From Azotosporobacter soli (GTDB taxonomy: Bacteria > Bacillota > Negativicutes > SG130), in assembly GCF_030542965.1 (NCBI RefSeq), contig NZ_JAUAOA010000003.1, positions 1 to 64,000 on the forward strand: a stretch of 64,000 nucleotides of DNA, read 5' to 3'. Shown here one piece after another: positions 1 to 64,000 of the stretch. Under the pieces are notes generated by a model, which saw only the letters and a program-made list of their open reading frames with translations, was not told the DNA's origin and searched no databases. Position 1 is the stretch's first letter; each line of letters begins with the position of its first letter. The position numbers were made by a program, and so were the translations under genes.

Positions 1-247
<247 letters not shown>

Positions 248-404
248 ATTATGAAGAAGCTTCATCAGCTCTTTATAACAAAAACATTATTGTTTGTTGA
301 GTCATCATCACCGAAGCGATGACGTCTCCGCACATCTGGCTTTTCATTCTTTTCCACATTATTCAGTTTTCAAGGAGCACCACCGCTTTCGCGGCCGGAA
401 CATC

Positions 405-434
405 AGTTTAGCACAGTCACTCGAACCATGTCAA
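405..434 (-). promoter_or_regulatory. rRNA promoter P2 (TTGACA-N18-TAAACT)
   Basis: On the minus strand a consensus -35 (429-434) is followed after 18 bp by TAAACT (405-410). It lies about 160 bp before the 16S 5' end and 70 bp downstream of a second promoter. Tandem promoters are typical of rRNA operons. The 244-404 stretch between it and the 16S gene is leader, and I see no gene in it. Confidence 0.7.
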
Positions 435-488
435 CTACTTGTTTCCGTTTTTCTTTTTCAGTTGCTGCCGCCGTTTGGCGACTTGCTT

Positions 489-518
489 ATGTTAACATTT
501 CGTAGTCGCCGCTGTCAA
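489..518 (-). promoter_or_regulatory. rRNA promoter P1 (TTGACA-N18-TAACAT)
   Basis: The -35 TTGACA is at 513-518 and the -10 TAACAT at 489-494, with an 18-bp spacer, on the minus strand. It starts only about 30 bp after the stop codon of the antiporter gene. Positions 244-546 hold only these promoters and the rRNA leader. Confidence 0.7.
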
Positions 519-546
519 CCTTTTTTTCTCTTTTCTCAAAGAAACA

Positions 547-1602
547 TTATAGCCAATAAAAACATATCCCGATCAGGAGGTATACCGCCATCAATTGGAC
601 TCCTTCCAGCCAATTGGATTGTCCGTCTCCGGCCACCCGATTGGCAATCCAGACAGCTACAAGAATCGACGCCACTTCTACATCGATAAAAACAATACTC
701 ATTGTCCTGTCAATTAACGCGCCAAGTATGACCAGCAACGGCATGACAAAAAGCAAGATCTGCAAACTGGATCCAACGGCAATTTCTATCGCCACATCCA
801 TCTTATTCTTCATCGCCATCCAAATTGCAGTGCTGTGTTCCGCTGCGTTGCCAACAATCGGGATCAGAATAATGCCGACAAAAAACTCGCTGATTCCCCA
901 CTCTTGCGTCACCGGAATGATCGAAGCAACGAGGAATTCGCTTTCCACAGCGATAATGATCGTCGTAGCGAGCAAGACTACGATAGCTTTTCGCACGCCC
1001 CACTGCCCTTCAAATTCTCCGCCATTCTCCTCTTCCTGTCGATAAAATTCTCGATGCGAGCCAAAAGAGAAGTACATCTTCAGCAAATATATCCCCAGCA
1101 TGATAACTGCAATCAATAAACTAAGCGGTTCATATCTCCACGAATCGAGCGTTCCCGTTCCTACGCTGCGCAAGAAAATCGCCGGCACGCATAAGCCGAT
1201 TGCGCCAAATGTCAGCATACTGCTCGACACTTCGACTAAATCAACATTGAACGTCTGTACCTTATGGCGCAGTCCACCAGCAAACATGCTCGCGCCCAGG
1301 ACAAGCAGAATATTCCCCATCACAGAACCGGCAAGCGAAGCTTTTACCACATCATATAACCCTGCTTTCAGCGCAAAAAAGGCAATGATCAGTTCTGTTG
1401 CATTTCCGAACGTCGCATTGAGAAAACCACCCCACTGATAACCGACAACGTGCGCAATTTCCTCTGTCGCTATGCCCATATACATGGCCAATGGAATGAT
1501 CGCCATACAGGAAGCGATAAATACAGTTGCCGACGACCAATGCAAGACTTCCGCTGCAATGCTCAGCGGCACTGCCAGCAGCAAAAATTTCATCATCATC
1601 AT
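547..1602 (-). CDS. cax: Calcium/proton antiporter (CaCA superfamily, ChaA/Cax type)
   Basis: An inner-membrane exchanger that expels Ca2+ in exchange for H+. The sequence shows about 11 hydrophobic segments and the two signature alpha repeats of the family: FGNATELIIAFFALK in the N-terminal half and GNAAEHSTAIW in the C-terminal half, whose acidic residues bind the cation. A longer frame opens at 1632. I prefer the ATG at 1602 (351 aa), which starts a run of four Met codons after AAGGGAAGTGAG; the start remains uncertain. The gene stands alone between the prd locus, from which a strong terminator separates it, and the rRNA promoters. Family assignment is firm; ion specificity is inferred. 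Confidence 0.9.
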   Translation of the reverse strand: MMMMKFLLLAVPLSIAAEVLHWSSATVFIASCMAIIPLAMYMGIATEEIAHVVGYQWGGFLNATFGNATELIIAFFALKAGLYDVVKASLAGSVMGNILLVLGASMFAGGLRHKVQTFNVDLVEVSSSMLTFGAIGLCVPAIFLRSVGTGTLDSWRYEPLSLLIAVIMLGIYLLKMYFSFGSHREFYRQEEENGGEFEGQWGVRKAIVVLLATTIIIAVESEFLVASIIPVTQEWGISEFFVGIILIPIVGNAAEHSTAIWMAMKNKMDVAIEIAVGSSLQILLFVMPLLVILGALIDRTMSIVFIDVEVASILVAVWIANRVAGDGQSNWLEGVQLMAVYLLIGICFYWL

Positions 1603-1765
1603 TTCACTCACTTCCCTTCGCTGCCGTTTCATTTCGCCTACGAAGCTGACGAGACCGCATTTTTTTATCCTTTGTCAATCGGATTGTGCAGCACTTTAAC
1701 TCCATTCTTTCTATTTTTCTGCAAATATTTTACATATCCTTTTCGCTTCAACCTCTTTGCTCGAT

Positions 1766-1815
1766 AAATGGCAAGATAAAGACCGGGCTTTCGCCCGGTC
1801 TTTATCTTGCCATTT
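1766..1815 (-). terminator. Strong intrinsic terminator ending the prd operon
   Basis: A perfect 23-bp inverted repeat (1766-1788 with 1793-1815) has a 4-nt loop. It begins directly at the stop codon of the permease gene and is also T-rich on the plus side. It closes the proline reductase operon and insulates cax. Confidence 0.93.
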
Positions 1816-1816
1816 T

Positions 1817-2683
1817 TTAATCGTTGTTTTTCATCCCCGCACGCAACATGGTGATCGAGGTATAAAGGATTACACAAACAACAACCCATTTCAAAATCTC
1901 AAGCGGCATTTCTTTAACGATGTACGCAGCGATCAGGACGCCGACCGATCCGGCAATCGTGATGGCAATCGAGGCTTTGATGTCATAAGCAGCTTCTTTG
2001 ACGAATTTAATGCTCGCTGCCGGCATCAGGAATGCGCAGGAGCACATCATGATCGGAAATGCGACTTTCGGACTCATACCCAGTGCATAGACCAACGCCA
2101 TGCATGGCGCGTACAGGCCGATACCGATTGTCATCAGCGCACCCAGGATGAAGTTGCCCACTACGCCAATGCCTAATTGAGCACCTTCCAGACCAATAGC
2201 TTCGCCGCCAACCGGCATCCACTTCAGTAAGCCGGCGACAAAGACGAACGCTACGATCATCAGCGCAATGCCCATGCCCATCTGTATTTTTTTCTCCGGC
2301 AGATGCGATACTATTCCCGCACCAAAAATTGCGCCAACCATGGAAGCGGCAACCATGGCAATTAACGTCGTCGGATCGACTTTAATAACGGTTATAAATA
2401 TCAAGGCTTCCACTACAACCGGAATCGTCATGCTGACATTCAACGTACCGGGAATCAGACGATCCGGCACAAGGTCCATGGCTTTAAACATGGCTGTGGT
2501 CGGGGCAAAGCTACCGATACCGAGGGTATCAAAGAAGTTAGCAATGAAGCCTACACCAGAAAGTTTTCCCCAGCTCTTGTCAGACATTTGCTCCTTGTTC
2601 TTGGCAGCATGGCCGAAAAACACCACGCCGAACCAAGCAGTTACCAATACTAACGCTCCTTGGACCGCAGCAATAATTGACAT
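1817..2683 (-). CDS. TSUP-family (TauE/SafE) membrane permease, last gene of the prd operon
   Basis: A 288-aa, very hydrophobic protein with about eight membrane segments and the weak internal duplication typical of the TSUP/TauE-SafE family, whose known members move sulfite, sulfoacetate or other organic anions. It starts 29 bp after prdF with a good ribosome site (GAGGAGGGACAG) and ends at the operon terminator, so it should be co-expressed with proline reductase. A role in importing proline or exporting 5-aminovalerate or another product is suggested only by position. No substrate residue can be read from the sequence. Confidence 0.85.
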   Translation of the reverse strand: MSIIAAVQGALVLVTAWFGVVFFGHAAKNKEQMSDKSWGKLSGVGFIANFFDTLGIGSFAPTTAMFKAMDLVPDRLIPGTLNVSMTIPVVVEALIFITVIKVDPTTLIAMVAASMVGAIFGAGIVSHLPEKKIQMGMGIALMIVAFVFVAGLLKWMPVGGEAIGLEGAQLGIGVVGNFILGALMTIGIGLYAPCMALVYALGMSPKVAFPIMMCSCAFLMPAASIKFVKEAAYDIKASIAITIAGSVGVLIAAYIVKEMPLEILKWVVVCVILYTSITMLRAGMKNND

Positions 2684-2712
2684 ACTGTCCCTCCTCTTTT
2701 TCTCTTATTCGT

Positions 2713-3720
2713 TCACCCTAACATAAATCCATGTTTTACCGGATCATTGGGATCGATGACAAATTGATTGAAACCCGTAATGTAGGCACTGCCGGTTATT
2801 TCCGGCACGACCGCTTGAAACTCGCCGACCATGGCTGTTTCTACCAAGCGACCTCTAAATAAAGTTCCGATAATGCTCTCGTATACAAACTCCTCCCCTA
2901 ATTTTAAATGCCCTTTTGCATACAAAGTCGCCATTTTAGCACTGGTTCCCGTGCCGCATGGTGAACGGTCGGCCTGTCCTTCACCGAAGATAACCACATT
3001 TTTGTAGTTCGCCTCCGGATTTGTCGCTTTGTCATAAATCTCCACCAAATCAATCGTATTGATATGCGCCAGCGTCGGATGCTGAATCTGCAGTTGTTCA
3101 TTTGCAGCCTTGCGAATCGCAAGTCCCAGTTTCGTCAGTTCGTCGATATTGCCCGGCGTTACTTCAAGCTTTAACTGCTCCGCATTCACAATCGCGAAAA
3201 AACTGCCGCCAAACGATACATCCAACGTGATTTCACCCAAACCTGGAACATTGACCTTGGCATCCTTTCGATAGAGAAACGCCGGTACATTGCGAATCGT
3301 CACCGATTTAACAACGCCATTCTCCACTTTTGCCCGTGCAGTGATAAGTCCCGCCGGCGCATCAAATTTAACGCTTGTTTCCGGTTCTACCGTCGGAACC
3401 ATCCCGGTATCAATGGCTACCGTTACCGCTCCGATCGAACCATGACCGCACATATTAAGATAACCGCCGCCATCCATAAACACAATGCCAAAATCGGCAT
3501 CTTCGTGCACCGGTCGGGTAATAATCGAACCGAACATGTCTTTATGCCCCCGCGGTTCATGCATTAGCGTTGTCCGCACATAATCAAGATTCTTTTCCAG
3601 ATATTCTTTGATGTCTGCCATGGTTTTACCCGGAATGTTAGGCAGGCCGCCTACCACGATCCGCGTCGGTTCTCCCATCGTATGGGAATCCACCGCCATA
3701 ATCGAACGGTCAAATTTCAT
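2713..3720 (-). CDS. prdF: Proline racemase
   Basis: A cytosolic, cofactor-independent racemase that turns L-proline into the D-proline used by proline reductase. The 335-aa length is normal for the family. Both catalytic cysteines are present: Cys91 in MCGHGSIG and Cys255 in DRSPCGTGTS. Its ATG overlaps the prdE stop by 4 nt (ATGA), a sign of translational coupling. Related enzymes include 4-hydroxyproline 2-epimerases with the same two Cys, so substrate choice rests on the prd context. Confidence 0.95.
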   Translation of the reverse strand: MKFDRSIMAVDSHTMGEPTRIVVGGLPNIPGKTMADIKEYLEKNLDYVRTTLMHEPRGHKDMFGSIITRPVHEDADFGIVFMDGGGYLNMCGHGSIGAVTVAIDTGMVPTVEPETSVKFDAPAGLITARAKVENGVVKSVTIRNVPAFLYRKDAKVNVPGLGEITLDVSFGGSFFAIVNAEQLKLEVTPGNIDELTKLGLAIRKAANEQLQIQHPTLAHINTIDLVEIYDKATNPEANYKNVVIFGEGQADRSPCGTGTSAKMATLYAKGHLKLGEEFVYESIIGTLFRGRLVETAMVGEFQAVVPEITGSAYITGFNQFVIDPNDPVKHGFMLG

Positions 3721-4190
3721 AATGAACGCCTCCGTTTAATGGTAATCCGTTTCTTCAATATTTTCAGAGCTCTAATCACATCGGCGGCCTGGACGCCGTT
3801 GTCCTCCACCACCTCCGTTTCCATGCCCTGAAACGTCTTGTCCAAATCAACCAAGTCCTGCATATATTCATTTTCCACAACGAGTCCGTTCCCCTTGTAA
3901 GTCAGGCCGACTACCGGAATGCCTCGCCGCCCCACTTCTGCCATATGCGCCGCGAAGTCAACATGTTGGTTGCCAAAGCCTTCGACATGAATCAGAACGC
4001 CATCGACATTCATCGCTTCCGCCAACATTCCGATTCGTTTTGCAACATAGTCTTTGTCGCTGTTTTCTCCCGGGCTGCCCACTATGGCTACGCCAGCCAA
4101 TTCAAGCTCCGGATCGCGCCTCGTCAATTCCAGTAAGGGATCGCGGAAATGATGCAGCGTAGTTTCTTTTGTCGATGGACTAACGCCCAT
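3717..4190 (-). CDS. prdE: PrdE, stand-alone homologue of the PrdA beta (pyruvoyl) part
   Basis: 157 aa that align end to end with the C-terminal part of this locus's own PrdA (residues 413 to about 570), sharing GSP, EGFGN-HIDFA-type and VVG-TY motifs. The alignment puts Met1 opposite Thr413 and Gly2 opposite Cys414, the residue that becomes the pyruvoyl group in PrdA, so PrdE has no cysteine to form the cofactor. The start is an ATG after AGGAGGGGATGAA. It lies 11 bp after prdD and overlaps prdF by 4 nt. In clostridia prdE accompanies the reductase, but its function has not been settled. Confidence 0.88.
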   Translation of the reverse strand: MGVSPSTKETTLHHFRDPLLELTRRDPELELAGVAIVGSPGENSDKDYVAKRIGMLAEAMNVDGVLIHVEGFGNQHVDFAAHMAEVGRRGIPVVGLTYKGNGLVVENEYMQDLVDLDKTFQGMETEVVEDNGVQAADVIRALKILKKRITIKRRRSL

Positions 4191-4201
4191 TTCATCCCCT
4201 C

Positions 4202-5083
4202 CTATGTCATAGAACGAATCGCTCCATCCTTGATTTCATTCGCCGACAAAAGTACCGGCACATTGCCAAGATCGATAATCGACCGTCCACCTTGCACACC
4301 GCCCGGTTCCAAAGGCAAAAGCAATTTTTCATGCATCGCGCCCTGACCGCCAACCTGCTTTACTATCAGGATTCGCATCTTCCCCGGCTTTCTTTCATCC
4401 TGGTAAACAGTCTCACGCACCGCCTGCTCCAACGGCAAGCGCTTTAATTCCTGGCGTACCGCTGCTATGATCTGGTCACACGCCTGATGCGCCGCCAGAG
4501 GCCCGCGCCGTTCCATGCCGCTGCCCCGTTCAATCACCACATCGATGCGCAGAATGATGTCTTGCTGCCCTGGCGTTCCCGGCATGCCGAACCGTATCTT
4601 GCGATCCAGCCGCCCATGCGACGAGCCGAATTCCGCCACCTGTTTCCCATCTTCATCCACCCCGGTAAGAGCCACGACAACGCCGCTCAAACTGTACGTC
4701 ACGCCTTCCCCCAAATCGCCTTGCACTTTAGTTGCGATCGGCAACAAATCCATGATCGTGTTCGTCATCACGTCACGTTTTTCCGGCGTTATGACATCAA
4801 TTGTGATTTTCTTCACCAACGGGGTATGAAAAAGGACGCTCTTAGTCAATTCCTGATCCAAATATAAGGTATTGCCGCGAATCGCCGTCTCTGTACTCAA
4901 TTCTATTCTATTGATCGAAAATTCGCAAATTTTCAGTGTGCGGAGTATTTGACTTTTTTGCGCGCCGTTTATTACTGCTTGTTTTTCCCGCTGTTCACGC
5001 GCAGCCTGTCTCGTCGATTCCATCAAGTGATCCGGCGCTTCCAGCGTCACACCTTTAGCCTGGGCTGCAGATAACTTAAACAT
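4202..5083 (-). CDS. prdD: PrdD, stand-alone homologue of the PrdA alpha part
   Basis: 293 aa. Residues 47-293 align with PrdA residues 167-413 without a gap (247 positions each), sharing LGEGV, GMERRGP, GQGAMH and DLGNVPV-LSANE. The protein ends in ...SMT, exactly at the threonine that precedes the autocleavage cysteine of PrdA. The N-terminal 46 residues are unlike PrdA, which has a longer N-terminal region. The gene starts 68 bp after prdB, the largest gap in the operon, which holds a GC-rich hairpin. Its biochemical role is unproven; it may pair with PrdE as a non-catalytic or maturation complex. Confidence 0.88.
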   Translation of the reverse strand: MFKLSAAQAKGVTLEAPDHLMESTRQAAREQREKQAVINGAQKSQILRTLKICEFSINRIELSTETAIRGNTLYLDQELTKSVLFHTPLVKKITIDVITPEKRDVMTNTIMDLLPIATKVQGDLGEGVTYSLSGVVVALTGVDEDGKQVAEFGSSHGRLDRKIRFGMPGTPGQQDIILRIDVVIERGSGMERRGPLAAHQACDQIIAAVRQELKRLPLEQAVRETVYQDERKPGKMRILIVKQVGGQGAMHEKLLLPLEPGGVQGGRSIIDLGNVPVLLSANEIKDGAIRSMT

Positions 5084-5110
5084 GCTACCACCCTGCCCTC
5101 AGGCTCGGGT

Positions 5111-5137
5111 CGGGCGGCGCGTAGTGCACGCCGCCCG
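5111..5137 (-). other. GC-rich hairpin between prdB and prdD
   Basis: CGGGCGGCG (5111-5119) pairs with CGCCGCCCG (5129-5137) around a 9-nt loop. No U-run follows on either strand, so it is not a classical terminator. It may stabilise the 3' end of the upstream prdA-prdB message or lower prdD expression. Confidence 0.6.
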
Positions 5138-5151
5138 CCGGCCTGGATATT

Positions 5152-5877
5152 TTAGACCTTGGACTTATACTCGTATGGCAATGGTATGATCTTGCCAAAG
5201 GATTCAATCGTTTCCATCGCATGCAGCGTGTCTTTCAACACGCCGGTTTGCATCGGGATATCGTGCGGCGCCCCCACGTTGGCTCCCATCGGAACCAGCG
5301 GTGCGGAAACGCGCGGCGATCCCTGTTGTTTGGCTACCGGAGGCAGTGCGGCAATAATAATTGTAGGAATGCCGGCGGCCTCAATCGCTCTCTGCACAAT
5401 CACGGCAGAGCGGTGACAGGTGCCTCAGCCAGCGGTTAGGAGCGCGATATCGACTTTGTCCTCTTTGAGGGCAGCCGCGATGGCCGGTCCTGTTTCCTCC
5501 TCGAATTTTTTTATGTTGCCGCCGCCACCCATAAAGCCGATGTGATGAGGCGCAACTTTGCCGATGAATCCTTCCGCAGCGAGTTCGCGGATTCGGTCAA
5601 CGGCGAGCATCGCATTGATGTCTTTGTTAACATCGCTGTTATCGTAACCGCCATGAGTTACCATCAGCTCTTCCGTTTTGACATCGCAAGGAATCATGCG
5701 ATACGTGAAATCGCCCGCTAAGGCAAAGGGATCCTGTGTCTTTAAGTGGACGCCGCCTGCAGTCAGCAAGGCTACGGTACAATCCTTGACCGCTTTGGTC
5801 ATGACCGTGTAGACTGCCGGAGGCGTGATGGGCACGAATATTTCTGATTGCAAACCTTCTACAACCGAAAGCTTCAT
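5152..5877 (-). CDS. prdB: D-proline reductase selenoprotein subunit PrdB (Sec at residue 151)
   Basis: PrdB carries the catalytic selenocysteine that attacks the D-proline/pyruvoyl adduct to give 5-aminovalerate. The frame is open from ATG 5877 to TAA 5152 except for one TGA at 5425-5427. Reading it as selenocysteine gives 241 aa with the motif LLTAG-U-GTCHRSA, that is Sec-x-x-Cys, as known for PrdB. Sequence on both sides is conserved in style and continuous, so this is recoding, not a broken gene. A SECIS-like hairpin follows the TGA. Ribosome site GAGGAGGGGAAAAC. SelA, SelB and SelC must be encoded elsewhere. Confidence 0.95.
5386..5412 (-). promoter_or_regulatory. SECIS-like hairpin for selenocysteine insertion in prdB
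   Basis: Starting 12 nt after the in-frame TGA, CGCTCTGC (5405-5412) can pair with GCAGAGAGCG (5386-5395), with a 2-nt bulge and a 9-nt apical loop. The location just downstream of UGA inside the reading frame matches bacterial SECIS elements, which bind SelB. The loop sequence differs from the E. coli fdhF loop, as is usual outside proteobacteria. Confidence 0.75.
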
Positions 5878-5911
5878 GTTTTCCCCTCCTCTTGTTTTAT
5901 TATTTTTCTTC

Positions 5912-6106
5912 TTATTTCGAGGTTACGTTGACATAGCTGACGTAAAATTCTACTTCATCGCCGACTACCAGTGGCTTGTCGGTAAACACCATCCGCAGCG
6001 GAACGCTAAGCATTCCCAGTCGTCCGTTGATTTCAATTTTCACGCCAACTTCGGTTACCTCAACCAGTTTTCCATTGACCAGTCGGGGCGTCAGCTCTAT
6101 GTCCAT
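5912..6106 (-). CDS. Small conserved prd-locus protein (64 aa)
   Basis: A 64-aa, beta-strand-rich, acidic small protein with no cysteine and no membrane segment. It begins 1 nt after the prdA stop and ends 34 bp before prdB. A short gene at this place, between prdA and prdB, is a regular part of prd loci in clostridia (I believe the family named CBO2463/CBO2479 domain, from memory). Its role is unknown; an assembly or stability factor for the reductase is possible. Confidence 0.75.
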   Translation of the reverse strand: MDIELTPRLVNGKLVEVTEVGVKIEINGRLGMLSVPLRMVFTDKPLVVGDEVEFYVSYVNVTSK

Positions 6107-6107
6107 A

Positions 6108-7886
6108 TTACTTCAACGCCGCATCGACAAGTTTTTGATTCCCCTCGATAACCGACTGTTCCCATTTGCGCCCCGGCCCCTTAATCTCAACGCCTGCCAT
6201 TTTCGTCTTCAGCATCAGCAAGGCACGTTCGGCATCCCAGGGGCAAAGCGTATTGTCACCAAGGATTTCCGATTCGAAACCGCGATCGTTCTTGTTGAGA
6301 TCGATCATCGAGTTCATGTACTTGTTGCCGACAACCAAAGCTCCTTGATAGGCGGAATAAGTAACGCCGACAACTGCAACACCACGTTTGCCGATTTGTT
6401 CAATGTGGCTGGCAAAATCGATATGATTGTTGCCGAAGCCTTCGGTCGTCACGATCGCGCCTTCTACGCCAAGCGCTTCGACAATCGCGCCGATCCGGCC
6501 GGATACATACATTTTCTCATCATTGATCTGCGGGCTTCCGACGAATACGACGCCCACCAGATCGATTTCTTCATCCTTTGCCATCAGATCGACCAACGGT
6601 TCGCGGAAGTAATGCCGGGTGTTTTCTTTCGATGCCGGACCAATGCAAGTCAGTGCATGCACGCCGCCGTCCCGCACTTCATTCGCCGACAGGACCACCG
6701 GTACATTGCCTAAATCGACGTTGGGACGACCGCCCATGATGCCTGCCGGTTCACTTGGTAAAATGACATTGTCATGCATCGCGCCCTGTCCCATGATTTC
6801 TTTGACCAAAACGACGCGCGGCCGGCCCAGTTTGCGGATATCTTGATATTCTTTCGTCTCTACTGCGCCTTCTGCCGGCAGTTTCTTCAATACTTCGCGG
6901 ATTTCCTGAATGATCGTGTCGCATGCTTTATGCGCCGCGAACGGTCCGCGGCGTTCCATGCCGGTACCGGCTTGAATCGTCGTCATGACCCGTACGATGA
7001 TATCCGCTTTATCCGGACAGCCCGGACGGTCATAGCGGATTTTTTCATCCATGTATCCTTCACAGGAACCGAATTCGTGTACCTGCATGCCGCTTTCATC
7101 CACACCGGTCAAAAGCACTACAACGCCGACCAGTGAATGGCTGACGCCTTCGCCCAGCTCGCCTTCCACCTTGGTCGCCATCGGAATGACGTCCATGATC
7201 GTCGGCGTATAAATATGCTGGTTGTCCGGCGTAACAATATCGAGTTCAATCTTCTTCACTAGCGGATCGGCTTTAAGAGCCTCCTGGCAAAGCGCCTTGC
7301 GAATCGTCAGTACGCCGTTTTCAAAAGCGGTCGCGTCGCCAAGCTGAACCTTGTTCACCTTGTACTCACGCTCGATCAGCGTGCGCAACACTTTGTTCTC
7401 GGTTTTCACTACAGCGGTTTCCGGTGCGAGCGCAGCTTGGCTCGCCGAAGCCGCAGGAGCATTGCCGCTCATGACGACTGCCGGAAATTCGAGGTTGATG
7501 CCTTTGCCTTCTTCGATATGAATGCGAATCATTCCGCCGGATGACATGGTCGCGGCCGCTGGCTGCTGCACCTGCGGAGCGCTTGTTTCCGGCGCCGCCT
7601 TTACTTTTGCCGCAGGAGCCTCTCCTGCCATCTCCTGCATGCCTTCCAGAAATTCACCGGTCAGCGGCGTCAATGCGTCAACCGTCTTTGTCAGTTTCGC
7701 TCCGATGACCTGGCCAATCTTAGCCACATTTGCAGGCAGCGTCAAAAGCCCCGAATCTTCAAGATCCGGGAAAATGCCCGGGTCTTCCAAGTCGGCAGGA
7801 CTGATGACCGTACCGGCAGTTGTCAGACAGCAAACCACTGCCGGATCATTCTTGTGCTCTGCCGCAGTTTCCTTGGTAATCGACAT
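6108..7886 (-). CDS. prdA: D-proline reductase proprotein PrdA
   Basis: 592 aa, matching the normal proprotein length. Family knowledge: the chain cleaves itself before a cysteine, giving an alpha part and a beta part with an N-terminal pyruvoyl group that binds D-proline. The cleavage site is visible as ALT-CIGPASKE with Cys414 (codon 6645-6647). The alpha part holds LGEGVSHSLVGVVVLLTGVDE and GMERRGPFAAH; the beta part holds VFVGSP and EGFGNNHIDFA. Residues about 85-160 form an Ala/Pro-rich linker. It follows prdC by 23 bp, with ribosome site AAGGAGGTATAAACG. Confidence 0.97.
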   Translation of the reverse strand: MSITKETAAEHKNDPAVVCCLTTAGTVISPADLEDPGIFPDLEDSGLLTLPANVAKIGQVIGAKLTKTVDALTPLTGEFLEGMQEMAGEAPAAKVKAAPETSAPQVQQPAAATMSSGGMIRIHIEEGKGINLEFPAVVMSGNAPAASASQAALAPETAVVKTENKVLRTLIEREYKVNKVQLGDATAFENGVLTIRKALCQEALKADPLVKKIELDIVTPDNQHIYTPTIMDVIPMATKVEGELGEGVSHSLVGVVVLLTGVDESGMQVHEFGSCEGYMDEKIRYDRPGCPDKADIIVRVMTTIQAGTGMERRGPFAAHKACDTIIQEIREVLKKLPAEGAVETKEYQDIRKLGRPRVVLVKEIMGQGAMHDNVILPSEPAGIMGGRPNVDLGNVPVVLSANEVRDGGVHALTCIGPASKENTRHYFREPLVDLMAKDEEIDLVGVVFVGSPQINDEKMYVSGRIGAIVEALGVEGAIVTTEGFGNNHIDFASHIEQIGKRGVAVVGVTYSAYQGALVVGNKYMNSMIDLNKNDRGFESEILGDNTLCPWDAERALLMLKTKMAGVEIKGPGRKWEQSVIEGNQKLVDAALK

Positions 7887-7909
7887 CGTTTATACCTCCT
7901 TCTGCTTTC

Positions 7910-9202
7910 CTATTCCTCCGTCTTCAAGCGCCTTACAAGGCGATGTCCCACCGTCCGCATGACATGGTCGGTATGGTGATATACGGGGATTTTTAATTTC
8001 GGAGCTACGCCCATGACCGTATTGGTACAGTCGCTGCAATTGCTGACCAGTACCACTTCAGCTCCAGCCTTTTTCAATTTAAGGATTTTTTCCGCTTGCC
8101 CCGGGCAATTGCCGGGATTTTCGCACTTAATGGCATTTTTTACATCCATCACCTGTTTACAGCGCTGTACGCCGACAACCGGCGCTCCCATCTTATCGGC
8201 CAGTTCCCGCAGGCGTGTTTCATTAGCGCCGCAGGCACAGACCAAAAGCCCCATCTTGCGTCTTTCATTCGGTAAAGGCATGGTAACGATGATGCCGCCG
8301 CTGGTTTTGGTGACAACCGCGTTTAAATCGACACTCTGTCCTGTAAACGGCCCGCCCATAATGATTTCGCCATAAGCTCCATCAATGCCGCCTGCCTGTT
8401 CGATCAATGCCCTGATTGGAGTACCGATTGCAACATTCTCAAACACCATCGATTGACGGCCGTTTTTCAATTGACCGACTACCGTCAAACTCTTGCTTAG
8501 TACCGGTTTTTTCAATTCGACTGCTTCGCAGATTTTCACAAGAGTCTCCACATTGCTGATCACGGCTTGCGCTGCCGACGGCAGCTGATCCGGAGCCAAG
8601 ACCACGCCAAGGATTTCACGGACGATGGCTCTCTCCTCACCCATTGGATACATATCCGGCAACGTTTTCACTTCGATACGCGGATCATCAATCACCGCAT
8701 TCAACGCGGCTACCGCATCCTTATTCTTGGCCTTAACGGCAAAAATCCCCTTCGCCGCCCGGGTCGCTTCCATTGCATACTTGAGTCCGCGATACATCGT
8801 GGCCGCCTGCTCCTTCATCTGCTTCACATTATGTTTCAGCAGCGGCTCGCATTCGACGCCGTTAGCAATGACCACGCCGCCCTGCAAATCAATGTTCATC
8901 TTGACATGCGTCGGAAATCCGGCGCCGCCCATTCCCACAATTCCTGCTTCGGCAATCATCTCAACGATAGTGCCCTCTTTAATCGGCACGAACGTATTCG
9001 GTTGGTTATCCGCCGCTTCAATCGTGATTTCTGTTTCCGTGATACCTACGACCTTCCCTTTTACGCTGGCATGAATCTTAGCGCCAAGTTTCGGCGGCGT
9101 CGCAATCAGTTGCCCCCGTTCCACCTGATCGCCGACCGCGACGACAGGCGTACACGGTGCGCCGATATGCTGCTGCAAGCGCAGTTGATATAACTTGCTC
9201 AT
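7910..9202 (-). CDS. prdC: Proline reductase-associated electron transfer protein PrdC (RnfC-like)
   Basis: A 430-aa RnfC/NuoF-like protein thought to bring electrons (from NADH or the membrane Rnf complex) to proline reductase. It shows an N-terminal barrel-sandwich part (residues 1-75), a GIVGMGGAGFPTHVK flavin-binding-type loop near 88-102, an SLBB-like region, and a cysteine-rich C-terminus (LLVCACGANE, VQRCKQ, KCENPGNCPGQ, SNCSDC). As I recall, some PrdC proteins carry selenocysteine in this C-terminal region; here no in-frame TGA is found. It is the first gene of the operon, about 30 nt after the predicted sigma-54 start point. Confidence 0.93.
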   Translation of the reverse strand: MSKLYQLRLQQHIGAPCTPVVAVGDQVERGQLIATPPKLGAKIHASVKGKVVGITETEITIEAADNQPNTFVPIKEGTIVEMIAEAGIVGMGGAGFPTHVKMNIDLQGGVVIANGVECEPLLKHNVKQMKEQAATMYRGLKYAMEATRAAKGIFAVKAKNKDAVAALNAVIDDPRIEVKTLPDMYPMGEERAIVREILGVVLAPDQLPSAAQAVISNVETLVKICEAVELKKPVLSKSLTVVGQLKNGRQSMVFENVAIGTPIRALIEQAGGIDGAYGEIIMGGPFTGQSVDLNAVVTKTSGGIIVTMPLPNERRKMGLLVCACGANETRLRELADKMGAPVVGVQRCKQVMDVKNAIKCENPGNCPGQAEKILKLKKAGAEVVLVSNCSDCTNTVMGVAPKLKIPVYHHTDHVMRTVGHRLVRRLKTEE

Positions 9203-9244
9203 CTCTCCATCTCACCTCCTTCACTATACCCCGCTTATACATAA

Positions 9245-9261
9245 CGCAATTATCATGCCAA
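9245..9261 (-). promoter_or_regulatory. Sigma-54 (-24/-12) promoter of the prd operon
   Basis: On the minus strand the sequence reads TTGGCATG, four bases, then TTGCG. The -24 GG (9258-9259) and -12 GC (9246-9247) are exactly 10 nt apart, as sigma-54 requires. Transcription would begin near 9234, about 32 nt before the prdC ATG. The gene for a sigma-54 activator (prdR) lies directly upstream, which makes the assignment strong. Confidence 0.88.
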
Positions 9262-9419
9262 CTCCTTTTTACTTTGCAAATTTAGCTGTTTTATGGCATT
9301 TTCGCATTTTTTCTCTCACTTTACCGCTTTTTTCACCCCTATCCATTTACTCACTATTTTTAAGCTAAATATTTTATCTATCGTTGTTTTTTAACTTATC
9401 TGATTATTGTAAAAAAACC

Positions 9420-9433
9420 GTCAGCATTCTGAC
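9420..9433. promoter_or_regulatory. Candidate PrdR upstream activator site
   Basis: GTCAG-CATT-CTGAC is a perfect 5-bp inverted repeat about 165 bp upstream of the -24/-12 promoter, a usual distance for enhancer sites of sigma-54 activators. A and T runs flank it. Apart from this, the prdR terminator and the promoter, the 9203-9543 gap is AT-rich and holds no gene. The link to PrdR is inference. Confidence 0.45.
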
Positions 9434-9494
9434 ACTTTTTTCTAATTTATTCCTTTAGACAAGCTTCTATTCCCTATTTTTTCTAGAAAAAGAA

Positions 9495-9540
9495 AGAAGT
9501 GTCCAATAAACTGACACGCGTCAATTTATTGGACACTTCT
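9495..9540 (-). terminator. Terminator of prdR
   Basis: A 21-bp stem with one mismatch (9495-9515 with 9520-9540) and a 4-nt loop starts just after the prdR stop. On the minus strand it is followed by a T-rich run. It keeps transcription of prdR separate from the sigma-54-driven operon. Confidence 0.88.
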
Positions 9541-9543
9541 AAG

Positions 9544-10950
9544 CTATGCATTGCTTTTTTTCGTTTCCATCTTTTGTAATTTATAATAAAGCGTGCTTCT
9601 TGGTATGTCAAGTATTTTCGCCGCTTTGGCCTTATTGTTCCCAGCGGCTTCGAGCGCTCGCATAATCGCCTGCTGTTCCGCCGCAAACAAGGTCTCTTCC
9701 AGTTTTAACAATGTCTTAAACTGCGCAGCCAGTTCCGGCTTTTCGCCATCCTCCAGGCGCTGCAGATTTTCCAAGACCATCGGCAACTGCTTTGCCGATA
9801 TCGAATTCCCATCCGCTAGTACGACCAGACGCTCCATAACATTTTTCAATTCGCGCACATTGCCCGGCCAGTGATAGTGGCGCAGAATCGCCGTCACTTC
9901 AGGATCGATGCGGTCAATAATTCGGTTATTGAGCACCGAATAACGCTTAAGATAAAAATCGATCAGGAGCGGAATGTCATCCGGACGTTCTCGCAGCGCC
10001 GGTATCTTTAACGTGAAAACGTTCAGACGGTAATAGAGATCCTTGCGAAAAGTTCCCTGCGACAGCATGGAGACAAGCGCTCGGTTCGTCGCAGCAATCA
10101 CCCGCACATCCACCTTGATCGGCTTCACGCCGCCAACCCGGTAAAATTCCTGACTTTCCAAGACCCTAAGCAATTTCGACTGCATCTCAAGCGGCAATTC
10201 GCCAATCTCATCGAGAAAAATCGTTCCGCCATTGGCAATTTCGAATTTACCCTGCTTGCCTTTTTTATTGGCGCCGGTAAAGGCGCCGGCTTCATAGCCG
10301 AACAATTCACTTTCCATCAGCATAGCCGGAATCGAACTGCAATCGACAACCACAAACGGACGTTCCTTACGCATGCTTTCGCCGTGAATCGCCTGGGCAA
10401 ACAAATCCTTGCCCGTACCGCTTTCACCAACGATCATCACTGACGCATCGCTTTCCGCAACACGTTGCGCCAGCATGATCAGATCGTACATCAGCTTGCT
10501 CTTGTACAGCACTTTTTGAAAGCCGCTCTTGCCATGAATCGTCTGAATGATTTCTTCCGCATATTCCAAGTACTTAATCCGGTTCTTCGCCTCTTCCAGC
10601 TCATTGCTAATCCTACGAATTTCCGTGATGTCCTGATCGATCGAAACGGCGCCGATCAGTGCATCATTCTCATAGATTGGAATAGAGCTGATCATGACCA
10701 CATTGCCTTCGCGCGGTCGATGTTCGACATATTCAACTGCTTTGCGTTGCTGCAGAACTTTCAGACATAATGCATTCGGGAAAAAGGTATGTACCGTTTT
10801 TCCGACGATTTCTCCTCTTTTGATCCCGTATGTCGCTTCGAAGCTCTTATTGATATAAGTAACTACCGCGTCTTTATCAACAACGCATATTGCTTCATTG
10901 ATATTTTCTAAAACCTGTTCAAAGGATATTCGCAAAGGCGTCTGCATCAT
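9544..10950 (-). CDS. prdR: Sigma-54-dependent activator of the prd operon (PAS-AAA+-Fis HTH)
   Basis: 468 aa. A PAS sensor domain (about 8-115), an AAA+ domain with Walker A GESGTGKD (175-182), the sigma-54 contact loop GAFTGA (222-227) and Walker B FLDEIG (245-250), and a C-terminal Fis-type helix-turn-helix (about 430-465). It lacks a receiver domain, so it probably senses a small molecule; PrdR of C. difficile responds to proline. A longer frame reaches into hemL, but the start at the double ATG 10945-10950 after GAGAGGGGAG fits the domain borders. It lies 37 bp after hemL and may be co-transcribed with it. Confidence 0.93.
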   Translation of the reverse strand: MMQTPLRISFEQVLENINEAICVVDKDAVVTYINKSFEATYGIKRGEIVGKTVHTFFPNALCLKVLQQRKAVEYVEHRPREGNVVMISSIPIYENDALIGAVSIDQDITEIRRISNELEEAKNRIKYLEYAEEIIQTIHGKSGFQKVLYKSKLMYDLIMLAQRVAESDASVMIVGESGTGKDLFAQAIHGESMRKERPFVVVDCSSIPAMLMESELFGYEAGAFTGANKKGKQGKFEIANGGTIFLDEIGELPLEMQSKLLRVLESQEFYRVGGVKPIKVDVRVIAATNRALVSMLSQGTFRKDLYYRLNVFTLKIPALRERPDDIPLLIDFYLKRYSVLNNRIIDRIDPEVTAILRHYHWPGNVRELKNVMERLVVLADGNSISAKQLPMVLENLQRLEDGEKPELAAQFKTLLKLEETLFAAEQQAIMRALEAAGNNKAKAAKILDIPRSTLYYKLQKMETKKSNA

Positions 10951-10987
10951 CAGCTGATTGCTCCCCTCTCTGCCGCATCCGTCGGAA

Positions 10988-12301
10988 CTATTTCGCCTTG
11001 GCAGCTTGGTATTCTGCCACTTTAGCAAAAGCAACTTCCGCCGCTTGCAGTGTCCGTTCGATTTCAGTTTCTCCATGTGCATAGGACATGAAGCAGGTTT
11101 CAAATTGTGACGGCGACAGGTAGATTCCCTGTTCAAGCATTGCATGGAAATAGACATTGAACGCGCCGACATCCGAAGTCTTTGCGGTCTCATAGTCATA
11201 TACCGCTTTGTCATTGAAGAAGATGCCGAACATACCGCCAATGGCATGTGCCTGAACGATCACGCCCTGCTTTTGTGCAGCGCGCTGCAAGCCGGTCGCC
11301 AACTTCAGCGACATGGCGGTGACTTTTTCGTACAATCCTTTTGTCTCGATCAATAGCTGCAATGTTTTTGCACCCGCCGACATTGCCAGAGGATTGCCGC
11401 TTAACGTGCCCGCCTGATATACCGCGCCAAGCGGCGCAATCTGTTCCATGATTTCACGGCGTCCGCCATAAGCGCCGACCGGCAGACCGCCGCCAATGAT
11501 CTTACTGAGGCAGGTCAGATCCGGCTTAATGCCGAATACGGCTTGGCAGCCGCCAAGCGCAACGCGAAACCCGGTCATGACTTCATCAAAGATCAAAAGA
11601 GCGCCATAGCGCGCGGTGATTTCCCTTACGAATTGCAGATACCCTTCCTGCGGCAGAATCAGTCCCATATTGCCCGGCACGGCTTCAATGATCACTGCAG
11701 CAATATCACCGCCGTCCTTTGCAAAGACTTCTTCCATCGCCGCCTTGTCATTAAAGGCGACGGTCAGCGTATTTCCGGCAATGCTGGCCGGAACACCAGG
11801 GCTGTCCGGCACGCCGTATGTCATTGCGCCCGAACCGGCTTTGACGAGCAGACTGTCATGATGACCATGGTAGCAGCCGGCAAATTTGACGATTTTATTC
11901 CGTTTTGTATACGCCCGCGCCAGACGCAGCGCACTCATAGTCGCTTCCGTGCCGGAGTTGACCATGCGCACCATTTCCATTGACGGGATCGCTTTGTTGA
12001 CAAGTTTGGCCAGTACCGTTTCCACTAGAGTCGGCGCGCCAAAACTGGTGCCGTTATCCACTGCCTCATGAATCGCCGCAATGACTTTCGGATGGGCATG
12101 ACCGAGAATCATCGGCCCCCAGGATAAGACATAGTCGATATATTCATTGCCGTCCACATCGTAAATCCGGCAGCCTTGACCGCGTTCGATGAAACGGGGC
12201 GTTCCGCCGACACTGCCGAATGAACGCACCGGACTGTTGACGCCGCCGGGAATATATTGTTTCGCCTCGGAAAAAGCCTCTGCTGATTGCTGTACTTTCA
12301 T
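10988..12301 (-). CDS. hemL: Glutamate-1-semialdehyde 2,1-aminomutase
   Basis: A PLP enzyme that makes 5-aminolevulinate in the C5 tetrapyrrole pathway. The protein is 437 aa from the ATG at 12301 (ribosome site AGAGGAG, 9 nt before it); an 8-residue upstream extension has no support. Family motifs seen: GGVNSPVR at the N-terminus, [23 protein letters not shown] and [12 protein letters not shown], which holds the PLP lysine. No other heme gene lies in the window. It follows proS and precedes prdR on the same strand. Confidence 0.96.
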
Positions 12302-12320
12302 GTTTATCGCTCCTCTTCGC

Positions 12321-12360
12321 AGCAAACAGCCGCCCTTCGGCCGGCTGTTTGCTCTTTTTT
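12321..12360 (+). terminator. Hairpin with T-run facing the plus strand, between proS and hemL
   Basis: AGCAAACAGCCG (12321-12332) pairs with CGGCTGTTTGCT (12342-12353) and is followed by CTTTTTT on the plus strand only. On the gene strand the T-run is missing, so here it acts as a weak terminator or an mRNA stabiliser. It would stop transcripts running antisense into proS. Confidence 0.65.
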
Positions 12361-12361
12361 A

Positions 12362-14068
12362 TTAGAGTTGTTTAAATAACGCCTGAACATCGCTCAGGTA
12401 CGTATCGACATCGATCAAATGCACCTCGCCCGTCTTACGCACACGGCATTCGACTTTATTTTCCTTCAGCGCCTTTGGTCCAATCGTAATGCGCAGCGGA
12501 TAACCGATCAGGTCGGCATCCTTGAATTTAACGCCGGCACGATCGTCGCGGTCGTCAAGTACCGTCTCCAGGCCGGCTGCATTCAATTCTTTGTACATTT
12601 TTTCCGCAATCGTCCGTTGCGCCTCATCGGCGATGCTGACCGGAACGATAATCACATGGTACGGCGCAATCGCAACCGGCCAGATGATGCCGTCCTTGTC
12701 GTTGTTCTGCTCGATCGAAGCCGCCATCGTACGACCGACGCCGATGCCGTAACAGCCCATAACCATCGGCTTTTCTTCGCCGTTTTCATCGACAAAGATT
12801 GTATTCAGCTTTGCGCTGTATTTTGTCTGCAATTTAAAAATATGTCCGACCTCAATACCGCGCTTAATATCCACTGGCGCACCGCAACGCGGGCAGGGAT
12901 CGCCCTTACGAATCAAGCGGATATCCGCTACAATATTGGGTTTGAAATCTCTTCCCGGATTGACGTTGATATAATGATGATCAAGTTTATTAGCGCCGCA
13001 CTCGGTATTGCACATGTTCATAACCGTATTGTCAGCAACGACGATCGTTTCCTTGCTGATGCCGATCGGTCCCAGATAGCCGCCCGCACTGCCCATCAGG
13101 TCATTGATGACGGTCGCATCCGCCATGTTCAGGAACAGACAATCCAATTTATTCTTCAATTTAATTTCGTTAACTTCGTGATCGCCGCGCACCAAAGCCA
13201 GGATCGGACCTTTGTCCGAATAAAAGGCCAACGCTTTAATCGCATGTTCCGGTTTAAAGCCTAAGAATTCAGCGACTTCTTCCATCGTCTTGCAATTCGG
13301 CGTATTGACGATTTCCAGTTCCTTCATGGGTTCTTTTGTCGCTTCAATCGGATGCATTTCAGCCCGCTCGGTATTGGCGCCGTAATTGCATTCGTCGCAG
13401 AAACAAACATCGTCTTCACCGGAATTGGCCAGCACCATGAATTCATGCGAACCGCTGCCGCCGATTGCGCCGGAGTCGGCTTCTACCGCACGATACGTCA
13501 AACCGCAGCGGGTAAAGATGCGGCTGTATGCATCATGCATATCCCAGTAACTCTTGTTCAAGCCTTCATCATCCCGGTCGAACGAGTAAAGGTCTTTCAT
13601 GATGAACTCGCGTCCGCGCATCAGGCCGAAGCGCGGGCGGATTTCGTCGCGAAACTTGTCTTGGATCTGGTATAGCATAATCGGCAACTGGCGATAGGAA
13701 CGAACATCCTGACGCACCAGCGTTGTGATCATTTCTTCATGCGTCGGTCCAAGACAAAAGTCGCGACCGTGACGATCCTTCAAACGAAACATTTCGTCGC
13801 CATAAACATCCCAACGCCCGGTTTCCTGCCAGAGTTCCGCCGGTTGTGCAATCGGCATCATTAATTCCTGGCCGCCTTTTGCGTCCATTTCCTCACGGAT
13901 GATTTGCGATACTTTACGCAATACCCGCCAGGCTAAAGGCAGGTAATTATAAATGCCAGGCGCCACTTTGCGGATCATTCCGGCCCGCAACATCAGCTGA
14001 TGGCTTACAACTTCGGCGTCTGCCGGTGTTTCTCTCAGGGTGGGAGCATACAGGTGTGATACTCTCAT
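12362..14068 (-). CDS. proS: Prolyl-tRNA synthetase (bacterial type, with editing domain)
   Basis: Charges tRNA-Pro in the cytosol. 568 aa from ATG 14068 (ribosome site AGAGGAGGAAGAC). Class II motifs are visible: motif 1 region GGQELMMPIAQPAELWQ, motif 2 FRDEIRPRFGLMRGREF and motif 3 GIGVGRTMAA. The long insertion between motifs 2 and 3 (about 220-400) is the INS domain that removes mischarged alanine. The frame opens earlier at 14095 without support. I looked for a T-box leader (TGGNACCGCG) and found none. Confidence 0.97.
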   Translation of the reverse strand: MRVSHLYAPTLRETPADAEVVSHQLMLRAGMIRKVAPGIYNYLPLAWRVLRKVSQIIREEMDAKGGQELMMPIAQPAELWQETGRWDVYGDEMFRLKDRHGRDFCLGPTHEEMITTLVRQDVRSYRQLPIMLYQIQDKFRDEIRPRFGLMRGREFIMKDLYSFDRDDEGLNKSYWDMHDAYSRIFTRCGLTYRAVEADSGAIGGSGSHEFMVLANSGEDDVCFCDECNYGANTERAEMHPIEATKEPMKELEIVNTPNCKTMEEVAEFLGFKPEHAIKALAFYSDKGPILALVRGDHEVNEIKLKNKLDCLFLNMADATVINDLMGSAGGYLGPIGISKETIVVADNTVMNMCNTECGANKLDHHYINVNPGRDFKPNIVADIRLIRKGDPCPRCGAPVDIKRGIEVGHIFKLQTKYSAKLNTIFVDENGEEKPMVMGCYGIGVGRTMAASIEQNNDKDGIIWPVAIAPYHVIIVPVSIADEAQRTIAEKMYKELNAAGLETVLDDRDDRAGVKFKDADLIGYPLRITIGPKALKENKVECRVRKTGEVHLIDVDTYLSDVQALFKQL

Positions 14069-14319
14069 TTGTCTTCCTCCTCTTACTGTTCGCACCTTGA
14101 CCGTCGCCAGCCAAAATACACCAATGAAATTATTATAACAAAAAAAATGCTTCGCTAACAGCTAGTTTCCGTTTTCGTTAAGATTTTAGATATATTGTAG
14201 AAGGGAAGATCTTTATACTGCCAAAACTCGTCCCTCTTTCTTTTTTCTTCAAATCTTCATGTTGAAACACCATCGCGTCCCTGCAAGCACGCGCAGCGCT
14301 CCGCTTCGCCCATTGACAA
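14069..14319. other. lysS-proS intergenic region
   Basis: About 250 bp without a gene. It holds a possible proS promoter, with a TATAAT -10 at 14132-14137 (minus strand) but only a poor -35, and AT-rich sequence. No T-box, tRNA or small ORF with a ribosome site is seen. Confidence 0.5.
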
Positions 14320-14347
14320 AGACAGACGACCTCACGGCCGTCTGTCT
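14320..14347 (-). terminator. Terminator of lysS
   Basis: AGACAGACG (14320-14328) pairs with CGTCTGTCT (14339-14347). On the minus strand a short TTTG tail follows. It lies just after the lysS stop. Confidence 0.65.
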
Positions 14348-14354
14348 GGTTCGC

Positions 14355-16336
<1,982 letters not shown>

Positions 16337-16399
16337 CTGTTCCAGCTCCCCTTTTGCTCGTAATTCATAATCACTTCTGCTGTCATTTACAATATAAAG

Positions 16400-16480
16400 T
16401 TGTTTGGCTGCCTATAGACCAGCCAAACAATAGAAAGAGTGTCAAGTGATGACTTGACACTTGGCGCAGGCATAGCCTGC
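16400..16480 (-). promoter_or_regulatory. Three tandem hairpins in the greA leader
   Basis: In transcription order: GCAGGC/GCCTGC (16466-16480, 3-nt loop), AGTGTCAAGT with its complement (16438-16461, 10 bp, 4-nt loop) and TTGTTTGGCTG with its complement (16400-16430, 11 bp, 9-nt loop). All lie between the promoter at 16497-16525 and the greA start. The second and third are followed by CTTTCTA and CTTTATA, so they could act as partial terminators. They would also serve as the end of the preceding operon. Confidence 0.75.
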
Positions 16481-16496
16481 TTCTTTTATGCAACTA

Positions 16497-16525
16497 ATTA
16501 TAGGTTTAATCCGCTAGCTTGTCAA
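16497..16525 (-). promoter_or_regulatory. Consensus promoter for greA-lysS
   Basis: TTGACA (16520-16525), 17 bp, TATAAT (16497-16502) on the minus strand: a perfect sigma-A promoter. It begins 15 bp after the stop of the upstream dehydrogenase gene. Confidence 0.85.
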
Positions 16526-16540
16526 TATTTTCTAACTTAT

Positions 16541-17641
16541 TCAACCAATCTCTCTAGCGCCCACCCTGCGTTGCTGACTCTGCAGCGCATTTTTGCGGAT
16601 GATTTCGATTTCCCGTTCCGTGATCGCTCTTTCAAAGCTGCGAAAACCAGCTAGCTTGAAACCATGTTTCTCTGCCAGTTTGGCAATCGTTTCAATCTGC
16701 TCAACCGATAATTCACGCCCCAGCGTAAAAGGCTCATAGCGTCCTTCCAGCGCTAAAATCATCGTTTCCGCCATACACGCATACGCGGTTCCCGGCGGAA
16801 AACCGAACTGCAAACCAAAGTCGACATTTCCCGGCACCTCGACGACGCCGCCTTCAATCACTAAGACATCGTTGCGTTTTTCCGCCACTTGGCGCGACAC
16901 ATTGCGCGGTCTGGCCACGTCGCAGACAATTGCGCCCGGTTTCAGGTCTTCCGGTTCGATGATCGTATCGAGCGCGCTGGTGACCGCAATGATGATATCG
17001 GCCGCTCGGACCGCCGTCTTCACTTGCGAAGTTGTTTTTGCACTGCAGCCGCTTTCTTTATACAGCTCTTGCGCCAGCTGTTCCAAACGCTGTTCATTCC
17101 GCGCCGCGAGCGTTAGGTTGCGCACTTCCCGTCCCAAAATTCGCGCACAGGCGGCTCCGATCGAGCCGGTTGCCCCGAGAATCAAGACATTCGCCTGACG
17201 CAAATCGACGTCCATCACCTTCGCCGCCTGGCGGGTTCCCTGCAGCGCAGTCGCCACCGTATAGCTGTTTCCGGTGGTCACGGCAATATCCAAATTTTGT
17301 GCAATCGTAATCCCGGCATCGCCGACAATCGAGGTGAATGCACCGAGGCCGACGATCTTCGCGCCCAATTTTTCAGCCGCTTTGCCGGCCTGAATGATTT
17401 TTTTCAACACTAACTCTTCCGGCAATTCTATCATTTGACGCGTCGTCAGCGGACACGCCATGAACCAGCCTTCCGCTTCTGCGTGGGCCGATTGAATTCC
17501 GGTTATATGAGACGCCTTAAACGACGGCACATGACGAATGATTCCTTCAATGACACCATCGGGTAAGCGCTGGCAAATCGAAAACTTCCGTCCGAAATCT
17601 TTGGCTGCCAACGGATGCAATATAAAGGCGAATTTTTCCAT
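16541..17641 (-). CDS. NAD(P)-dependent dehydrogenase related to acyl-ACP reductase (COG5322-like)
   Basis: 366 aa from ATG 17641 (ribosome site GGGGAGGAATAAG). A C-terminal Rossmann domain has the GATGSIGAACARIL dinucleotide loop (about 160-175). Before it lie GLGAFTSIVGD and TTGNSYTVATA, which strongly recall the cyanobacterial long-chain acyl-ACP reductase (GGFTSI, TTGNTHT). The cysteine near the C-terminus in TAYACMAETMIL matches the place of a conserved cysteine there. The true substrate in Firmicutes is not known; annotations vary between shikimate-dehydrogenase-like and amino acid dehydrogenase. It is the third gene of a trio with a regulator and a partner of unknown function. Confidence 0.75.
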   Translation of the reverse strand: MEKFAFILHPLAAKDFGRKFSICQRLPDGVIEGIIRHVPSFKASHITGIQSAHAEAEGWFMACPLTTRQMIELPEELVLKKIIQAGKAAEKLGAKIVGLGAFTSIVGDAGITIAQNLDIAVTTGNSYTVATALQGTRQAAKVMDVDLRQANVLILGATGSIGAACARILGREVRNLTLAARNEQRLEQLAQELYKESGCSAKTTSQVKTAVRAADIIIAVTSALDTIIEPEDLKPGAIVCDVARPRNVSRQVAEKRNDVLVIEGGVVEVPGNVDFGLQFGFPPGTAYACMAETMILALEGRYEPFTLGRELSVEQIETIAKLAEKHGFKLAGFRSFERAITEREIEIIRKNALQSQQRRVGAREIG

Positions 17642-17660
17642 CTTATTCCTCCCCTTCCCC

Positions 17661-18566
17661 TTACGTCCAGCACTCAATGCGCGGTTTGACGGCCAAACGA
17701 TCCAATAACGCTTCATAATCTTGCGCAGTCAGTTCCGCAGCCTTTTTACCCGCCATCGCGACAAGCACCGCTTCCATCACATTCGTCCCGAAGGAACGAC
17801 CGTCAAGTTCGGGCGTTGTTGTAATCAGAAGCGATGCGCCGCTTTGCCGCAGCAGTTCTTTGTCTTTGTCCGTCACCGTATTCGTAATGACGATTTTTCC
17901 TGGCAGCCGATCCGGCATATAGCGCCGGATAAAATGAAGATCACCGGCAATAATGTCTGCAGCGTTAAACGCCGCAGCAAATTTAGGTCGTCGTTCCTGT
18001 TGCGTTTCGCCTGTCGGATAAAAAAGACTGACGGGCAGTCGCGTCACAACCGGCGCCAAGATCCGCGCAAGACGATCCAGCGCCTTCAGGCTGTGCAGCG
18101 GAAGCGGCAGGCCAAGGCCAAACATCAGATCGCCATAGCTATTGATGCAGCCCACTTCCTCTAAGGCTTCCGCCATGCCAAAACGGTCAACCGCGCACAC
18201 CATCAGAGCCCGCTTGCCCTTAAATTGAACAATGCCGTCTTTTGCCAACTGGCGAATGACGCGCCGTTCCAACGTATTCTTCAGGCCGCTGCCGTCAACA
18301 ATCGGCGTTTCCTTTGCAACCGCCGCGATTTCAGCCGACTCCCGAAAGGTATAACGGCGGTTTCCTGCATAAATAAATAAATCGGTACCGCCCAGACCGA
18401 ACGCATCCACTTGACCGTCCAGTCGCCGCAGCAAAGCTTTAGCTGCGGCTTTATCGCCATCAGTCCCGATCCGTTCCAGTCGGACTTTCTGTCCGGCAAA
18501 TTCGCTGACTGCCACGTGATTGCGGCTCGACGAACCCAGACTGATGCTGACCACATGCTTTTCCAT
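17661..18566 (-). CDS. Protein of the family loosely named quinate 5-dehydrogenase; function unproven
   Basis: 301 aa, cytosolic. It begins with VVSISLGSSSRNH and has conserved-looking blocks IGTDGD, DAFGLGGTDLF, TPIVDGSGLKNTLERR and ITTTPELDGRSFGTNVMEA. I see no classical Gly-rich Rossmann loop, so the database name, which I recall for this family, looks weakly founded. Its stop and the next gene's ATG are 19 bp apart. Its start overlaps the regulator's stop. The tight trio points to one shared pathway, probably with the acyl-ACP-reductase-like enzyme. Confidence 0.6.
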   Translation of the reverse strand: MEKHVVSISLGSSSRNHVAVSEFAGQKVRLERIGTDGDKAAAKALLRRLDGQVDAFGLGGTDLFIYAGNRRYTFRESAEIAAVAKETPIVDGSGLKNTLERRVIRQLAKDGIVQFKGKRALMVCAVDRFGMAEALEEVGCINSYGDLMFGLGLPLPLHSLKALDRLARILAPVVTRLPVSLFYPTGETQQERRPKFAAAFNAADIIAGDLHFIRRYMPDRLPGKIVITNTVTDKDKELLRQSGASLLITTTPELDGRSFGTNVMEAVLVAMAGKKAAELTAQDYEALLDRLAVKPRIECWT

Positions 18567-19087
18567 TAAACTACCAACTCTCTTATCAAACTACGCAAGC
18601 GTTCCGGATCAACATAGCGGTCATCCTCAATCGGAGACTCGCCGATCTGCAAACCAATCACAGCCTTATCAAGCAGCGTCTCCATCAGCTTGATCCTAAG
18701 GTTTGATCCCAGCATGATGATAATGTCATATTTACGTAAAGTCGCCATAATTTCCATCAAGCCATTAAACAACTCTACGCCGCTCTTGCTTTGTAAAAAA
18801 TTCCAACGTTCTTTTTCCGACATCAGCAGAACGAAATCTACGCCTTCTTCTTCAGAAATTTGGCGTAGTTCCTGGCAATTTTCAATAGGAAATCCGACCA
18901 GTGCCAAACGGGCTCCTTTGCGCACTTCCCCGACCGTTTCCAGTTTTGAAACCAAGCTACGATCGATGCCAAGTGAATTCGCCGCTTCCTGCTGTGAAAA
19001 GCCTTGACGACGCATATCCAACATGTCATCGACTAATTGATAAATTTTATTACGGTTAACAATTTTGTCTCCAATTCGAAGCAACAT
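18566..19087 (-). CDS. HTH (XRE/Cro-like) transcriptional regulator, probably autoregulated
   Basis: 173 aa from ATG 19087. An N-terminal helix-turn-helix (QGFSQQEAANSLGIDRSLVSKLE, about residues 30-50) is followed by a conserved domain with GARLALVGFPIENCQEL and DIIIMLGSNLRIKLMETLL that may bind a ligand. The frame opens at 19165, but that start would translate the operator palindrome and the -10 box, so the shorter start is preferred although its ribosome site is weak. It heads the trio and overlaps the next gene by 1 nt. Likely represses or activates the trio. Confidence 0.78.
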   Translation of the reverse strand: MLLRIGDKIVNRNKIYQLVDDMLDMRRQGFSQQEAANSLGIDRSLVSKLETVGEVRKGARLALVGFPIENCQELRQISEEEGVDFVLLMSEKERWNFLQSKSGVELFNGLMEIMATLRKYDIIIMLGSNLRIKLMETLLDKAVIGLQIGESPIEDDRYVDPERLRSLIRELVV

Positions 19088-19111
19088 AGGAAACCATCCC
19101 GTCATTTCTAT

Positions 19112-19131
19112 TGTGCGCATAAATGCGCACA
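19112..19131. promoter_or_regulatory. Palindromic operator before the HTH regulator
   Basis: TGTGCGCAT-AA-ATGCGCACA is a perfect 9-bp inverted repeat. A -10 like TAGAAT sits at 19137-19142 on the minus strand, so the palindrome falls on the start point, a normal place for a repressor site. It is 25 bp before the chosen start codon. Confidence 0.75.
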
Positions 19132-19180
19132 TAGTTATTCTACCATTCTTTCCGTAAAATAACACGTGAATTTTTTCTTA

Positions 19181-20146
19181 TTACCCCCAAGGATCAAACG
19201 GAAAACGGGCGATGACTTGCTGATATGTCTTAAGCTGCAAGACCGTATCATCATGGCTCATGCCTTTTTTCAAACCCTGCATGACCCTAAGACCCGGCGC
19301 TAAACTAAGCCCGATTTCACCGGTCAGCTCCGACATCGTCTTGCGCCGCGCCTCGCTTAATGAACGCGCCATTCCTTTACCGCCTCTAAGGTTGTCGGTA
19401 AAATCGCGCGCCAGATAAAAGCGGGCCAGATTCGTCATCGGATTTCCGCAAATGCCGCTATCGGTATGCCCGATGATTTCCGGCAAGGTAAACCGGATGC
19501 TGTTTTCAACCGACTGCTTCAACTCCGTCGTTTCGCGAATCACCGACATCAGCAACGTCTTCGCCGTGCACAAGCCATAGCCGCTCAGCGCGCGAATGAT
19601 GGCATGTTCGATCGTGTGCGCCTGCTCTTTCGAGACCAGTCCGCCCAGATTCGCGCTCACGCTGACTTCCCGCTCGCTCTCCAGATCGGTGCCGTAAATC
19701 GTCACCGGCAAATCAGCTTCACTTCTAAACTCGGTATAACCGCCTTGCGGCAGCCAACCGGCGCCGGAAATCACCGGATATGTCTTGCGGCTTTGACGAA
19801 AATTCATCCGCTTTAGCTGTCCGGCAAAAAAGTAACCATCCTCTTCCCGCAGACTATGCCAGCGTACGTGTTCGCAGCCTTCGAGCGTCGCCAAATAAAC
19901 GACAAGCGGCGTACCGTCTTCTGCAACCGCCTGTTCCTGAGAGATTTCCCTGATGCGAGCACTGACCCCCACCGGATAGAGACTCTCCTCTTCCGCCTGC
20001 CAAGGACAAAGCAAGACTTCATTTTTCGCGCCCACTTGAAACAGCGCATCGCCGCCCTGTTCCGGCAAAAAGACGCCGGCAATGATGCCGCCGCCCGGCC
20101 GCGGCAATATTCCATTGGCTACCGGCAGGACCAACATCGCTTCCAT
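19181..20146 (-). CDS. Protein of unknown function with LON-substrate-domain-like N-terminus
   Basis: 321 aa from ATG 20146 (ribosome site GGGAGGACGCCGA). Residues 1 to about 115 read like a Lon N-terminal (PUA-like) domain: LPVANGILPRPGGGIIAGVF, NEVLLCPW, LYPVGVSARIREI and TPLVVYLATLEGCEHVRW follow the Lon pattern of strands. The C-terminal half has an unusual HTIEHAIIRAL motif (about 225-235) and a cysteine pair further on, and matches nothing I recognise; the HxxEH element may bind metal. No ATPase or protease domain is present. It starts 13 bp after dusB and is probably co-transcribed. Confidence 0.55.
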   Translation of the reverse strand: MEAMLVLPVANGILPRPGGGIIAGVFLPEQGGDALFQVGAKNEVLLCPWQAEEESLYPVGVSARIREISQEQAVAEDGTPLVVYLATLEGCEHVRWHSLREEDGYFFAGQLKRMNFRQSRKTYPVISGAGWLPQGGYTEFRSEADLPVTIYGTDLESEREVSVSANLGGLVSKEQAHTIEHAIIRALSGYGLCTAKTLLMSVIRETTELKQSVENSIRFTLPEIIGHTDSGICGNPMTNLARFYLARDFTDNLRGGKGMARSLSEARRKTMSELTGEIGLSLAPGLRVMQGLKKGMSHDDTVLQLKTYQQVIARFPFDPWG

Positions 20147-20159
20147 TCGGCGTCCTCCC

Positions 20160-21116
20160 TTATTGTTTGAATTCCGCCATGACGGCGGCAAAATCCGCTT
20201 TGCTCTGCGCCTGATTAAAGCGCAGGCGCAGTTCGGACGCACGCCGCAACCCTTTCGTATACCAGGACGCATGGCAACGCATTTCCCTTACGGCAATATA
20301 TTCACCCTTATGTTCCGTCAGCATGTCCAAATGACGCAATACCATATCGATTCTTTCATCCAAATTTGGCCCCGGCAACAGCGTGCCGTCCGCCAGATAA
20401 CGGACCACCTGGCGAAAGAGCCAGGGGTTCCCCTGTGCGCCGCGGCCAATCATCACCGCGTCGCAACCGGTTTCTTTCAGCATCCGCGCCGCATCCTGCG
20501 GACTGCGTATGTCGCCATTGCCGATGACCGGAATGGACACGCTCTCTTTCACCGCTTTAATGATGTCCCAATCCGCCTGACCGGAGTAAAATTGTTCGCG
20601 CGTTCGGCCATGCACGGCGATGGCGGCAACGCCGGCCTGTTCCGCCAGCTTCGCCATCTCCACCGCATTGCGGTTTTCTAAGTTCCAGCCGGAGCGGATT
20701 TTGACCGTCACCGGGATATCGACCGCTTCAACGACCGCAGCCATGATGCGATATGCCAAATCCGGCGTCCGCATCAACGCGGATCCTTCACCGTTTTTAA
20801 CGATTTTCTGCGCCGGACAACCCATATTGATATCGATGATCTCAGGTTCTACTGCGGCAACAATCTTAGCCGCTTTGGCCATTGCCGCAGGATCTGAGCC
20901 GAATATTTGAAGCGCAACCGGACGTTCTTTCTTTTCGATGCGCAGCATTTCCAATGTTCGTTCGTTTTGGTAAACCAGGCCCATATCGCTGACCATTTCC
21001 GAATAAACCAAACCACACCCCATCTCGCGCACCAACAAACGAAATGGTTGATCCGTAACCCCCGCCATCGGCGCAAGAATTACCGGATTTTCTAAAACAA
21101 GCTTACCGATCTTCAT
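20160..21116 (-). CDS. dusB: tRNA-dihydrouridine synthase
   Basis: 318-aa FMN enzyme that reduces uridines in the tRNA D-loop. Typical motifs: LAPMAGVTDQPFR near the N-terminus, INMGCPAQKIVKNGEGSAL with the catalytic Cys, VTVKIRSGW, HGRTREQFYSG, and GNGDIRSP with MIGRGAQGNPW for flavin phosphate binding. It lies downstream of coaX as in many Firmicutes, with a terminator between. Confidence 0.96.
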   Translation of the reverse strand: MKIGKLVLENPVILAPMAGVTDQPFRLLVREMGCGLVYSEMVSDMGLVYQNERTLEMLRIEKKERPVALQIFGSDPAAMAKAAKIVAAVEPEIIDINMGCPAQKIVKNGEGSALMRTPDLAYRIMAAVVEAVDIPVTVKIRSGWNLENRNAVEMAKLAEQAGVAAIAVHGRTREQFYSGQADWDIIKAVKESVSIPVIGNGDIRSPQDAARMLKETGCDAVMIGRGAQGNPWLFRQVVRYLADGTLLPGPNLDERIDMVLRHLDMLTEHKGEYIAVREMRCHASWYTKGLRRASELRLRFNQAQSKADFAAVMAEFKQ

Positions 21117-21147
21117 TTCTTTCTCCTACGTTATTAAAAATAGCAAG

Positions 21148-21174
21148 CGGCACCCGGAATTGGGCCGGATGCCG
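21148..21174 (-). terminator. Terminator of the birA-bioY-coaX operon
   Basis: CGGCACCCGG (21148-21157) pairs with CCGGATGCCG (21165-21174), with one wobble. On the minus strand TATTTTTAAT follows. Confidence 0.8.
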
Positions 21175-21193
21175 TTATCTCATGCAAACGATT

Positions 21194-21958
21194 TTACTGG
21201 TTGCGTTCATAGATGATTCTGAGGCCTTCGAGGGTTAAGAAATGTTCAACCGCATTAATCGTCTTCGATTCCTGCGCAATCAAATTTGCCAGACCACCCG
21301 TAGCAACGACAAACGCTTCTTGTCCCATTTCTTCCTTCATGCGGCGAACAATTTCATCCGCCTGGCCGACAGCGCCAAAAATAATGCCGGACTGCATGCT
21401 CGTTACCGTATTGCGGCAGATCACCGATTTAGGCGTGACCAACTCGATTCTTGGTAATTTCGCCGCACGCTGGAAGAGCGCTTCGGTTGAAATTCCGATT
21501 CCCGGTGCGATCGCACCGCCTAAATAAGCGCCTGTTTCACTGATTGCACAAAAAGTGGTCGCCGTACCAAAATCGATAATAATAAGCGGACCGCCATAGC
21601 GATGAACCGCAGCGACTGCATTTACAATCCGGTCAGCGCCGACTTCACGAGGATTTTCATATTTAATACAAATTCCTGTTTTAACGCCCGGTCCGACAAC
21701 CAACGGCTCGACCTTGAAGTAGCGCTGACACATCTTGACCAACGGCACAATCAATGGCGGCACAACCGATGAAATGATTATGGAATCGATATTCGCAATA
21801 CTTAAACCGCCATACGTAAACAGGTTATTTATCAGCATACCGTATTCATCGCCCGTTTTTTGCCGATCGGTCGAAATGCGCCAATGAGACAAAAGTTCTT
21901 CTCCGTCGTAAACCCCAAGAACGATGTTAGTATTGCCGATATCAAACACCAGAAGCAT
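21194..21958 (-). CDS. coaX: Type III pantothenate kinase
   Basis: 254 aa. Phosphorylates pantothenate in the first step of coenzyme A synthesis. The N-terminal [11 protein letters not shown] phosphate loop, [22 protein letters not shown] and the [11 protein letters not shown] block are typical of CoaX, which belongs to the ASKHA fold. It follows bioY by 18 bp. Confidence 0.96.
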
Positions 21959-21976
21959 GATTGAAATCCTCCAGAA

Positions 21977-22537
21977 TCACTTATTCGCCACGGTCAGGCC
22001 GGCCTTCAGCAACGATTGACGCACCCGCATGCCCAGATAGCTGGCCATGACGGCTTTTACAAGATCAAACGGCAGAAAAGGAAGGATTACAAGTGACGCC
22101 GCCTTTTCCCACGTCATCGGTTTGTGAAGGAAAAACTCAAAACTAGCCATAAAACCTGCCCACCCTAGTATATAAACTGCACCCACTCCTGTCAATATTG
22201 CAATGGCGCTTCCAAACGAAGTAATCTCACGTCCTTGCGCATAACGACCGACAAGGTAAGCGCATACGACAAAGCCAATCAGAAAACCGCCTGTCGGGCC
22301 TAACAACACCGCGGCCCCTGCCTTGCCCTGTGAAAAGACCGGCAATCCAAAACAGCCAATTACAATCCACAAGGCTACGCTAATCGCGCCGAGTCGCGCG
22401 CCAAGCACTAAACCCGCCAAGATCACGACAAAAACCTGCAGCGTATGCGGTACCGCCCCTAAGGTGATGGAAAACTGAGAACTCACCGCCAATAGCGCGG
22501 CAAACAAAGCCGCAAGCGTCATTTCACGCACATTCAT
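21977..22537 (-). CDS. bioY: Biotin ECF transporter S component
   Basis: 186 aa with about six membrane segments. Family blocks seen: GAVPHTLQVFVVILAGLVLGARLG and GPTGGFLIGFVVCAYLVGR. It binds and imports biotin together with a shared ECF module (EcfAA'T) not present in this window. The start overlaps the birA stop (ATGA), a link that joins biotin uptake to its regulator. Confidence 0.95.
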   Translation of the reverse strand: MNVREMTLAALFAALLAVSSQFSITLGAVPHTLQVFVVILAGLVLGARLGAISVALWIVIGCFGLPVFSQGKAGAAVLLGPTGGFLIGFVVCAYLVGRYAQGREITSFGSAIAILTGVGAVYILGWAGFMASFEFFLHKPMTWEKAASLVILPFLPFDLVKAVMASYLGMRVRQSLLKAGLTVANK

Positions 22538-23526
22538 TTTCGCTCCACTCCTTTTTGCGCTCGAATCGACACGTCTCCAGCCAGGACGCGTCGCAATCCT
22601 TTCTCCGTCTTCACCAAAAGCGCACCATCCTCGTCGATATCTTGCGCAAGGCCGACAAACTCTTCTTTAACACCGCTTACCGTAACTATTTCTCCCAACG
22701 TGACCGAAAGCTCGCGCCACGCCGCTAAGAGCGGGCTAAAGCCTTCGCGCATCACTTGCGCATAGACAGCTTCCAACTCGATAAGCAGCGCCTGCAAGAC
22801 ATCCACCCGACTGATTTCATGTCCGGCAACCGTCGCCAACGAAATGCCGATATCCTGCAATTCACTGGGGAAGTCGTTTTGCGCGATGTTCACATTGATC
22901 CCCATACCGATGACAACATAGTTGATCGCATCCATCTCCGCACTCATTTCCGTCAGGATGCCAACTATTTTGCGCCCCTGCCACAAGATATCATTCGGCC
23001 ATTTTATGCCGCATGCGACGCCGCTTACTTTCCGAATGGCCCTAGCAGTCGCCACGGCCGCCATCAACGTACATTTTGGCGCTTCCTGCGGCGCGAACGG
23101 AGGTCTGAGAACTACGGACAGCCAAACCCCTCGCCCTGGCGGCGAAAACCAGCCTCGCGCCAACCTGCCGCGCCCTAGCGTTTGTTCTTCCGCTACGACC
23201 AGCAAGCCTTCCGGGCAGCCTTGCGCCGCTACCTGCTTCGCCACATTATTGGTCGAGTCGACTTGATCAAGATGTACAATGCCATGTTGGCCCAAAATCT
23301 TTGTTTGCAACTTGTTCCGGATTTCCTCCGGCAAGAGTCGATCCGGCGCCTGGCAAAGGCGGTATCCTTTGCGGGCATGCGCTTCTATCTCATACCCTTC
23401 TTCTTTCAGCGCCCGCATATGTTTCCAAATGGCCGTCCTTGAGACAGACAGCCGGCGGCTTAATTCTTCACCAGAAAGATGACCTTCGCCCAAATCACGC
23501 AACAGCTGCAAAATCTTTCCCCGCAT
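22534..23526 (-). CDS. birA: Bifunctional biotin-protein ligase / biotin operon repressor
   Basis: 330 aa from the second ATG (23526), which has a proper distance to GGGAGG; the first ATG (23532) is too near. An N-terminal winged helix (LSGEELSRRLSVSRTAIWKHMRAL, about 17-41) is followed by the ligase domain with GRGRLARGWFSPPGRGVWLS, IKWPNDILWQGRKIVGILTE and a C-terminal SH3-like part. It attaches biotin to carboxylases and likely represses biotin genes, probably including its own operon. Short, imperfect repeats (GGTTGAC, GGTTAAC) lie at its promoter. Confidence 0.95.
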   Translation of the reverse strand: MRGKILQLLRDLGEGHLSGEELSRRLSVSRTAIWKHMRALKEEGYEIEAHARKGYRLCQAPDRLLPEEIRNKLQTKILGQHGIVHLDQVDSTNNVAKQVAAQGCPEGLLVVAEEQTLGRGRLARGWFSPPGRGVWLSVVLRPPFAPQEAPKCTLMAAVATARAIRKVSGVACGIKWPNDILWQGRKIVGILTEMSAEMDAINYVVIGMGINVNIAQNDFPSELQDIGISLATVAGHEISRVDVLQALLIELEAVYAQVMREGFSPLLAAWRELSVTLGEIVTVSGVKEEFVGLAQDIDEDGALLVKTEKGLRRVLAGDVSIRAQKGVERK

Positions 23527-23559
23527 CGTCATTTTCCTCCCGTTTCATTCGTCAACTAT

Positions 23560-23588
23560 ATAGTAAATGCACGTTAACCAATTGTCAA
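23560..23588 (-). promoter_or_regulatory. Consensus promoter of birA-bioY-coaX
   Basis: TTGACA (23583-23588), 17 bp, TACTAT (23560-23565) on the minus strand. The direct repeat GGTTGAC/GGTTAAC overlaps the -35; it is not the inverted BirA box of other Firmicutes, so control by BirA is only possible. Confidence 0.8.
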
Positions 23589-23650
23589 CCTTCTATCTTT
23601 TTTACCGAAGAAGGCAGCCCCTTTGGCGTCTACGTCAGAGAAAAAACGAA

Positions 23651-23683
23651 AACGGCCGCCTCAAAGCCAATGAGACGGCCGTT
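23651..23683 (-). terminator. Terminator of ftsH
   Basis: A 13-bp stem with one mismatch (23651-23663 with 23671-23683). On the minus strand it is followed by TTTTCGTTTTTTCTC. Confidence 0.88.
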
Positions 23684-23708
23684 CTTTTATTCCGCGTAGA
23701 GCGGAATC

Positions 23709-25655
23709 TTATTCTTTTTTCGCTTCAACCAACGGTTCCACCGTTGGTTGAGCAGCAACCGTTTCCGGAGCCGCTACGTTTTCAACTACAGGTGCCGCTT
23801 CCGACTTGACTTGCGCTAAAGGCACTTCCGCAACGTCTGCGTCCGCGATAATTTTCTTCGGCAGTACGCCTTTTTCCAACAGTTCATCAAGCTCGCTGCC
23901 TTCCAATGTCTCACGATCCAACAGCGCTTCCGCAATCAAATGCAGCTTGTCGATGTTTTCGCTCAGCAGCGCTTCCGTCCGGTTGTAGGCATCTTCGATG
24001 TAAGAGCGGACTTCGCGGTCGATAGCCGAGGCTACTTCTTCACTATAGTTGCGGTCACGAGAAATGTCGCGGCCTAAAAAGACTTGCTGTTCCTGTTTGT
24101 GACCGAAGGTAATCGGCCCCATATTTTCGCTCATGCCGTATTCGCAAATCATTTTACGCGCCAGACCGGTGACCCTCTCCAGATCGTTTTGTGCACCAGT
24201 GGAAATTTCTTTCAGCACCAGCGCCTCCGCTACGCGGCCGCCTAGCATGACCTTCAATTGATCCAAAAGTTCCGAACGCGTCGCATAGTTGCGATCTTCC
24301 TTCGGCAGCATCAGCGTATAGCCGCCTGCACGACCGCGCGGAATGATCGATACTTTATGAACCGGATCCGCATGCGGTAAGAGGATGCCGATCAGCGCAT
24401 GACCCGCTTCATGATACGCCGTTAAGCGGCGATCCTTATCGCTAACCACCTTGCTTTTCCGTTCCGGTCCGGCCATTACGCGCTCCACGGATTCCTCGAG
24501 TTCATCCATTTCAATGCGTTTCTTGTTGCGCCGCGCCGCCAAGAGAGCGGCTTCATTGACCAGATTGCTCAAATCGGCTCCGGTAAACCCAGGCGTCCGG
24601 CGCGCCAACACTTCAAGATTGGCCTCCTTGGCCACAGGCTTGCCTTTGGTATGCACCTTGAGAATTTCAAAGCGCCCCTTGACATCGGGTTTATCCACTA
24701 CGATGTGGCGGTCAAAGCGACCCGGACGCAACAGCGCCGGATCAAGAATGTCGGGACGATTCGTCGCTGCAATGATAATAATGCCTTCATTGACGCCGAA
24801 CCCATCCATCTCGACCAATAACTGATTCAACGTTTGTTCCCGTTCGTCATGCCCGCCGCCGAGACCTGCGCCGCGTTGACGGCCGACTGCGTCAATTTCG
24901 TCAATGAAGACGATGCAAGGCGCATTTTTCTTGGCCTGTTCGAATAAATCCCTAACGCGTGATGCGCCTACGCCGACAAACATTTCAACGAAATCGGAAC
25001 CGCTGATGCTGAAGAACGGCACGCCAGCTTCACCGGCAACTGCACGGGCCAGCAATGTCTTACCCGTACCGGGCGGTCCAAAGAGCAGGACTCCTTTGGG
25101 TATGCGTGCGCCCAGATCGTTGAATTTTTTCGGCTGTTTAAGAAATTCGACAACCTCTTCCAATTCCTGTTTGGCCTCATCAGCTCCGGCCACATCATGA
25201 AACGTTACTTTGATGCGTTCTTCGCCCTGCATCTTAGCCCGGCTTTTGCCGAACGACATGACTCGATTCCCACCGCCTTGCGTTTGCTGCATGATGAAGA
25301 ACCAAACACCGATCAAGAGCAACATCGGTAAGATCGAAGAGAAAATACTGGTCCACCACGGCGGCTGCGGCGGCAATTGCGCTTTGATGTCAACGCCTTT
25401 TTCCCGCAACGTGCCGATCAGTGTCGGATCATTCGGTACGATTGTCATGAACTTCGTGCCGTCGCTAAGCGAACCCTCGACCGTATTGTCTACAATCGTC
25501 ACCCGATCCACCTTACGTTCGTCCAACTGCTTTAAGAACTGGCTATAATTGACCTCCTGCTTGTTGGTGGTCCGTGACGAATAATAGTCGATAATCGAAA
25601 TGGCAATAATGATGATCAGCAAATAAAAGCTGACATTCCGGAAAAACTTGTTCAA
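23709..25655 (-). CDS. ftsH: ATP-dependent zinc metalloprotease FtsH
   Basis: Membrane-anchored AAA+ protease that degrades membrane and short-lived proteins. 648 aa from a TTG start at 25655, chosen because GAGGAGG sits 6 nt before it; the longer frame from 25682 would begin inside the leader hairpin. Two membrane segments (about 5-25 and 103-125), Walker A GPPGTGKT, Walker [13 protein letters not shown], the second region of homology with arginine fingers ([12 protein letters not shown]), and the zinc site HEAGH. The C-terminal tail of about 40 residues is Ala/Val/Glu-rich. It has its own promoter. Confidence 0.97.
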
Positions 25656-25687
25656 AATAGCCCTCCTCTCACTGGAGTACACAATAC

Positions 25688-25713
25688 TCTATGAAATCAG
25701 TATATTTCATAGA
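25688..25713. promoter_or_regulatory. Perfect palindrome at the ftsH transcription start
   Basis: TCTATGAAAT and ATTTCATAGA form a perfect 10-bp inverted repeat around a 6-nt spacer. It begins within about 6 bp after the -10 box, so it covers the start point and would also fold at the very 5' end of the mRNA. It matches neither the CIRCE nor the CtsR site known to me. Confidence 0.7.
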
Positions 25714-25718
25714 ATCCG

Positions 25719-25747
25719 ATTATATCACGAAAGATGCCTTTTCTCAA
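25719..25747 (-). promoter_or_regulatory. Promoter of ftsH
   Basis: TTGAGA (25742-25747), 17 bp, TATAAT (25719-25724) on the minus strand, just before the hpt stop codon. Confidence 0.82.
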
Positions 25748-25749
25748 GA

Positions 25750-26295
25750 TTACTCGTCGCCTTGATACACTTCCGGCTTCAGAATTCCGATATACGGCAG
25801 ATTGCGGTAGCGTTCCGCATAGTCAAGGCCGTAACCGACAACAAAATAATCTGGTACGTCAAATCCGTTGTAGTCGATGTTTACTTCTACCTTGCGTCGC
25901 TCCGGCTTGTTCAGCAGCGTACAAAGTTTGATGCTCGCCGGCTTGCGGCTTCTCAGATTGTCGAGCAGATAATTAAGCGTCAGACCGGAATCGATGATGT
26001 CTTCTACGACCAATACATGACGGCCTTCGATCGACTCGTCCAAGTCTTTTAAAATCCGTACCACGCCGCTCGAAGTCGTTCCTGCCCCATAACTCGATAC
26101 GGCCATGAAATCCATCGATACATGCAGCTCAATGGCTCTCGCCAAATCCGCCATAAACAACACTGCACCGCGCAATACTCCGATCATCAGGATTTCCTTG
26201 CCGGCGTATTCCGTACTGATCTGTTTGCCCAGTTCGGCAATGCGCCGCTTTAATTCTTCTGTACTGATTAGGACTTTCTCTACATCATTGTGCAC
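25750..26295 (-). CDS. hpt: Hypoxanthine-guanine phosphoribosyltransferase
   Basis: 181 aa. Salvages hypoxanthine and guanine with PRPP. The PRPP loop [14 protein letters not shown] and the [24 protein letters not shown] block are typical. The start is GTG at 26295 with AGGAGG 8 nt before it; the gene overlaps the end of tilS by 16 nt. The tilS-hpt-ftsH order is conserved in Firmicutes. Confidence 0.96.
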
Positions 26296-27692
26296 GTTGG
26301 TTCCTCCTGTTTTCTATAAATAGTGAGCCGGATGCATTTGTCTTCTTTCTCTTTTGCGCACGCTCTGTTGGCCCGGCGTAAACCGACCAGCCATAAAATT
26401 CCCAGCGCATCACAGACGAGTGGAATGTCATCCCGCAATTCCCGCGGTACTTTTTCGTCAATAAAGAAATCTTTTAGCTTTTTGCTGCCTGTCATACCCA
26501 GCGGTTGGAAACGATCCCCGGGCAGGCGCGTGCGAAGCAATAAATCGCCCTTTACGGTTTCCCGCGCAAGCACGATGCTGTCGCTTTGCTCCGCGTCCGT
26601 AAAACAGCCAAGTTCGGCGAGCACGACGATGCCAAGTTCCGGCACTTCGCTTCGCCCAGGCACGGCAAGCACAGTTCCCGGCCATGGGCTGCGCAGCTTA
26701 GTCTCCGGCCCCTTCGCTTCCAGGCAAATCCCCTGATAGGTTCGCCTGGCCTGAAGGTCGCCCGGCAATTCCCGCCGACTCCCTACCGGTAAAGACAGCA
26801 TGTCTAACAAACTTTCAACATGATCAAAGCTTATTCCTGTCAACTGTCCACGTTTTTTTTCTATCGCCAGGCGAAATATTTCCCTTTGCAGCGCCACATG
26901 CTTTTCGCCAAGTTCTTTTGCCGCTAGATGCAGCGCCTTCTCTTTCCAGGTCGCCACTTCCGCCAGCGCCTCTTGCGCTTGCGCGCGCAGGTAGTCCTGC
27001 TGCTCGCCAAGCAAACGGGCCGTCCTGTGCAACGTCTCGGGCAACGCATTATTGTAGCGGCGCAAGGCAGGCATCAGTTCCAGGCGCAACCAATTACGCT
27101 GGTAGCAGGTTTTTTCATTGGAACTGTCGCGTTGCGGGACAAGCCCTTGTTCGCTGCAATACGCTTCGATCGCTTCTCGCTTTATCCCCAACAGCGGTCG
27201 AATGAGATCGCCCGCAACCTCACGCATCGCGGCCAAACCTTTCGGCCCGGCGCCGCGCAATAAATGCAGCAGTAAGGTCTCGCCTTGATCTTCCAGCTGA
27301 TGGCCGGTCGCAATGCGCGCGGCGCCCCACTTTTTTGCAATGCGACGCAAAAATGCATAGCGAACTTGTCTCGCGCCATCCTGCGTCGAAAGACCCTGTC
27401 GCCGCAAAATATCCGGCATATCCACCGCCTCGCAAAAGCAGGGGATATTCCGTGCGTTGCAAAATTCCTCGACAAAAATAGCTTCTGCCTTTGATTCCAC
27501 GCCACGAAAACCATGTTCCATGTGTGCGGCCGCAACCTCAATCGACAATACCGGCTGCAATCGCCATAATAGATGCAGCAGCGCCAATGAATCCGGCCCA
27601 CCCGAACAGGCCACCAGGACCTTATCGCCCGTTTGCAGCATATTATGCCGTTCAATGACGGCCTTTACTACTTTTAGCATCAGAGCCTCCAT
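26280..27692 (-). CDS. tilS: tRNA(Ile)-lysidine synthase
   Basis: 470 aa. Modifies C34 of the CAU-anticodon tRNA-Ile to lysidine, changing its reading from AUG to AUA. The PP-loop [14 protein letters not shown] is near residue 30, followed by HMEHGFRG and [20 protein letters not shown]; the C-terminal TilS domain has [29 protein letters not shown]-type sequence. A start at the second Met (27680), 5 nt after GGAGG, is also possible. Confidence 0.95.
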
Positions 27693-27720
27693 TTTCCCGC
27701 TTCAGACCAACAACCAAGAA

Positions 27721-27743
27721 GAGGCACCCCTTCGGAGTGCCTC
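27721..27743 (-). terminator. Hairpin between the S1-domain gene and tilS
   Basis: GAGGCAC (27721-27727) pairs with GTGCCTC (27737-27743); TTCTTGGTT follows on the minus strand. Probably a partial terminator. Confidence 0.6.
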
Positions 27744-27759
27744 ATGTGCCTGCGGTATA

Positions 27760-28188
27760 TCAGTCGCGCCGACCAGCGCCGCGTCCGCCCCGCTTGGAAT
27801 CGGTATGACGTTTCAGGTCAGTCAACCGCTCATCGCTGTCTTTGAGAAATTTGCTCAGCTTGTCCTCAAAAGACGGTGCATTGACAACTCTTACCGGACG
27901 GCGATACTCGCTGGGCGGCGGTCTTCTCACGACTTCGCTTTGCTGTTCTACCGGCGGGCGAAGCTGTTTGATCGACAATCCGACTTTTCCCCGGTCATCA
28001 ACTGACAACACCTTAACCTTGACTTGCTCCTGCTCTTTTAAAAAGTCTTTCACATCACGAACATAGACGTCAGCCACCTCTGAAATGTGGACTAGGCCTA
28101 CCTTGCCGCCCGGCAGTTGCACAAAGGCGCCAAAGTTGGTGATACCGGTGACAACCCCTTCAACCACGCTGCCAACTTCAATGGACAT
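27760..28188 (-). CDS. S1 RNA-binding domain protein (YabR-like)
   Basis: 142 aa from ATG 28188. Residues 1-75 are an S1 OB-fold (VGSVVEGVVTGITNFGAFVQLPGG, GLVHISEVAD, VKVKVLSVDDRGKVGLSIK). The rest is a basic, Pro/Arg-rich, probably unstructured tail ending RGGRGAGRRD, which suits RNA binding. The gene holds the place of yabR between divIC and tilS. spoIIE, usually next to it, is missing. Confidence 0.92.
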   Translation of the reverse strand: MSIEVGSVVEGVVTGITNFGAFVQLPGGKVGLVHISEVADVYVRDVKDFLKEQEQVKVKVLSVDDRGKVGLSIKQLRPPVEQQSEVVRRPPPSEYRRPVRVVNAPSFEDKLSKFLKDSDERLTDLKRHTDSKRGGRGAGRRD

Positions 28189-28229
28189 ACGAACAGACTT
28201 CCCCCTTAACATACTGTTTTTGCATCCTC

Positions 28230-28259
28230 ATTATACCGCCCCCGGTTCGACAGTGTCAA
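28230..28259 (-). promoter_or_regulatory. Consensus promoter of the S1-tilS-hpt operon
   Basis: TTGACA (28254-28259), 18 bp, TATAAT (28230-28235) on the minus strand, about 45 bp before the S1-domain gene. Confidence 0.85.
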
Positions 28260-28310
28260 TATAAGCAAGACACGTTTTCCGAAGAAACATAATATATAAA
28301 ACGAATGCTT

Positions 28311-28598
28311 TTACTGCTGCTTTTCCCCTTGCATGAACAGCACTTCGCCCGGTTTGGTCAAACCAAGCTGCTCACGTGCTAACTTCTCCACATATTTAGG
28401 TTGCTGCAATAATTCCGCTTCTTCTTTCAAATCCGCATTGCTTTGCTGCAATTGCTGCAATTTAGCCTGCGTCGCGTCGCGCTCAGAGCGAATCGCACTC
28501 AGCTGCATTTGCTGTTCGACGCATAGATAAAGGCTATAGCCCAGCAAAAGAACGCAAAGCAAACGAAACCAGCTAAACCGTTTCCGGCGTTGCTTCAT
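28311..28598 (-). CDS. divIC: Septum formation initiator family protein (FtsB/DivIC)
   Basis: 95 aa from ATG 28598 (ribosome site AAGGTGG). Short basic cytoplasmic N-terminus, one membrane segment (about 10-27), a coiled coil rich in Gln and Leu (about 30-68), then the conserved YVEKLAREQLGLTKPGEV end. Part of the FtsL/DivIB division complex. In related genomes rqcP, yabP and yabQ lie upstream; here the pst region takes that place. Confidence 0.9.
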   Translation of the reverse strand: MKQRRKRFSWFRLLCVLLLGYSLYLCVEQQMQLSAIRSERDATQAKLQQLQQSNADLKEEAELLQQPKYVEKLAREQLGLTKPGEVLFMQGEKQQ

Positions 28599-28665
28599 GG
28601 ATATCCCACCTTCGCATAACATAACCAACTGTCATATCATTCGCCGGGCAAAAGCGGAATTCCTG

Positions 28666-29511
28666 CTATTGGTGTTGCGCCAACTGGCGTTCCCACAAGC
28701 GAACCAATAAATTAAAAGCCAAAATCCCCGCAATCAGCAAAGCCCCGACGCCATTCGCGACGTCCATCCTGTCAGGCACAAGACCAATCGCCATGACATA
28801 CCACATATGCACGGCCAACGTTTCGCCGCCAGCCATGACATTGAAATCCGGCATATGCCTTGAGACGGTCGTCCCCGCGGTAAAAATCAGAATCGCCGTT
28901 TCGCCGATCGCACGCCCTGCCGTGAGGGTCACGCCGGTCAAGATGCCGCTTAACGCATTCGGCAGTACGACGCGCCAGATTGTTTGCAGTTTCGTTGCGC
29001 CTAAGGCCAGGCTGGCCTCCCTGTATGACTGCGGCACCGTTTTGATCGCTTCTTCCGTAACGCGCACCAAGACAGGTAAATTCAATAAGGTAAGCGTAAG
29101 GGCTCCGCCAATGATGCTGAAACCAAGCCCCAGCCAATTCACAAAAAGAATCATGCCAAACAAACCAAGGACAATAGAAGGAACCGTCGCCAAACTTTCG
29201 GTGCTAAGGCGTATCGCTTTCGTCAGCCAGGTATCCGGCGCATATTCAGCCAGGTAAATGCCGGCGCCGATTGCCGCTGGCAAGGAAAAGCCCATCGAGA
29301 GCAATAAGATATAGAGTGAATTGAATAACTGCGCGCCGACACCGCCTCCGGCGCTAATGTCGCTGGAACGACCGGTAATAAATTCCCAGCTGAGTACCGG
29401 CAGCCCTTTCCATAGCATATAACCAAGAAAAGCCGCTAAGATCGCAATAATCATAAATCCCGCCAACCATAATATCATCGTGGCCAGTTTGTCATATACC
29501 GCCGCTTTCAT
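28666..29511 (-). CDS. pstA: Phosphate ABC transporter permease PstA
   Basis: 281 aa from ATG 29511 (ribosome site AAGGAAGG), overlapping pstC by 4 nt. Six membrane segments; the cytoplasmic EAA loop reads YREASLALGATKLQTIWRVVLPNALSGILTG. The frame opens earlier inside pstC without support. With PstC it forms the membrane channel of the high-affinity phosphate importer. Its ATPase gene pstB is not next to it but 8 kb away. Confidence 0.96.
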   Translation of the reverse strand: MKAAVYDKLATMILWLAGFMIIAILAAFLGYMLWKGLPVLSWEFITGRSSDISAGGGVGAQLFNSLYILLLSMGFSLPAAIGAGIYLAEYAPDTWLTKAIRLSTESLATVPSIVLGLFGMILFVNWLGLGFSIIGGALTLTLLNLPVLVRVTEEAIKTVPQSYREASLALGATKLQTIWRVVLPNALSGILTGVTLTAGRAIGETAILIFTAGTTVSRHMPDFNVMAGGETLAVHMWYVMAIGLVPDRMDVANGVGALLIAGILAFNLLVRLWERQLAQHQ

Positions 29512-30446
29512 ACTGCCACCTTCCTTTCGCCCAAACGACGAATCGCAAGAATCAATACCAGCGACATCACCAATAAAACCAGCGCCATCATAAATAAGGA
29601 GTTGCCCCATGGCGTACCAAAGGGAGTGTTGCCCATCTCTACGACAATCTCACTCGGCAGCGTCGATGTCGGTTGAAAAAGGCCCGCAACGAGTTGCGGC
29701 GTATTGCCAATCACCATCTGCACGGCCATCGTTTCGCCGACTGCCCGCGCCATACCAAGGACAATCGCCGTCAAGATTCCCGGACGCGCCGCTGGCAGCA
29801 GGACGTGCCAAATCGTCTGCCAGCGCGTAGCGCCAAGCGCCAGGCTGGCTTCTTCCAAACTAGCCGGTACCGAACGTACCGCATCCTCTGAAATACTGAT
29901 CACGGTCGGCAATATCATAACGCCGAGAATAATGCCGGCCGCCAGCAAGCCAAAGCCCGTACTGACGCCAAACGTTTCACGAATCCACGGCACCAAGATT
30001 GTAATACCGATAAAACCATAAACGACAGAAGGTACAGCCACATAAAGATCCGTCGCCGGGCGCAAGATGTCACGCGCCCATTTCGGCGAAACTTTCGCCA
30101 TAAAGATCGCGCCCAACAAGCCGAGCGGCCCACCCAAAAGAACGGCTAGCAGCGTTACCGCAAGCGAACCGGCAATAAAGCTGAGTGCGCCAAATTGTCC
30201 GGCCATCGGATCCCAACGCGCGGAAAAGAAAAATTCCAACGGACTGACCGTACTGAAGGTCTGCAAACCCTGTTGTCCGATAAAAACGATAATTGACAAA
30301 ACAATCACCGTCAGCAACATGGCACAAGCCAAAAATAAATATCTCACGTAACGATCCGCCATTAATTTTCGTGCATGCAAAGACTGTTTCGCAGCCATCG
30401 CCTTGTTCTCCTTTGCCAACATTGCGTTTTCACAATACGATTCCAT
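29508..30446 (-). CDS. pstC: Phosphate ABC transporter permease PstC
   Basis: 312 aa from ATG 30446, 7 nt after AGGAG; the ATG two codons earlier is too near. Six membrane segments and the EAA loop LEEASLALGATRWQTIWHVLLPAARPGI. Its own Pho-box promoter lies just upstream, after the terminator of pstS. Confidence 0.96.
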   Translation of the reverse strand: MESYCENAMLAKENKAMAAKQSLHARKLMADRYVRYLFLACAMLLTVIVLSIIVFIGQQGLQTFSTVSPLEFFFSARWDPMAGQFGALSFIAGSLAVTLLAVLLGGPLGLLGAIFMAKVSPKWARDILRPATDLYVAVPSVVYGFIGITILVPWIRETFGVSTGFGLLAAGIILGVMILPTVISISEDAVRSVPASLEEASLALGATRWQTIWHVLLPAARPGILTAIVLGMARAVGETMAVQMVIGNTPQLVAGLFQPTSTLPSEIVVEMGNTPFGTPWGNSLFMMALVLLVMSLVLILAIRRLGERKVAV

Positions 30447-30481
30447 CTTCATTCTCCTTTGCCCCTCTTCCTCTTGCTTTC

Positions 30482-30536
30482 ATTATAGACTTTCGTCCCG
30501 CCGTTCACGTTAACGGCATGTTACGTTTTTGTTAAG
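30482..30536 (-). promoter_or_regulatory. Pho box and -10 of pstCA
   Basis: On the minus strand three repeats CTTAAC (30531-30536), CGTAAC (30520-30525) and GTTAAC (30509-30514) stand exactly 11 bp apart. After 21 bp comes TATAAT (30482-30487). There is no good -35, as expected for a promoter that needs PhoP. The same pattern recurs before pstS, pstB and the EAL-GGDEF gene. Confidence 0.88.
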
Positions 30537-30542
30537 AAAAAA

Positions 30543-30566
30543 GACCATGCCGCTAGCGGCATGGTC
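30543..30566 (-). terminator. Terminator between pstS and pstC
   Basis: A perfect 24-bp palindrome (GACCATGCCGCT and its complement) is followed on the minus strand by TTTTTTCTT. It would keep pstS message more abundant than pstCA, as is usual for binding proteins. Confidence 0.92.
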
Positions 30567-30582
30567 AAGGCCAAACACTCTT

Positions 30583-31440
30583 TTATTTTTTCATCTTCGT
30601 CATCGGAACGAAACCGTTCTTTTCCGCATAACTATTTTGGAATTCGGCGCTGGTGACATAATCGATGAACGCCTTCACTGCACCGGTCGCTTCGCCTTTG
30701 GTGTACATACGTCCGAAACTGTATACCGGATAGGTTCCATTGGCAACATTGTCGATTGAATACTTCACGCCGTTATAGGAAATCGCTTTGATCGACTGAT
30801 CAACATACGCAGCGTCGACATAACCGATCGCACCAGGCGTACTGGCAATCGCAGCACGAACCGCGCCGTTGGAGTCTTGAATTACCGCATTATCAGTAAA
30901 GTTAGCGCCGTTCAAGACGACCTGTTCAATCGTACTACGCGAACCGGATGATTTGGCCCGGTGAATAATTGTGATTTTCTGATCTTTGCCGCCAATATCT
31001 TTCCAGTTCGTGATTTTACCGCTAAAAATATCAACCGCTTGCTGCTGCGTCAGATTATCGACATTCACATCCGGGTTTGCTATGAATACGAACGGAATTC
31101 CAACTAATTTGTACTCGACCAAGCCCTTGTCTTTCAAGGTGTCCTGCAACGCCACATCAGAATTGCCAATGTTTACTGCACCAGCTGCAACTTGATTTTG
31201 TCCGGTAAACGAACCACCACCAGAAATATTGACCGTCACCTTGCTGAACTTTTTCTGAAATTCTTCCTGACCAGGCTTCAATAAGGGCAGCAATGCTGTC
31301 GAACCGGCCGCCGTCACTGTACCGGATACTTCTTGACTAGCCGCTTTTTCTTCCTTGTTTGCACCACATCCGGCCGCAAATACAGCCGTCAACGTCATCA
31401 AGGCTCCCACTGCGACAATCTTCTTCCACGATTTAACCAT
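30583..31440 (-). CDS. pstS: Phosphate-binding lipoprotein PstS
   Basis: 285 aa from ATG 31440 (ribosome site AAGGAGG). Signal peptide with lipobox FAAGC (Cys25), then the mature binding protein with the phosphate-contact segments AGSTALLPL, GGGSFTGQNQVAAGAVNIGNSD and RAKSSGSRSTIE. Captures phosphate outside the inner membrane and hands it to PstCA. It is preceded by a Pho box. Confidence 0.96.
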   Translation of the reverse strand: MVKSWKKIVAVGALMTLTAVFAAGCGANKEEKAASQEVSGTVTAAGSTALLPLLKPGQEEFQKKFSKVTVNISGGGSFTGQNQVAAGAVNIGNSDVALQDTLKDKGLVEYKLVGIPFVFIANPDVNVDNLTQQQAVDIFSGKITNWKDIGGKDQKITIIHRAKSSGSRSTIEQVVLNGANFTDNAVIQDSNGAVRAAIASTPGAIGYVDAAYVDQSIKAISYNGVKYSIDNVANGTYPVYSFGRMYTKGEATGAVKAFIDYVTSAEFQNSYAEKNGFVPMTKMKK

Positions 31441-31482
31441 TTGAACATCCTCCTTATGATTGCAACTCATTCATCTGTTCCT

Positions 31483-31537
31483 AGTATAACGCGCTGCTCG
31501 GCAGCATATGTTACGCCATTGTTAGGATTTGGTTAAT
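31483..31537 (-). promoter_or_regulatory. Pho box and -10 of pstS
   Basis: Repeats ATTAAC (31532-31537), CCTAAC (31521-31526) and CGTAAC (31510-31515) at 11-bp period on the minus strand, then 21 bp, then TATACT (31483-31488). Confidence 0.88.
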
Positions 31538-31542
31538 TTCGT

Positions 31543-33291
31543 TCAACCGACTTGGTAGCAGCTGCGCCAGTCGAGCTTGCACTTTTTTTTGATGCGGCCC
31601 GCCCTTTCGGCCAAATCCACCAAATTGGCGGGCCACTGCTTTCCCCCATCCACCACTGCAATCGACAAAGACACCAACGGAAAGCGTTCCACCATGCCGT
31701 GTCGATTCGTCGCTGTGATATAACCGTTTGCGCGATCATCGACATTGAAAAACTGTTGCACTTGGATATCAAAGTCTACTATGATTCGCTGGCATACCCT
31801 TTCCGCTTCCGTTCGGTCCGTCACGGCAATAAAATCGTCACCGCCGATGTGCCCGACAAAACCACGCCCGCATGTGCCTTCCTTCACCTGCAGTTCAATG
31901 ATCCTGCTGACCATACACAACAATTGATCGCCGCGTTCAAAACCGTACGTGTCGTTATACGCCTTAAAATTGTCTAGATCAAAATAGAGAGCCGCAAACG
32001 GCTGCGTGCCGATTAACATCTGCTTTAACTTTTGTTCAATCAGCAGATTACCGGGCAACCCAGTCAACGGGTTGGCATGCTTTGCACGCGCAATTTCCAG
32101 TTGCGTCGTTTTTTCCAGCAGTCTTTTCACCGTCGTGATGCCCCAATAGTATCCGTCTTTGGTGATGATAATGTAGTCATACAAACTTTCTTCCGCACGT
32201 GAAGTCGCAAAAGTGGATACCTTTTCTAGCGGCGTATCATATTCGACCACCAGGGAGTGGCGATCCATCATCAAACTTACCGGACGGTTTCCGTACACCG
32301 CCAAGCCATATTGCGTCGCCAGATAACCGAGAAACTTGTTTTTCATCAAAAGCCCCGTCGGCCGTCCGCCTTCGGCCACTACCGCCCCAAGCAGCATCGG
32401 CATCGCCTCGAATGCCGCCGCCAATTCCCGCCCCGTCATTTGCGGCTCTATCGCTTCATCACGCCTGGCTATTTCGCCGATCGGTATTGTCATCGCGGTA
32501 TGAAAACTTTCCTGCTGCTTGCGACGATACATTTCGCAAATATTATTCCGCATTTTTTCTTCAATATCGGAAAAACCAATCTGCGGTCGTTTTAGCAAAT
32601 AACCTTGCCCATACGATACGCCGATTGAAATCAGAGCCTTTAACTCTTCAAACGTCTCAATGCCTTCGGCAATGACCTTCATATTGGCTACTTGCGCAAA
32701 ATCACAAATTGAACGGAGCAGCGCCTGACGCAGGGAGTCTTTGTCTACATCGCGAACCAGCCCCATATCAATTTTAATAAATTGCGGCCGGGTTTCCGCC
32801 AGCATCATCAGGCCAGAACAACCGGCGCCCGCATCATCAATTGCAATTTGGTATCCTTGGCTGCGGTAATTTTCCAACACACGACGAAAATGGCGGTAAT
32901 CCTCGACTGCCGTCCGCTCCGTTATTTCAAAGACGATGCAACTGGCCGATATTTGCTGCTGCTTCAAAAGCTCTGACGTCAATCCTTTTTCAAAACGGGA
33001 ATCTTTAATGCTGTTCGGATCAACATTGATAAACATCAGACAGGACGCAGGCAATTCCTTCGCCTGTTCCAGCGCTTTACCCCGGCAGAGAAGCTCAAGT
33101 TCCCACAACTTACCGCATTGTTCTGCTTCGCCAAACAACAAGTCCGGACGTTCCAGCCTTGAGCCTGCCGGCCCGCGACTTAGCGCTTCGTATCCCATAA
33201 CGACGCCGCTTTCCAGTGATACAATCGGCTGCAGCACGGTTCGGATTTGCTGTTTTGTTATAATTTCTTCTAATTCGGTATGTGTATCCAT
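31543..33291 (-). CDS. EAL-CBS-GGDEF protein (cyclic-di-GMP turnover), Pho-box controlled
   Basis: 582 aa from ATG 33291 (ribosome site CTGGAGGCG). No membrane segment. EAL domain (about 10-245) with GYEALSRGP, INVDPN, FEITERT, KIDMGLVRD and EGIET, so the metal ligands of a phosphodiesterase appear present; the usual DDFG-GYS loop is DDAGAGCS. A middle part (about 265-400) resembles a CBS pair. The C-terminal GGDEF domain (about 415-575) has GGDDF in place of GGDEF, still compatible with catalysis or GTP binding. Family members with this order are often phosphodiesterases. It ends 6 bp before the pstS Pho box. Confidence 0.9.
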   Translation of the reverse strand: MDTHTELEEIITKQQIRTVLQPIVSLESGVVMGYEALSRGPAGSRLERPDLLFGEAEQCGKLWELELLCRGKALEQAKELPASCLMFINVDPNSIKDSRFEKGLTSELLKQQQISASCIVFEITERTAVEDYRHFRRVLENYRSQGYQIAIDDAGAGCSGLMMLAETRPQFIKIDMGLVRDVDKDSLRQALLRSICDFAQVANMKVIAEGIETFEELKALISIGVSYGQGYLLKRPQIGFSDIEEKMRNNICEMYRRKQQESFHTAMTIPIGEIARRDEAIEPQMTGRELAAAFEAMPMLLGAVVAEGGRPTGLLMKNKFLGYLATQYGLAVYGNRPVSLMMDRHSLVVEYDTPLEKVSTFATSRAEESLYDYIIITKDGYYWGITTVKRLLEKTTQLEIARAKHANPLTGLPGNLLIEQKLKQMLIGTQPFAALYFDLDNFKAYNDTYGFERGDQLLCMVSRIIELQVKEGTCGRGFVGHIGGDDFIAVTDRTEAERVCQRIIVDFDIQVQQFFNVDDRANGYITATNRHGMVERFPLVSLSIAVVDGGKQWPANLVDLAERAGRIKKKCKLDWRSCYQVG

Positions 33292-33337
33292 TTTCGCCTC
33301 CAGAAGCCACACTTCATCTTCCTATCCACTTTAATAC

Positions 33338-33392
33338 ACCATACTACATGCCCGCGCCGTTTTTGTTAGCGTTGCATTAAAATTGCGTTAAC
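33338..33392 (-). promoter_or_regulatory. Pho box between the EAL-GGDEF gene and phoR
   Basis: On the minus strand GTTAAC (33387-33392), TTTAAT (33376-33381) and GCTAAC (33365-33370) stand 11 bp apart. A -10 may be TATGGT at 33338-33343 (21 bp away, the same spacing as the pst boxes) or TAGTAT at 33341-33346 (18 bp). Read on the plus strand the repeats fit less well, so the box points to the EAL-GGDEF gene, though it may also affect phoR. Confidence 0.75.
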
Positions 33393-33474
33393 GCAACTTG
33401 CTGACAGGTCTTGTCTGCCGCAAGAGCGAATAAACTAATTATATTCGCTGCACTAGTGCATCAAGGAGGTTGCT

Positions 33475-35280
33475 ATGGCTCACTTATCGATTCGGAACCG
33501 CCTATTAAGCGTGTTTCTCGTGCTTATCACTCTGACAATTGCCGCATTAGGCAGTTATTTTCTTTGGTATTTTCATCGTTATAACATCTCAAATCTTACG
33601 ACGCATCTGGTAACACACGCCCATATCACAGAACAATTCGTCCGCGAATATCTCGGCGGCATCTATGACCGCCATAGCCTGGATAATAAAATCAAGGAAA
33701 TCTCCACCAGTACAGCCATCCGCATCACCGTCATCGAGACAGACGGCACCGTATTGGCCGATTCCTGGGAAAATCCAAGCAGCATGGATAATCATCGCAC
33801 TCGCCCGGAAGTCAGCTCAGCGCTAACCGGTCACCAGGACACCGCGACGCGTTACAGCAGCACACTGCAGCAAAATGCTTTGTATGTGGCCGTTCCTGTT
33901 TTTGATGCAACCAATCAGATTCGCGGCGTCGTACGTGTGTCAAGCACCTTGACCGCAGTCGATGCCGGATTTGCCGAGATACGCTCCGCTATTTTCACAG
34001 CGCTCTTTTTAACGCTCTGTCTGGCTAGTCTGATCAGCCTCCGTCTTGCCCGCCAATTCACGGCGCCGCTGGAATCGATGACCCGGCTGGCAAAAGAGAT
34101 CGGCGCCGGCCACCTCGAGCAGCGCCTTCACATTCGCACCGGCGACGAATTGGAAGTTCTTGCGCATACGCTAAACAACTTGGCCTCAAACCTAGACGAC
34201 ACTTTGGCGGAGATCAAAGAAGAAAAGTCTAAACTGGAATTGATCCTTTCACACATGGATAACGGCCTTTTCCTGCTGGATCGCCAGGGGCGCATTACCA
34301 ACGCCAATCGGAAAGCCAAAGAATTATTCAACCTTAAAGCCAGCATGCTCGGCCAACACAATTTGACCGTGCTTGGTTACAATCAATTCGACGTCGCACT
34401 GCGCAAGGTCGTCGCGGAGCATTGCTCCTTGACGCTTGATCTGCGAACCAGCGCCAAAGACGCGAATCGCTTTTTCCAAATCTTCCTCGGCCCGATCGAG
34501 TCGGAAAAAGGCGTTCAGGCGGTTCTGGCCGTTTTTCATGACATCACGGCTCTGAAAGAGTTGCAGGAGCGCCAAGCGGAATTCATCAACAATGCTTCCC
34601 ACGAATTGGCCACGCCGCTTACTTCGATTAAAGGTTTCGCCGAAACGCTGCTCAGCGACGATCCGATCGATGCCGCCTTGCAGCAAAAATTTGTCCGTAT
34701 TATCTTTAGTGAAGCGGAACGCATGCAACGCCTTGTTCAGGATTTGCTCCAGCTGGCACGCCTGCAACCCGAGGAATACCGCAAGCAGGTTTCCTTTCAA
34801 AATATTGAAATGACCGACTTATTGCACGAAGTCATTCAAGAATTTGCGCCCCGCTTTGCTAAAAAGGAGCTTCACTTCAGCAGCAATTGCGCAGAAGTTT
34901 CACCGTCTCCTGTTTGGGGACACGGCGATTATTTAAAACAGGTTTTGATCAACCTGCTTGATAACGCCTGCAAATACACCCCTTCCGGCGGACGGCTAAC
35001 GCTTCATTGCAGTCAGGCCAATGAGCGCCTCTACATCGCACTAAAAGACAGCGGCATCGGCATTCAACAGCAACATTTGCCGCTCTTGCTTGACCGTTTC
35101 TATCGCGTCGACAAGAGCCGTTCCCGCCAGGAAGGCGGCACGGGCCTTGGCCTGTCGATTGTGAAATTCATCCTGGACTTGCACGACGGTACAATCGACT
35201 TCGTCAGCAAACCGGATGAAGGCACGACTGTCACAATCAGTCTGCCTTTGGCAACAAAGCAAGATCATACTGCTATTTAG
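33475..35280 (+). CDS. phoR: Sensor histidine kinase PhoR
   Basis: 601 aa, inner membrane. Two membrane segments (about 12-32 and 168-190) enclose an extracytoplasmic sensor; then HAMP (to about 245), a PAS domain (about 255-360), HisKA with phospho-His376 in NASHELATPLTSIKGF, and the ATPase domain with NLLDNACKYTP (N box) and GTGLGLSI (G2 box). The PhoR-like order and pst neighbours assign it to phosphate sensing. The usual Arg in HELRTPL is Ala here. Unusually it is divergent from, and about 4 kb apart from, the phoP gene. Ribosome site AAGGAGG. Confidence 0.9.
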   Translation: MAHLSIRNRLLSVFLVLITLTIAALGSYFLWYFHRYNISNLTTHLVTHAHITEQFVREYLGGIYDRHSLDNKIKEISTSTAIRITVIETDGTVLADSWENPSSMDNHRTRPEVSSALTGHQDTATRYSSTLQQNALYVAVPVFDATNQIRGVVRVSSTLTAVDAGFAEIRSAIFTALFLTLCLASLISLRLARQFTAPLESMTRLAKEIGAGHLEQRLHIRTGDELEVLAHTLNNLASNLDDTLAEIKEEKSKLELILSHMDNGLFLLDRQGRITNANRKAKELFNLKASMLGQHNLTVLGYNQFDVALRKVVAEHCSLTLDLRTSAKDANRFFQIFLGPIESEKGVQAVLAVFHDITALKELQERQAEFINNASHELATPLTSIKGFAETLLSDDPIDAALQQKFVRIIFSEAERMQRLVQDLLQLARLQPEEYRKQVSFQNIEMTDLLHEVIQEFAPRFAKKELHFSSNCAEVSPSPVWGHGDYLKQVLINLLDNACKYTPSGGRLTLHCSQANERLYIALKDSGIGIQQQHLPLLLDRFYRVDKSRSRQEGGTGLGLSIVKFILDLHDGTIDFVSKPDEGTTVTISLPLATKQDHTAI

Positions 35281-35292
35281 GAGGACATCATT

Positions 35293-36159
35293 ATGCCAAG
35301 CACTCACAAACGCGAAAGTCGCAAACATCTATTTCTCCGCTACTGTTTTCTTCAACTCGGTTCGATCCTGGCCGCCGCCGGTCTTGAATTTTTTCTGATT
35401 CCAAATCAGGTCATCGACGGCGGCGTGGTCGGCATTTCGATCATGTTGAGCTATCTTTTCCACCAACCGCTCAGTCTCTTTCTGCTGATCCTGAATCTTC
35501 CGTTTCTCTATCTTGGCTACAAACAAATCGGCATCTCTTTTGCCCTATCGACGCTCTTTTCGGTCATCAGCCTCTCGTATTGGGTCGCTGTCTTTCATCC
35601 GATTCCCGGACTTACGACGGATCTTTTTCTTGCCACGGTTTTTGGCGGCATCATTCTTGGCATCGGTGTCGGTTTGATCATTCGCTACGGCGGATCGCTG
35701 GACGGAACAGAGATCGTCGCCATTTTACTCGACAAACGCACCGGCTTTTCCGTCGGTGAAACGATACTCTTCATGAACCTGTTCATCTTGGCCAGCGCCG
35801 GCCTTGTCTTCGGCTGGGACAAGGCTATGTATTCACTGGTCGCTTATTTCATCGCCTTTAAGGTCATTGACGTTACGATCGAAGGTCTTGATGAGTCAAA
35901 GGGCGTTATGATCGTTACCGACGAACCAGAAGAAATCGCCGCTGCATTGATGGATCGCCTGGGACGCGGCGTCACCATCCTGCATGGTCAAGGCGGCTAT
36001 AGCGGTGAGGCAAAAGAAGTATTGTATTCCGTCGTCACCCGCTTGGAAGTGGCTAAATTAAAATCAATCATTCACGAAAAAGACCCTTCCGCCTTCGTTA
36101 CCATTCATGAAGTCCACGAAGTCCTCGGCGGGCGGGTGAAAAAGAAAGCCATCCATTAG
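35293..36159 (+). CDS. YitT family membrane protein (DUF161-DUF2179)
   Basis: 288 aa. Five or so membrane segments (residues 15-175) followed by a cytoplasmic DUF2179 domain of about 85 residues (GVMIVTDEPEEIAAALMDRLGRGVTILHGQGGYSGE-type). The GLEFFLIPNQVIDGGVVGIS start is typical of YitT. Function is not settled in the family. It follows phoR by 12 bp with ribosome site TTTAGGAGG, so the two form an operon. Confidence 0.9.
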   Translation: MPSTHKRESRKHLFLRYCFLQLGSILAAAGLEFFLIPNQVIDGGVVGISIMLSYLFHQPLSLFLLILNLPFLYLGYKQIGISFALSTLFSVISLSYWVAVFHPIPGLTTDLFLATVFGGIILGIGVGLIIRYGGSLDGTEIVAILLDKRTGFSVGETILFMNLFILASAGLVFGWDKAMYSLVAYFIAFKVIDVTIEGLDESKGVMIVTDEPEEIAAALMDRLGRGVTILHGQGGYSGEAKEVLYSVVTRLEVAKLKSIIHEKDPSAFVTIHEVHEVLGGRVKKKAIH

Positions 36160-36195
36160 AAAAGAGCGGACTTGCTATGGCAAGTCCGCTCTTTT
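36160..36195. terminator. Bidirectional terminator between yitT and the HAD gene
   Basis: A perfect 16-bp stem AAAAGAGCGGACTTGC (36160-36175) with its complement (36180-36195). The A and T ends let it serve both convergent genes. Confidence 0.92.
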
Positions 36196-36215
36196 CCCTT
36201 AAGGGTAATGCGACG

Positions 36216-36923
36216 CTAGAGTATTCGCTCCAAGAGCAGCGGCAATTCCTGGCGTGTCGTGACATAGTCGGCCTGAACCGCCAATTGTTTGTCATTAATC
36301 AAGTCGTCTGTCACCAGACACGTTTTAATCCCTAAGCATCCGGCAATCAGATCCTCTTCGACATCATTGCCGACCATTAGGCACTCTTCCGCCCGCCAAC
36401 CCATCCGATCGATAATTTCCTGGTAATAGTCCGGATTCGGTTTACAAAAATGACTGTTTTCATAAACCGTCACCAACGGAAAAGCATAGGATTCTAATCC
36501 TGCCCAGACCAAGCGTTGTTGTGTCGCAAGACGCGGAAAAATCGGATTGGTCGCGATGACGGCTACGCCGCCTCTTTGCAGCACGATTTCTACCGCTTGG
36601 CGGGCTGCGACAGCGGGACGCGTGACCTTACGCAACTGCCAAAAAGCATTTTCATAAAAGTCCATGATCCGTGCAACGACCCGATCTGCCTGTGCGCCAA
36701 GCCCCGCAGTAAAATGCTTCATGAAGACCTCTTCATTGGTAAGTGACGAATCCTTGTCCTTGACCATAAGCGTGGTTGCAGTCAACAACTGCTCTATGAC
36801 GACTTTAGGTTCCATGACTTCCTTGACATGGCTTCCTAAATAATGAAAATAGGTTTTGGCAAACTCCTCATTATTCATCGGCAGTAAGGTTCCGTCCAAA
36901 TCAAATAAAACCTGTTTTATCAT
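36216..36923 (-). CDS. HAD-family hydrolase (phosphatase-like)
   Basis: 235 aa from ATG 36923 (ribosome site AAGGAG). Motif I FDLDGTLLP (nucleophile Asp and the second acid), motif II ATNP, motif III Lys near CKPNPDYY, and motif IV MVGNDVEEDLIAG with the metal Asp. A helical cap domain lies between motifs I and II. Substrate unknown; a small phosphorylated metabolite is likely. It neighbours phosphate genes but has no visible Pho box. Confidence 0.88.
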   Translation of the reverse strand: MIKQVLFDLDGTLLPMNNEEFAKTYFHYLGSHVKEVMEPKVVIEQLLTATTLMVKDKDSSLTNEEVFMKHFTAGLGAQADRVVARIMDFYENAFWQLRKVTRPAVAARQAVEIVLQRGGVAVIATNPIFPRLATQQRLVWAGLESYAFPLVTVYENSHFCKPNPDYYQEIIDRMGWRAEECLMVGNDVEEDLIAGCLGIKTCLVTDDLINDKQLAVQADYVTTRQELPLLLERIL

Positions 36924-37024
36924 CCAAATCTCCTTCATCCAAACGATTCGTACGCTGCTCAGAGACAACGCTTCCTTTTAGAAAAATTCGTCATGCTGAA
37001 CGGATCTTCCTTCCCGTAAAAAAA

Positions 37025-37053
37025 GAGCCTAAGGAAGATCGTTCCCTCGGCTC
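37025..37053 (-). terminator. Terminator of pstB-phoU
   Basis: A 12-bp stem with one mismatch and one wobble (37025-37036 with 37042-37053), followed on the minus strand by TTTTTTTAC. Confidence 0.85.
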
Positions 37054-37073
37054 GCCGTAGCTTTTCCCTATTT

Positions 37074-37739
37074 TTACTGTTTACGCATACGCTGTCCCGT
37101 CGCGAGGTAAATCACCCATTCGCCTATGTTCGTCGCATGATCGGCCACGCGTTCGAGATAACGCGCCACGAATAAGAGTTGCGCGGCTTGCTGGATGTTC
37201 TTATGATCCTGCATCATGTAAGTGAGAAGTTCGCGAAAGACCTGCTGATAAATGGCATCCACTTCATCATCGGCCGCGCATACCTCTGCGGCCAGCTGCG
37301 TGTCAAGCTCTATATAAGCACGCAGCGAATCCTTGACCATCTTGCGTGCGCTGTCCGCCATGCGCGGAATATCAACGAGAGGCTTAATCAGCGGCTGACC
37401 GATCACCTCCAATGTTATCTTCGCAATATCAAAGGCATGATCGCCGACCCGTTCCAGATCCGTGGCGATTTTGAGTCCGGTTGCTACGATCCGAAGATCC
37501 ATCGCGAGCGGCTGCTGTCTGGCAATCAGCATCATGCACTTGTCTTCAATATCCTTTTCCATCTCATCAATCGCATCATCGCCCGCCATGATCTGTCTGG
37601 CCAGGCCCTCATCCTGCGTACTCAGCGCTTTTACGGCGCCGCCGATCGCTTTTTCCACCCGGTTCCCCATATCGAGGATTTCCTGGCGCAACGCTTCCAG
37701 ATCATTTTGATAATGCTGACGTACACCGCTTACGTTCAT
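37074..37739 (-). CDS. phoU: Phosphate signalling protein PhoU
   Basis: 221 aa, all helical, with the two PhoU repeats; each carries a metal-binding E-x-x-x-D type element (ATDLERVGDHAFDIA and ARYLERVADHATNIGEW). It links the Pst transporter to PhoR and keeps the Pho regulon off when phosphate is plentiful. It lies 12 bp after pstB. Confidence 0.96.
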   Translation of the reverse strand: MNVSGVRQHYQNDLEALRQEILDMGNRVEKAIGGAVKALSTQDEGLARQIMAGDDAIDEMEKDIEDKCMMLIARQQPLAMDLRIVATGLKIATDLERVGDHAFDIAKITLEVIGQPLIKPLVDIPRMADSARKMVKDSLRAYIELDTQLAAEVCAADDEVDAIYQQVFRELLTYMMQDHKNIQQAAQLLFVARYLERVADHATNIGEWVIYLATGQRMRKQ

Positions 37740-37751
37740 GACCGCTCCTCC

Positions 37752-38507
37752 TTAACCAAATCGTCCGGTAATATAATCTTCCGTGCGCTTATCTTGCGGG
37801 CGCGTAAACACAGCATCCGTATCATCATGCTCCACCATCTCGCCGTTAAGAAAGAACGCCGTGCGATCCGATACACGCGCCGCCTGCTGCATGTTGTGCG
37901 TCACCATGACAATCGTATAGCGGCTTTTCAGTTCACCGACCAGCTCTTCGACTTTCATTGTCGAAATCGGATCAAGCGCGGAGCAGGGTTCATCCATCAG
38001 CAATACTTCAGGTTCCACCGCCAATAAGCGAGCAATGCAAAGGCGTTGTTGTTGGCCGCCTGACATTCCCATCGCCGAGGTATGCAAACGATCCTTAACC
38101 TCGTTCCAGAGCGCCGCGCCCTGCAAGCTTTGCTCCACCAAAACGTCCAGTTTTTTCCGTTCCTGAATGCCATGAATACGCGGCCCATAGGCGATATTGT
38201 CATAAATCGTCATTGGAAATGGATTCGGACGCTGAAAAACCATGCCGACCCGCTTGCGGAGCATGACGACATCCGTATCCGGATGATAAATATTGGTGCC
38301 GTCAAGTAAGACTTCACCTTCGATTCTGACGCTGTCGATCAAATCGTTCATTCGGTTCAATGTCTTGATAAACGTCGACTTGCCGCAACCGGACGGCCCG
38401 ATCAACGCCAATACGCTATTGGCGCGCACAGTCAGTGAAATCTGATTCAACGCGACTGCCGAGCCATAATATAATTTAAGCTTATTTACCTGCATCTTGT
38501 TGTCCAT
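37752..38507 (-). CDS. pstB: Phosphate ABC transporter ATPase PstB
   Basis: 251 aa. Walker [11 protein letters not shown]-loop [11 protein letters not shown], signature [13 protein letters not shown], Walker [14 protein letters not shown] and the His switch VTHNMQQA. Drives phosphate import through PstCA. Together with phoU it forms a separate operon with its own Pho box rather than following pstA. Confidence 0.97.
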
Positions 38508-38537
38508 GTCACTATGCCTCCCCAGCGTTATAGCTGT

Positions 38538-38592
38538 ATGATAGCATCCGCTGGCGCAAGAGGCGTTATGCTTTTGTTATCTTTTCGTTAAA
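38538..38592 (-). promoter_or_regulatory. Pho box and -10 of pstB-phoU
   Basis: Repeats TTTAAC (38587-38592), GATAAC (38576-38581) and CATAAC (38565-38570) at 11-bp period on the minus strand, then 21 bp, then TATCAT (38538-38543). Confidence 0.88.
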
Positions 38593-38599
38593 TATGAAA

Positions 38600-38629
38600 G
38601 TGGTGTCTCAATTTTAGTTGAGACACCAC
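38600..38629 (-). terminator. Terminator of phoP
   Basis: A perfect 12-bp stem GTGGTGTCTCAA (38600-38611) with its complement (38618-38629), directly after the phoP stop and just before the pstB Pho box. TTTCATATTT follows on the minus strand. Confidence 0.88.
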
Positions 38630-38631
38630 CT

Positions 38632-39318
38632 TTATATTTCGCTGAAGCGATATCCGACGCCGCGAACGGTTTCAATCGCTTCCGCCACATTCGGTTCGAT
38701 TTCCAGTTTGGCCCGTAAGTGACGTACATGGACATCGACCGTACGCGTATCGCCAAAATATTCATAGCCCCAAACCTTGTCCAAAAGTTGTTCCCGGCTA
38801 AACGCACGCCCCAGGTTCGTAACAAACAGTTTCAATAACTCATATTCTTTTGGCGTCAGTTCCAATTTGTCACGCCCCAAGAAGGCCTCGTGGCGGCCAA
38901 AGTTCATGCGCAGCGGGCCAAAGGCCAGTTCGCCTTCCGTAACACTGTCTCGCGCACTGCGACGCAGCACCGCTTTGACCCGGGCCACCAGTTCGCGCGG
39001 GCTGAAGGGCTTGGTCATATAATCGTCGGCGCCCATTTCCAGCCCCAAAATCTTATCCACCTCTTCATTACGCGCCGTCAGCATGATAATCGGGATAGAC
39101 GATGTCGCCGCCTGTCCTTTTAAACTGCGACATACTTCCAAGCCATCCATGCCAGGCAGCATTAAATCGAGCAGTAACAACTCCGGCTTTTCACGTCGCA
39201 CTTCGCGTAGCGCCTCATTGCCATCGACTGCTTCGACGACTTCATAACCGGCTTTCAGCAAATGAAATTTAACCAATTCACGAATAGATTCTTCATCATC
39301 AACAACCAAGACTGCCAC
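38632..39318 (-). CDS. phoP: Response regulator PhoP/PhoB (OmpR family)
   Basis: 228 aa from a GTG at 39318, which gives the usual start (M)AVLVVDDEES and follows AAGGCGGTG. Receiver domain with phospho-Asp51 (LLLLDLMLPGMDG) and Lys in MTKPFS; C-terminal winged helix (LTPKEYELLKLF, REQLLDKVWGYEYFGDTRTVDVHVRHLR). It is expected to bind the NNTAAC repeats before the pst genes. It is not next to phoR, which is about 4 kb away on the other strand. Confidence 0.9.
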   Translation of the reverse strand: MAVLVVDDEESIRELVKFHLLKAGYEVVEAVDGNEALREVRREKPELLLLDLMLPGMDGLEVCRSLKGQAATSSIPIIMLTARNEEVDKILGLEMGADDYMTKPFSPRELVARVKAVLRRSARDSVTEGELAFGPLRMNFGRHEAFLGRDKLELTPKEYELLKLFVTNLGRAFSREQLLDKVWGYEYFGDTRTVDVHVRHLRAKLEIEPNVAEAIETVRGVGYRFSEI

Positions 39319-39355
39319 AAAAACACCGCCTTCTTCGTTCAACATCGCTGCACCA

Positions 39356-39384
39356 GAAATAACTCCTACTGTGTTTTCGGTCAA
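39356..39384 (-). promoter_or_regulatory. Probable phoP promoter
   Basis: TTGACC (39379-39384), 17 bp, TATTTC (39356-39361) on the minus strand, about 40 bp before the GTG start. No Pho box is seen here, so phoP may not be self-regulated. Confidence 0.5.
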
Positions 39385-39426
39385 ACGCTACCTTTTTCCT
39401 GCTTTTTATCACTGACTAAAAAAAGA

Positions 39427-39452
39427 AAAGCCAGGTGTATACACCTGGCTTT
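39427..39452 (-). terminator. Terminator of hup
   Basis: A perfect 26-bp palindrome around CAGGTGTATACACCTG with TTCTTTTTTT following on the minus strand. Confidence 0.92.
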
Positions 39453-39466
39453 CGTTCTCTGTACGC

Positions 39467-39742
39467 TTATTTATTTACAGCGTCTTTCAGACCTTTACCG
39501 GCTTTGAATACCGGATTTTTGGATGCGGGAATAACAATTTCAGCGCCGGTTTGCGGGTTGCGACCTTTGCGCTCTTCCCGTGCTTTTACTTCGAACGTGC
39601 CGAAGCCGATCAATTGTACTTTGTCGCTCTTTGCCAGAGCCTCTTCCACGCTGGCGAAGAAAGCGTTTACAGCCTTCTCTGCATCCTTCTTGGTCAGACC
39701 CGCTTTTTCAGCAACACTTGCAACTAATTCAGTTTTATTCAC
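39467..39742 (-). CDS. hup: HU family DNA-binding protein
   Basis: 91 aa from a GTG at 39742 with GAGGAGG before it; this gives the normal HU start (M)[14 protein letters not shown]. The DNA-binding arm [20 protein letters not shown] is complete. A nucleoid protein that bends DNA. It keeps its usual place after mazG. Confidence 0.96.
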
Positions 39743-39847
39743 AAATCTAGCCTCCTCATGATAAATCATTACGTTAGACGTATTCGCTAAAACCTTTACG
39801 AATTCCTCTTTCTCTTTGAAAAAAACAGTAAAAAAACCGCAAAAAAT

Positions 39848-41308
39848 CTACATTCCAGCCTTTTTTGCCTCATTCCAGAGCAAATCGAGTTGTTTTAACG
39901 ACATTTTTTTCCATTCCTCGCCATTTTTCATGATCTTTTCTTCGATATAGCCAAAGCGGCGGCGGAATTTTTGGTTCGTTGCCGTCAACGCCGTTTCAGG
40001 TTCTACCGACAAAAAGCGTGCTAAGTTGACGAGCGAGAACAGTGCGTCACCCAGTTCTTCCTCGATGGCTTTCGCATCTTTCTTTTCCACTGCCTCACGC
40101 AGCTCCTGCAGTTCCTCCGCAACCTTCTCCCATACCGGCGCCGCATCCGGCCAGTCGAAACCGACTTTAGCCGCTTTCCCCTGCACCTTATATGCATGCA
40201 TCAGCGCCGGCAAGCCGGCGGGAATGCCGTCCAATATCCTTTTGCGGTCAGAATGTTCCCGCCGTTTGATTTCTTCCCAGTTCACCACCACATCGGCCGC
40301 ATCGGCGACAGTGACTTCGCCGAAGACATGCGGATGACGCCGGATCATTTTTTCCGTCACGACATCGACTACATCCTGCATGCCAAATTCGCCGCTTTCT
40401 TCGGCAACCCGCGCGTGAAAAACGATTTGCAGCAGCAAATCGCCTAATTCTTCGCAGAGTTTTTCGCTGTCGGCCAATTCAATCGCTTCTAAAACCTCAT
40501 ACACTTCTTCCACTAAATAGCGGCGCAGAGTCTTATGATTTTGTTCGAGATCCCAAAGACATCCTTCCGGCGAACGCAGCTCGGCCATCACCGAAACCAG
40601 CGGTTCCAACGAAAAGACTTGCGGCGACTTCTCTTCCGGCTTAGGAACATAGAGGCTGGTCAAGTGATCGATGTCCGCCTGGCGATCCAGTTCATAAAGA
40701 GGAATCCGGCGAATGCTTTCTTCCGGCAAGCCCAGACCGCGTACCAGCGTCACTTCATAATCATCCGGCAAGCTATCCATCAGCGTCAGCTTAACATCGG
40801 AAGCCACCGTCTGATTATACACTTGCGTAATCACAAGCGCCGTCGTCGTCGCAAACGCGGTTTGCGCCAAATCACAGGCATCAAGAATGCTCAGTCCCTC
40901 AATCGGATCGACGCCGAGCCTTGTATAGAGCACTTCGAGAAAACTCATGCCCGGCAAAATCGTAACGGGAATCTGTTTCGCTCTCGCAAGCTCGCGGATC
41001 AGGATTACCGTCCGTTCGGCCACCAGCGGACTGCCGGGTACGGCGTAGACGATCTTCTCGCCCGCGAGCGCACGCGCGACGCAGTCCTCGGCAATCGCTG
41101 CATAGACCTGTTCAAACGTTTCATGTCGCTCATAGTATTCGTCGTAGCTTGCGAAAGAAATTTCCCGCTGCAGCAACCCCGCCACGGTCGGATGCTTAGC
41201 CGTGCGCAAGAGCAGCGTTTGCGCTTGCTGCAAAATTTCCAGCGTTTCCAACGTCATAAATTTAAAACTCCCGGGCCCGAGTCCCACAATAACGATCTCA
41301 CCCATCAT
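39848..41308 (-). CDS. mazG: Tetrapyrrole-methylase-like / MazG nucleoside triphosphate pyrophosphohydrolase fusion (YabN)
   Basis: 486 aa. Residues 1 to about 225 resemble SAM-dependent tetrapyrrole methylases (IVGLGPG, VPGSPLVAERT, LPGMSFLE). Residues 235-486 are a tandem MazG domain with metal-binding EELGDLLLQIVFHA and EEELGDALFSLVNLA. The MazG half cleaves non-canonical or surplus NTPs. The fusion is typical of Firmicutes, where it sits between spoVB and the rqcP or hup gene. Confidence 0.94.
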   Translation of the reverse strand: MMGEIVIVGLGPGSFKFMTLETLEILQQAQTLLLRTAKHPTVAGLLQREISFASYDEYYERHETFEQVYAAIAEDCVARALAGEKIVYAVPGSPLVAERTVILIRELARAKQIPVTILPGMSFLEVLYTRLGVDPIEGLSILDACDLAQTAFATTTALVITQVYNQTVASDVKLTLMDSLPDDYEVTLVRGLGLPEESIRRIPLYELDRQADIDHLTSLYVPKPEEKSPQVFSLEPLVSVMAELRSPEGCLWDLEQNHKTLRRYLVEEVYEVLEAIELADSEKLCEELGDLLLQIVFHARVAEESGEFGMQDVVDVVTEKMIRRHPHVFGEVTVADAADVVVNWEEIKRREHSDRKRILDGIPAGLPALMHAYKVQGKAAKVGFDWPDAAPVWEKVAEELQELREAVEKKDAKAIEEELGDALFSLVNLARFLSVEPETALTATNQKFRRRFGYIEEKIMKNGEEWKKMSLKQLDLLWNEAKKAGM

Positions 41309-41354
41309 CGATCCTCACCTTTCAAGTCGAAGTATGTTCTGCACTGATGCGTCA

Positions 41355-41381
41355 AAGCAGGCTGCCAAAGGCAACCTGCTT
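41355..41381 (-). terminator. Hairpin after spoVB
   Basis: AAGCAGGCTGCC (41355-41366) pairs with 41370-41381 apart from one mismatch, with a 3-nt loop. The T tract on the minus strand is short, so it may be leaky. Confidence 0.6.
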
Positions 41382-41394
41382 ATTGATGAAACGC

Positions 41395-43002
41395 TTAGTC
41401 GCGCAGCAATCTGATTTTTCTGAGCACAAGAACCAACAGCTTGCCTGCTTTAGGAATTCTTTCAATATCTCTGGCTTCCACGCCGCCCAGTAAAACCAAA
41501 GCCAAAAAGTAAACGAGTCCGCCGATTAGAATCGCCGCCAGCGTTGCCAATGAGCTTTTGCCCGCAACTTGCTGCAAGATAAAGGCAAAACTGAAATGTA
41601 CGGTCACGCCCATCAGCGCGGCGGCGACAACCGCCTTTGCCGTTTCCTTCAAATCCATTCGGAAACCGACGTAGCGCTGGATAAAATACATATTAAGCAG
41701 CGCCGCTACCAAAAAGTCCGCATTGGTCGCCCAAGCCGCGCCCTTGATGCCGAGCGCCGGAATCGCCGTCAGTACCCAGTTCAAAACAATTTTCACTACC
41801 GCTGCAGCGAGCATCGTCAGCAACGGAATATTGATATGACCGAGACCCTGCAGTATTCCCGTCGTCACCTGCTGCCAGCCGAGCAAGACAATGCCGAGAG
41901 AAAGGATCGCGATCGACACGCCCGCCTGCGGCGTGCCGTACAGCATCTTGGATATCGGTTCCGCTAAGAGACCCATACCGACAAAAGCCGGGATAACCAC
42001 CAGATTGGTCAGGCGCATCGCGGTCGCCGTTCTCTGATAGATAGCTTCGCGATTGCCCAAGGTGAAAGATTCCGAAATGGCCGGCACCAAACTGGCCGCC
42101 ATCGACAAGGTCGGAATCGTCGCCATCGCAATCAGCGGAATCGCCATACCGGTCAGATAGCCGAATTGCTCGGTCGCCTGCTCGATCGAAAACCCGGCGG
42201 CTTCCAGGCGCACCGGTACGATAAACAAGTCGATGTTCTCCACGATCGGCACCATGATGCTGGCCATCAAAACCGGCAATGCCAAACGAATAATGCGTTT
42301 TACGATATTGATTGTCGATTCCTGAATAATATCTACCGACTGTTCATCGACTCGCTCACGCAAAATCCGGCTGTGACGCCAATAATAAATCATCAGCACG
42401 ACCAGCGCCGCGACGGCGCCAGGCCCCGCGCCAAAACTCGCACCCGCAGCGGCAAATTCAAGACCGCGCGGCAACAGCCAGTACGCCAGACCGATCATTG
42501 TCACAACGCGCAGCAGCTGTTCCATGATTTGCGACACGCCGGTCGGTATCATGAACTGCAAGCCTTGGAAATAGCCGCGATAGCTCGAGAGCAATGTCAC
42601 GAAAAACAAGGCCGGAGCCAAAGCAACGATCGCATAGTAGGCACGCGGATCACGCACCAGTTGATTGTCAATCAACCAACGTGCGCCATAAAATAACAGA
42701 CCGGTGAAAAAAAGTCCCGTGACCACCAGCATCGCCAGTGAAATCTTGAAAACGCGGTTGGCGCCCCGATAATCGCCGAGAGCCACCCGTTCCGACACCA
42801 TAATCGATATGGCGACCGGAATACCCGCCGATGAAATGCTAATCGCAAGCAAATAAATAGGGTATGCCATCTGATAAAGACCGATGCCCTCTCCGCCTAA
42901 GAGACGCGAGAGCAGAATCCGGTTCACGGAACCGATAATTTTTACGACAACTCCAGCCACTGTCAGAATCAGTGCGCCTTTTAAAAACTTATCTTTACTC
43001 AC
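41395..43002 (-). CDS. spoVB: Polysaccharide flippase-like membrane protein (SpoVB/MurJ, MATE-like MVF family)
   Basis: 535 aa with about 14 membrane segments from a GTG start at 43002 (AGAGG 10 nt before). It starts KGALILTVAGVVVKIIGSVNRILLSRLLGGEGIGLYQMAYPIY, the SpoVB pattern. Such proteins flip lipid-linked wall precursors; SpoVB acts in cortex formation in spore formers. It sits at the usual place next to mfd. Here the neighbouring spoVT is missing, so in this organism it may act in wall or envelope synthesis instead. Confidence 0.88.
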   Translation of the reverse strand: MSKDKFLKGALILTVAGVVVKIIGSVNRILLSRLLGGEGIGLYQMAYPIYLLAISISSAGIPVAISIMVSERVALGDYRGANRVFKISLAMLVVTGLFFTGLLFYGARWLIDNQLVRDPRAYYAIVALAPALFFVTLLSSYRGYFQGLQFMIPTGVSQIMEQLLRVVTMIGLAYWLLPRGLEFAAAGASFGAGPGAVAALVVLMIYYWRHSRILRERVDEQSVDIIQESTINIVKRIIRLALPVLMASIMVPIVENIDLFIVPVRLEAAGFSIEQATEQFGYLTGMAIPLIAMATIPTLSMAASLVPAISESFTLGNREAIYQRTATAMRLTNLVVIPAFVGMGLLAEPISKMLYGTPQAGVSIAILSLGIVLLGWQQVTTGILQGLGHINIPLLTMLAAAVVKIVLNWVLTAIPALGIKGAAWATNADFLVAALLNMYFIQRYVGFRMDLKETAKAVVAAALMGVTVHFSFAFILQQVAGKSSLATLAAILIGGLVYFLALVLLGGVEARDIERIPKAGKLLVLVLRKIRLLRD

Positions 43003-43071
43003 CTAAGTCATTCCTCTCCCTTAGTCACGATAAAACACAAACTAAATTATATCATAGAATGACGTTCCACT

Positions 43072-46000
43072 TCATCCTTTGTTTTTGCCGAGCAAAATTT
43101 CGAGCGCCGTCAGCAACAATTTCATCAATTTCGCGTCCTTCAGTTGCAGGCTTTTGATGCGGATGCCGTCCGGATACATCGCCACCCGATTCGTATAGGT
43201 CTCTTTTAGCGCAATCACTTTCTCCGGGCTTATGTTCGGCAGTTCGCCAACGACCAGATCGACATAGTTCGGACGCTCCTGCACCGCTTTCAGTCCTAAT
43301 TCTCTGGCCATGTTCTTTATGCGCGCTACCGCTAAGAGATTCATCACGCAGGTCGGAGGTTCCCCAAAGCGATCGATCAATTCATCCAGCAGCTCACTGA
43401 TATGACCTTCACGGCGTACTGCTGCGATGCGTTGGTAGACTTCGATCTTGTGCATCGGATCTGGTATGTAATCGCCGCTGAGATAGGCGTCGATATTCAG
43501 TTCCAGTACCGGTTCGGCGGCAATTTTAAGCGGCGTCTCGCCTTTAGCCTCGCCCACGGCTTCTTCCAGCAAACGGCAATACATTTCAAAACCGACATTG
43601 ACGATGTTGCCGTGCTGCTGCGAACCAAGCAGATTTCCGGCGCCGCGGATTTCGAGGTCGCGCATCGCGATCTTGAATCCGGCGCCGAGTTCTGCGAATT
43701 CCTTGATTGCCTGCAATCGTTTTTCCGCAACCTCCGTCAACACCTTATCGCGGCGATACGTGAAATAACCGAACGCCAAGCGATGCGAGCGCCCTACCCG
43801 CCCTCTCATCTGATAGAGCTGCGACAAGCCGAAACGATCCGCGTCATACACGATAATCGTATTCGCATTCGGCACATCAAGACCGCTCTCAATGATGCTG
43901 GTGCAAAGCAGAATATCATCTTTGCCTTCATAAAAATCGACCATCACCTGTTCCAACAATTCTTCCGGCATTTGCCCATGCGCAGTCTGAATCTGTGCTT
44001 CAGGCACCAGTTTGCTGAGCTTTTCCCTCATCTTATCAATCGTCTGCACGCGATTGTAGACAAAGTAAACCTGCCCGCCACGCTTCATTTCCCGGCGGAT
44101 CGCATCTCTGATCAGATCTTCGCGATATTCCACGACATAACTCTGCACCGGAAAACGTTCTTCCGGCGGTGTTTCAATGATGCTCATATCGCGCGTACCC
44201 AAGAGCGACATATGAAGCGTACGCGGAATCGGCGTGGCGCTTAACGTCAGCACATCAATATTCGTACGCCATTGTTTGATCCGTTCTTTTTGCTTTACGC
44301 CGAAACGCTGTTCTTCGTCGACGATCAGTAAACCGAGCTGTTTGAATTTCATATCTTCTTGAATCAATCGGTGCGTACCGATAATGACGTCGATTTGACC
44401 GCGCACCAGTTTGTCGAGCGTCGCTTTCTGCTCTTTGGCGCTGCGAAATCGGCTGATCACGTCAACGCTCGGGCCGAACCCGGCAAAGCGGGCGCTGAAC
44501 GTTTGAAAATGCTGCTGCGCAAGCACGGTCGTCGGTACGAGCACCGCGACCTGACGGCCGTTCATGACCGCTTTAAAGGCGGCGCGGATCGCCACTTCTG
44601 TCTTGCCGAAGCCGACATCACCGCACAACAGACGGTCCATCGGACGGGCCGCTTCCATATCGGCCTTGATTTCAGCAATCGCCGTGAGCTGATCCGGCGT
44701 TTCTTCGAACGGAAAAGCATCCTCAAATTCACGCTGCCAGGCCGTATCGCTTTCAAATGCATAGCCTTCGGCAGTCTGCCGCGAAGCATAGAGTTCCAAG
44801 AGTTCCTGCGCCATATCGGCGACCGCCTTCTTGGCTTTCGATTTGGCCCTGTTCCAGTCATTGCCGCCTAAACGGCTGAGGCGCGGCGCATCGCCCTCGG
44901 AGCCGATGTATTTTTGCAGCTGCTGTACCTGGTCGGTCGGAACGTATAACTTATCTTCTCCGGCATAACGGATATGCAGATAATCGCGATGCACATCGCC
45001 GACTTGCAGCGTCTCCACGCCGAGATACTTCCCGATGCCATGACTCACATGCACGACATAATCGCCCATCTTGATGTCCTGAAAATATTGGATCTGACGT
45101 TCCTTCGACGTACGCAGCCGCGTCTTTTTCTTTTGCCGCCCGACGATGTCCTTTTCGGTCACCACCGCCAGATGGGCATGCGGCAATTCAAAACCGCCTT
45201 CCAATCGAGCGACCGTCAGTTGGATGGCGCCCGGCATCAATTCGCGCAGTTGCGGCTCATAGACGACATTGACGCCTTCATCGGCGAGCGATTGTTGAAG
45301 TGCCGCCGCTTTTTCTCGCTCGGACATCAACAGGACGACCGCGAGCTTGCGTTCCTGCCAGCCTTTCAATTCATTGGCCAGCATATCCATCTGTCGATGA
45401 AACGGCGCTACCGTACGCGCCGTCATGCCCAAGATTTCATCCGGCGTGCCGTGCGGCAGTTTTTGCAGCATCAACGACAGATACAAAACCGAATACCCTT
45501 TTAGCGTTTCCATCCAATCCGCCCAGCCTGCCGCACGGCGCTTCAGTTCGGGATTTTCCCGCAGCAGGTTGACCAATTGTTCTCTGATTCGCGTCGGTTC
45601 GTCCAAGACAAGCAATCCGCCGACCGAAAGATGTTCAAATAAAATCCCCGGCTCTTCTTTGCCGCTTTCAACGAGCGCCATCACTTCGGCGCTGTCCAGC
45701 GTATCCTGCGAACGCTGACTTTCCGCCTGAAATTCGCGCAGGGAATCGATTTCATCGCCGAACAGCTCAAGCCGAATCGGCAGTTTGCGATTTACCGGAT
45801 AGACATCGATAATCCCGCCGCGCACGCTGAATTGCCCCAGTGTTTCCACTTGGTCGACTCGTTCATAGCCAAAAGCCACTAACTGTTCCAGCAAATGCTC
45901 GCGTTTGATTTCCGCTCCCGCAGTCAGCGTCAGCCGACTGTCGCGAAATTGCGCCATGCTCGGCACCGGAAGAGCAGCCGCTTCTGCGGTCGCCAATACG

Positions 46001-46350
46001 ATGATCGGCTTACCGCGATACAAGCCCGTAAGCGCCTCCAGACGACGCGCCGCGAGTTCACGCCCCTTTGCCGCCGCTGTAAAGGTCGACATGTCTGCAA
46101 CCGGAAATTCGAGCACCGCCACTTCCGGCAGCCAAGTCGACAAATCCGAACGCCAAAATTCCAAGGCCTCATAATTGCTGACGACAATCAAAAGCGGACG
46201 AGGCTGCTCCCGATACACAGCCGCGAGCACCGCTTGCTTTTGACTGCCCATCAGGCCATACAGTTGCGTCTGACGCCCCGTCTTGCCCAGTTCATATTTC
46301 AATTGACGGACTGTTTCATCCGTCGCGATCCGTTTGATCAACGCATCCAT
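43072..46350 (-). CDS. mfd: Transcription-repair coupling factor Mfd
   Basis: 1092 aa. N-terminal UvrB-like part (about 1-330), RNA polymerase interacting domain (about 410-480, with [19 protein letters not shown]), then a RecG-like translocase with [19 protein letters not shown] (Walker A), [15 protein letters not shown] (DEEQ box) and [18 protein letters not shown], and a C-terminal TRCF domain. It removes stalled RNA polymerase and brings UvrAB to lesions. Its leader contains two hairpins. Confidence 0.97.
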
Positions 46351-46380
46351 TCAAAGCACCTCGCTTGGCCAGCGCAAAAG

Positions 46381-46447
46381 GGGCTTTAGCCTTTGCTAAA
46401 GCCCTACGCATCCATTCCATTTCTCTGACGGCGACAACACGCCGTCA
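46381..46447 (-). promoter_or_regulatory. Two hairpins in the mfd leader
   Basis: In transcription order: TGACGGC with GCCGTCA (46426-46447, 8-nt loop) and GGGCTTTAGC with its complement (46381-46404, 10 bp, 4-nt loop), the latter followed by CTTTTGC. Both lie between the promoter and the mfd ATG, so the second could attenuate mfd transcription. Confidence 0.7.
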
Positions 46448-46458
46448 AACGCACATTA

Positions 46459-46487
46459 ATTATATGATTCCAGCTCAGCTGCGTCAA
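46459..46487 (-). promoter_or_regulatory. Promoter of mfd
   Basis: TTGACG (46482-46487), 17 bp, TATAAT (46459-46464) on the minus strand, about 110 bp before the start codon. Confidence 0.82.
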
Positions 46488-46521
46488 CAAGAAAAAGCCT
46501 TTTCTCTCCTGCAGTTAAAAA

Positions 46522-46549
46522 AGAACAGGCCCCTTCACGGGCCTGTTCT
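46522..46549 (-). terminator. Terminator of the transaldolase gene
   Basis: An 11-bp stem AGAACAGGCCC (46522-46532) with its complement (46539-46549), followed on the minus strand by TTTTTTAAC. Confidence 0.92.
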
Positions 46550-46555
46550 CGCTTC

Positions 46556-47200
46556 TTACAGATTTGCGTTCTTCCAATCTTCCATAAAACGTTTGATGCC
46601 GCTGTCCGTCAACGGATGGTTCAGCATCGTCAGCAATACTTTATACGGTACGGTAGCGATATTCGCACCGGCCATCGCAGACTGCGTCACATGCATCGGA
46701 TGACGTATGCTGGCGGAAATAATCTCCGTTTCGATGCCATGAATGGCAAACATGTCGGCAACATTTTTAATGAGTTGGATGCCGTCTTCGCTGATATCAT
46801 CGAGGCGTCCGACAAACGGACTGACGTATGACGCACCGGCCCGCGCCGCAAGCAAGGCCTGGTTCGCGGAAAAGATCAAGGTCACATTGGTCTTGATGCC
46901 TTCCTGGCTCAGCACTTTCACCGTCTTAAGGCCTTCCGCATTCATCGGTACCTTGACCACGACGTTTTTAGCAATGGCCGCCAGTTGCCTGGCTTCCGTT
47001 ATCATATCCTTCGATTCTGTACTGACGACTTCCGCGCTGATCGGCCCGGCAACGACGGCCGCGATTTCAGCGATTGTCTCCGCCAAATTGCGTTTTTCCT
47101 TCGCAATCAGCGACGGATTGGTCGTTACACCGGCGACGACGCCTAGATCCACCGCTTCCTTGATTTCCGATAAATTAGCCGTATCCAAAAAAAACTTCAT
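46556..47200 (-). CDS. fsa: Transaldolase / fructose-6-phosphate aldolase family protein
   Basis: 214 aa, the short TalC/FSA type. Starts [31 protein letters not shown]; the Schiff-base lysine is in [12 protein letters not shown] and the [13 protein letters not shown] block is complete. Works in the pentose phosphate route. It stands downstream of spo0F as in Bacillus, where spo0F, fbaA and this gene are neighbours; fbaA is absent and a zinc-ribbon gene is between. Confidence 0.94.
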
Positions 47201-47237
47201 CCGTAGATCCTCCTCACCTTATTAGCGCAGCCGTCTG

Positions 47238-47864
47238 TCAGCGGTTGCGCCTCGAGCGTCGGGGCGACATCAAGTCAATCCGTTCAAGCGAACGAACATA
47301 TTTCATATCGCGATCTTCCTTGGCCGAGATTATGACCTGCCCGCCGCAGCGTTCACAATACAACTGAATGCAGTCCGGCAGCAGCTCAGCCCCGATTTCC
47401 TCGCCGCCGCAATTACAGAGAATTTGCCCCGCTTCCGCGATATCGTGAACGCAATTGAGAACTTCAAACATCACTTCCGGATTTTCGACATAATCATCGT
47501 AATCCGAAACCAAGCGCTCGAATTCCCTTTTATAATCGGCCACCATCGCAGCGATCACTTCACGTTCACCGACAAAGCCGAGTTCCACATTGTTTTCCAG
47601 GCAATACAGTTTTTCAGTGCCATTGCGCCACATTTGCCGACCATCGAGGCAAATCACATGTTCTTTTTGACAAACGACGCAGGGAATGTTGATGAGACAT
47701 TGCCGCGGACCGCCGCTGATCAGCGTCCCTTGCTGCGCGCCACAAGCGCAGAGAAGTTCCCTTCCCGTTTCCTGCGCCAAACGAAAGCGCGACAAGTCAT
47801 GGAAATGGATTTTTCCGCAACGCGCGCAATGCAGCGCCAGTACGGTCACAGCCCTGATAATCAT
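47238..47864 (-). CDS. Zinc-ribbon-rich protein of unknown function
   Basis: 208 aa from ATG 47864 (AGGGGG 6 nt before); a much longer frame overlaps spo0F and its terminator and is not supported. At least five CxxC-type pairs are seen (HCARCGK, LCACG, PCVVCQKEH, LCNCGGEE, YCERCGG), so two or more zinc ribbons are likely. The middle (about 105-165) is helical and acidic, and the end is basic (SPRRSRRNR). No enzyme motif is seen. A nucleic-acid or protein-binding role is possible. Confidence 0.72.
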   Translation of the reverse strand: MIIRAVTVLALHCARCGKIHFHDLSRFRLAQETGRELLCACGAQQGTLISGGPRQCLINIPCVVCQKEHVICLDGRQMWRNGTEKLYCLENNVELGFVGEREVIAAMVADYKREFERLVSDYDDYVENPEVMFEVLNCVHDIAEAGQILCNCGGEEIGAELLPDCIQLYCERCGGQVIISAKEDRDMKYVRSLERIDLMSPRRSRRNR

Positions 47865-47925
47865 CTTCATCCCCCTTTCTGTCTTAGTCATATTTCGACA
47901 CGCGCACAAAAAATTCCTGCCCTGA

Positions 47926-47960
47926 AGAAAAGCGCTCGGAAGATTTCCGAGCGCTTTTCT
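47926..47960 (-). terminator. Terminator of spo0F
   Basis: A 15-bp perfect stem (47926-47940 with 47946-47960) with a 5-nt loop just after the spo0F stop. Confidence 0.88.
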
Positions 47961-47967
47961 CTCTTTA

Positions 47968-48357
47968 TTATTCGCTTGTCGCTGCACCGCTTTCAATTTG
48001 TTCACGAATGATCGTACATAAGGCGATGATGTCGAACGGCTTGGTAATATACGCATACGCGCCGAGTTCTCTCGCCTGATTGACCAGTTCCAATTCGCCG
48101 TAAGCGGTCATCATGATGACTTTATCCGCCTGCCCCATCTTTTTCAATTCGCGCAAGGTTTCAATTCCATCCATGCCTGGCATTTTCATATCCATGAGGA
48201 TTAACTGCGGCATGGCTTCCTTCACCTTTTGAATTCCTTCAAACCCATTCGCGGCAGTCTCTACGCCGTAGCCTTCTTCTGCCAGAACTTCCGTCAGCAG
48301 CCTGCGGATTCCAGGTTGATCATCAATGACTAAAATAGTAGCTTTTGCTTCAGACAT
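47968..48357 (-). CDS. spo0F: Single-domain response regulator, Spo0F-like
   Basis: 129 aa from ATG 48357 (ribosome site GAGGAGAG). A lone receiver domain: acidic pair IDDQ, phospho-Asp56 in LILMDMKMPGMDG, Thr/Ser in MMTAYGE and Lys in YITKPFD. In Bacillus Spo0F passes phosphate to Spo0B in the sporulation relay; its place between pyrG and the transaldolase gene is the same here. Since other sporulation genes are missing nearby, the partner in this organism is uncertain. Confidence 0.85.
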   Translation of the reverse strand: MSEAKATILVIDDQPGIRRLLTEVLAEEGYGVETAANGFEGIQKVKEAMPQLILMDMKMPGMDGIETLRELKKMGQADKVIMMTAYGELELVNQARELGAYAYITKPFDIIALCTIIREQIESGAATSE

Positions 48358-48480
48358 ATCCGCTCTCCTCACTTTGCAACTTCTCTTCGTTTGCAAATAT
48401 AGCACTCTTTTTATTTATTCGCATTTTTGTGAGGAATTCCTGCTCTACTTTCGCGCCTTTCCCCTGAAATAGCGCTTTGC

Positions 48481-50781
48481 CTATTTTCCGCCTTTCAGTC
48501 GCTGTAGAAAGCGCATGCCCTTGGCCAACGTCTCTTGATGCCAGATTTCGAGCGTGTAGCTCGCCGTTTTGTCATCCAGGAGGAAGGCAATGTCATTTTC
48601 CGGCGTAGGAAGTCCCGATGTGCTGTAAATCGGTTTTCCGTCTTTTAACACCCGGACGCGAAAGGCATCTTCGCGATGATAGAGCGGGTATTTGACTTTG
48701 ACCGTATGCGGATGCTCCGCATCGACCGGTATGTCGCGCCCGAGAATTTGCAAGGCGTATTCAGAGCGCAGCCAGCCGTCTTTTAAACGCTGGCCGTAAA
48801 GCACGACTGGTCGAGGCGCATAATAATCAAGGTACGCCCGCACCAAATCACCCGCCGTGCCGAAGCGCAGCAGTTGAGTCTCGACATAGCGCTGTTTGAG
48901 GTACGTAAGATGCTCCTCCAACGCCCTAAACTGACCCCCGCTCGTACTGCGCCAGTCACCATCGCCCATCACAAACATGGCGTGCGTAAAGCCGATGATG
49001 CCGTGCACGCCCGACATGACACGGCCGTCGGCCGCGAAATAGCGCATTCCTTCATCGGCTTTCGCATTCATCACGCTTGCCGATTGCAGGTCATAGGCAA
49101 TATTGATGCGTGGTGTCGGCCTGAATTCGACCAGGGCGGCATCCGCAAGCGTAGCTGTCGGATGGTTAATGTCGCTGCTGCCGGCAAGATAAATCTCATT
49201 GCCGTAAGCTCCGGACGTCAAGCCGCCTTGATTGCCGTCCGCGTCCGTCGAGCCCCATAAGCCTACCGCGCGATAGGCACGACTGCTCGCCGCCTCGCTT
49301 TCCGCTCCGTTGCCGAAATCGAATGAACCGGCACGTGACGTGATAATCTGCCCTTGCGGTGAATCAGCCGTCAGCTGGTCCAAAATACGCTGATATCGAT
49401 ACAGCATGCCCGCCCGGCTGATCGGATCGCCAAGCGTGCCTTCCTTTTCCAGCAAATGCGACCAGCCATGTTTCAGATGGTTCGCCCATAGACCATCGCT
49501 CACCGGATCATAGGACAACACATTGCCCGGCAACTCGGGATCATAATCGCCATGCATATGCACGCCGTACTCATGCCCTTTCGCCGCCTCCTGCGCGACC
49601 GAAGTCCTTATGTCTGCGACAACTTGCCGCCACTCGTTCTTCGCCGATCGCTCCGCCGCCCACTCCGCGGCGCGGACAGCAGGCCAAGCAATATAATGCG
49701 TCCACTTTGCTCCGGCCTTATCCGCGATACGGTTCAAAGCCTCCGCTTTACCGATCAGCTGCCCACGGTATTCTTCCGGCTGCAGCCAGCCGCTCTGATT
49801 GCCCCAGGCGGTCGGATATCCGGCTGCATCCATCGGTTCTAAATCTTCGGTCATGACATAGAAGATCTCTCCGGGCCGTTCATCCGCCACGGACAGCTTT
49901 GTTTGCGCCAGTGGCGTGCCGTTGAGCGTCAGCACCAGCGGCCATGGCTGATTCATATTCACGGCGTCGGCCCGCTGCGCCTTGACCGTCCATTGGAAGC
50001 TGCGTTTCTCGCCCTCCGGCCACGGTCCACTGAGACGTTGCGCTCCGTCTTGTAGCATCACGCCATAGCCAAGCGGTTCTTGCAGCGCAAGCACCGCATT
50101 GTCAATCATGCGTCCGCTCTGATTCACCAGCTCCGCAGTCAGCGTCGCCGAGTCGCCGCGCTGCAACGTTTTCGTCGGCCCCGTCAGCTGTGCGCTTAAC
50201 GAACGCCGCCAATCCGTTTCCAAAGCAAACGCGCGCAAAAGCACATGCTGGCCCTGTCCGGCTTCGACGCTCAGTCGATAACGGACCGCTTTAGCGCCCG
50301 TATTCGTCATTTCCTGACTGGAGAGAGTTTCTTTGATCCAGTTTCCCTGATAATTATCCAAGTAGCGACGATCCTGCTGGCCGGGCAGCAAAGCTCCGGT
50401 AAACGCCATGTTTCGACTTGCCAGAACCTGACCTTCACTATCCAACGCTTCTAGGCTGATCCGTCCCGTTCCCTGCGTCGAAAGGAATTGAAGGTCATAA
50501 CTCGCCGTAGCATTTCTGCCGACATTGGACTCGACGCTGTAACGCAACACCCCGTCAGGACCTGCCGCAAGTTCCAACAACTCCTCGCCTTGCGCCGAGC
50601 GAAGCGAACGTTTCACATTGCCGCCGCCCGATTCATACAAGCGCTCCGCCAATTGCCAGCGCGCCGCTACCGCAGCGTCCGCCTGCAAAGCCGCAGGCGG
50701 AGAAACGTTTTTTTTCGCGCAAGCGCCTGCCAGAACAAGCAGCAAAATCATGCTTCCGACCCAGAGCCATTTCCGCCTCAT
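48481..50781 (-). CDS. Large secreted lipoprotein of unknown function, possible carbohydrate-active enzyme
   Basis: 766 aa from ATG 50781. A signal peptide with lipobox LAGAC (Cys21) anchors it outside the inner membrane. Residues about 60-200 and 200-300 look like beta domains, the second like a NEW3/CARDB-type stalk (RGDSATLTAELVNQSG). From about 305 a catalytic-like domain begins with FYVMTEDLEPMD and later has GVHMHGDYDPE (about 406-416), which loosely recall the Asp and HxxxH metal motifs of polysaccharide deacetylases or other barrel hydrolases. I do not recognise the family. It overlaps the Yip1 gene by 4 nt, so both belong to the sppA operon. Confidence 0.7.
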   Translation of the reverse strand: MRRKWLWVGSMILLLVLAGACAKKNVSPPAALQADAAVAARWQLAERLYESGGGNVKRSLRSAQGEELLELAAGPDGVLRYSVESNVGRNATASYDLQFLSTQGTGRISLEALDSEGQVLASRNMAFTGALLPGQQDRRYLDNYQGNWIKETLSSQEMTNTGAKAVRYRLSVEAGQGQHVLLRAFALETDWRRSLSAQLTGPTKTLQRGDSATLTAELVNQSGRMIDNAVLALQEPLGYGVMLQDGAQRLSGPWPEGEKRSFQWTVKAQRADAVNMNQPWPLVLTLNGTPLAQTKLSVADERPGEIFYVMTEDLEPMDAAGYPTAWGNQSGWLQPEEYRGQLIGKAEALNRIADKAGAKWTHYIAWPAVRAAEWAAERSAKNEWRQVVADIRTSVAQEAAKGHEYGVHMHGDYDPELPGNVLSYDPVSDGLWANHLKHGWSHLLEKEGTLGDPISRAGMLYRYQRILDQLTADSPQGQIITSRAGSFDFGNGAESEAASSRAYRAVGLWGSTDADGNQGGLTSGAYGNEIYLAGSSDINHPTATLADAALVEFRPTPRINIAYDLQSASVMNAKADEGMRYFAADGRVMSGVHGIIGFTHAMFVMGDGDWRSTSGGQFRALEEHLTYLKQRYVETQLLRFGTAGDLVRAYLDYYAPRPVVLYGQRLKDGWLRSEYALQILGRDIPVDAEHPHTVKVKYPLYHREDAFRVRVLKDGKPIYSTSGLPTPENDIAFLLDDKTASYTLEIWHQETLAKGMRFLQRLKGGK

Positions 50782-51356
50782 ATCATCCCGCCTTCCCAAA
50801 TCATTTCTATGCTGACTGCGATAAGAACGAGCAGCAACGCCACTCCGAGCATCAGCCAAGGCATCAGCAAGACCAAAACCGCTTTGCTGCGAGCAAAGCC
50901 GTACACTGCGGCAATCGCCTCAACGTCCAGCCAGATTTTCCATGCAACGATCGCAAGAAAAGCAAGCACCGCTGCTACGCCATTGCTTGGAAAAAGCAAG
51001 AGCGCAGCCGCCGGTAAAAGTTGAAAGAAGAGTGGAAGATGGGCGCAGCCGCTGGCTGCCAACAGCGCTTTCGCCCGCCCCTTTCCGCCGACAAGTTCCG
51101 CGGCCAGATGCCAGAGCGCAACGCTGACAAGCCAGCAAGACACGCTCAGCAAGACAGCGGCGATTACTAATCCTCTTTCCCCGTTCATATTCTCTTGCGT
51201 CTGCTGCCAAGGCAATGAAAAAAGAACGCTGCCCGTCAAATAACCGCCAACGACAAACAAGGTCGCACGCAGCGGCGAAACGCAGCTCGCAGCCTTGAGC
51301 ATTCCTGCACGCGGCGCAAAAATGACGTCATAAATCACTTCCCATTGACTGTACAT
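50778..51356 (-). CDS. Yip1-domain membrane protein
   Basis: 192 aa with five or six membrane segments, starting with a soluble YSQWEVIYDVIFAPRAGM stretch that is typical before a Yip1 domain. No catalytic motif is seen; roles in bacteria are unknown. It starts 1 bp after the sppA stop and overlaps the lipoprotein gene by 4 nt, so the three proteins probably act together at the membrane. Confidence 0.78.
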   Translation of the reverse strand: MYSQWEVIYDVIFAPRAGMLKAASCVSPLRATLFVVGGYLTGSVLFSLPWQQTQENMNGERGLVIAAVLLSVSCWLVSVALWHLAAELVGGKGRAKALLAASGCAHLPLFFQLLPAAALLLFPSNGVAAVLAFLAIVAWKIWLDVEAIAAVYGFARSKAVLVLLMPWLMLGVALLLVLIAVSIEMIWEGGMI

Positions 51357-51357
51357 G

Positions 51358-52284
51358 TCATTTCACCTGCCAGTTTTCCGGCAATGCCAATGGCGCCAGT
51401 TGCTGCGGCGCATTCGGCAAAGTCGGCAGCAGCATTTGGCGCAGCAACCCCTGCGTCTCTCCGCCTGTCAACATCTGCCACGGCGATGTCTTGCCGTATT
51501 CCTGCAGCTTCGGTTTTCCGTGAATGCCCGCCAATGCAGCAGCACCTTCCACTGCATCATACATGTTACCCAGTTCATCGACCAGGCCCAGTTCCTTCGC
51601 CTGATTGCCGGTATAGACCCGCCCGTCCGCTAACTGGCGCACCCGCTCAAGTTCCATATTGCGCCCTTCGGCAACAACCTGGATGAACTGCTGATAGATA
51701 TCGTCCACCATCGATTGCAACATCGCACGTTCCTCCGGCGTCATGGGGCGATCCGGCGATAAGATATCCTTATGCGGCCCGCTTTTGATCTTCTCTTGCT
51801 GAATGCCGACTTTTTTAAATAATTCTTCCCAGTTCGCATAGGGAATGTAAACGCCGATGCTGCCGGTCAGTGTCGTCGGATTTGCATAGATCCGTTCCGT
51901 ACAGGCCGCCAGCCAATAACCGCCGGAAGCGGCAATATCCCCCATCGATGTCACGACCACTTTACCGCTGCTGCGCAGTTTCATTATTTCTTCGCCGACT
52001 TCCTGCGAAGCGGGAGCGCTGCCGCCCGGGCTGTTAATACGCAGGACAACAGCCTTTACGGCCTGATCGTCGCGTGCCTGGTGCAAGAGACGGATCAACT
52101 GATCGGTCCCGCCTTGTTCGCTTAGGAAGCCGCTTTGTCCACGCCCGCCGAGAATGACGCCTTCGACATGGATAATCGCTATTTTTTCGCTCTCTGCTTT
52201 TTTCCAGTGTCCGCTACCGTTTAGAACGACGGCCGCTCCCGTCAACAGCAGCAGCAATAGGATGACGACGACTTTTTTATGCAT
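51358..52284 (-). CDS. sppA: Signal peptide peptidase SppA
   Basis: 308 aa, the short 36-kDa type. One N-terminal membrane segment (about 4-24), then the ClpP-like domain with INSPGGSAPASQEV, the nucleophile Ser in GDIAASGGYWLA, and the general-base Lys in the region EKIKSGPHKD. Cuts leftover signal peptides in the membrane. It lies downstream of pyrG behind a terminator. Confidence 0.94.
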   Translation of the reverse strand: MHKKVVVILLLLLLTGAAVVLNGSGHWKKAESEKIAIIHVEGVILGGRGQSGFLSEQGGTDQLIRLLHQARDDQAVKAVVLRINSPGGSAPASQEVGEEIMKLRSSGKVVVTSMGDIAASGGYWLAACTERIYANPTTLTGSIGVYIPYANWEELFKKVGIQQEKIKSGPHKDILSPDRPMTPEERAMLQSMVDDIYQQFIQVVAEGRNMELERVRQLADGRVYTGNQAKELGLVDELGNMYDAVEGAAALAGIHGKPKLQEYGKTSPWQMLTGGETQGLLRQMLLPTLPNAPQQLAPLALPENWQVK

Positions 52285-52340
52285 GGCTCTTTCCCGCCTT
52301 TCTCCGCGCTACACGCGTCTTTCGCCTCAAACATAGCAAA

Positions 52341-52371
52341 AAGCAACTGCCGGACCTGCCGACAGCTGCTT
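52341..52371 (-). terminator. Terminator of pyrG
   Basis: A 13-bp stem with two wobbles on the RNA strand (52341-52353 with 52359-52371), followed by TTTTGC on the minus strand. Confidence 0.78.
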
Positions 52372-52378
52372 GCCTGTA

Positions 52379-54106
<1,728 letters not shown>

Positions 54107-54157
54107 TCATCGCCGCTGGCTGCCCCGTCCTCCCGGATCGCTCCAAGCACTTCAATT

Positions 54158-54186
54158 ATTTTATCCTTCGCATGGAGCAGTGTCAA
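54158..54186 (-). promoter_or_regulatory. Consensus promoter and long leader of pyrG
   Basis: TTGACA (54181-54186), 17 bp, TAAAAT (54158-54163) on the minus strand, starting 6 bp after the rpoE stop. The leader (about 54150 to 53987) has small hairpins, for example GATAGA/TCTATC and CTTCCGTT/AACGGAAG. The start point does not show the GGGC run used for CTP-dependent control in Bacillus. Confidence 0.82.
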
Positions 54187-54192
54187 GAGGAG

Positions 54193-54549
54193 TTATTCTT
54201 GTTCGCCAGTCTCAGCTGCCGCCGCGACATATTCCTGCTGGATCTCTTCGAATAATTTTTCTCGGCGCGGCGTACTTGTCCCGCTGCCGCCCCATTCGCC
54301 GTCTTCGGCCATTCGAGCGTTCATCTGCTGCGGCGTCCACTCCGCCAAGCCCCACATTCCCTTACCCATGTGAATAAAACGACTGTCCATGTTGATCTGC
54401 GTATGCACTTCTGCCATTGCATGCGCCTGCGACGAGGCCCGTTGACCGGTTTGCGTCAGCACGCTGCCGATGAGGTCACGAAAATACATGGCATACCCCC
54501 GGCTCCGTAAAACTTGATATGCAACTTCCACTTCTGAAACTGCTTTCAT
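54193..54549 (-). CDS. rpoE: RNA polymerase delta subunit-like protein (HARE-HTH domain)
   Basis: 118 aa from ATG 54549. The N-terminal HARE-HTH domain (about 1-75: VEVAYQVLRSRGYAMYFRDLIGSVL and DSRFIHMGKGMWGLAEW) is the one found in RpoE delta. The acidic tail, long in Bacillus, is short here. Delta makes RNA polymerase more selective for strong promoters and recycles it. The rpoE-pyrG order supports the call. Confidence 0.85.
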   Translation of the reverse strand: MKAVSEVEVAYQVLRSRGYAMYFRDLIGSVLTQTGQRASSQAHAMAEVHTQINMDSRFIHMGKGMWGLAEWTPQQMNARMAEDGEWGGSGTSTPRREKLFEEIQQEYVAAAAETGEQE

Positions 54550-54623
54550 GTTATTCCATTCCCTCCGCATATATAGATATCACCTTTTGATTTACGCGCT
54601 GCACGCAGCAGGCAAATCATTTC

Positions 54624-54637
54624 GTGATAATATTCAC
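54624..54637. promoter_or_regulatory. CRP/FNR-like palindrome upstream of rpoE
   Basis: GTGATAATATTCAC has the form GTGA-N6-TCAC, the core of CRP/FNR-type sites, about 75 bp before rpoE. A chance match is possible, and the regulator is unknown. Confidence 0.35.
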
Positions 54638-54677
54638 CATTTGCACTGAAACTCCTTTTTTTTTGCAAAAATGAATT

Positions 54678-56342
54678 TTACATACGGTCCGGAGCACTGA
54701 CGCCCAATACAGTGAGCGCATGACGAATTGCCGACTGTACGCCTTTCGCCAGCGCCAGACGGGCTGTCTGCAAGTCCGCTTCTACGCCGACGATTCTGCA
54801 TTGGTTGTAAAAGGTGTGAAATTGCCCCGCCAAATCATGGACGTAGCGCGCGATTCGATGCGGTGCACGTTCCTCTGCCGCCTGAGAAATCTCTTCCGGA
54901 TACTCGCCCAGTTTTTTAATCAGATCCACTTCCCATTGACTGCTGAGCAGCGACAACTCTGCCGCCGAAAGATTTTGCGTATCGGCTCCGGCTTCTTCCG
55001 CCTGGCGGAAAATGCTGCAGATGCGCGCATACGCATATTGGATATAATAAACCGGATTTTCATTCGTCCGCGATTTCGCCAGATTCAGGTCAAAATCCAA
55101 CTGGCTGTCGATCGAGCGCATGATGAAGAAGAAACGCGCCGCATCAGTACCAACTTCCTCCATCAGCTCCGTCAGCGTGACGCTTTGTCCGGTCCGCTTT
55201 GACATCTTGACCAATTCGCCGTCGCGGAATAGGCTGACCATTTGCAAAATCAGCACTTCCAACTGTTCCGGTCGATAGCCGAAGGCGGCAATCGCCGCCT
55301 TTACGCGGCAGATATAGCCATGGTGATCCGCACCCCAGATATTGATCAGCTGCTCAAAACCGCGTTCCATCTTATTGCGATGATACGCGATATCGGCGGC
55401 TAAATACGTAGGAACCCCGTTGTCGCGGATCACAACCCGGTCCTTGTCGTCGCCGTACGCGGTCGATTTCAGCCATTGCGCGCCATCTTGCTCATAGAGA
55501 TAGCCTTTCTCACGCAATTCTTTGCATGCGCTCTGAATCGCATCGGCTTCGTGCAGCGTTCGTTCACTGAACCAATGGTCGAACTGGACGTTGAACGCAG
55601 CCAGATCTTCCTTAAGCGCCGCAAGCTTCTCCTGCAGTGCGATTTCTTTAAACTGCTCGCGCCGCTCTGCGACCGACAGCTTCAGGAATCGATCGCCATG
55701 ATGTTCAATGATCCTGCGCGCCGTGTCGACAATATCCTCGCCATGATAGCCATCGGCTGGGAACTCGACCGTTTGGCCCAGCAACTCCAAATAGCGCGCC
55801 TCTACCGACAGCGCCAAATTGTCGATCTGGTTGCCGGCGTCATTGATGTAATATTCGCTGGCCACGTCATAACCGGCGGCACGCAGCAAATTGACAAGCG
55901 CACTGCCCACAGCCGCGCCGCGGCCATGTCCTACATGGAGAGGTCCTGTGGGATTAGCGCTGACAAATTCAACCTGAATACGCTGTCCTGCACCATGCTT
56001 CGTGTTGCCGTATCCTTCACCCTGCGCCAAGATGCCAGCCAGAAGTTCGTGCACCCAACGCGGATTCAAGTAAAAATTCAAAAAGCCCGGTCCGGCTATT
56101 TCCACTTTCTCCAACCATTCTTCCTGCAACTCTTCGACAATCGCCTGTGCGATGCCGCGCGGATTCGCTTTTAAACTGCGCGCTGCCTGCATCGCAAAGT
56201 TGGAAGCAAAATCGCCAAATTCTTTCTGCGGCGGTACTTCGAGTAAAATTTCCGGCAGCTCACCCTGCGGCAACTTTCCGGCTGCCATCGCGGCCTTCGC
56301 CGCTTTTTCAATGGCTGTCTGCAATACGATTTTCATGTCCAT
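54678..56342 (-). CDS. argS: Arginyl-tRNA synthetase
   Basis: 554 aa from ATG 56342 (AGGAGG 9 nt before). Class I: HIGH-like HVGHGRGAAVG near residue 130 and KMSKR in LVKMSKRTGQSVTL; the N-terminal additional domain and C-terminal DALR anticodon domain are complete. The longer frame from 56420 is unsupported. It overlaps the upstream DUF1934 gene by 35 nt. No T-box leader is seen. Confidence 0.96.
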   Translation of the reverse strand: MDMKIVLQTAIEKAAKAAMAAGKLPQGELPEILLEVPPQKEFGDFASNFAMQAARSLKANPRGIAQAIVEELQEEWLEKVEIAGPGFLNFYLNPRWVHELLAGILAQGEGYGNTKHGAGQRIQVEFVSANPTGPLHVGHGRGAAVGSALVNLLRAAGYDVASEYYINDAGNQIDNLALSVEARYLELLGQTVEFPADGYHGEDIVDTARRIIEHHGDRFLKLSVAERREQFKEIALQEKLAALKEDLAAFNVQFDHWFSERTLHEADAIQSACKELREKGYLYEQDGAQWLKSTAYGDDKDRVVIRDNGVPTYLAADIAYHRNKMERGFEQLINIWGADHHGYICRVKAAIAAFGYRPEQLEVLILQMVSLFRDGELVKMSKRTGQSVTLTELMEEVGTDAARFFFIMRSIDSQLDFDLNLAKSRTNENPVYYIQYAYARICSIFRQAEEAGADTQNLSAAELSLLSSQWEVDLIKKLGEYPEEISQAAEERAPHRIARYVHDLAGQFHTFYNQCRIVGVEADLQTARLALAKGVQSAIRHALTVLGVSAPDRM

Positions 56343-56769
56343 GTCCCTTATCCTCCTGTATCGTAACAGATAGACGGTTCGCACTCTGCCACTGTCCGTT
56401 AATTTCCAAATCATACTCAATCTCCAGACTGCCGCTGAGTTCTTCCGTCAGCGCAATCTTTAGGTTTTTGGTCAGCACAGCCATCTCGATCCGGCCGTAC
56501 TGCGTGATATAAGGCCCTTCATAGCGTTCGCCCACGCTAAAGATCTGCTTGTGCTGGATGACGCCGCTGCGATTGATGATCACGCGATCAGGGCGGATCT
56601 TTATCGTGACCATGCTGTTCTCTAAGCCCGATATCTGGCTGTCCTGATAAAGCAAATACGTCATTCCGTTTTTAACATAACAGCGGCCGGCGGTCAACAG
56701 TTCTACGCTGTCTTCTTCCCCGGCGGCGTCACGTTGTACGCCCACAATCTTCATAATGACAGCCTTCAC
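56308..56769 (-). CDS. DUF1934 (YwiB-like) beta-barrel protein
   Basis: 153 aa from a GTG at 56769 with GGAGGGG 7 nt before. Strand-rich, with LLTAGRCYVKNGMTYLLYQDSQISGLENSMVTIKI and a C-terminal half ending in typical paired strands, like the calycin-type YwiB proteins. The gene directly before argS is ywiB in Bacillus too. Function unknown. Confidence 0.85.
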   Translation of the reverse strand: MKAVIMKIVGVQRDAAGEEDSVELLTAGRCYVKNGMTYLLYQDSQISGLENSMVTIKIRPDRVIINRSGVIQHKQIFSVGERYEGPYITQYGRIEMAVLTKNLKIALTEELSGSLEIEYDLEINGQWQSANRLSVTIQEDKGHGHENRIADSH

Positions 56770-56860
56770 TGTTTATCCCCTCCCAAGCTTCGGCACATGA
56801 ATATATTATAGCGAACCAGGCGGATAATGCAAGGAAAAGGGGGCTTTCCGGACAAAATAA

Positions 56861-56892
56861 CAGACTGCGCAACTTTTTCGTTGCACAGTCTG
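56861..56892 (-). terminator. Terminator of the 417-aa membrane protein gene
   Basis: A 13-bp stem with one mismatch (56861-56873 with 56880-56892), followed by TTATTTTG on the minus strand. Confidence 0.85.
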
Positions 56893-56915
56893 CGCACAGC
56901 ATGCTCTAACGCGTT

Positions 56916-58169
56916 TTAGCGAAGCAGCCAGGCCATCAATTGATTCACCCAATCGAGCGTCATCTCAAGCGGCGGTAAAATCTCATTGATATACAGCCAC
57001 TCCAGACCGAACGCGACCAGATAGCCGACGACGATCTGGCGCATCCAGTTCCAATGCTGCGCATCAAGGTATTCCTGTTTCTCCGCCAATTGACGGCGCT
57101 GCAGGCCTACATCGCGTATTGCATCGCGCAATTGCTGTCGATATTGAACCAAAGCCTTCTTATTGCGCGACAAAGCGTGGTACATCTCGCGAAAATCTTT
57201 AAACCACCGATCCAGGATGCGCAAGTATTGGCGATCCTTTGCCTCTTCCATGCGGAGCAGGCTGACCTCATGCTTGTAACGCCACCAATGGACATAAAAC
57301 GGAAACATCGTCAAACGCAAGAAAAAGAAGGACATCACCAGAACCAAAATATCATAAATGAACGACCAGAGAAACCGCATCCCTTGTCCGGTATCGCTGT
57401 AGACAAAAGTAAATGCGCGTTGCACGACCGGAAAGGTAAGATGGATCAAAATAAATACATATGTGATCAGCAGCAACCAGTGCCAAAGCGTCATCAGGCT
57501 GCTGCGTCCTTGCGGACTGAAAAATTCGCCGCTGCCGCACTCTTCCTCCGCCTTGCAGGAGGGGACGCGGTGGATATGAAGCAACAATCGACCTGCCAGA
57601 ATTTCGCCGCCGATGATGACCAGATTGTGGCGCAATCGCCGGTATTTCGGCGAGACCACCGTCGTCACATGTTCGCGCAAGTCAATCTGAATCGCCTCCG
57701 GCGCCAAACGCAGGGAAACCCCTTCATTCGTCGTGAACGTGCCGACCAGATAGGACAGACGCAGCAAAAACGGCACAAGCAACTTCGCTGCGACTCCTTT
57801 GCCGCCCGTTTCTTTCACGATCACCTGATGCAATTTCACTTCCAGGCTCGAGGTATAACGATCATGCCATAAATCCGCCAGTGAGCAATTCAACTCCACC
57901 TCGCCCAACCATGCCAGTTCAAGCTTCAAACGAATCAAGCCATCGGACGGCAAACACAATTCAAGACGGCGTAACCCGCCCCGTCCCGCCAAACGTTCAT
58001 TGAGCCAGTCGGCGAGCTCCACCTCACTCAGGACCACTTCCTGTTCCTGGCCCAGCAAGGCGTTTCCTTCATCCTCTTCTATTTCCTGCACTGGGTTTTC
58101 TTTCCCAAACCCCAGCCATCTTCGTAAAAATCCTGTAAACACGTTTTCTTCCTCACCATTTCTTTTCAT
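56916..58169 (-). CDS. Membrane protein of unknown function
   Basis: 417 aa. A soluble, acidic then strand-rich N-terminal half (1 to about 205), where LRRLELCLPSDGLIRLKLELAWLGEVELNCSLADLW-type sequence suggests a beta-rich fold. Then two membrane segments (about 226-250 and 263-290), a charged coiled coil (about 300-365), and a last hydrophobic segment (about 373-400). Flanking segments place the coiled coil in the cytoplasm or periplasm; topology is not clear. I recognise no family. It stands alone, with a terminator on each side. Confidence 0.65.
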   Translation of the reverse strand: MKRNGEEENVFTGFLRRWLGFGKENPVQEIEEDEGNALLGQEQEVVLSEVELADWLNERLAGRGGLRRLELCLPSDGLIRLKLELAWLGEVELNCSLADLWHDRYTSSLEVKLHQVIVKETGGKGVAAKLLVPFLLRLSYLVGTFTTNEGVSLRLAPEAIQIDLREHVTTVVSPKYRRLRHNLVIIGGEILAGRLLLHIHRVPSCKAEEECGSGEFFSPQGRSSLMTLWHWLLLITYVFILIHLTFPVVQRAFTFVYSDTGQGMRFLWSFIYDILVLVMSFFFLRLTMFPFYVHWWRYKHEVSLLRMEEAKDRQYLRILDRWFKDFREMYHALSRNKKALVQYRQQLRDAIRDVGLQRRQLAEKQEYLDAQHWNWMRQIVVGYLVAFGLEWLYINEILPPLEMTLDWVNQLMAWLLR

Positions 58170-58215
58170 CTCTTATCCTGCATCATTACAACCGCTATAT
58201 TCTCACCTCGTCAGC

Positions 58216-58237
58216 ATCCTATTTTCCCATTTAGGAT
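58216..58237. repeat. Inverted repeat upstream of the unknown membrane protein gene
   Basis: ATCCTA (58216-58221) and TAGGAT (58232-58237) stand 10 bp apart, about 50 bp before the start codon. It may be an operator; evidence is weak. Confidence 0.35.
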
Positions 58238-58290
58238 AAGATTCCCCCTGCTCGTCTTTTTTCCTGCCGCCGCTCCGCATTAAACAGCAA

Positions 58291-58325
58291 AGCAGCTCCA
58301 CTTCGGTTCGCAAAGTGGGGCTGCT
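58291..58325 (-). terminator. Terminator of the DUF2156 gene
   Basis: A 13-bp stem with one mismatch (58291-58303 with 58313-58325) lying 12 bp after the stop codon. Confidence 0.8.
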
Positions 58326-58337
58326 CGTACTTGCCGC

Positions 58338-59261
58338 TTAGCGACTGTCGTTTGCCGTCAAAACATATTTTTCGATCAGCCGGATCGGCTGGTAGGCGAG
58401 CTTCGCTTTGCGCAAATTTTCTTCGCCCATGTCCTCTTCTCGATTGATGTAAGCGACATCGCTCCATGCATGTTGGCAGTAATCCTGACAGATCGCGGTA
58501 TAAATACCGCGCAGTTCGGTATCCGCTTTTTCGGCATGCACTACCGCGGTATCCGAATTGATCTTCTCCCCAAAAGTGACTGCTTTCATTTCATTTTTCA
58601 CATAGATTGCGCCGCCGCTTATGCCAAGCGCACGGAAATTCTGCAATCCAATCGACAGCGCCTTGCGCTCGCAGTCCAAGCTATCGCCTTTTTCACAATC
58701 GCGCTGCCGACACCATTCTTTGAGAAAAGTCTGCGTTTCCAGCGCAACCGTCTCATCCATCACCCGGTACTCATATTCCGGATAGCTTTGTCGAAACGCA
58801 TTGGCATGGTTTTTTTTCTTATGAAATTTTCGTCCTTTCAGTTCGCGCAAGTCTTCCGCCTTATACAGGTAATCGAAGTTGTCGCGGTCTTCTTCCGCCC
58901 GAAACGCGCCCGGCAATTGCTCGTCCAGCAGTTCCAGCATAAACTTTTCACAGCCGCGCAACAAAAATTCCCGGCCATCCCCGCTCAAATATCGTTTGAG
59001 CTGCAACACTCCATCGCCGAAATTGCGGTCGCTGCCGAACGGCGGCAACACGAAGTGGCTTCCTTCCCAGCAGGCCTTGACTAAAATAAGATCTTCCCAT
59101 GCCGTCCACTGAATATCATAGGCTTTTTGCCACATAAAGAGATTCGTAAAATTAAAATGGGCGTTCTCATAACGTCTGGCTGCAAACGCCTTATCAAAGA
59201 TCGGTTTATCGGCCAACTCCACTGCCTTAAAATCGATTGTACTCGCCTCCGTCTCTTGCAC
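58338..59261 (-). CDS. DUF2156 protein (phosphatidylglycerol lysyltransferase C-terminal-like, GNAT fold)
   Basis: 307 aa from a GTG at 59261 with a weak ribosome site. Two GNAT-like halves: NAHFNFTNLFMWQKAYDIQW at the start is typical of the COG4866 family, then KGRKFHKKKNHANAFRQSYPEYEY and ALGISGGAIYVKNEMKAVTFGEKINSDTAVVHAEKAD in the second half. No membrane segments, unlike full MprF. Relatives are related to aminoacyl-lipid or peptide-bridge transferases; the acceptor here is unknown. Confidence 0.85.
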   Translation of the reverse strand: MQETEASTIDFKAVELADKPIFDKAFAARRYENAHFNFTNLFMWQKAYDIQWTAWEDLILVKACWEGSHFVLPPFGSDRNFGDGVLQLKRYLSGDGREFLLRGCEKFMLELLDEQLPGAFRAEEDRDNFDYLYKAEDLRELKGRKFHKKKNHANAFRQSYPEYEYRVMDETVALETQTFLKEWCRQRDCEKGDSLDCERKALSIGLQNFRALGISGGAIYVKNEMKAVTFGEKINSDTAVVHAEKADTELRGIYTAICQDYCQHAWSDVAYINREEDMGEENLRKAKLAYQPIRLIEKYVLTANDSR

Positions 59262-59358
59262 AGCACTTCTTTTCTGCTTATTATTTTATGCCATTTCCAA
59301 CCGATCCGCAAGTCGTCGCCTCCGGCGCCTCCAAGAAGAAGCCTTCATTCTCCAATGC

Positions 59359-59389
59359 AAAAAGCACCCGGCAACGCCAGGTGCTTTTT
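59359..59389 (-). terminator. Terminator of the NSS transporter gene
   Basis: A 14-bp stem with one wobble (59359-59372 with 59376-59389), flanked by A and T runs so that it can work in both directions. Confidence 0.9.
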
Positions 59390-59396
59390 TTACAGC

Positions 59397-60767
59397 CTAC
59401 AATTTGACAAGACCAACGGAGGCGAGAAAAACGACGATCAACAGTACCGGCGTCACGTAACGCAAAATGCTGTATAACATCCCCACCATGCCCGCCATCG
59501 CCAGACGGCCTTGATTGGTGAGTTCGGCCACCACCTGCTCGCGCGGCATCAGGTAACCGACAAAGATCGCCGTCAGCAAGCCGCCGATCGGCAAGAGGAT
59601 GTTGGAGGACAAATAGTCGAACCAGTCGAAGAAACCGCGTCCCATAAACGTCATCTGACCAAGCAGGCTTGAAGGATCGACGGACAGTGTTGCCAAAACG
59701 CCGACGCCGGCGATCAGTATTCCGTTAAAAACAGCGGCACCGGTACGGGACATGCCGCGTTCCTCAATGCAGTACGCAACAGGAACTTCGACCAACGACA
59801 GCATCGCAGTTGTTGCTGCGATAGACGCCAGAAAGAAAAATGCGATCAGCAGCAGATTGCCCAGCGGCATTTGTGCGAACACGAGCGGCAGCGTCATAAA
59901 GAGCAGCCCGGGACCTGCGCCCGGCTCCATGCCGAATGCGAACACCGCCGGAAAAATAGCCAGGCCGGCCAATAAAGATACCAGCGTATCCGAAAAGGCA
60001 ACCTTAGCTGCCGTACCCAACATATTATTGTCCTCGGTAAAATAGCTGCTGTACGTGATCATGCAGCCCAAACCCAGCGACAATTTGAAGAAGGCAAGCC
60101 CCAACGCCGTGAGAACCGCAGCGCCCGACAGCTGGCTGAAATCGACATGAAAGAGAAAGCGTACGCCTTCCCATGCTCCCGGCAGCGTCAACGCGCGCAA
60201 ATCGCACGCTAGGATCAGCACGAAGAGCAGCGGCATCAAAGTCTTTGTTATCTTCTCAATCCCTTGTTTAACGCCCATGATCAGGATTCCCGACACCACC
60301 GCCATGACGATGCATTGCCAGAGGATCGGCGACCAGGGTCCCATGATAACAGAGCCGAACTGCGCTTTTGCGCCCTCCATCGTAATACCGGACAATTCAC
60401 CGGTTAATGCTTTGAACAAATAAAAATAGACCCATCCTGCAACACAACTGTAAAAAAACATAATCAAATAGGTCGCCAAAACGCCCATCGTCCCGACATG
60501 CTTCCACAGCGTCCCCGGCATTATCGCCTTAAACGCGCCGATCGCGTTCTTGCGTGCCGTACGTCCGATATAGAATTCGCTCATCATGACCGGCAGGCCG
60601 ACAAATACAATACATAAAAAATATACCAATAAAAATGCGCCGCCGCCGTTTTGTCCGGTAAGGTAGGGAAATTTCCAAATGTTCCCGAGACCTACCGCCG
60701 AGCCCAATGTCGCAAAAAACACTGCCAGGCCCGAGGAAAACGTCTCTCTTTTTTCGTTGCTAGCCAA
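59397..60767 (-). CDS. Sodium-dependent transporter, neurotransmitter:sodium symporter (NSS) family
   Basis: 456 aa from a TTG at 60767, 8 nt after AAGGAG; a GTG three codons earlier sits inside the ribosome site. About 11-12 membrane segments. Segment 1 has GSAVGLGNIWKFPYLTGQNGGGAF, the sodium and substrate site of LeuT-fold proteins, and segment 2 VGLPVMMSEFYIGR. Bacterial members import amino acids such as tryptophan, leucine or tyrosine with Na+. A role in feeding amino acid fermentation is likely but the substrate is unknown. Confidence 0.93.
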   Translation of the reverse strand: MASNEKRETFSSGLAVFFATLGSAVGLGNIWKFPYLTGQNGGGAFLLVYFLCIVFVGLPVMMSEFYIGRTARKNAIGAFKAIMPGTLWKHVGTMGVLATYLIMFFYSCVAGWVYFYLFKALTGELSGITMEGAKAQFGSVIMGPWSPILWQCIVMAVVSGILIMGVKQGIEKITKTLMPLLFVLILACDLRALTLPGAWEGVRFLFHVDFSQLSGAAVLTALGLAFFKLSLGLGCMITYSSYFTEDNNMLGTAAKVAFSDTLVSLLAGLAIFPAVFAFGMEPGAGPGLLFMTLPLVFAQMPLGNLLLIAFFFLASIAATTAMLSLVEVPVAYCIEERGMSRTGAAVFNGILIAGVGVLATLSVDPSSLLGQMTFMGRGFFDWFDYLSSNILLPIGGLLTAIFVGYLMPREQVVAELTNQGRLAMAGMVGMLYSILRYVTPVLLIVVFLASVGLVKL

Positions 60768-60832
60768 ACTCTTCACTCCTTTATGCGTTTGTTTTTTCGC
60801 CCATGCCGTAGCGCAGCCTGGTTACTATGTAA

Positions 60833-60861
60833 ATACTAGCAGAGACTTTTATCCATGTCAA
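60833..60861 (-). promoter_or_regulatory. Consensus promoter of the NSS transporter gene
   Basis: TTGACA (60856-60861), 17 bp, TAGTAT (60833-60838) on the minus strand, about 65 bp before the start codon. Confidence 0.85.
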
Positions 60862-61069
60862 CGCTACATACGTCGCCTTTAAGGTTCATTTGTACTTTTC
60901 CAATGGACTTCCCTCACTCTTTTTCCTACCACGTCGTCGTCACATTCCCCTTCCCTCTTATTTTTCATGGAAGAGACGCTTTTTAAGTCATTTGTGGAAA
61001 TTGTAACATTCTCACTATTTCGCCTGAGAAAAGAACGCATTTTTTTCCTCTTCGGGCAGTATAAAAAGA
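60862..61069. other. Gene-free gap between purL and the NSS transporter
   Basis: Between the purL terminator and the transporter promoter I find no gene, RNA or clear repeat. Short open frames here lack ribosome sites and family likeness. Confidence 0.6.
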
Positions 61070-61099
61070 AGGCTGTCTCCATCGTTTTTGAGACAGCCT
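61070..61099 (-). terminator. Terminator of purL
   Basis: AGGCTGTCTC (61070-61079) pairs with GAGACAGCCT (61090-61099); TCTTTTTAT follows on the minus strand. Confidence 0.92.
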
Positions 61100-61107
61100 C
61101 CTCTAGT

Positions 61108-64000
61108 TTATCGATAATAATTAACGCCTGCCTTAAATAAGCCCTGATCCTGATTGCCGGGTATGTTCTTTGCGACATGCTTGCCGCAGCGTTCCGAGTG
61201 GCCCATCTTTCCGAGAATCCGTCCGTCGGGACTGATGATCCCTTCCACTGCCGCCAGTGACCCGTTGGGGTTATAAGGCAGAGCAAGCGTAGGCTTTGCT
61301 TCGTCATCCACATATTGCGTCACGATTTGTCCTTGCAGCGCCAATTTTTCCAGCCACTGCGGCGTTGCCTGAAAGCGTCCTTCACCATGCGAAACTGGAA
61401 TCGTATGCAGATCGCCGACTGTCAGATGCGAAAGCCAGGGTGAGTTCGTCGCCGCGACACGTGTTTGCACCATGCAGGAAACATGGCGGCCGAGTGAGTT
61501 AAAGGTCAGCGTTGGGCTGTCCTGCGGTAAATCGCAGATCTTGCCGTAGGGCAATAGCCCCAGCTTGATCAGAGCCTGAAAGCCATTGCAAATCCCAAGC
61601 GCCAAACCGTCCTGCCTTTCAAGCAAACGGTGCACAGCCTCTTTTAATCGTGGATTGCGCAACATCGTCGCAATGAATTTCCCCGAACCATCCGGTTCAT
61701 CGCCGGCGCTAAAACCGCCCGCCAGCATCAGGATCTGCGCCTTGCCAAGCGCATTTTCCAAGGCAGTAACCGACTCTTCGACGGCTGCAGACGTCAGGTT
61801 GCGAATCACCAACGTTTCCACGCTTGCGCCAGCCTGCTCGAAAGCGCGCGCCGTGTCATACTCACAATTCGTGCCGGGGAAGACCGGAATCAAAACGCGC
61901 GGCTTAGCAAGCTTAGCAATTGTCCGTTTTACTTCTTTTCGCTTTTCAACCACCAGTTCTTTAAACACCGGGGCGTCAAACGCAACCTTCGTCGGGAACA
62001 CAGCCTCCAACGGTTTTTCCCAGGCCGTCTGCAGTTCTTCGAGCAGCAGCGTTTCACCGTTTACGCAGATTTTCCCTTCCGCTTGTGTACGCCCCAGCAG
62101 TATCCAGCCTTCCGCCGCAATTTCCTCCGGCGCAACTTCTTCCGCCAGTTCCAAAATCAAACTGCCGTACTCCGGTGCAAACAGAGCCTCCTGCCGCCAC
62201 GCGCCGCGCACTTCGACGCCGAGACGGTTGCCGAAGCACATTCTGCTGAGTGCAACGGCAATGCCGCCTTCTCTGACGCTTTGTGCGGCAAGCACCTTAC
62301 CGGCGCTCGTCATTTCCTGCACCTTGCGCCAATGGCGCGTCAGCGTCTCCCAAAGAGGAAGCTCATTACCGTCGCGCGGCGCAGGCACAAACGCCAACAA
62401 GCTGCCGCTTTTCTTTAACTCTGGCGAGACAATCCTGCCGGCATCCGCGACATTGACCGCGAACGCCGCTAACGTCGGCGGTACATGCAATTCGAGAAAA
62501 GTTCCCGACATGCTGTCTTTGCCGCCGATCGCCGGAATGCCGAGACGCCGTTGAACGAGCAGCGCGCCGAGCAGAGCGCTGAACGGTTTGCCCCATTTGC
62601 TCGCATCTTGTCCAAGCCGCTCAAAATATTCCTGCAGAGTCAAGCGGATCCTTTGGTATTCTCCGCCCATCGCAACAATTTTGGCCACCGCTTCGACCAG
62701 CGCATAAACTGCGCCGTGAAAAGGACTCCAATTCGCAATCTTCGGATTAAAGCCGCAAGTCATCAACGTCGCCGTACTTGTTTCACCGCGCAAAAGAGGT
62801 AATTTTGCCGCCATTCCCTCCGCCGGCGTCGCCTGATAACGGCCGCCAAACGGCATCAAGACGCTGTTCGCACCGATGCTGCTGTCAAAGCGTTCTACCA
62901 GTCCGCGTTGGCTGCAGGCATTCAAGTCTGCCAAACGCTCTGTCCAAGCCGCCCGCAAGTCAACGTTGCTCGCCTCCGCTTTAAAGTAGTTCGCGCTAAA
63001 TTCCGGCGCGTTCACTTTGACGCGACTTTCCTGACGCGCACCGTTGGTGTCGAGAAAGTCACGGCTTAGATCGACAATCGTATCACCCTGCCAAGTCATG
63101 ACCAGACGCCGTTCTTTGCTTACCACAGCCACAACGGTCGCCTCGAGATTCTCTTCCAGCGCCAGCGCAATAAACGAACTTGCATCTTGCGCAGCAACAA
63201 CCACAGCCATTCTCTCCTGCGATTCGGATATGGCCAGTTCCGTCCCATCCAGACCTTCATATTTTTTCGGCACGGCATCCAGATCGATCCGCAGACCGTC
63301 CGTCAACTCACCGATCGCCACCGCGACACCGCCTGCGCCAAAGTCATTGCAGCGCTTGATCAGACGGCTCGCTTCCGAACGACGAAACAAGCGCTGTATC
63401 TTATGCTCCGTCGGCGCATTTCCCTTTTGCACTTCCGCACCACAAGTCGCCAGCGAATCTTCCGTATGTTCCTTCGAAGAACCGGTCGCTCCGCCGCAAC
63501 CATCGCGACCGGTACGGCCGCCGACTAAAATGACCAAGTCGCCTGCTGCCGGTTTCAAACGCACGACCTGACTGCGCGGCGCGGCCGCGATGACGGCGCC
63601 GATTTCCATTCGTTTGGCGACATAGCCTTCGTCATATACTTCCGTGACCTGTCCGGTTGCCAATCCGATCTGATTGCCGTAAGAACTATAGCCGGCTGCA
63701 GCGCCAGTCGTGATCCTGCGCTGCGACAACTTGCCGGGCAGCGTCTTTGAAACCGGTCGCCTTGGGTCGCCGCTACCGCTGAGGCGCATCGCCTGATAAA
63801 CATAAGAACGGCCCGAGAGAGGGTCGCGAATCGCACCGCCCAGACAAGTAGCCGCGCCGCCGAACGGTTCGATCTCGGTCGGGTGGTTGTGCGTCTCATT
63901 CTTGAACATGACCAGCCATTCTTCTTCCTGCCCGTCGATGAGCGCCGGAACCACGATGCTGCAGGCATTGATTTCTTCCGACTCATCAAGATCCGGGAGT
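61108..64000 (-). CDS. purL: Phosphoribosylformylglycinamidine synthase, single-chain (partial, 5' end beyond the window)
   Basis: About 964 residues are visible. The frame stays open to the right edge, beginning LPDLDESEEINACSIVVPALIDG, so the N-terminal part (probably about 290 residues) lies outside. ATP-grasp-like PurM-type domains show FKNETHNHPTEIEPFGGAATC and GGRTGRDG; the C-terminal glutaminase has FPGTNCEYDTA, GGFSAGDEPDGSGK, nucleophile Cys in GICNGFQALIKLG, and SHGEGRF. This is the long clostridial/proteobacterial-like type that needs no separate PurQ and PurS. It catalyses the fourth step of purine synthesis. Confidence 0.96.
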   Translation of the reverse strand, partial: LPDLDESEEINACSIVVPALIDGQEEEWLVMFKNETHNHPTEIEPFGGAATCLGGAIRDPLSGRSYVYQAMRLSGSGDPRRPVSKTLPGKLSQRRITTGAAAGYSSYGNQIGLATGQVTEVYDEGYVAKRMEIGAVIAAAPRSQVVRLKPAAGDLVILVGGRTGRDGCGGATGSSKEHTEDSLATCGAEVQKGNAPTEHKIQRLFRRSEASRLIKRCNDFGAGGVAVAIGELTDGLRIDLDAVPKKYEGLDGTELAISESQERMAVVVAAQDASSFIALALEENLEATVVAVVSKERRLVMTWQGDTIVDLSRDFLDTNGARQESRVKVNAPEFSANYFKAEASNVDLRAAWTERLADLNACSQRGLVERFDSSIGANSVLMPFGGRYQATPAEGMAAKLPLLRGETSTATLMTCGFNPKIANWSPFHGAVYALVEAVAKIVAMGGEYQRIRLTLQEYFERLGQDASKWGKPFSALLGALLVQRRLGIPAIGGKDSMSGTFLELHVPPTLAAFAVNVADAGRIVSPELKKSGSLLAFVPAPRDGNELPLWETLTRHWRKVQEMTSAGKVLAAQSVREGGIAVALSRMCFGNRLGVEVRGAWRQEALFAPEYGSLILELAEEVAPEEIAAEGWILLGRTQAEGKICVNGETLLLEELQTAWEKPLEAVFPTKVAFDAPVFKELVVEKRKEVKRTIAKLAKPRVLIPVFPGTNCEYDTARAFEQAGASVETLVIRNLTSAAVEESVTALENALGKAQILMLAGGFSAGDEPDGSGKFIATMLRNPRLKEAVHRLLERQDGLALGICNGFQALIKLGLLPYGKICDLPQDSPTLTFNSLGRHVSCMVQTRVAATNSPWLSHLTVGDLHTIPVSHGEGRFQATPQWLEKLALQGQIVTQYVDDEAKPTLALPYNPNGSLAAVEGIISPDGRILGKMGHSERCGKHVAKNIPGNQDQGLFKAGVNYYR

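Follow-up and report, generated by a model that had tools for sequence, protein, structure and literature searches.

The closest described relatives of the locus analysed here are enzymes that pair a thioester reductase with a class III aminotransferase. For PigE of the prodigiosin pathway, PMC8341465 describes reduction of the thioester before transamination, and TamH of the tambjamine pathway is described, in part of PMC9594044, as using L-Glu and NADH to convert an ACP-bound C12 thioester to the amine. An aminotransferase joined to a COG5322 domain also makes up KecF (koreenceine) and related fusions of transaminases, according to sections of PMC6498172 and PMC10829540. A further relative is cyanobacterial acyl-ACP reductase (AAR), in which the acyl-bearing catalytic cysteine is C294, as given in a section of PMC10829540.

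The 64-kb stretch of Azotosporobacter soli DNA analysed here (the window) contains three genes, HTH, MID and RED, with the following features:

19137-19142, minus strand: -10-like box TAGAAT, 5 bp upstream of the operator
19112-19131, no strand assigned: operator palindrome TGTGCGCA-TTTA-TGCGCACA, an exact 20-bp palindrome preceding HTH
18566-19087, minus strand: HTH, 173 aa, helix-turn-helix regulator with a Rossmann-like C-domain
17661-18566, minus strand: MID, named 'quinate 5-dehydrogenase', 301 aa, predicted AAR fold without the GxxGxxG loop, no conserved Cys column
16541-17641, minus strand: RED, AAR/PigE-type thioester reductase by sequence, 366 aa, Cys289 invariant
16525-16497, minus strand: greA promoter, perfect TTGACA-17-TATAAT, from a consensus scan

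As with PigE and TamH, the system combines thioester reductase and class III aminotransferase families, which many Bacillota encode as a fusion, in either order, and its predicted chemistry likewise runs from thioester through aldehyde to amine. Unlike PigE and TamH, it is encoded on the chromosome throughout the phylum, as an operon that includes a regulator, an operator and MID, is usually unfused and has no pigment gene cluster at the loci read. KecF shares the combination of aminotransferase and COG5322 domain; it differs in belonging to a natural-product cluster, for which the sections cited above describe neither MID nor HTH. RED has the fold family, catalytic cysteine, NADPH loop and motifs of cyanobacterial AAR, but scored 131 bits against the long-chain acyl-ACP reductase model TIGR04058, below its cut-off of 449.7. 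Also unlike the cyanobacterial system, aldehyde decarbonylase, already noted as absent near the locus in the original prediction, was found in none of 60 relatives, the control being found in Synechococcus, and alkane synthesis was rejected. The reductase–aminotransferase pairing is known from PigE and TamH; what is new is a system that spans the phylum, the operator that goes with it and MID as a family, and we found no description of this operon among the open PMC papers searched.

The reductase, the aminotransferase and the proposed pathway

By its sequence matches RED is a thioester reductase of the AAR/PigE type. It matched the PigE reductase region in NCBIfam at 5e-69, PDB entry 4ppm at 2.4e-36 and AAR (6jzq) at 1e-29, although its score with the PigE equivalog (233) was below the cut-off of 850. 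The motifs AFTSI, TTGNSYT and GATGSIG, from which an AAR-type enzyme had been proposed, are all present. Alignment sets the AAR stretch FACFAEAM over YACMAETM of RED, so that Cys289 matches the acyl-bearing cysteine of AAR; this residue was invariant (48/48), as were the key glycines of TTGNSYT and GATGSIG.

RED is accompanied by a class III aminotransferase of the PigE/putrescine type, which in A. soli is encoded by a separate gene (G000:C1, about 17856-19226). We searched for this enzyme with the L168 protein as query and a cut-off of E 1e-85, set after seeing a gap in the matches from 5e-87 to 1e-77; matches weaker than the cut-off resemble ArgD. Within the class (n=60) it was present in 34 of 36 genomes with MID and in 0 of 24 without, the two MID-positive genomes lacking it (G001 and G018) both being incomplete, and in family f16 three MID-positive genomes have it and three MID-negative genomes do not. 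Among 299 phylum genomes, 163 had both RED and the aminotransferase, 28 RED only, 5 the aminotransferase only and 103 neither; the aminotransferase was thus found in 163 of 191 genomes with RED compared with 5 of 108 without, and in none of the 37 that have MID and lack RED. Since the genomes are related, these counts overstate the number of independent events.

The two enzymes are also physically joined. In genomes without an intact RED beside MID, the RED found elsewhere lies behind an aminotransferase and joined to it (L173-L178), directly after one with a 37-nt gap (L168), near one (L169) or alone. When 20 phylum aminotransferase matches were fetched for their frames of more than 850 aa, all 20 loci carried aminotransferase and RED in one open reading frame, with the aminotransferase first in 19 and RED first, as in PigE, only in L254. 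The fusion directly follows HTH-MID in L245, L246 and L123, and in L246 it is flanked by dusB and lysS, that is, at the usual site; in L222-L225 the trio has an aminotransferase no more than 8 kb away. Against the PigE equivalog the L173 fusion scored 530.8, below the cut-off of 850. Among the neighbours listed for PigE-like aminotransferases (L226-L241), no recurrent partner was recognised. These data, with the fusion as the strongest evidence, suggest that the aldehyde is transaminated, and its likely fate is an amine rather than an alkane or plasmalogen.

A protein of about 150 aa, hydrophobic by eye and with no Pfam match, adjoins RED in L168 (2730-3206) and L171 (945-1391).

In the class, a gene for a START/COQ10-like protein (PF03364, 1.6e-21) lies directly 3' of the aminotransferase at 15 of 19 loci (20 fetched, the aminotransferase recognised in 19). 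This suggests that the substrate or the product is hydrophobic. Of the 60 class genomes, 31 have it, and all of these are MID-positive. In the same search it was absent from the A. soli genome, from G023, G035 and G055, where the strong aminotransferase match is of the PigE-like 474-aa type, and from the incomplete G001.

The explanation of the whole system that we favour, and consider reasonably probable, is as follows. The acyl group of a thioester, most likely acyl-ACP, would be moved onto Cys289 of RED and reduced there with NAD(P)H to the aldehyde, from which the class III aminotransferase, fused to RED in many relatives, would form a primary amine; the START-like protein present in most class relatives would handle the hydrophobic ligand. 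HTH would occupy the operator at the transcription start, thereby controlling its own operon, presumably by repression, its C-domain probably binding a pathway metabolite as the signal, and MID, a diverged AAR-fold protein, would act on the same acyl or amine compound as a partner or as a separate enzyme. The family of RED, its conserved cysteine, the fold of MID, the operator, the synteny, the fusion and the co-occurrence are computational results, from which we infer the substrate, the amine product, the cofactor, repression and the role of MID. The repeated RED–aminotransferase fusion suggests that Bacillota make an amine, possibly lipid-like, that has so far not been described. If the amine pathway is correct, compounds of a class hitherto described from no more than a few pigment and alkaloid clusters are made throughout a phylum. 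A more specific version, possible though doubtful, is that many Bacillota use RED, the PigE-like aminotransferase and the START-like carrier to make a long-chain alkylamine or a derived cyclic imine, hitherto undescribed, as a membrane or signalling lipid, with MID, after loss of the thioester-reductase active site, acting on this compound in a reaction of a new kind and being older in the locus than the reductase step.

The substrate may instead be small and polar. Class III aminotransferases often act on omega-amines, and the 415-aa type of aminotransferase in L196, a class relative, scored best with putrescine aminotransferase (539 bits, below the cut-off of 612; PigE, 427). RED and the aminotransferase would then convert an amino-acyl or dicarboxylyl thioester to a diamine or omega-amino acid, a polyamine-like product rather than a lipid. 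We regard this as rather unlikely, as the START/COQ10-like partner implies a hydrophobic ligand, the A. soli aminotransferase scores best with PigE, and tested members of the RED family use fatty or polyketide thioesters.

The 28 of 191 RED genomes that have no aminotransferase count against the favoured amine pathway and are what would be expected if the aldehyde fed ether lipids, plasmalogens or a fatty alcohol, with transamination as a side branch. The lack of a START-like protein in A. soli, whose aminotransferase is PigE-like, likewise counts against the favoured pathway. A BadF/DUF2229-like gene triple, recognised by eye upstream of the trio in L222, L223 and L225, fits the ether-lipid or fatty-alcohol reading. 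We consider that reading improbable, given the fusion and co-occurrence of RED with the aminotransferase and the loci as read, which show no conserved alcohol dehydrogenase or ether-lipid gene. The plasmalogen use suggested in the original prediction was therefore not borne out, the START-like neighbour also pointing to transamination. In the three loci just named, the triple lies between the aminotransferase and the trio, upstream of HTH.

The operator and its regulator

In the window HTH and MID share 1 nt and a 19-nt gap separates MID from RED, in agreement with the positions first proposed, and the perfect 20-bp palindrome expected before HTH is there. A consensus scan gave no full -35/-10 pair at the TAGAAT box before HTH, and the start point of the trio is therefore one that we infer. 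A perfect promoter in front of greA makes it probable that the trio is transcribed as a unit of its own. Rfam gave no match. Between dusB and HTH lies a 320-aa open reading frame (window 19181-20143, minus strand) with only a weak LON_substr_bdg match, which is conserved in many Negativicutes and some Clostridia.

The palindrome has no second match in the window at up to 3 mismatches (shuffles, mean 0.03), and in the A. soli genome it occurs exactly only at the trio, with one more place at 2 mismatches. We collected 95 HTH upstream regions and used the 93 of at least 150 nt, two shorter ones being dropped. Allowing up to 2 substitutions, we found the paired half-sites TGWRCACA-N3-5-TGTGYACA in 91 of these 93 regions, compared with a mean of 0.2 and a maximum of 2 in 100 sets of shuffled controls, and a stricter form with up to 1 substitution was present in 75, compared with 0 in shuffles. 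The family form of the operator is TGTRCACA-N4-TGTGCACA. The sites found end at a median distance of 25 nt before the start codon, and a TANNNT box lies within 16 nt 5' of the site at 79 of 91 loci (29 in controls). The strict motif was found in 18 of 60 class genomes, at a single place in each, just upstream of the trio by coordinates; the A. soli operator is a variant (GCGC for GCAC) that the strict pattern does not match. The simplest reading is that HTH would be a self-regulated regulator with nearly a single target. Its C-domain has a generic Rossmann-like fold, for which a structure search returned no informative relative (best Z 7.4).

Could the palindrome act in RNA, as the hairpin of an attenuator or terminator? 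The scan does read it as a terminator-like stem on the plus strand. However, the half-sites keep a mismatch across loci (TGTACACA versus TGTGCACA) that would be costly to a hairpin, and in those 79 of 91 loci a -10 box closely precedes the palindrome, which makes an RNA element quite improbable and argues for an operator.

Distribution and decay of the trio

MID was present in 36 of 60 class relatives and in 223 of 299 phylum genomes, and RED (E up to 1e-10) in 191 of the 299; both occurred in 186, MID only in 37, RED only in 5 and neither in 71. In the 80 named loci analysed, the best of a set of at least 563 and some of them ending at contig ends, HTH lies directly upstream of MID in 69, and RED lies within 600 nt downstream of MID in 63, including the decayed copies of L085 and L093. 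The usual gene order across Bacillota is dusB, HTH, MID, RED, greA, lysS, and named hosts include Sporomusa, Pelosinus, Moorella, Thermoanaerobacter, Heliobacterium, Phascolarctobacterium and Kyrpidia. The trio is an old, probably self-regulated Bacillota operon, and the conservation of genes and palindrome in Firmicutes by which the original prediction was to be judged is evident. MID was absent from the plasmids searched, and spread by plasmids was rejected. One locus from an entry named Acholeplasmataceae (L104) carries a Bacillota-type trio and probably comes from a misnamed metagenome-assembled genome.

RED-HMM matches showed a decayed RED in the RED position at L085, L093, L105, L127, L140 and L219 (a set that excludes L091 and L094, where the gene in RED's place may be either a decayed RED or something else). 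MID is retained at all six, and the genomes of L085, L105 and L127 have an intact RED elsewhere. Most of the 11 loci fetched from MID-positive, RED-negative genomes keep all or part of dusB-HTH-MID-greA-lysS. Of 16 genomes without an intact RED beside MID, 14 hold a RED match elsewhere or beside it, mostly fused to or adjoining an aminotransferase; in G364 the match is a fusion beside MID itself. The retention of MID where RED is decayed or absent indicates that MID is the core of the locus and RED its mobile part.

The distribution of MID overlaps with that of the sporulation protein SpoIVA: the two occurred together in 208 genomes, MID only in 15, SpoIVA only in 41 and neither in 35. That the operon is a sporulation trait is nevertheless very improbable, since A. 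soli has the trio and lacks SpoIVA, the 41 SpoIVA genomes lack MID, and the odds ratio is 12 for MID and SpoIVA compared with 120 for RED and the aminotransferase.

MID, a protein with a predicted AAR fold

Sequence searches with MID gave no match in Pfam or PDB and nothing above noise in NCBIfam. In its AlphaFold model (pLDDT 92) MID has the AAR fold, an assignment that comes from the predicted structure and not from sequence. The closest structures were four AAR chains (Z 14.9 to 14.0; best, VIA Z 14.9, rmsd 4.0, 248 residues aligned), followed by a carmabin-pathway TAD domain (13.7) and glutamate dehydrogenases (10.5). Homology of MID with RED by hhalign had a probability of 0.4% (local) or 0.1% (global). 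Aligned by eye, the two proteins show the same motif order, GLGGTDL/GLGAFTS, DGSGLKNT/TTGNSYT, AVDRFG/GATGSIG and GTNVMEA/ACMAET (MID/RED), an alignment that profile comparison did not recover.

MID has no conserved Cys column (best 33/67), whereas Asn262 is present in 67/67. By motif order in the by-eye alignment, Asn262 probably replaces the catalytic cysteine, and the same alignment removes the glycine loop from MID, which is therefore probably not a thioester reductase. Moreover, the 37 of 223 MID genomes without RED indicate that MID does something without the amine step. We think that it either is an obligatory partner or acts as an enzyme in its own right on the acyl or amine compound of the pathway; it would then represent a family, of enzymes or of partner proteins, that is new among AAR-fold proteins.

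The name quinate dehydrogenase, carried by a protein found in three quarters of the sampled Bacillota genomes, is wrong for MID, as had been suspected; the AAR fold, not visible in sequence, refines that view. Their names place RED and MID among the shikimate/quinate or amino-acid dehydrogenases, which is hardly credible: the match of RED to Pfam Shikimate_DH, though above threshold (58.3 bits, cut-off 24.3), covers no more than the Rossmann domain, RED scored 31.5 with the NCBIfam shikimate dehydrogenase equivalogs (cut-off 252), and MID has no Pfam match at all. Such an identity, or a lack of trio conservation, had been named beforehand as contrary to the original prediction; the trio proved to be conserved, and the families nearest to RED are PigE and AAR.
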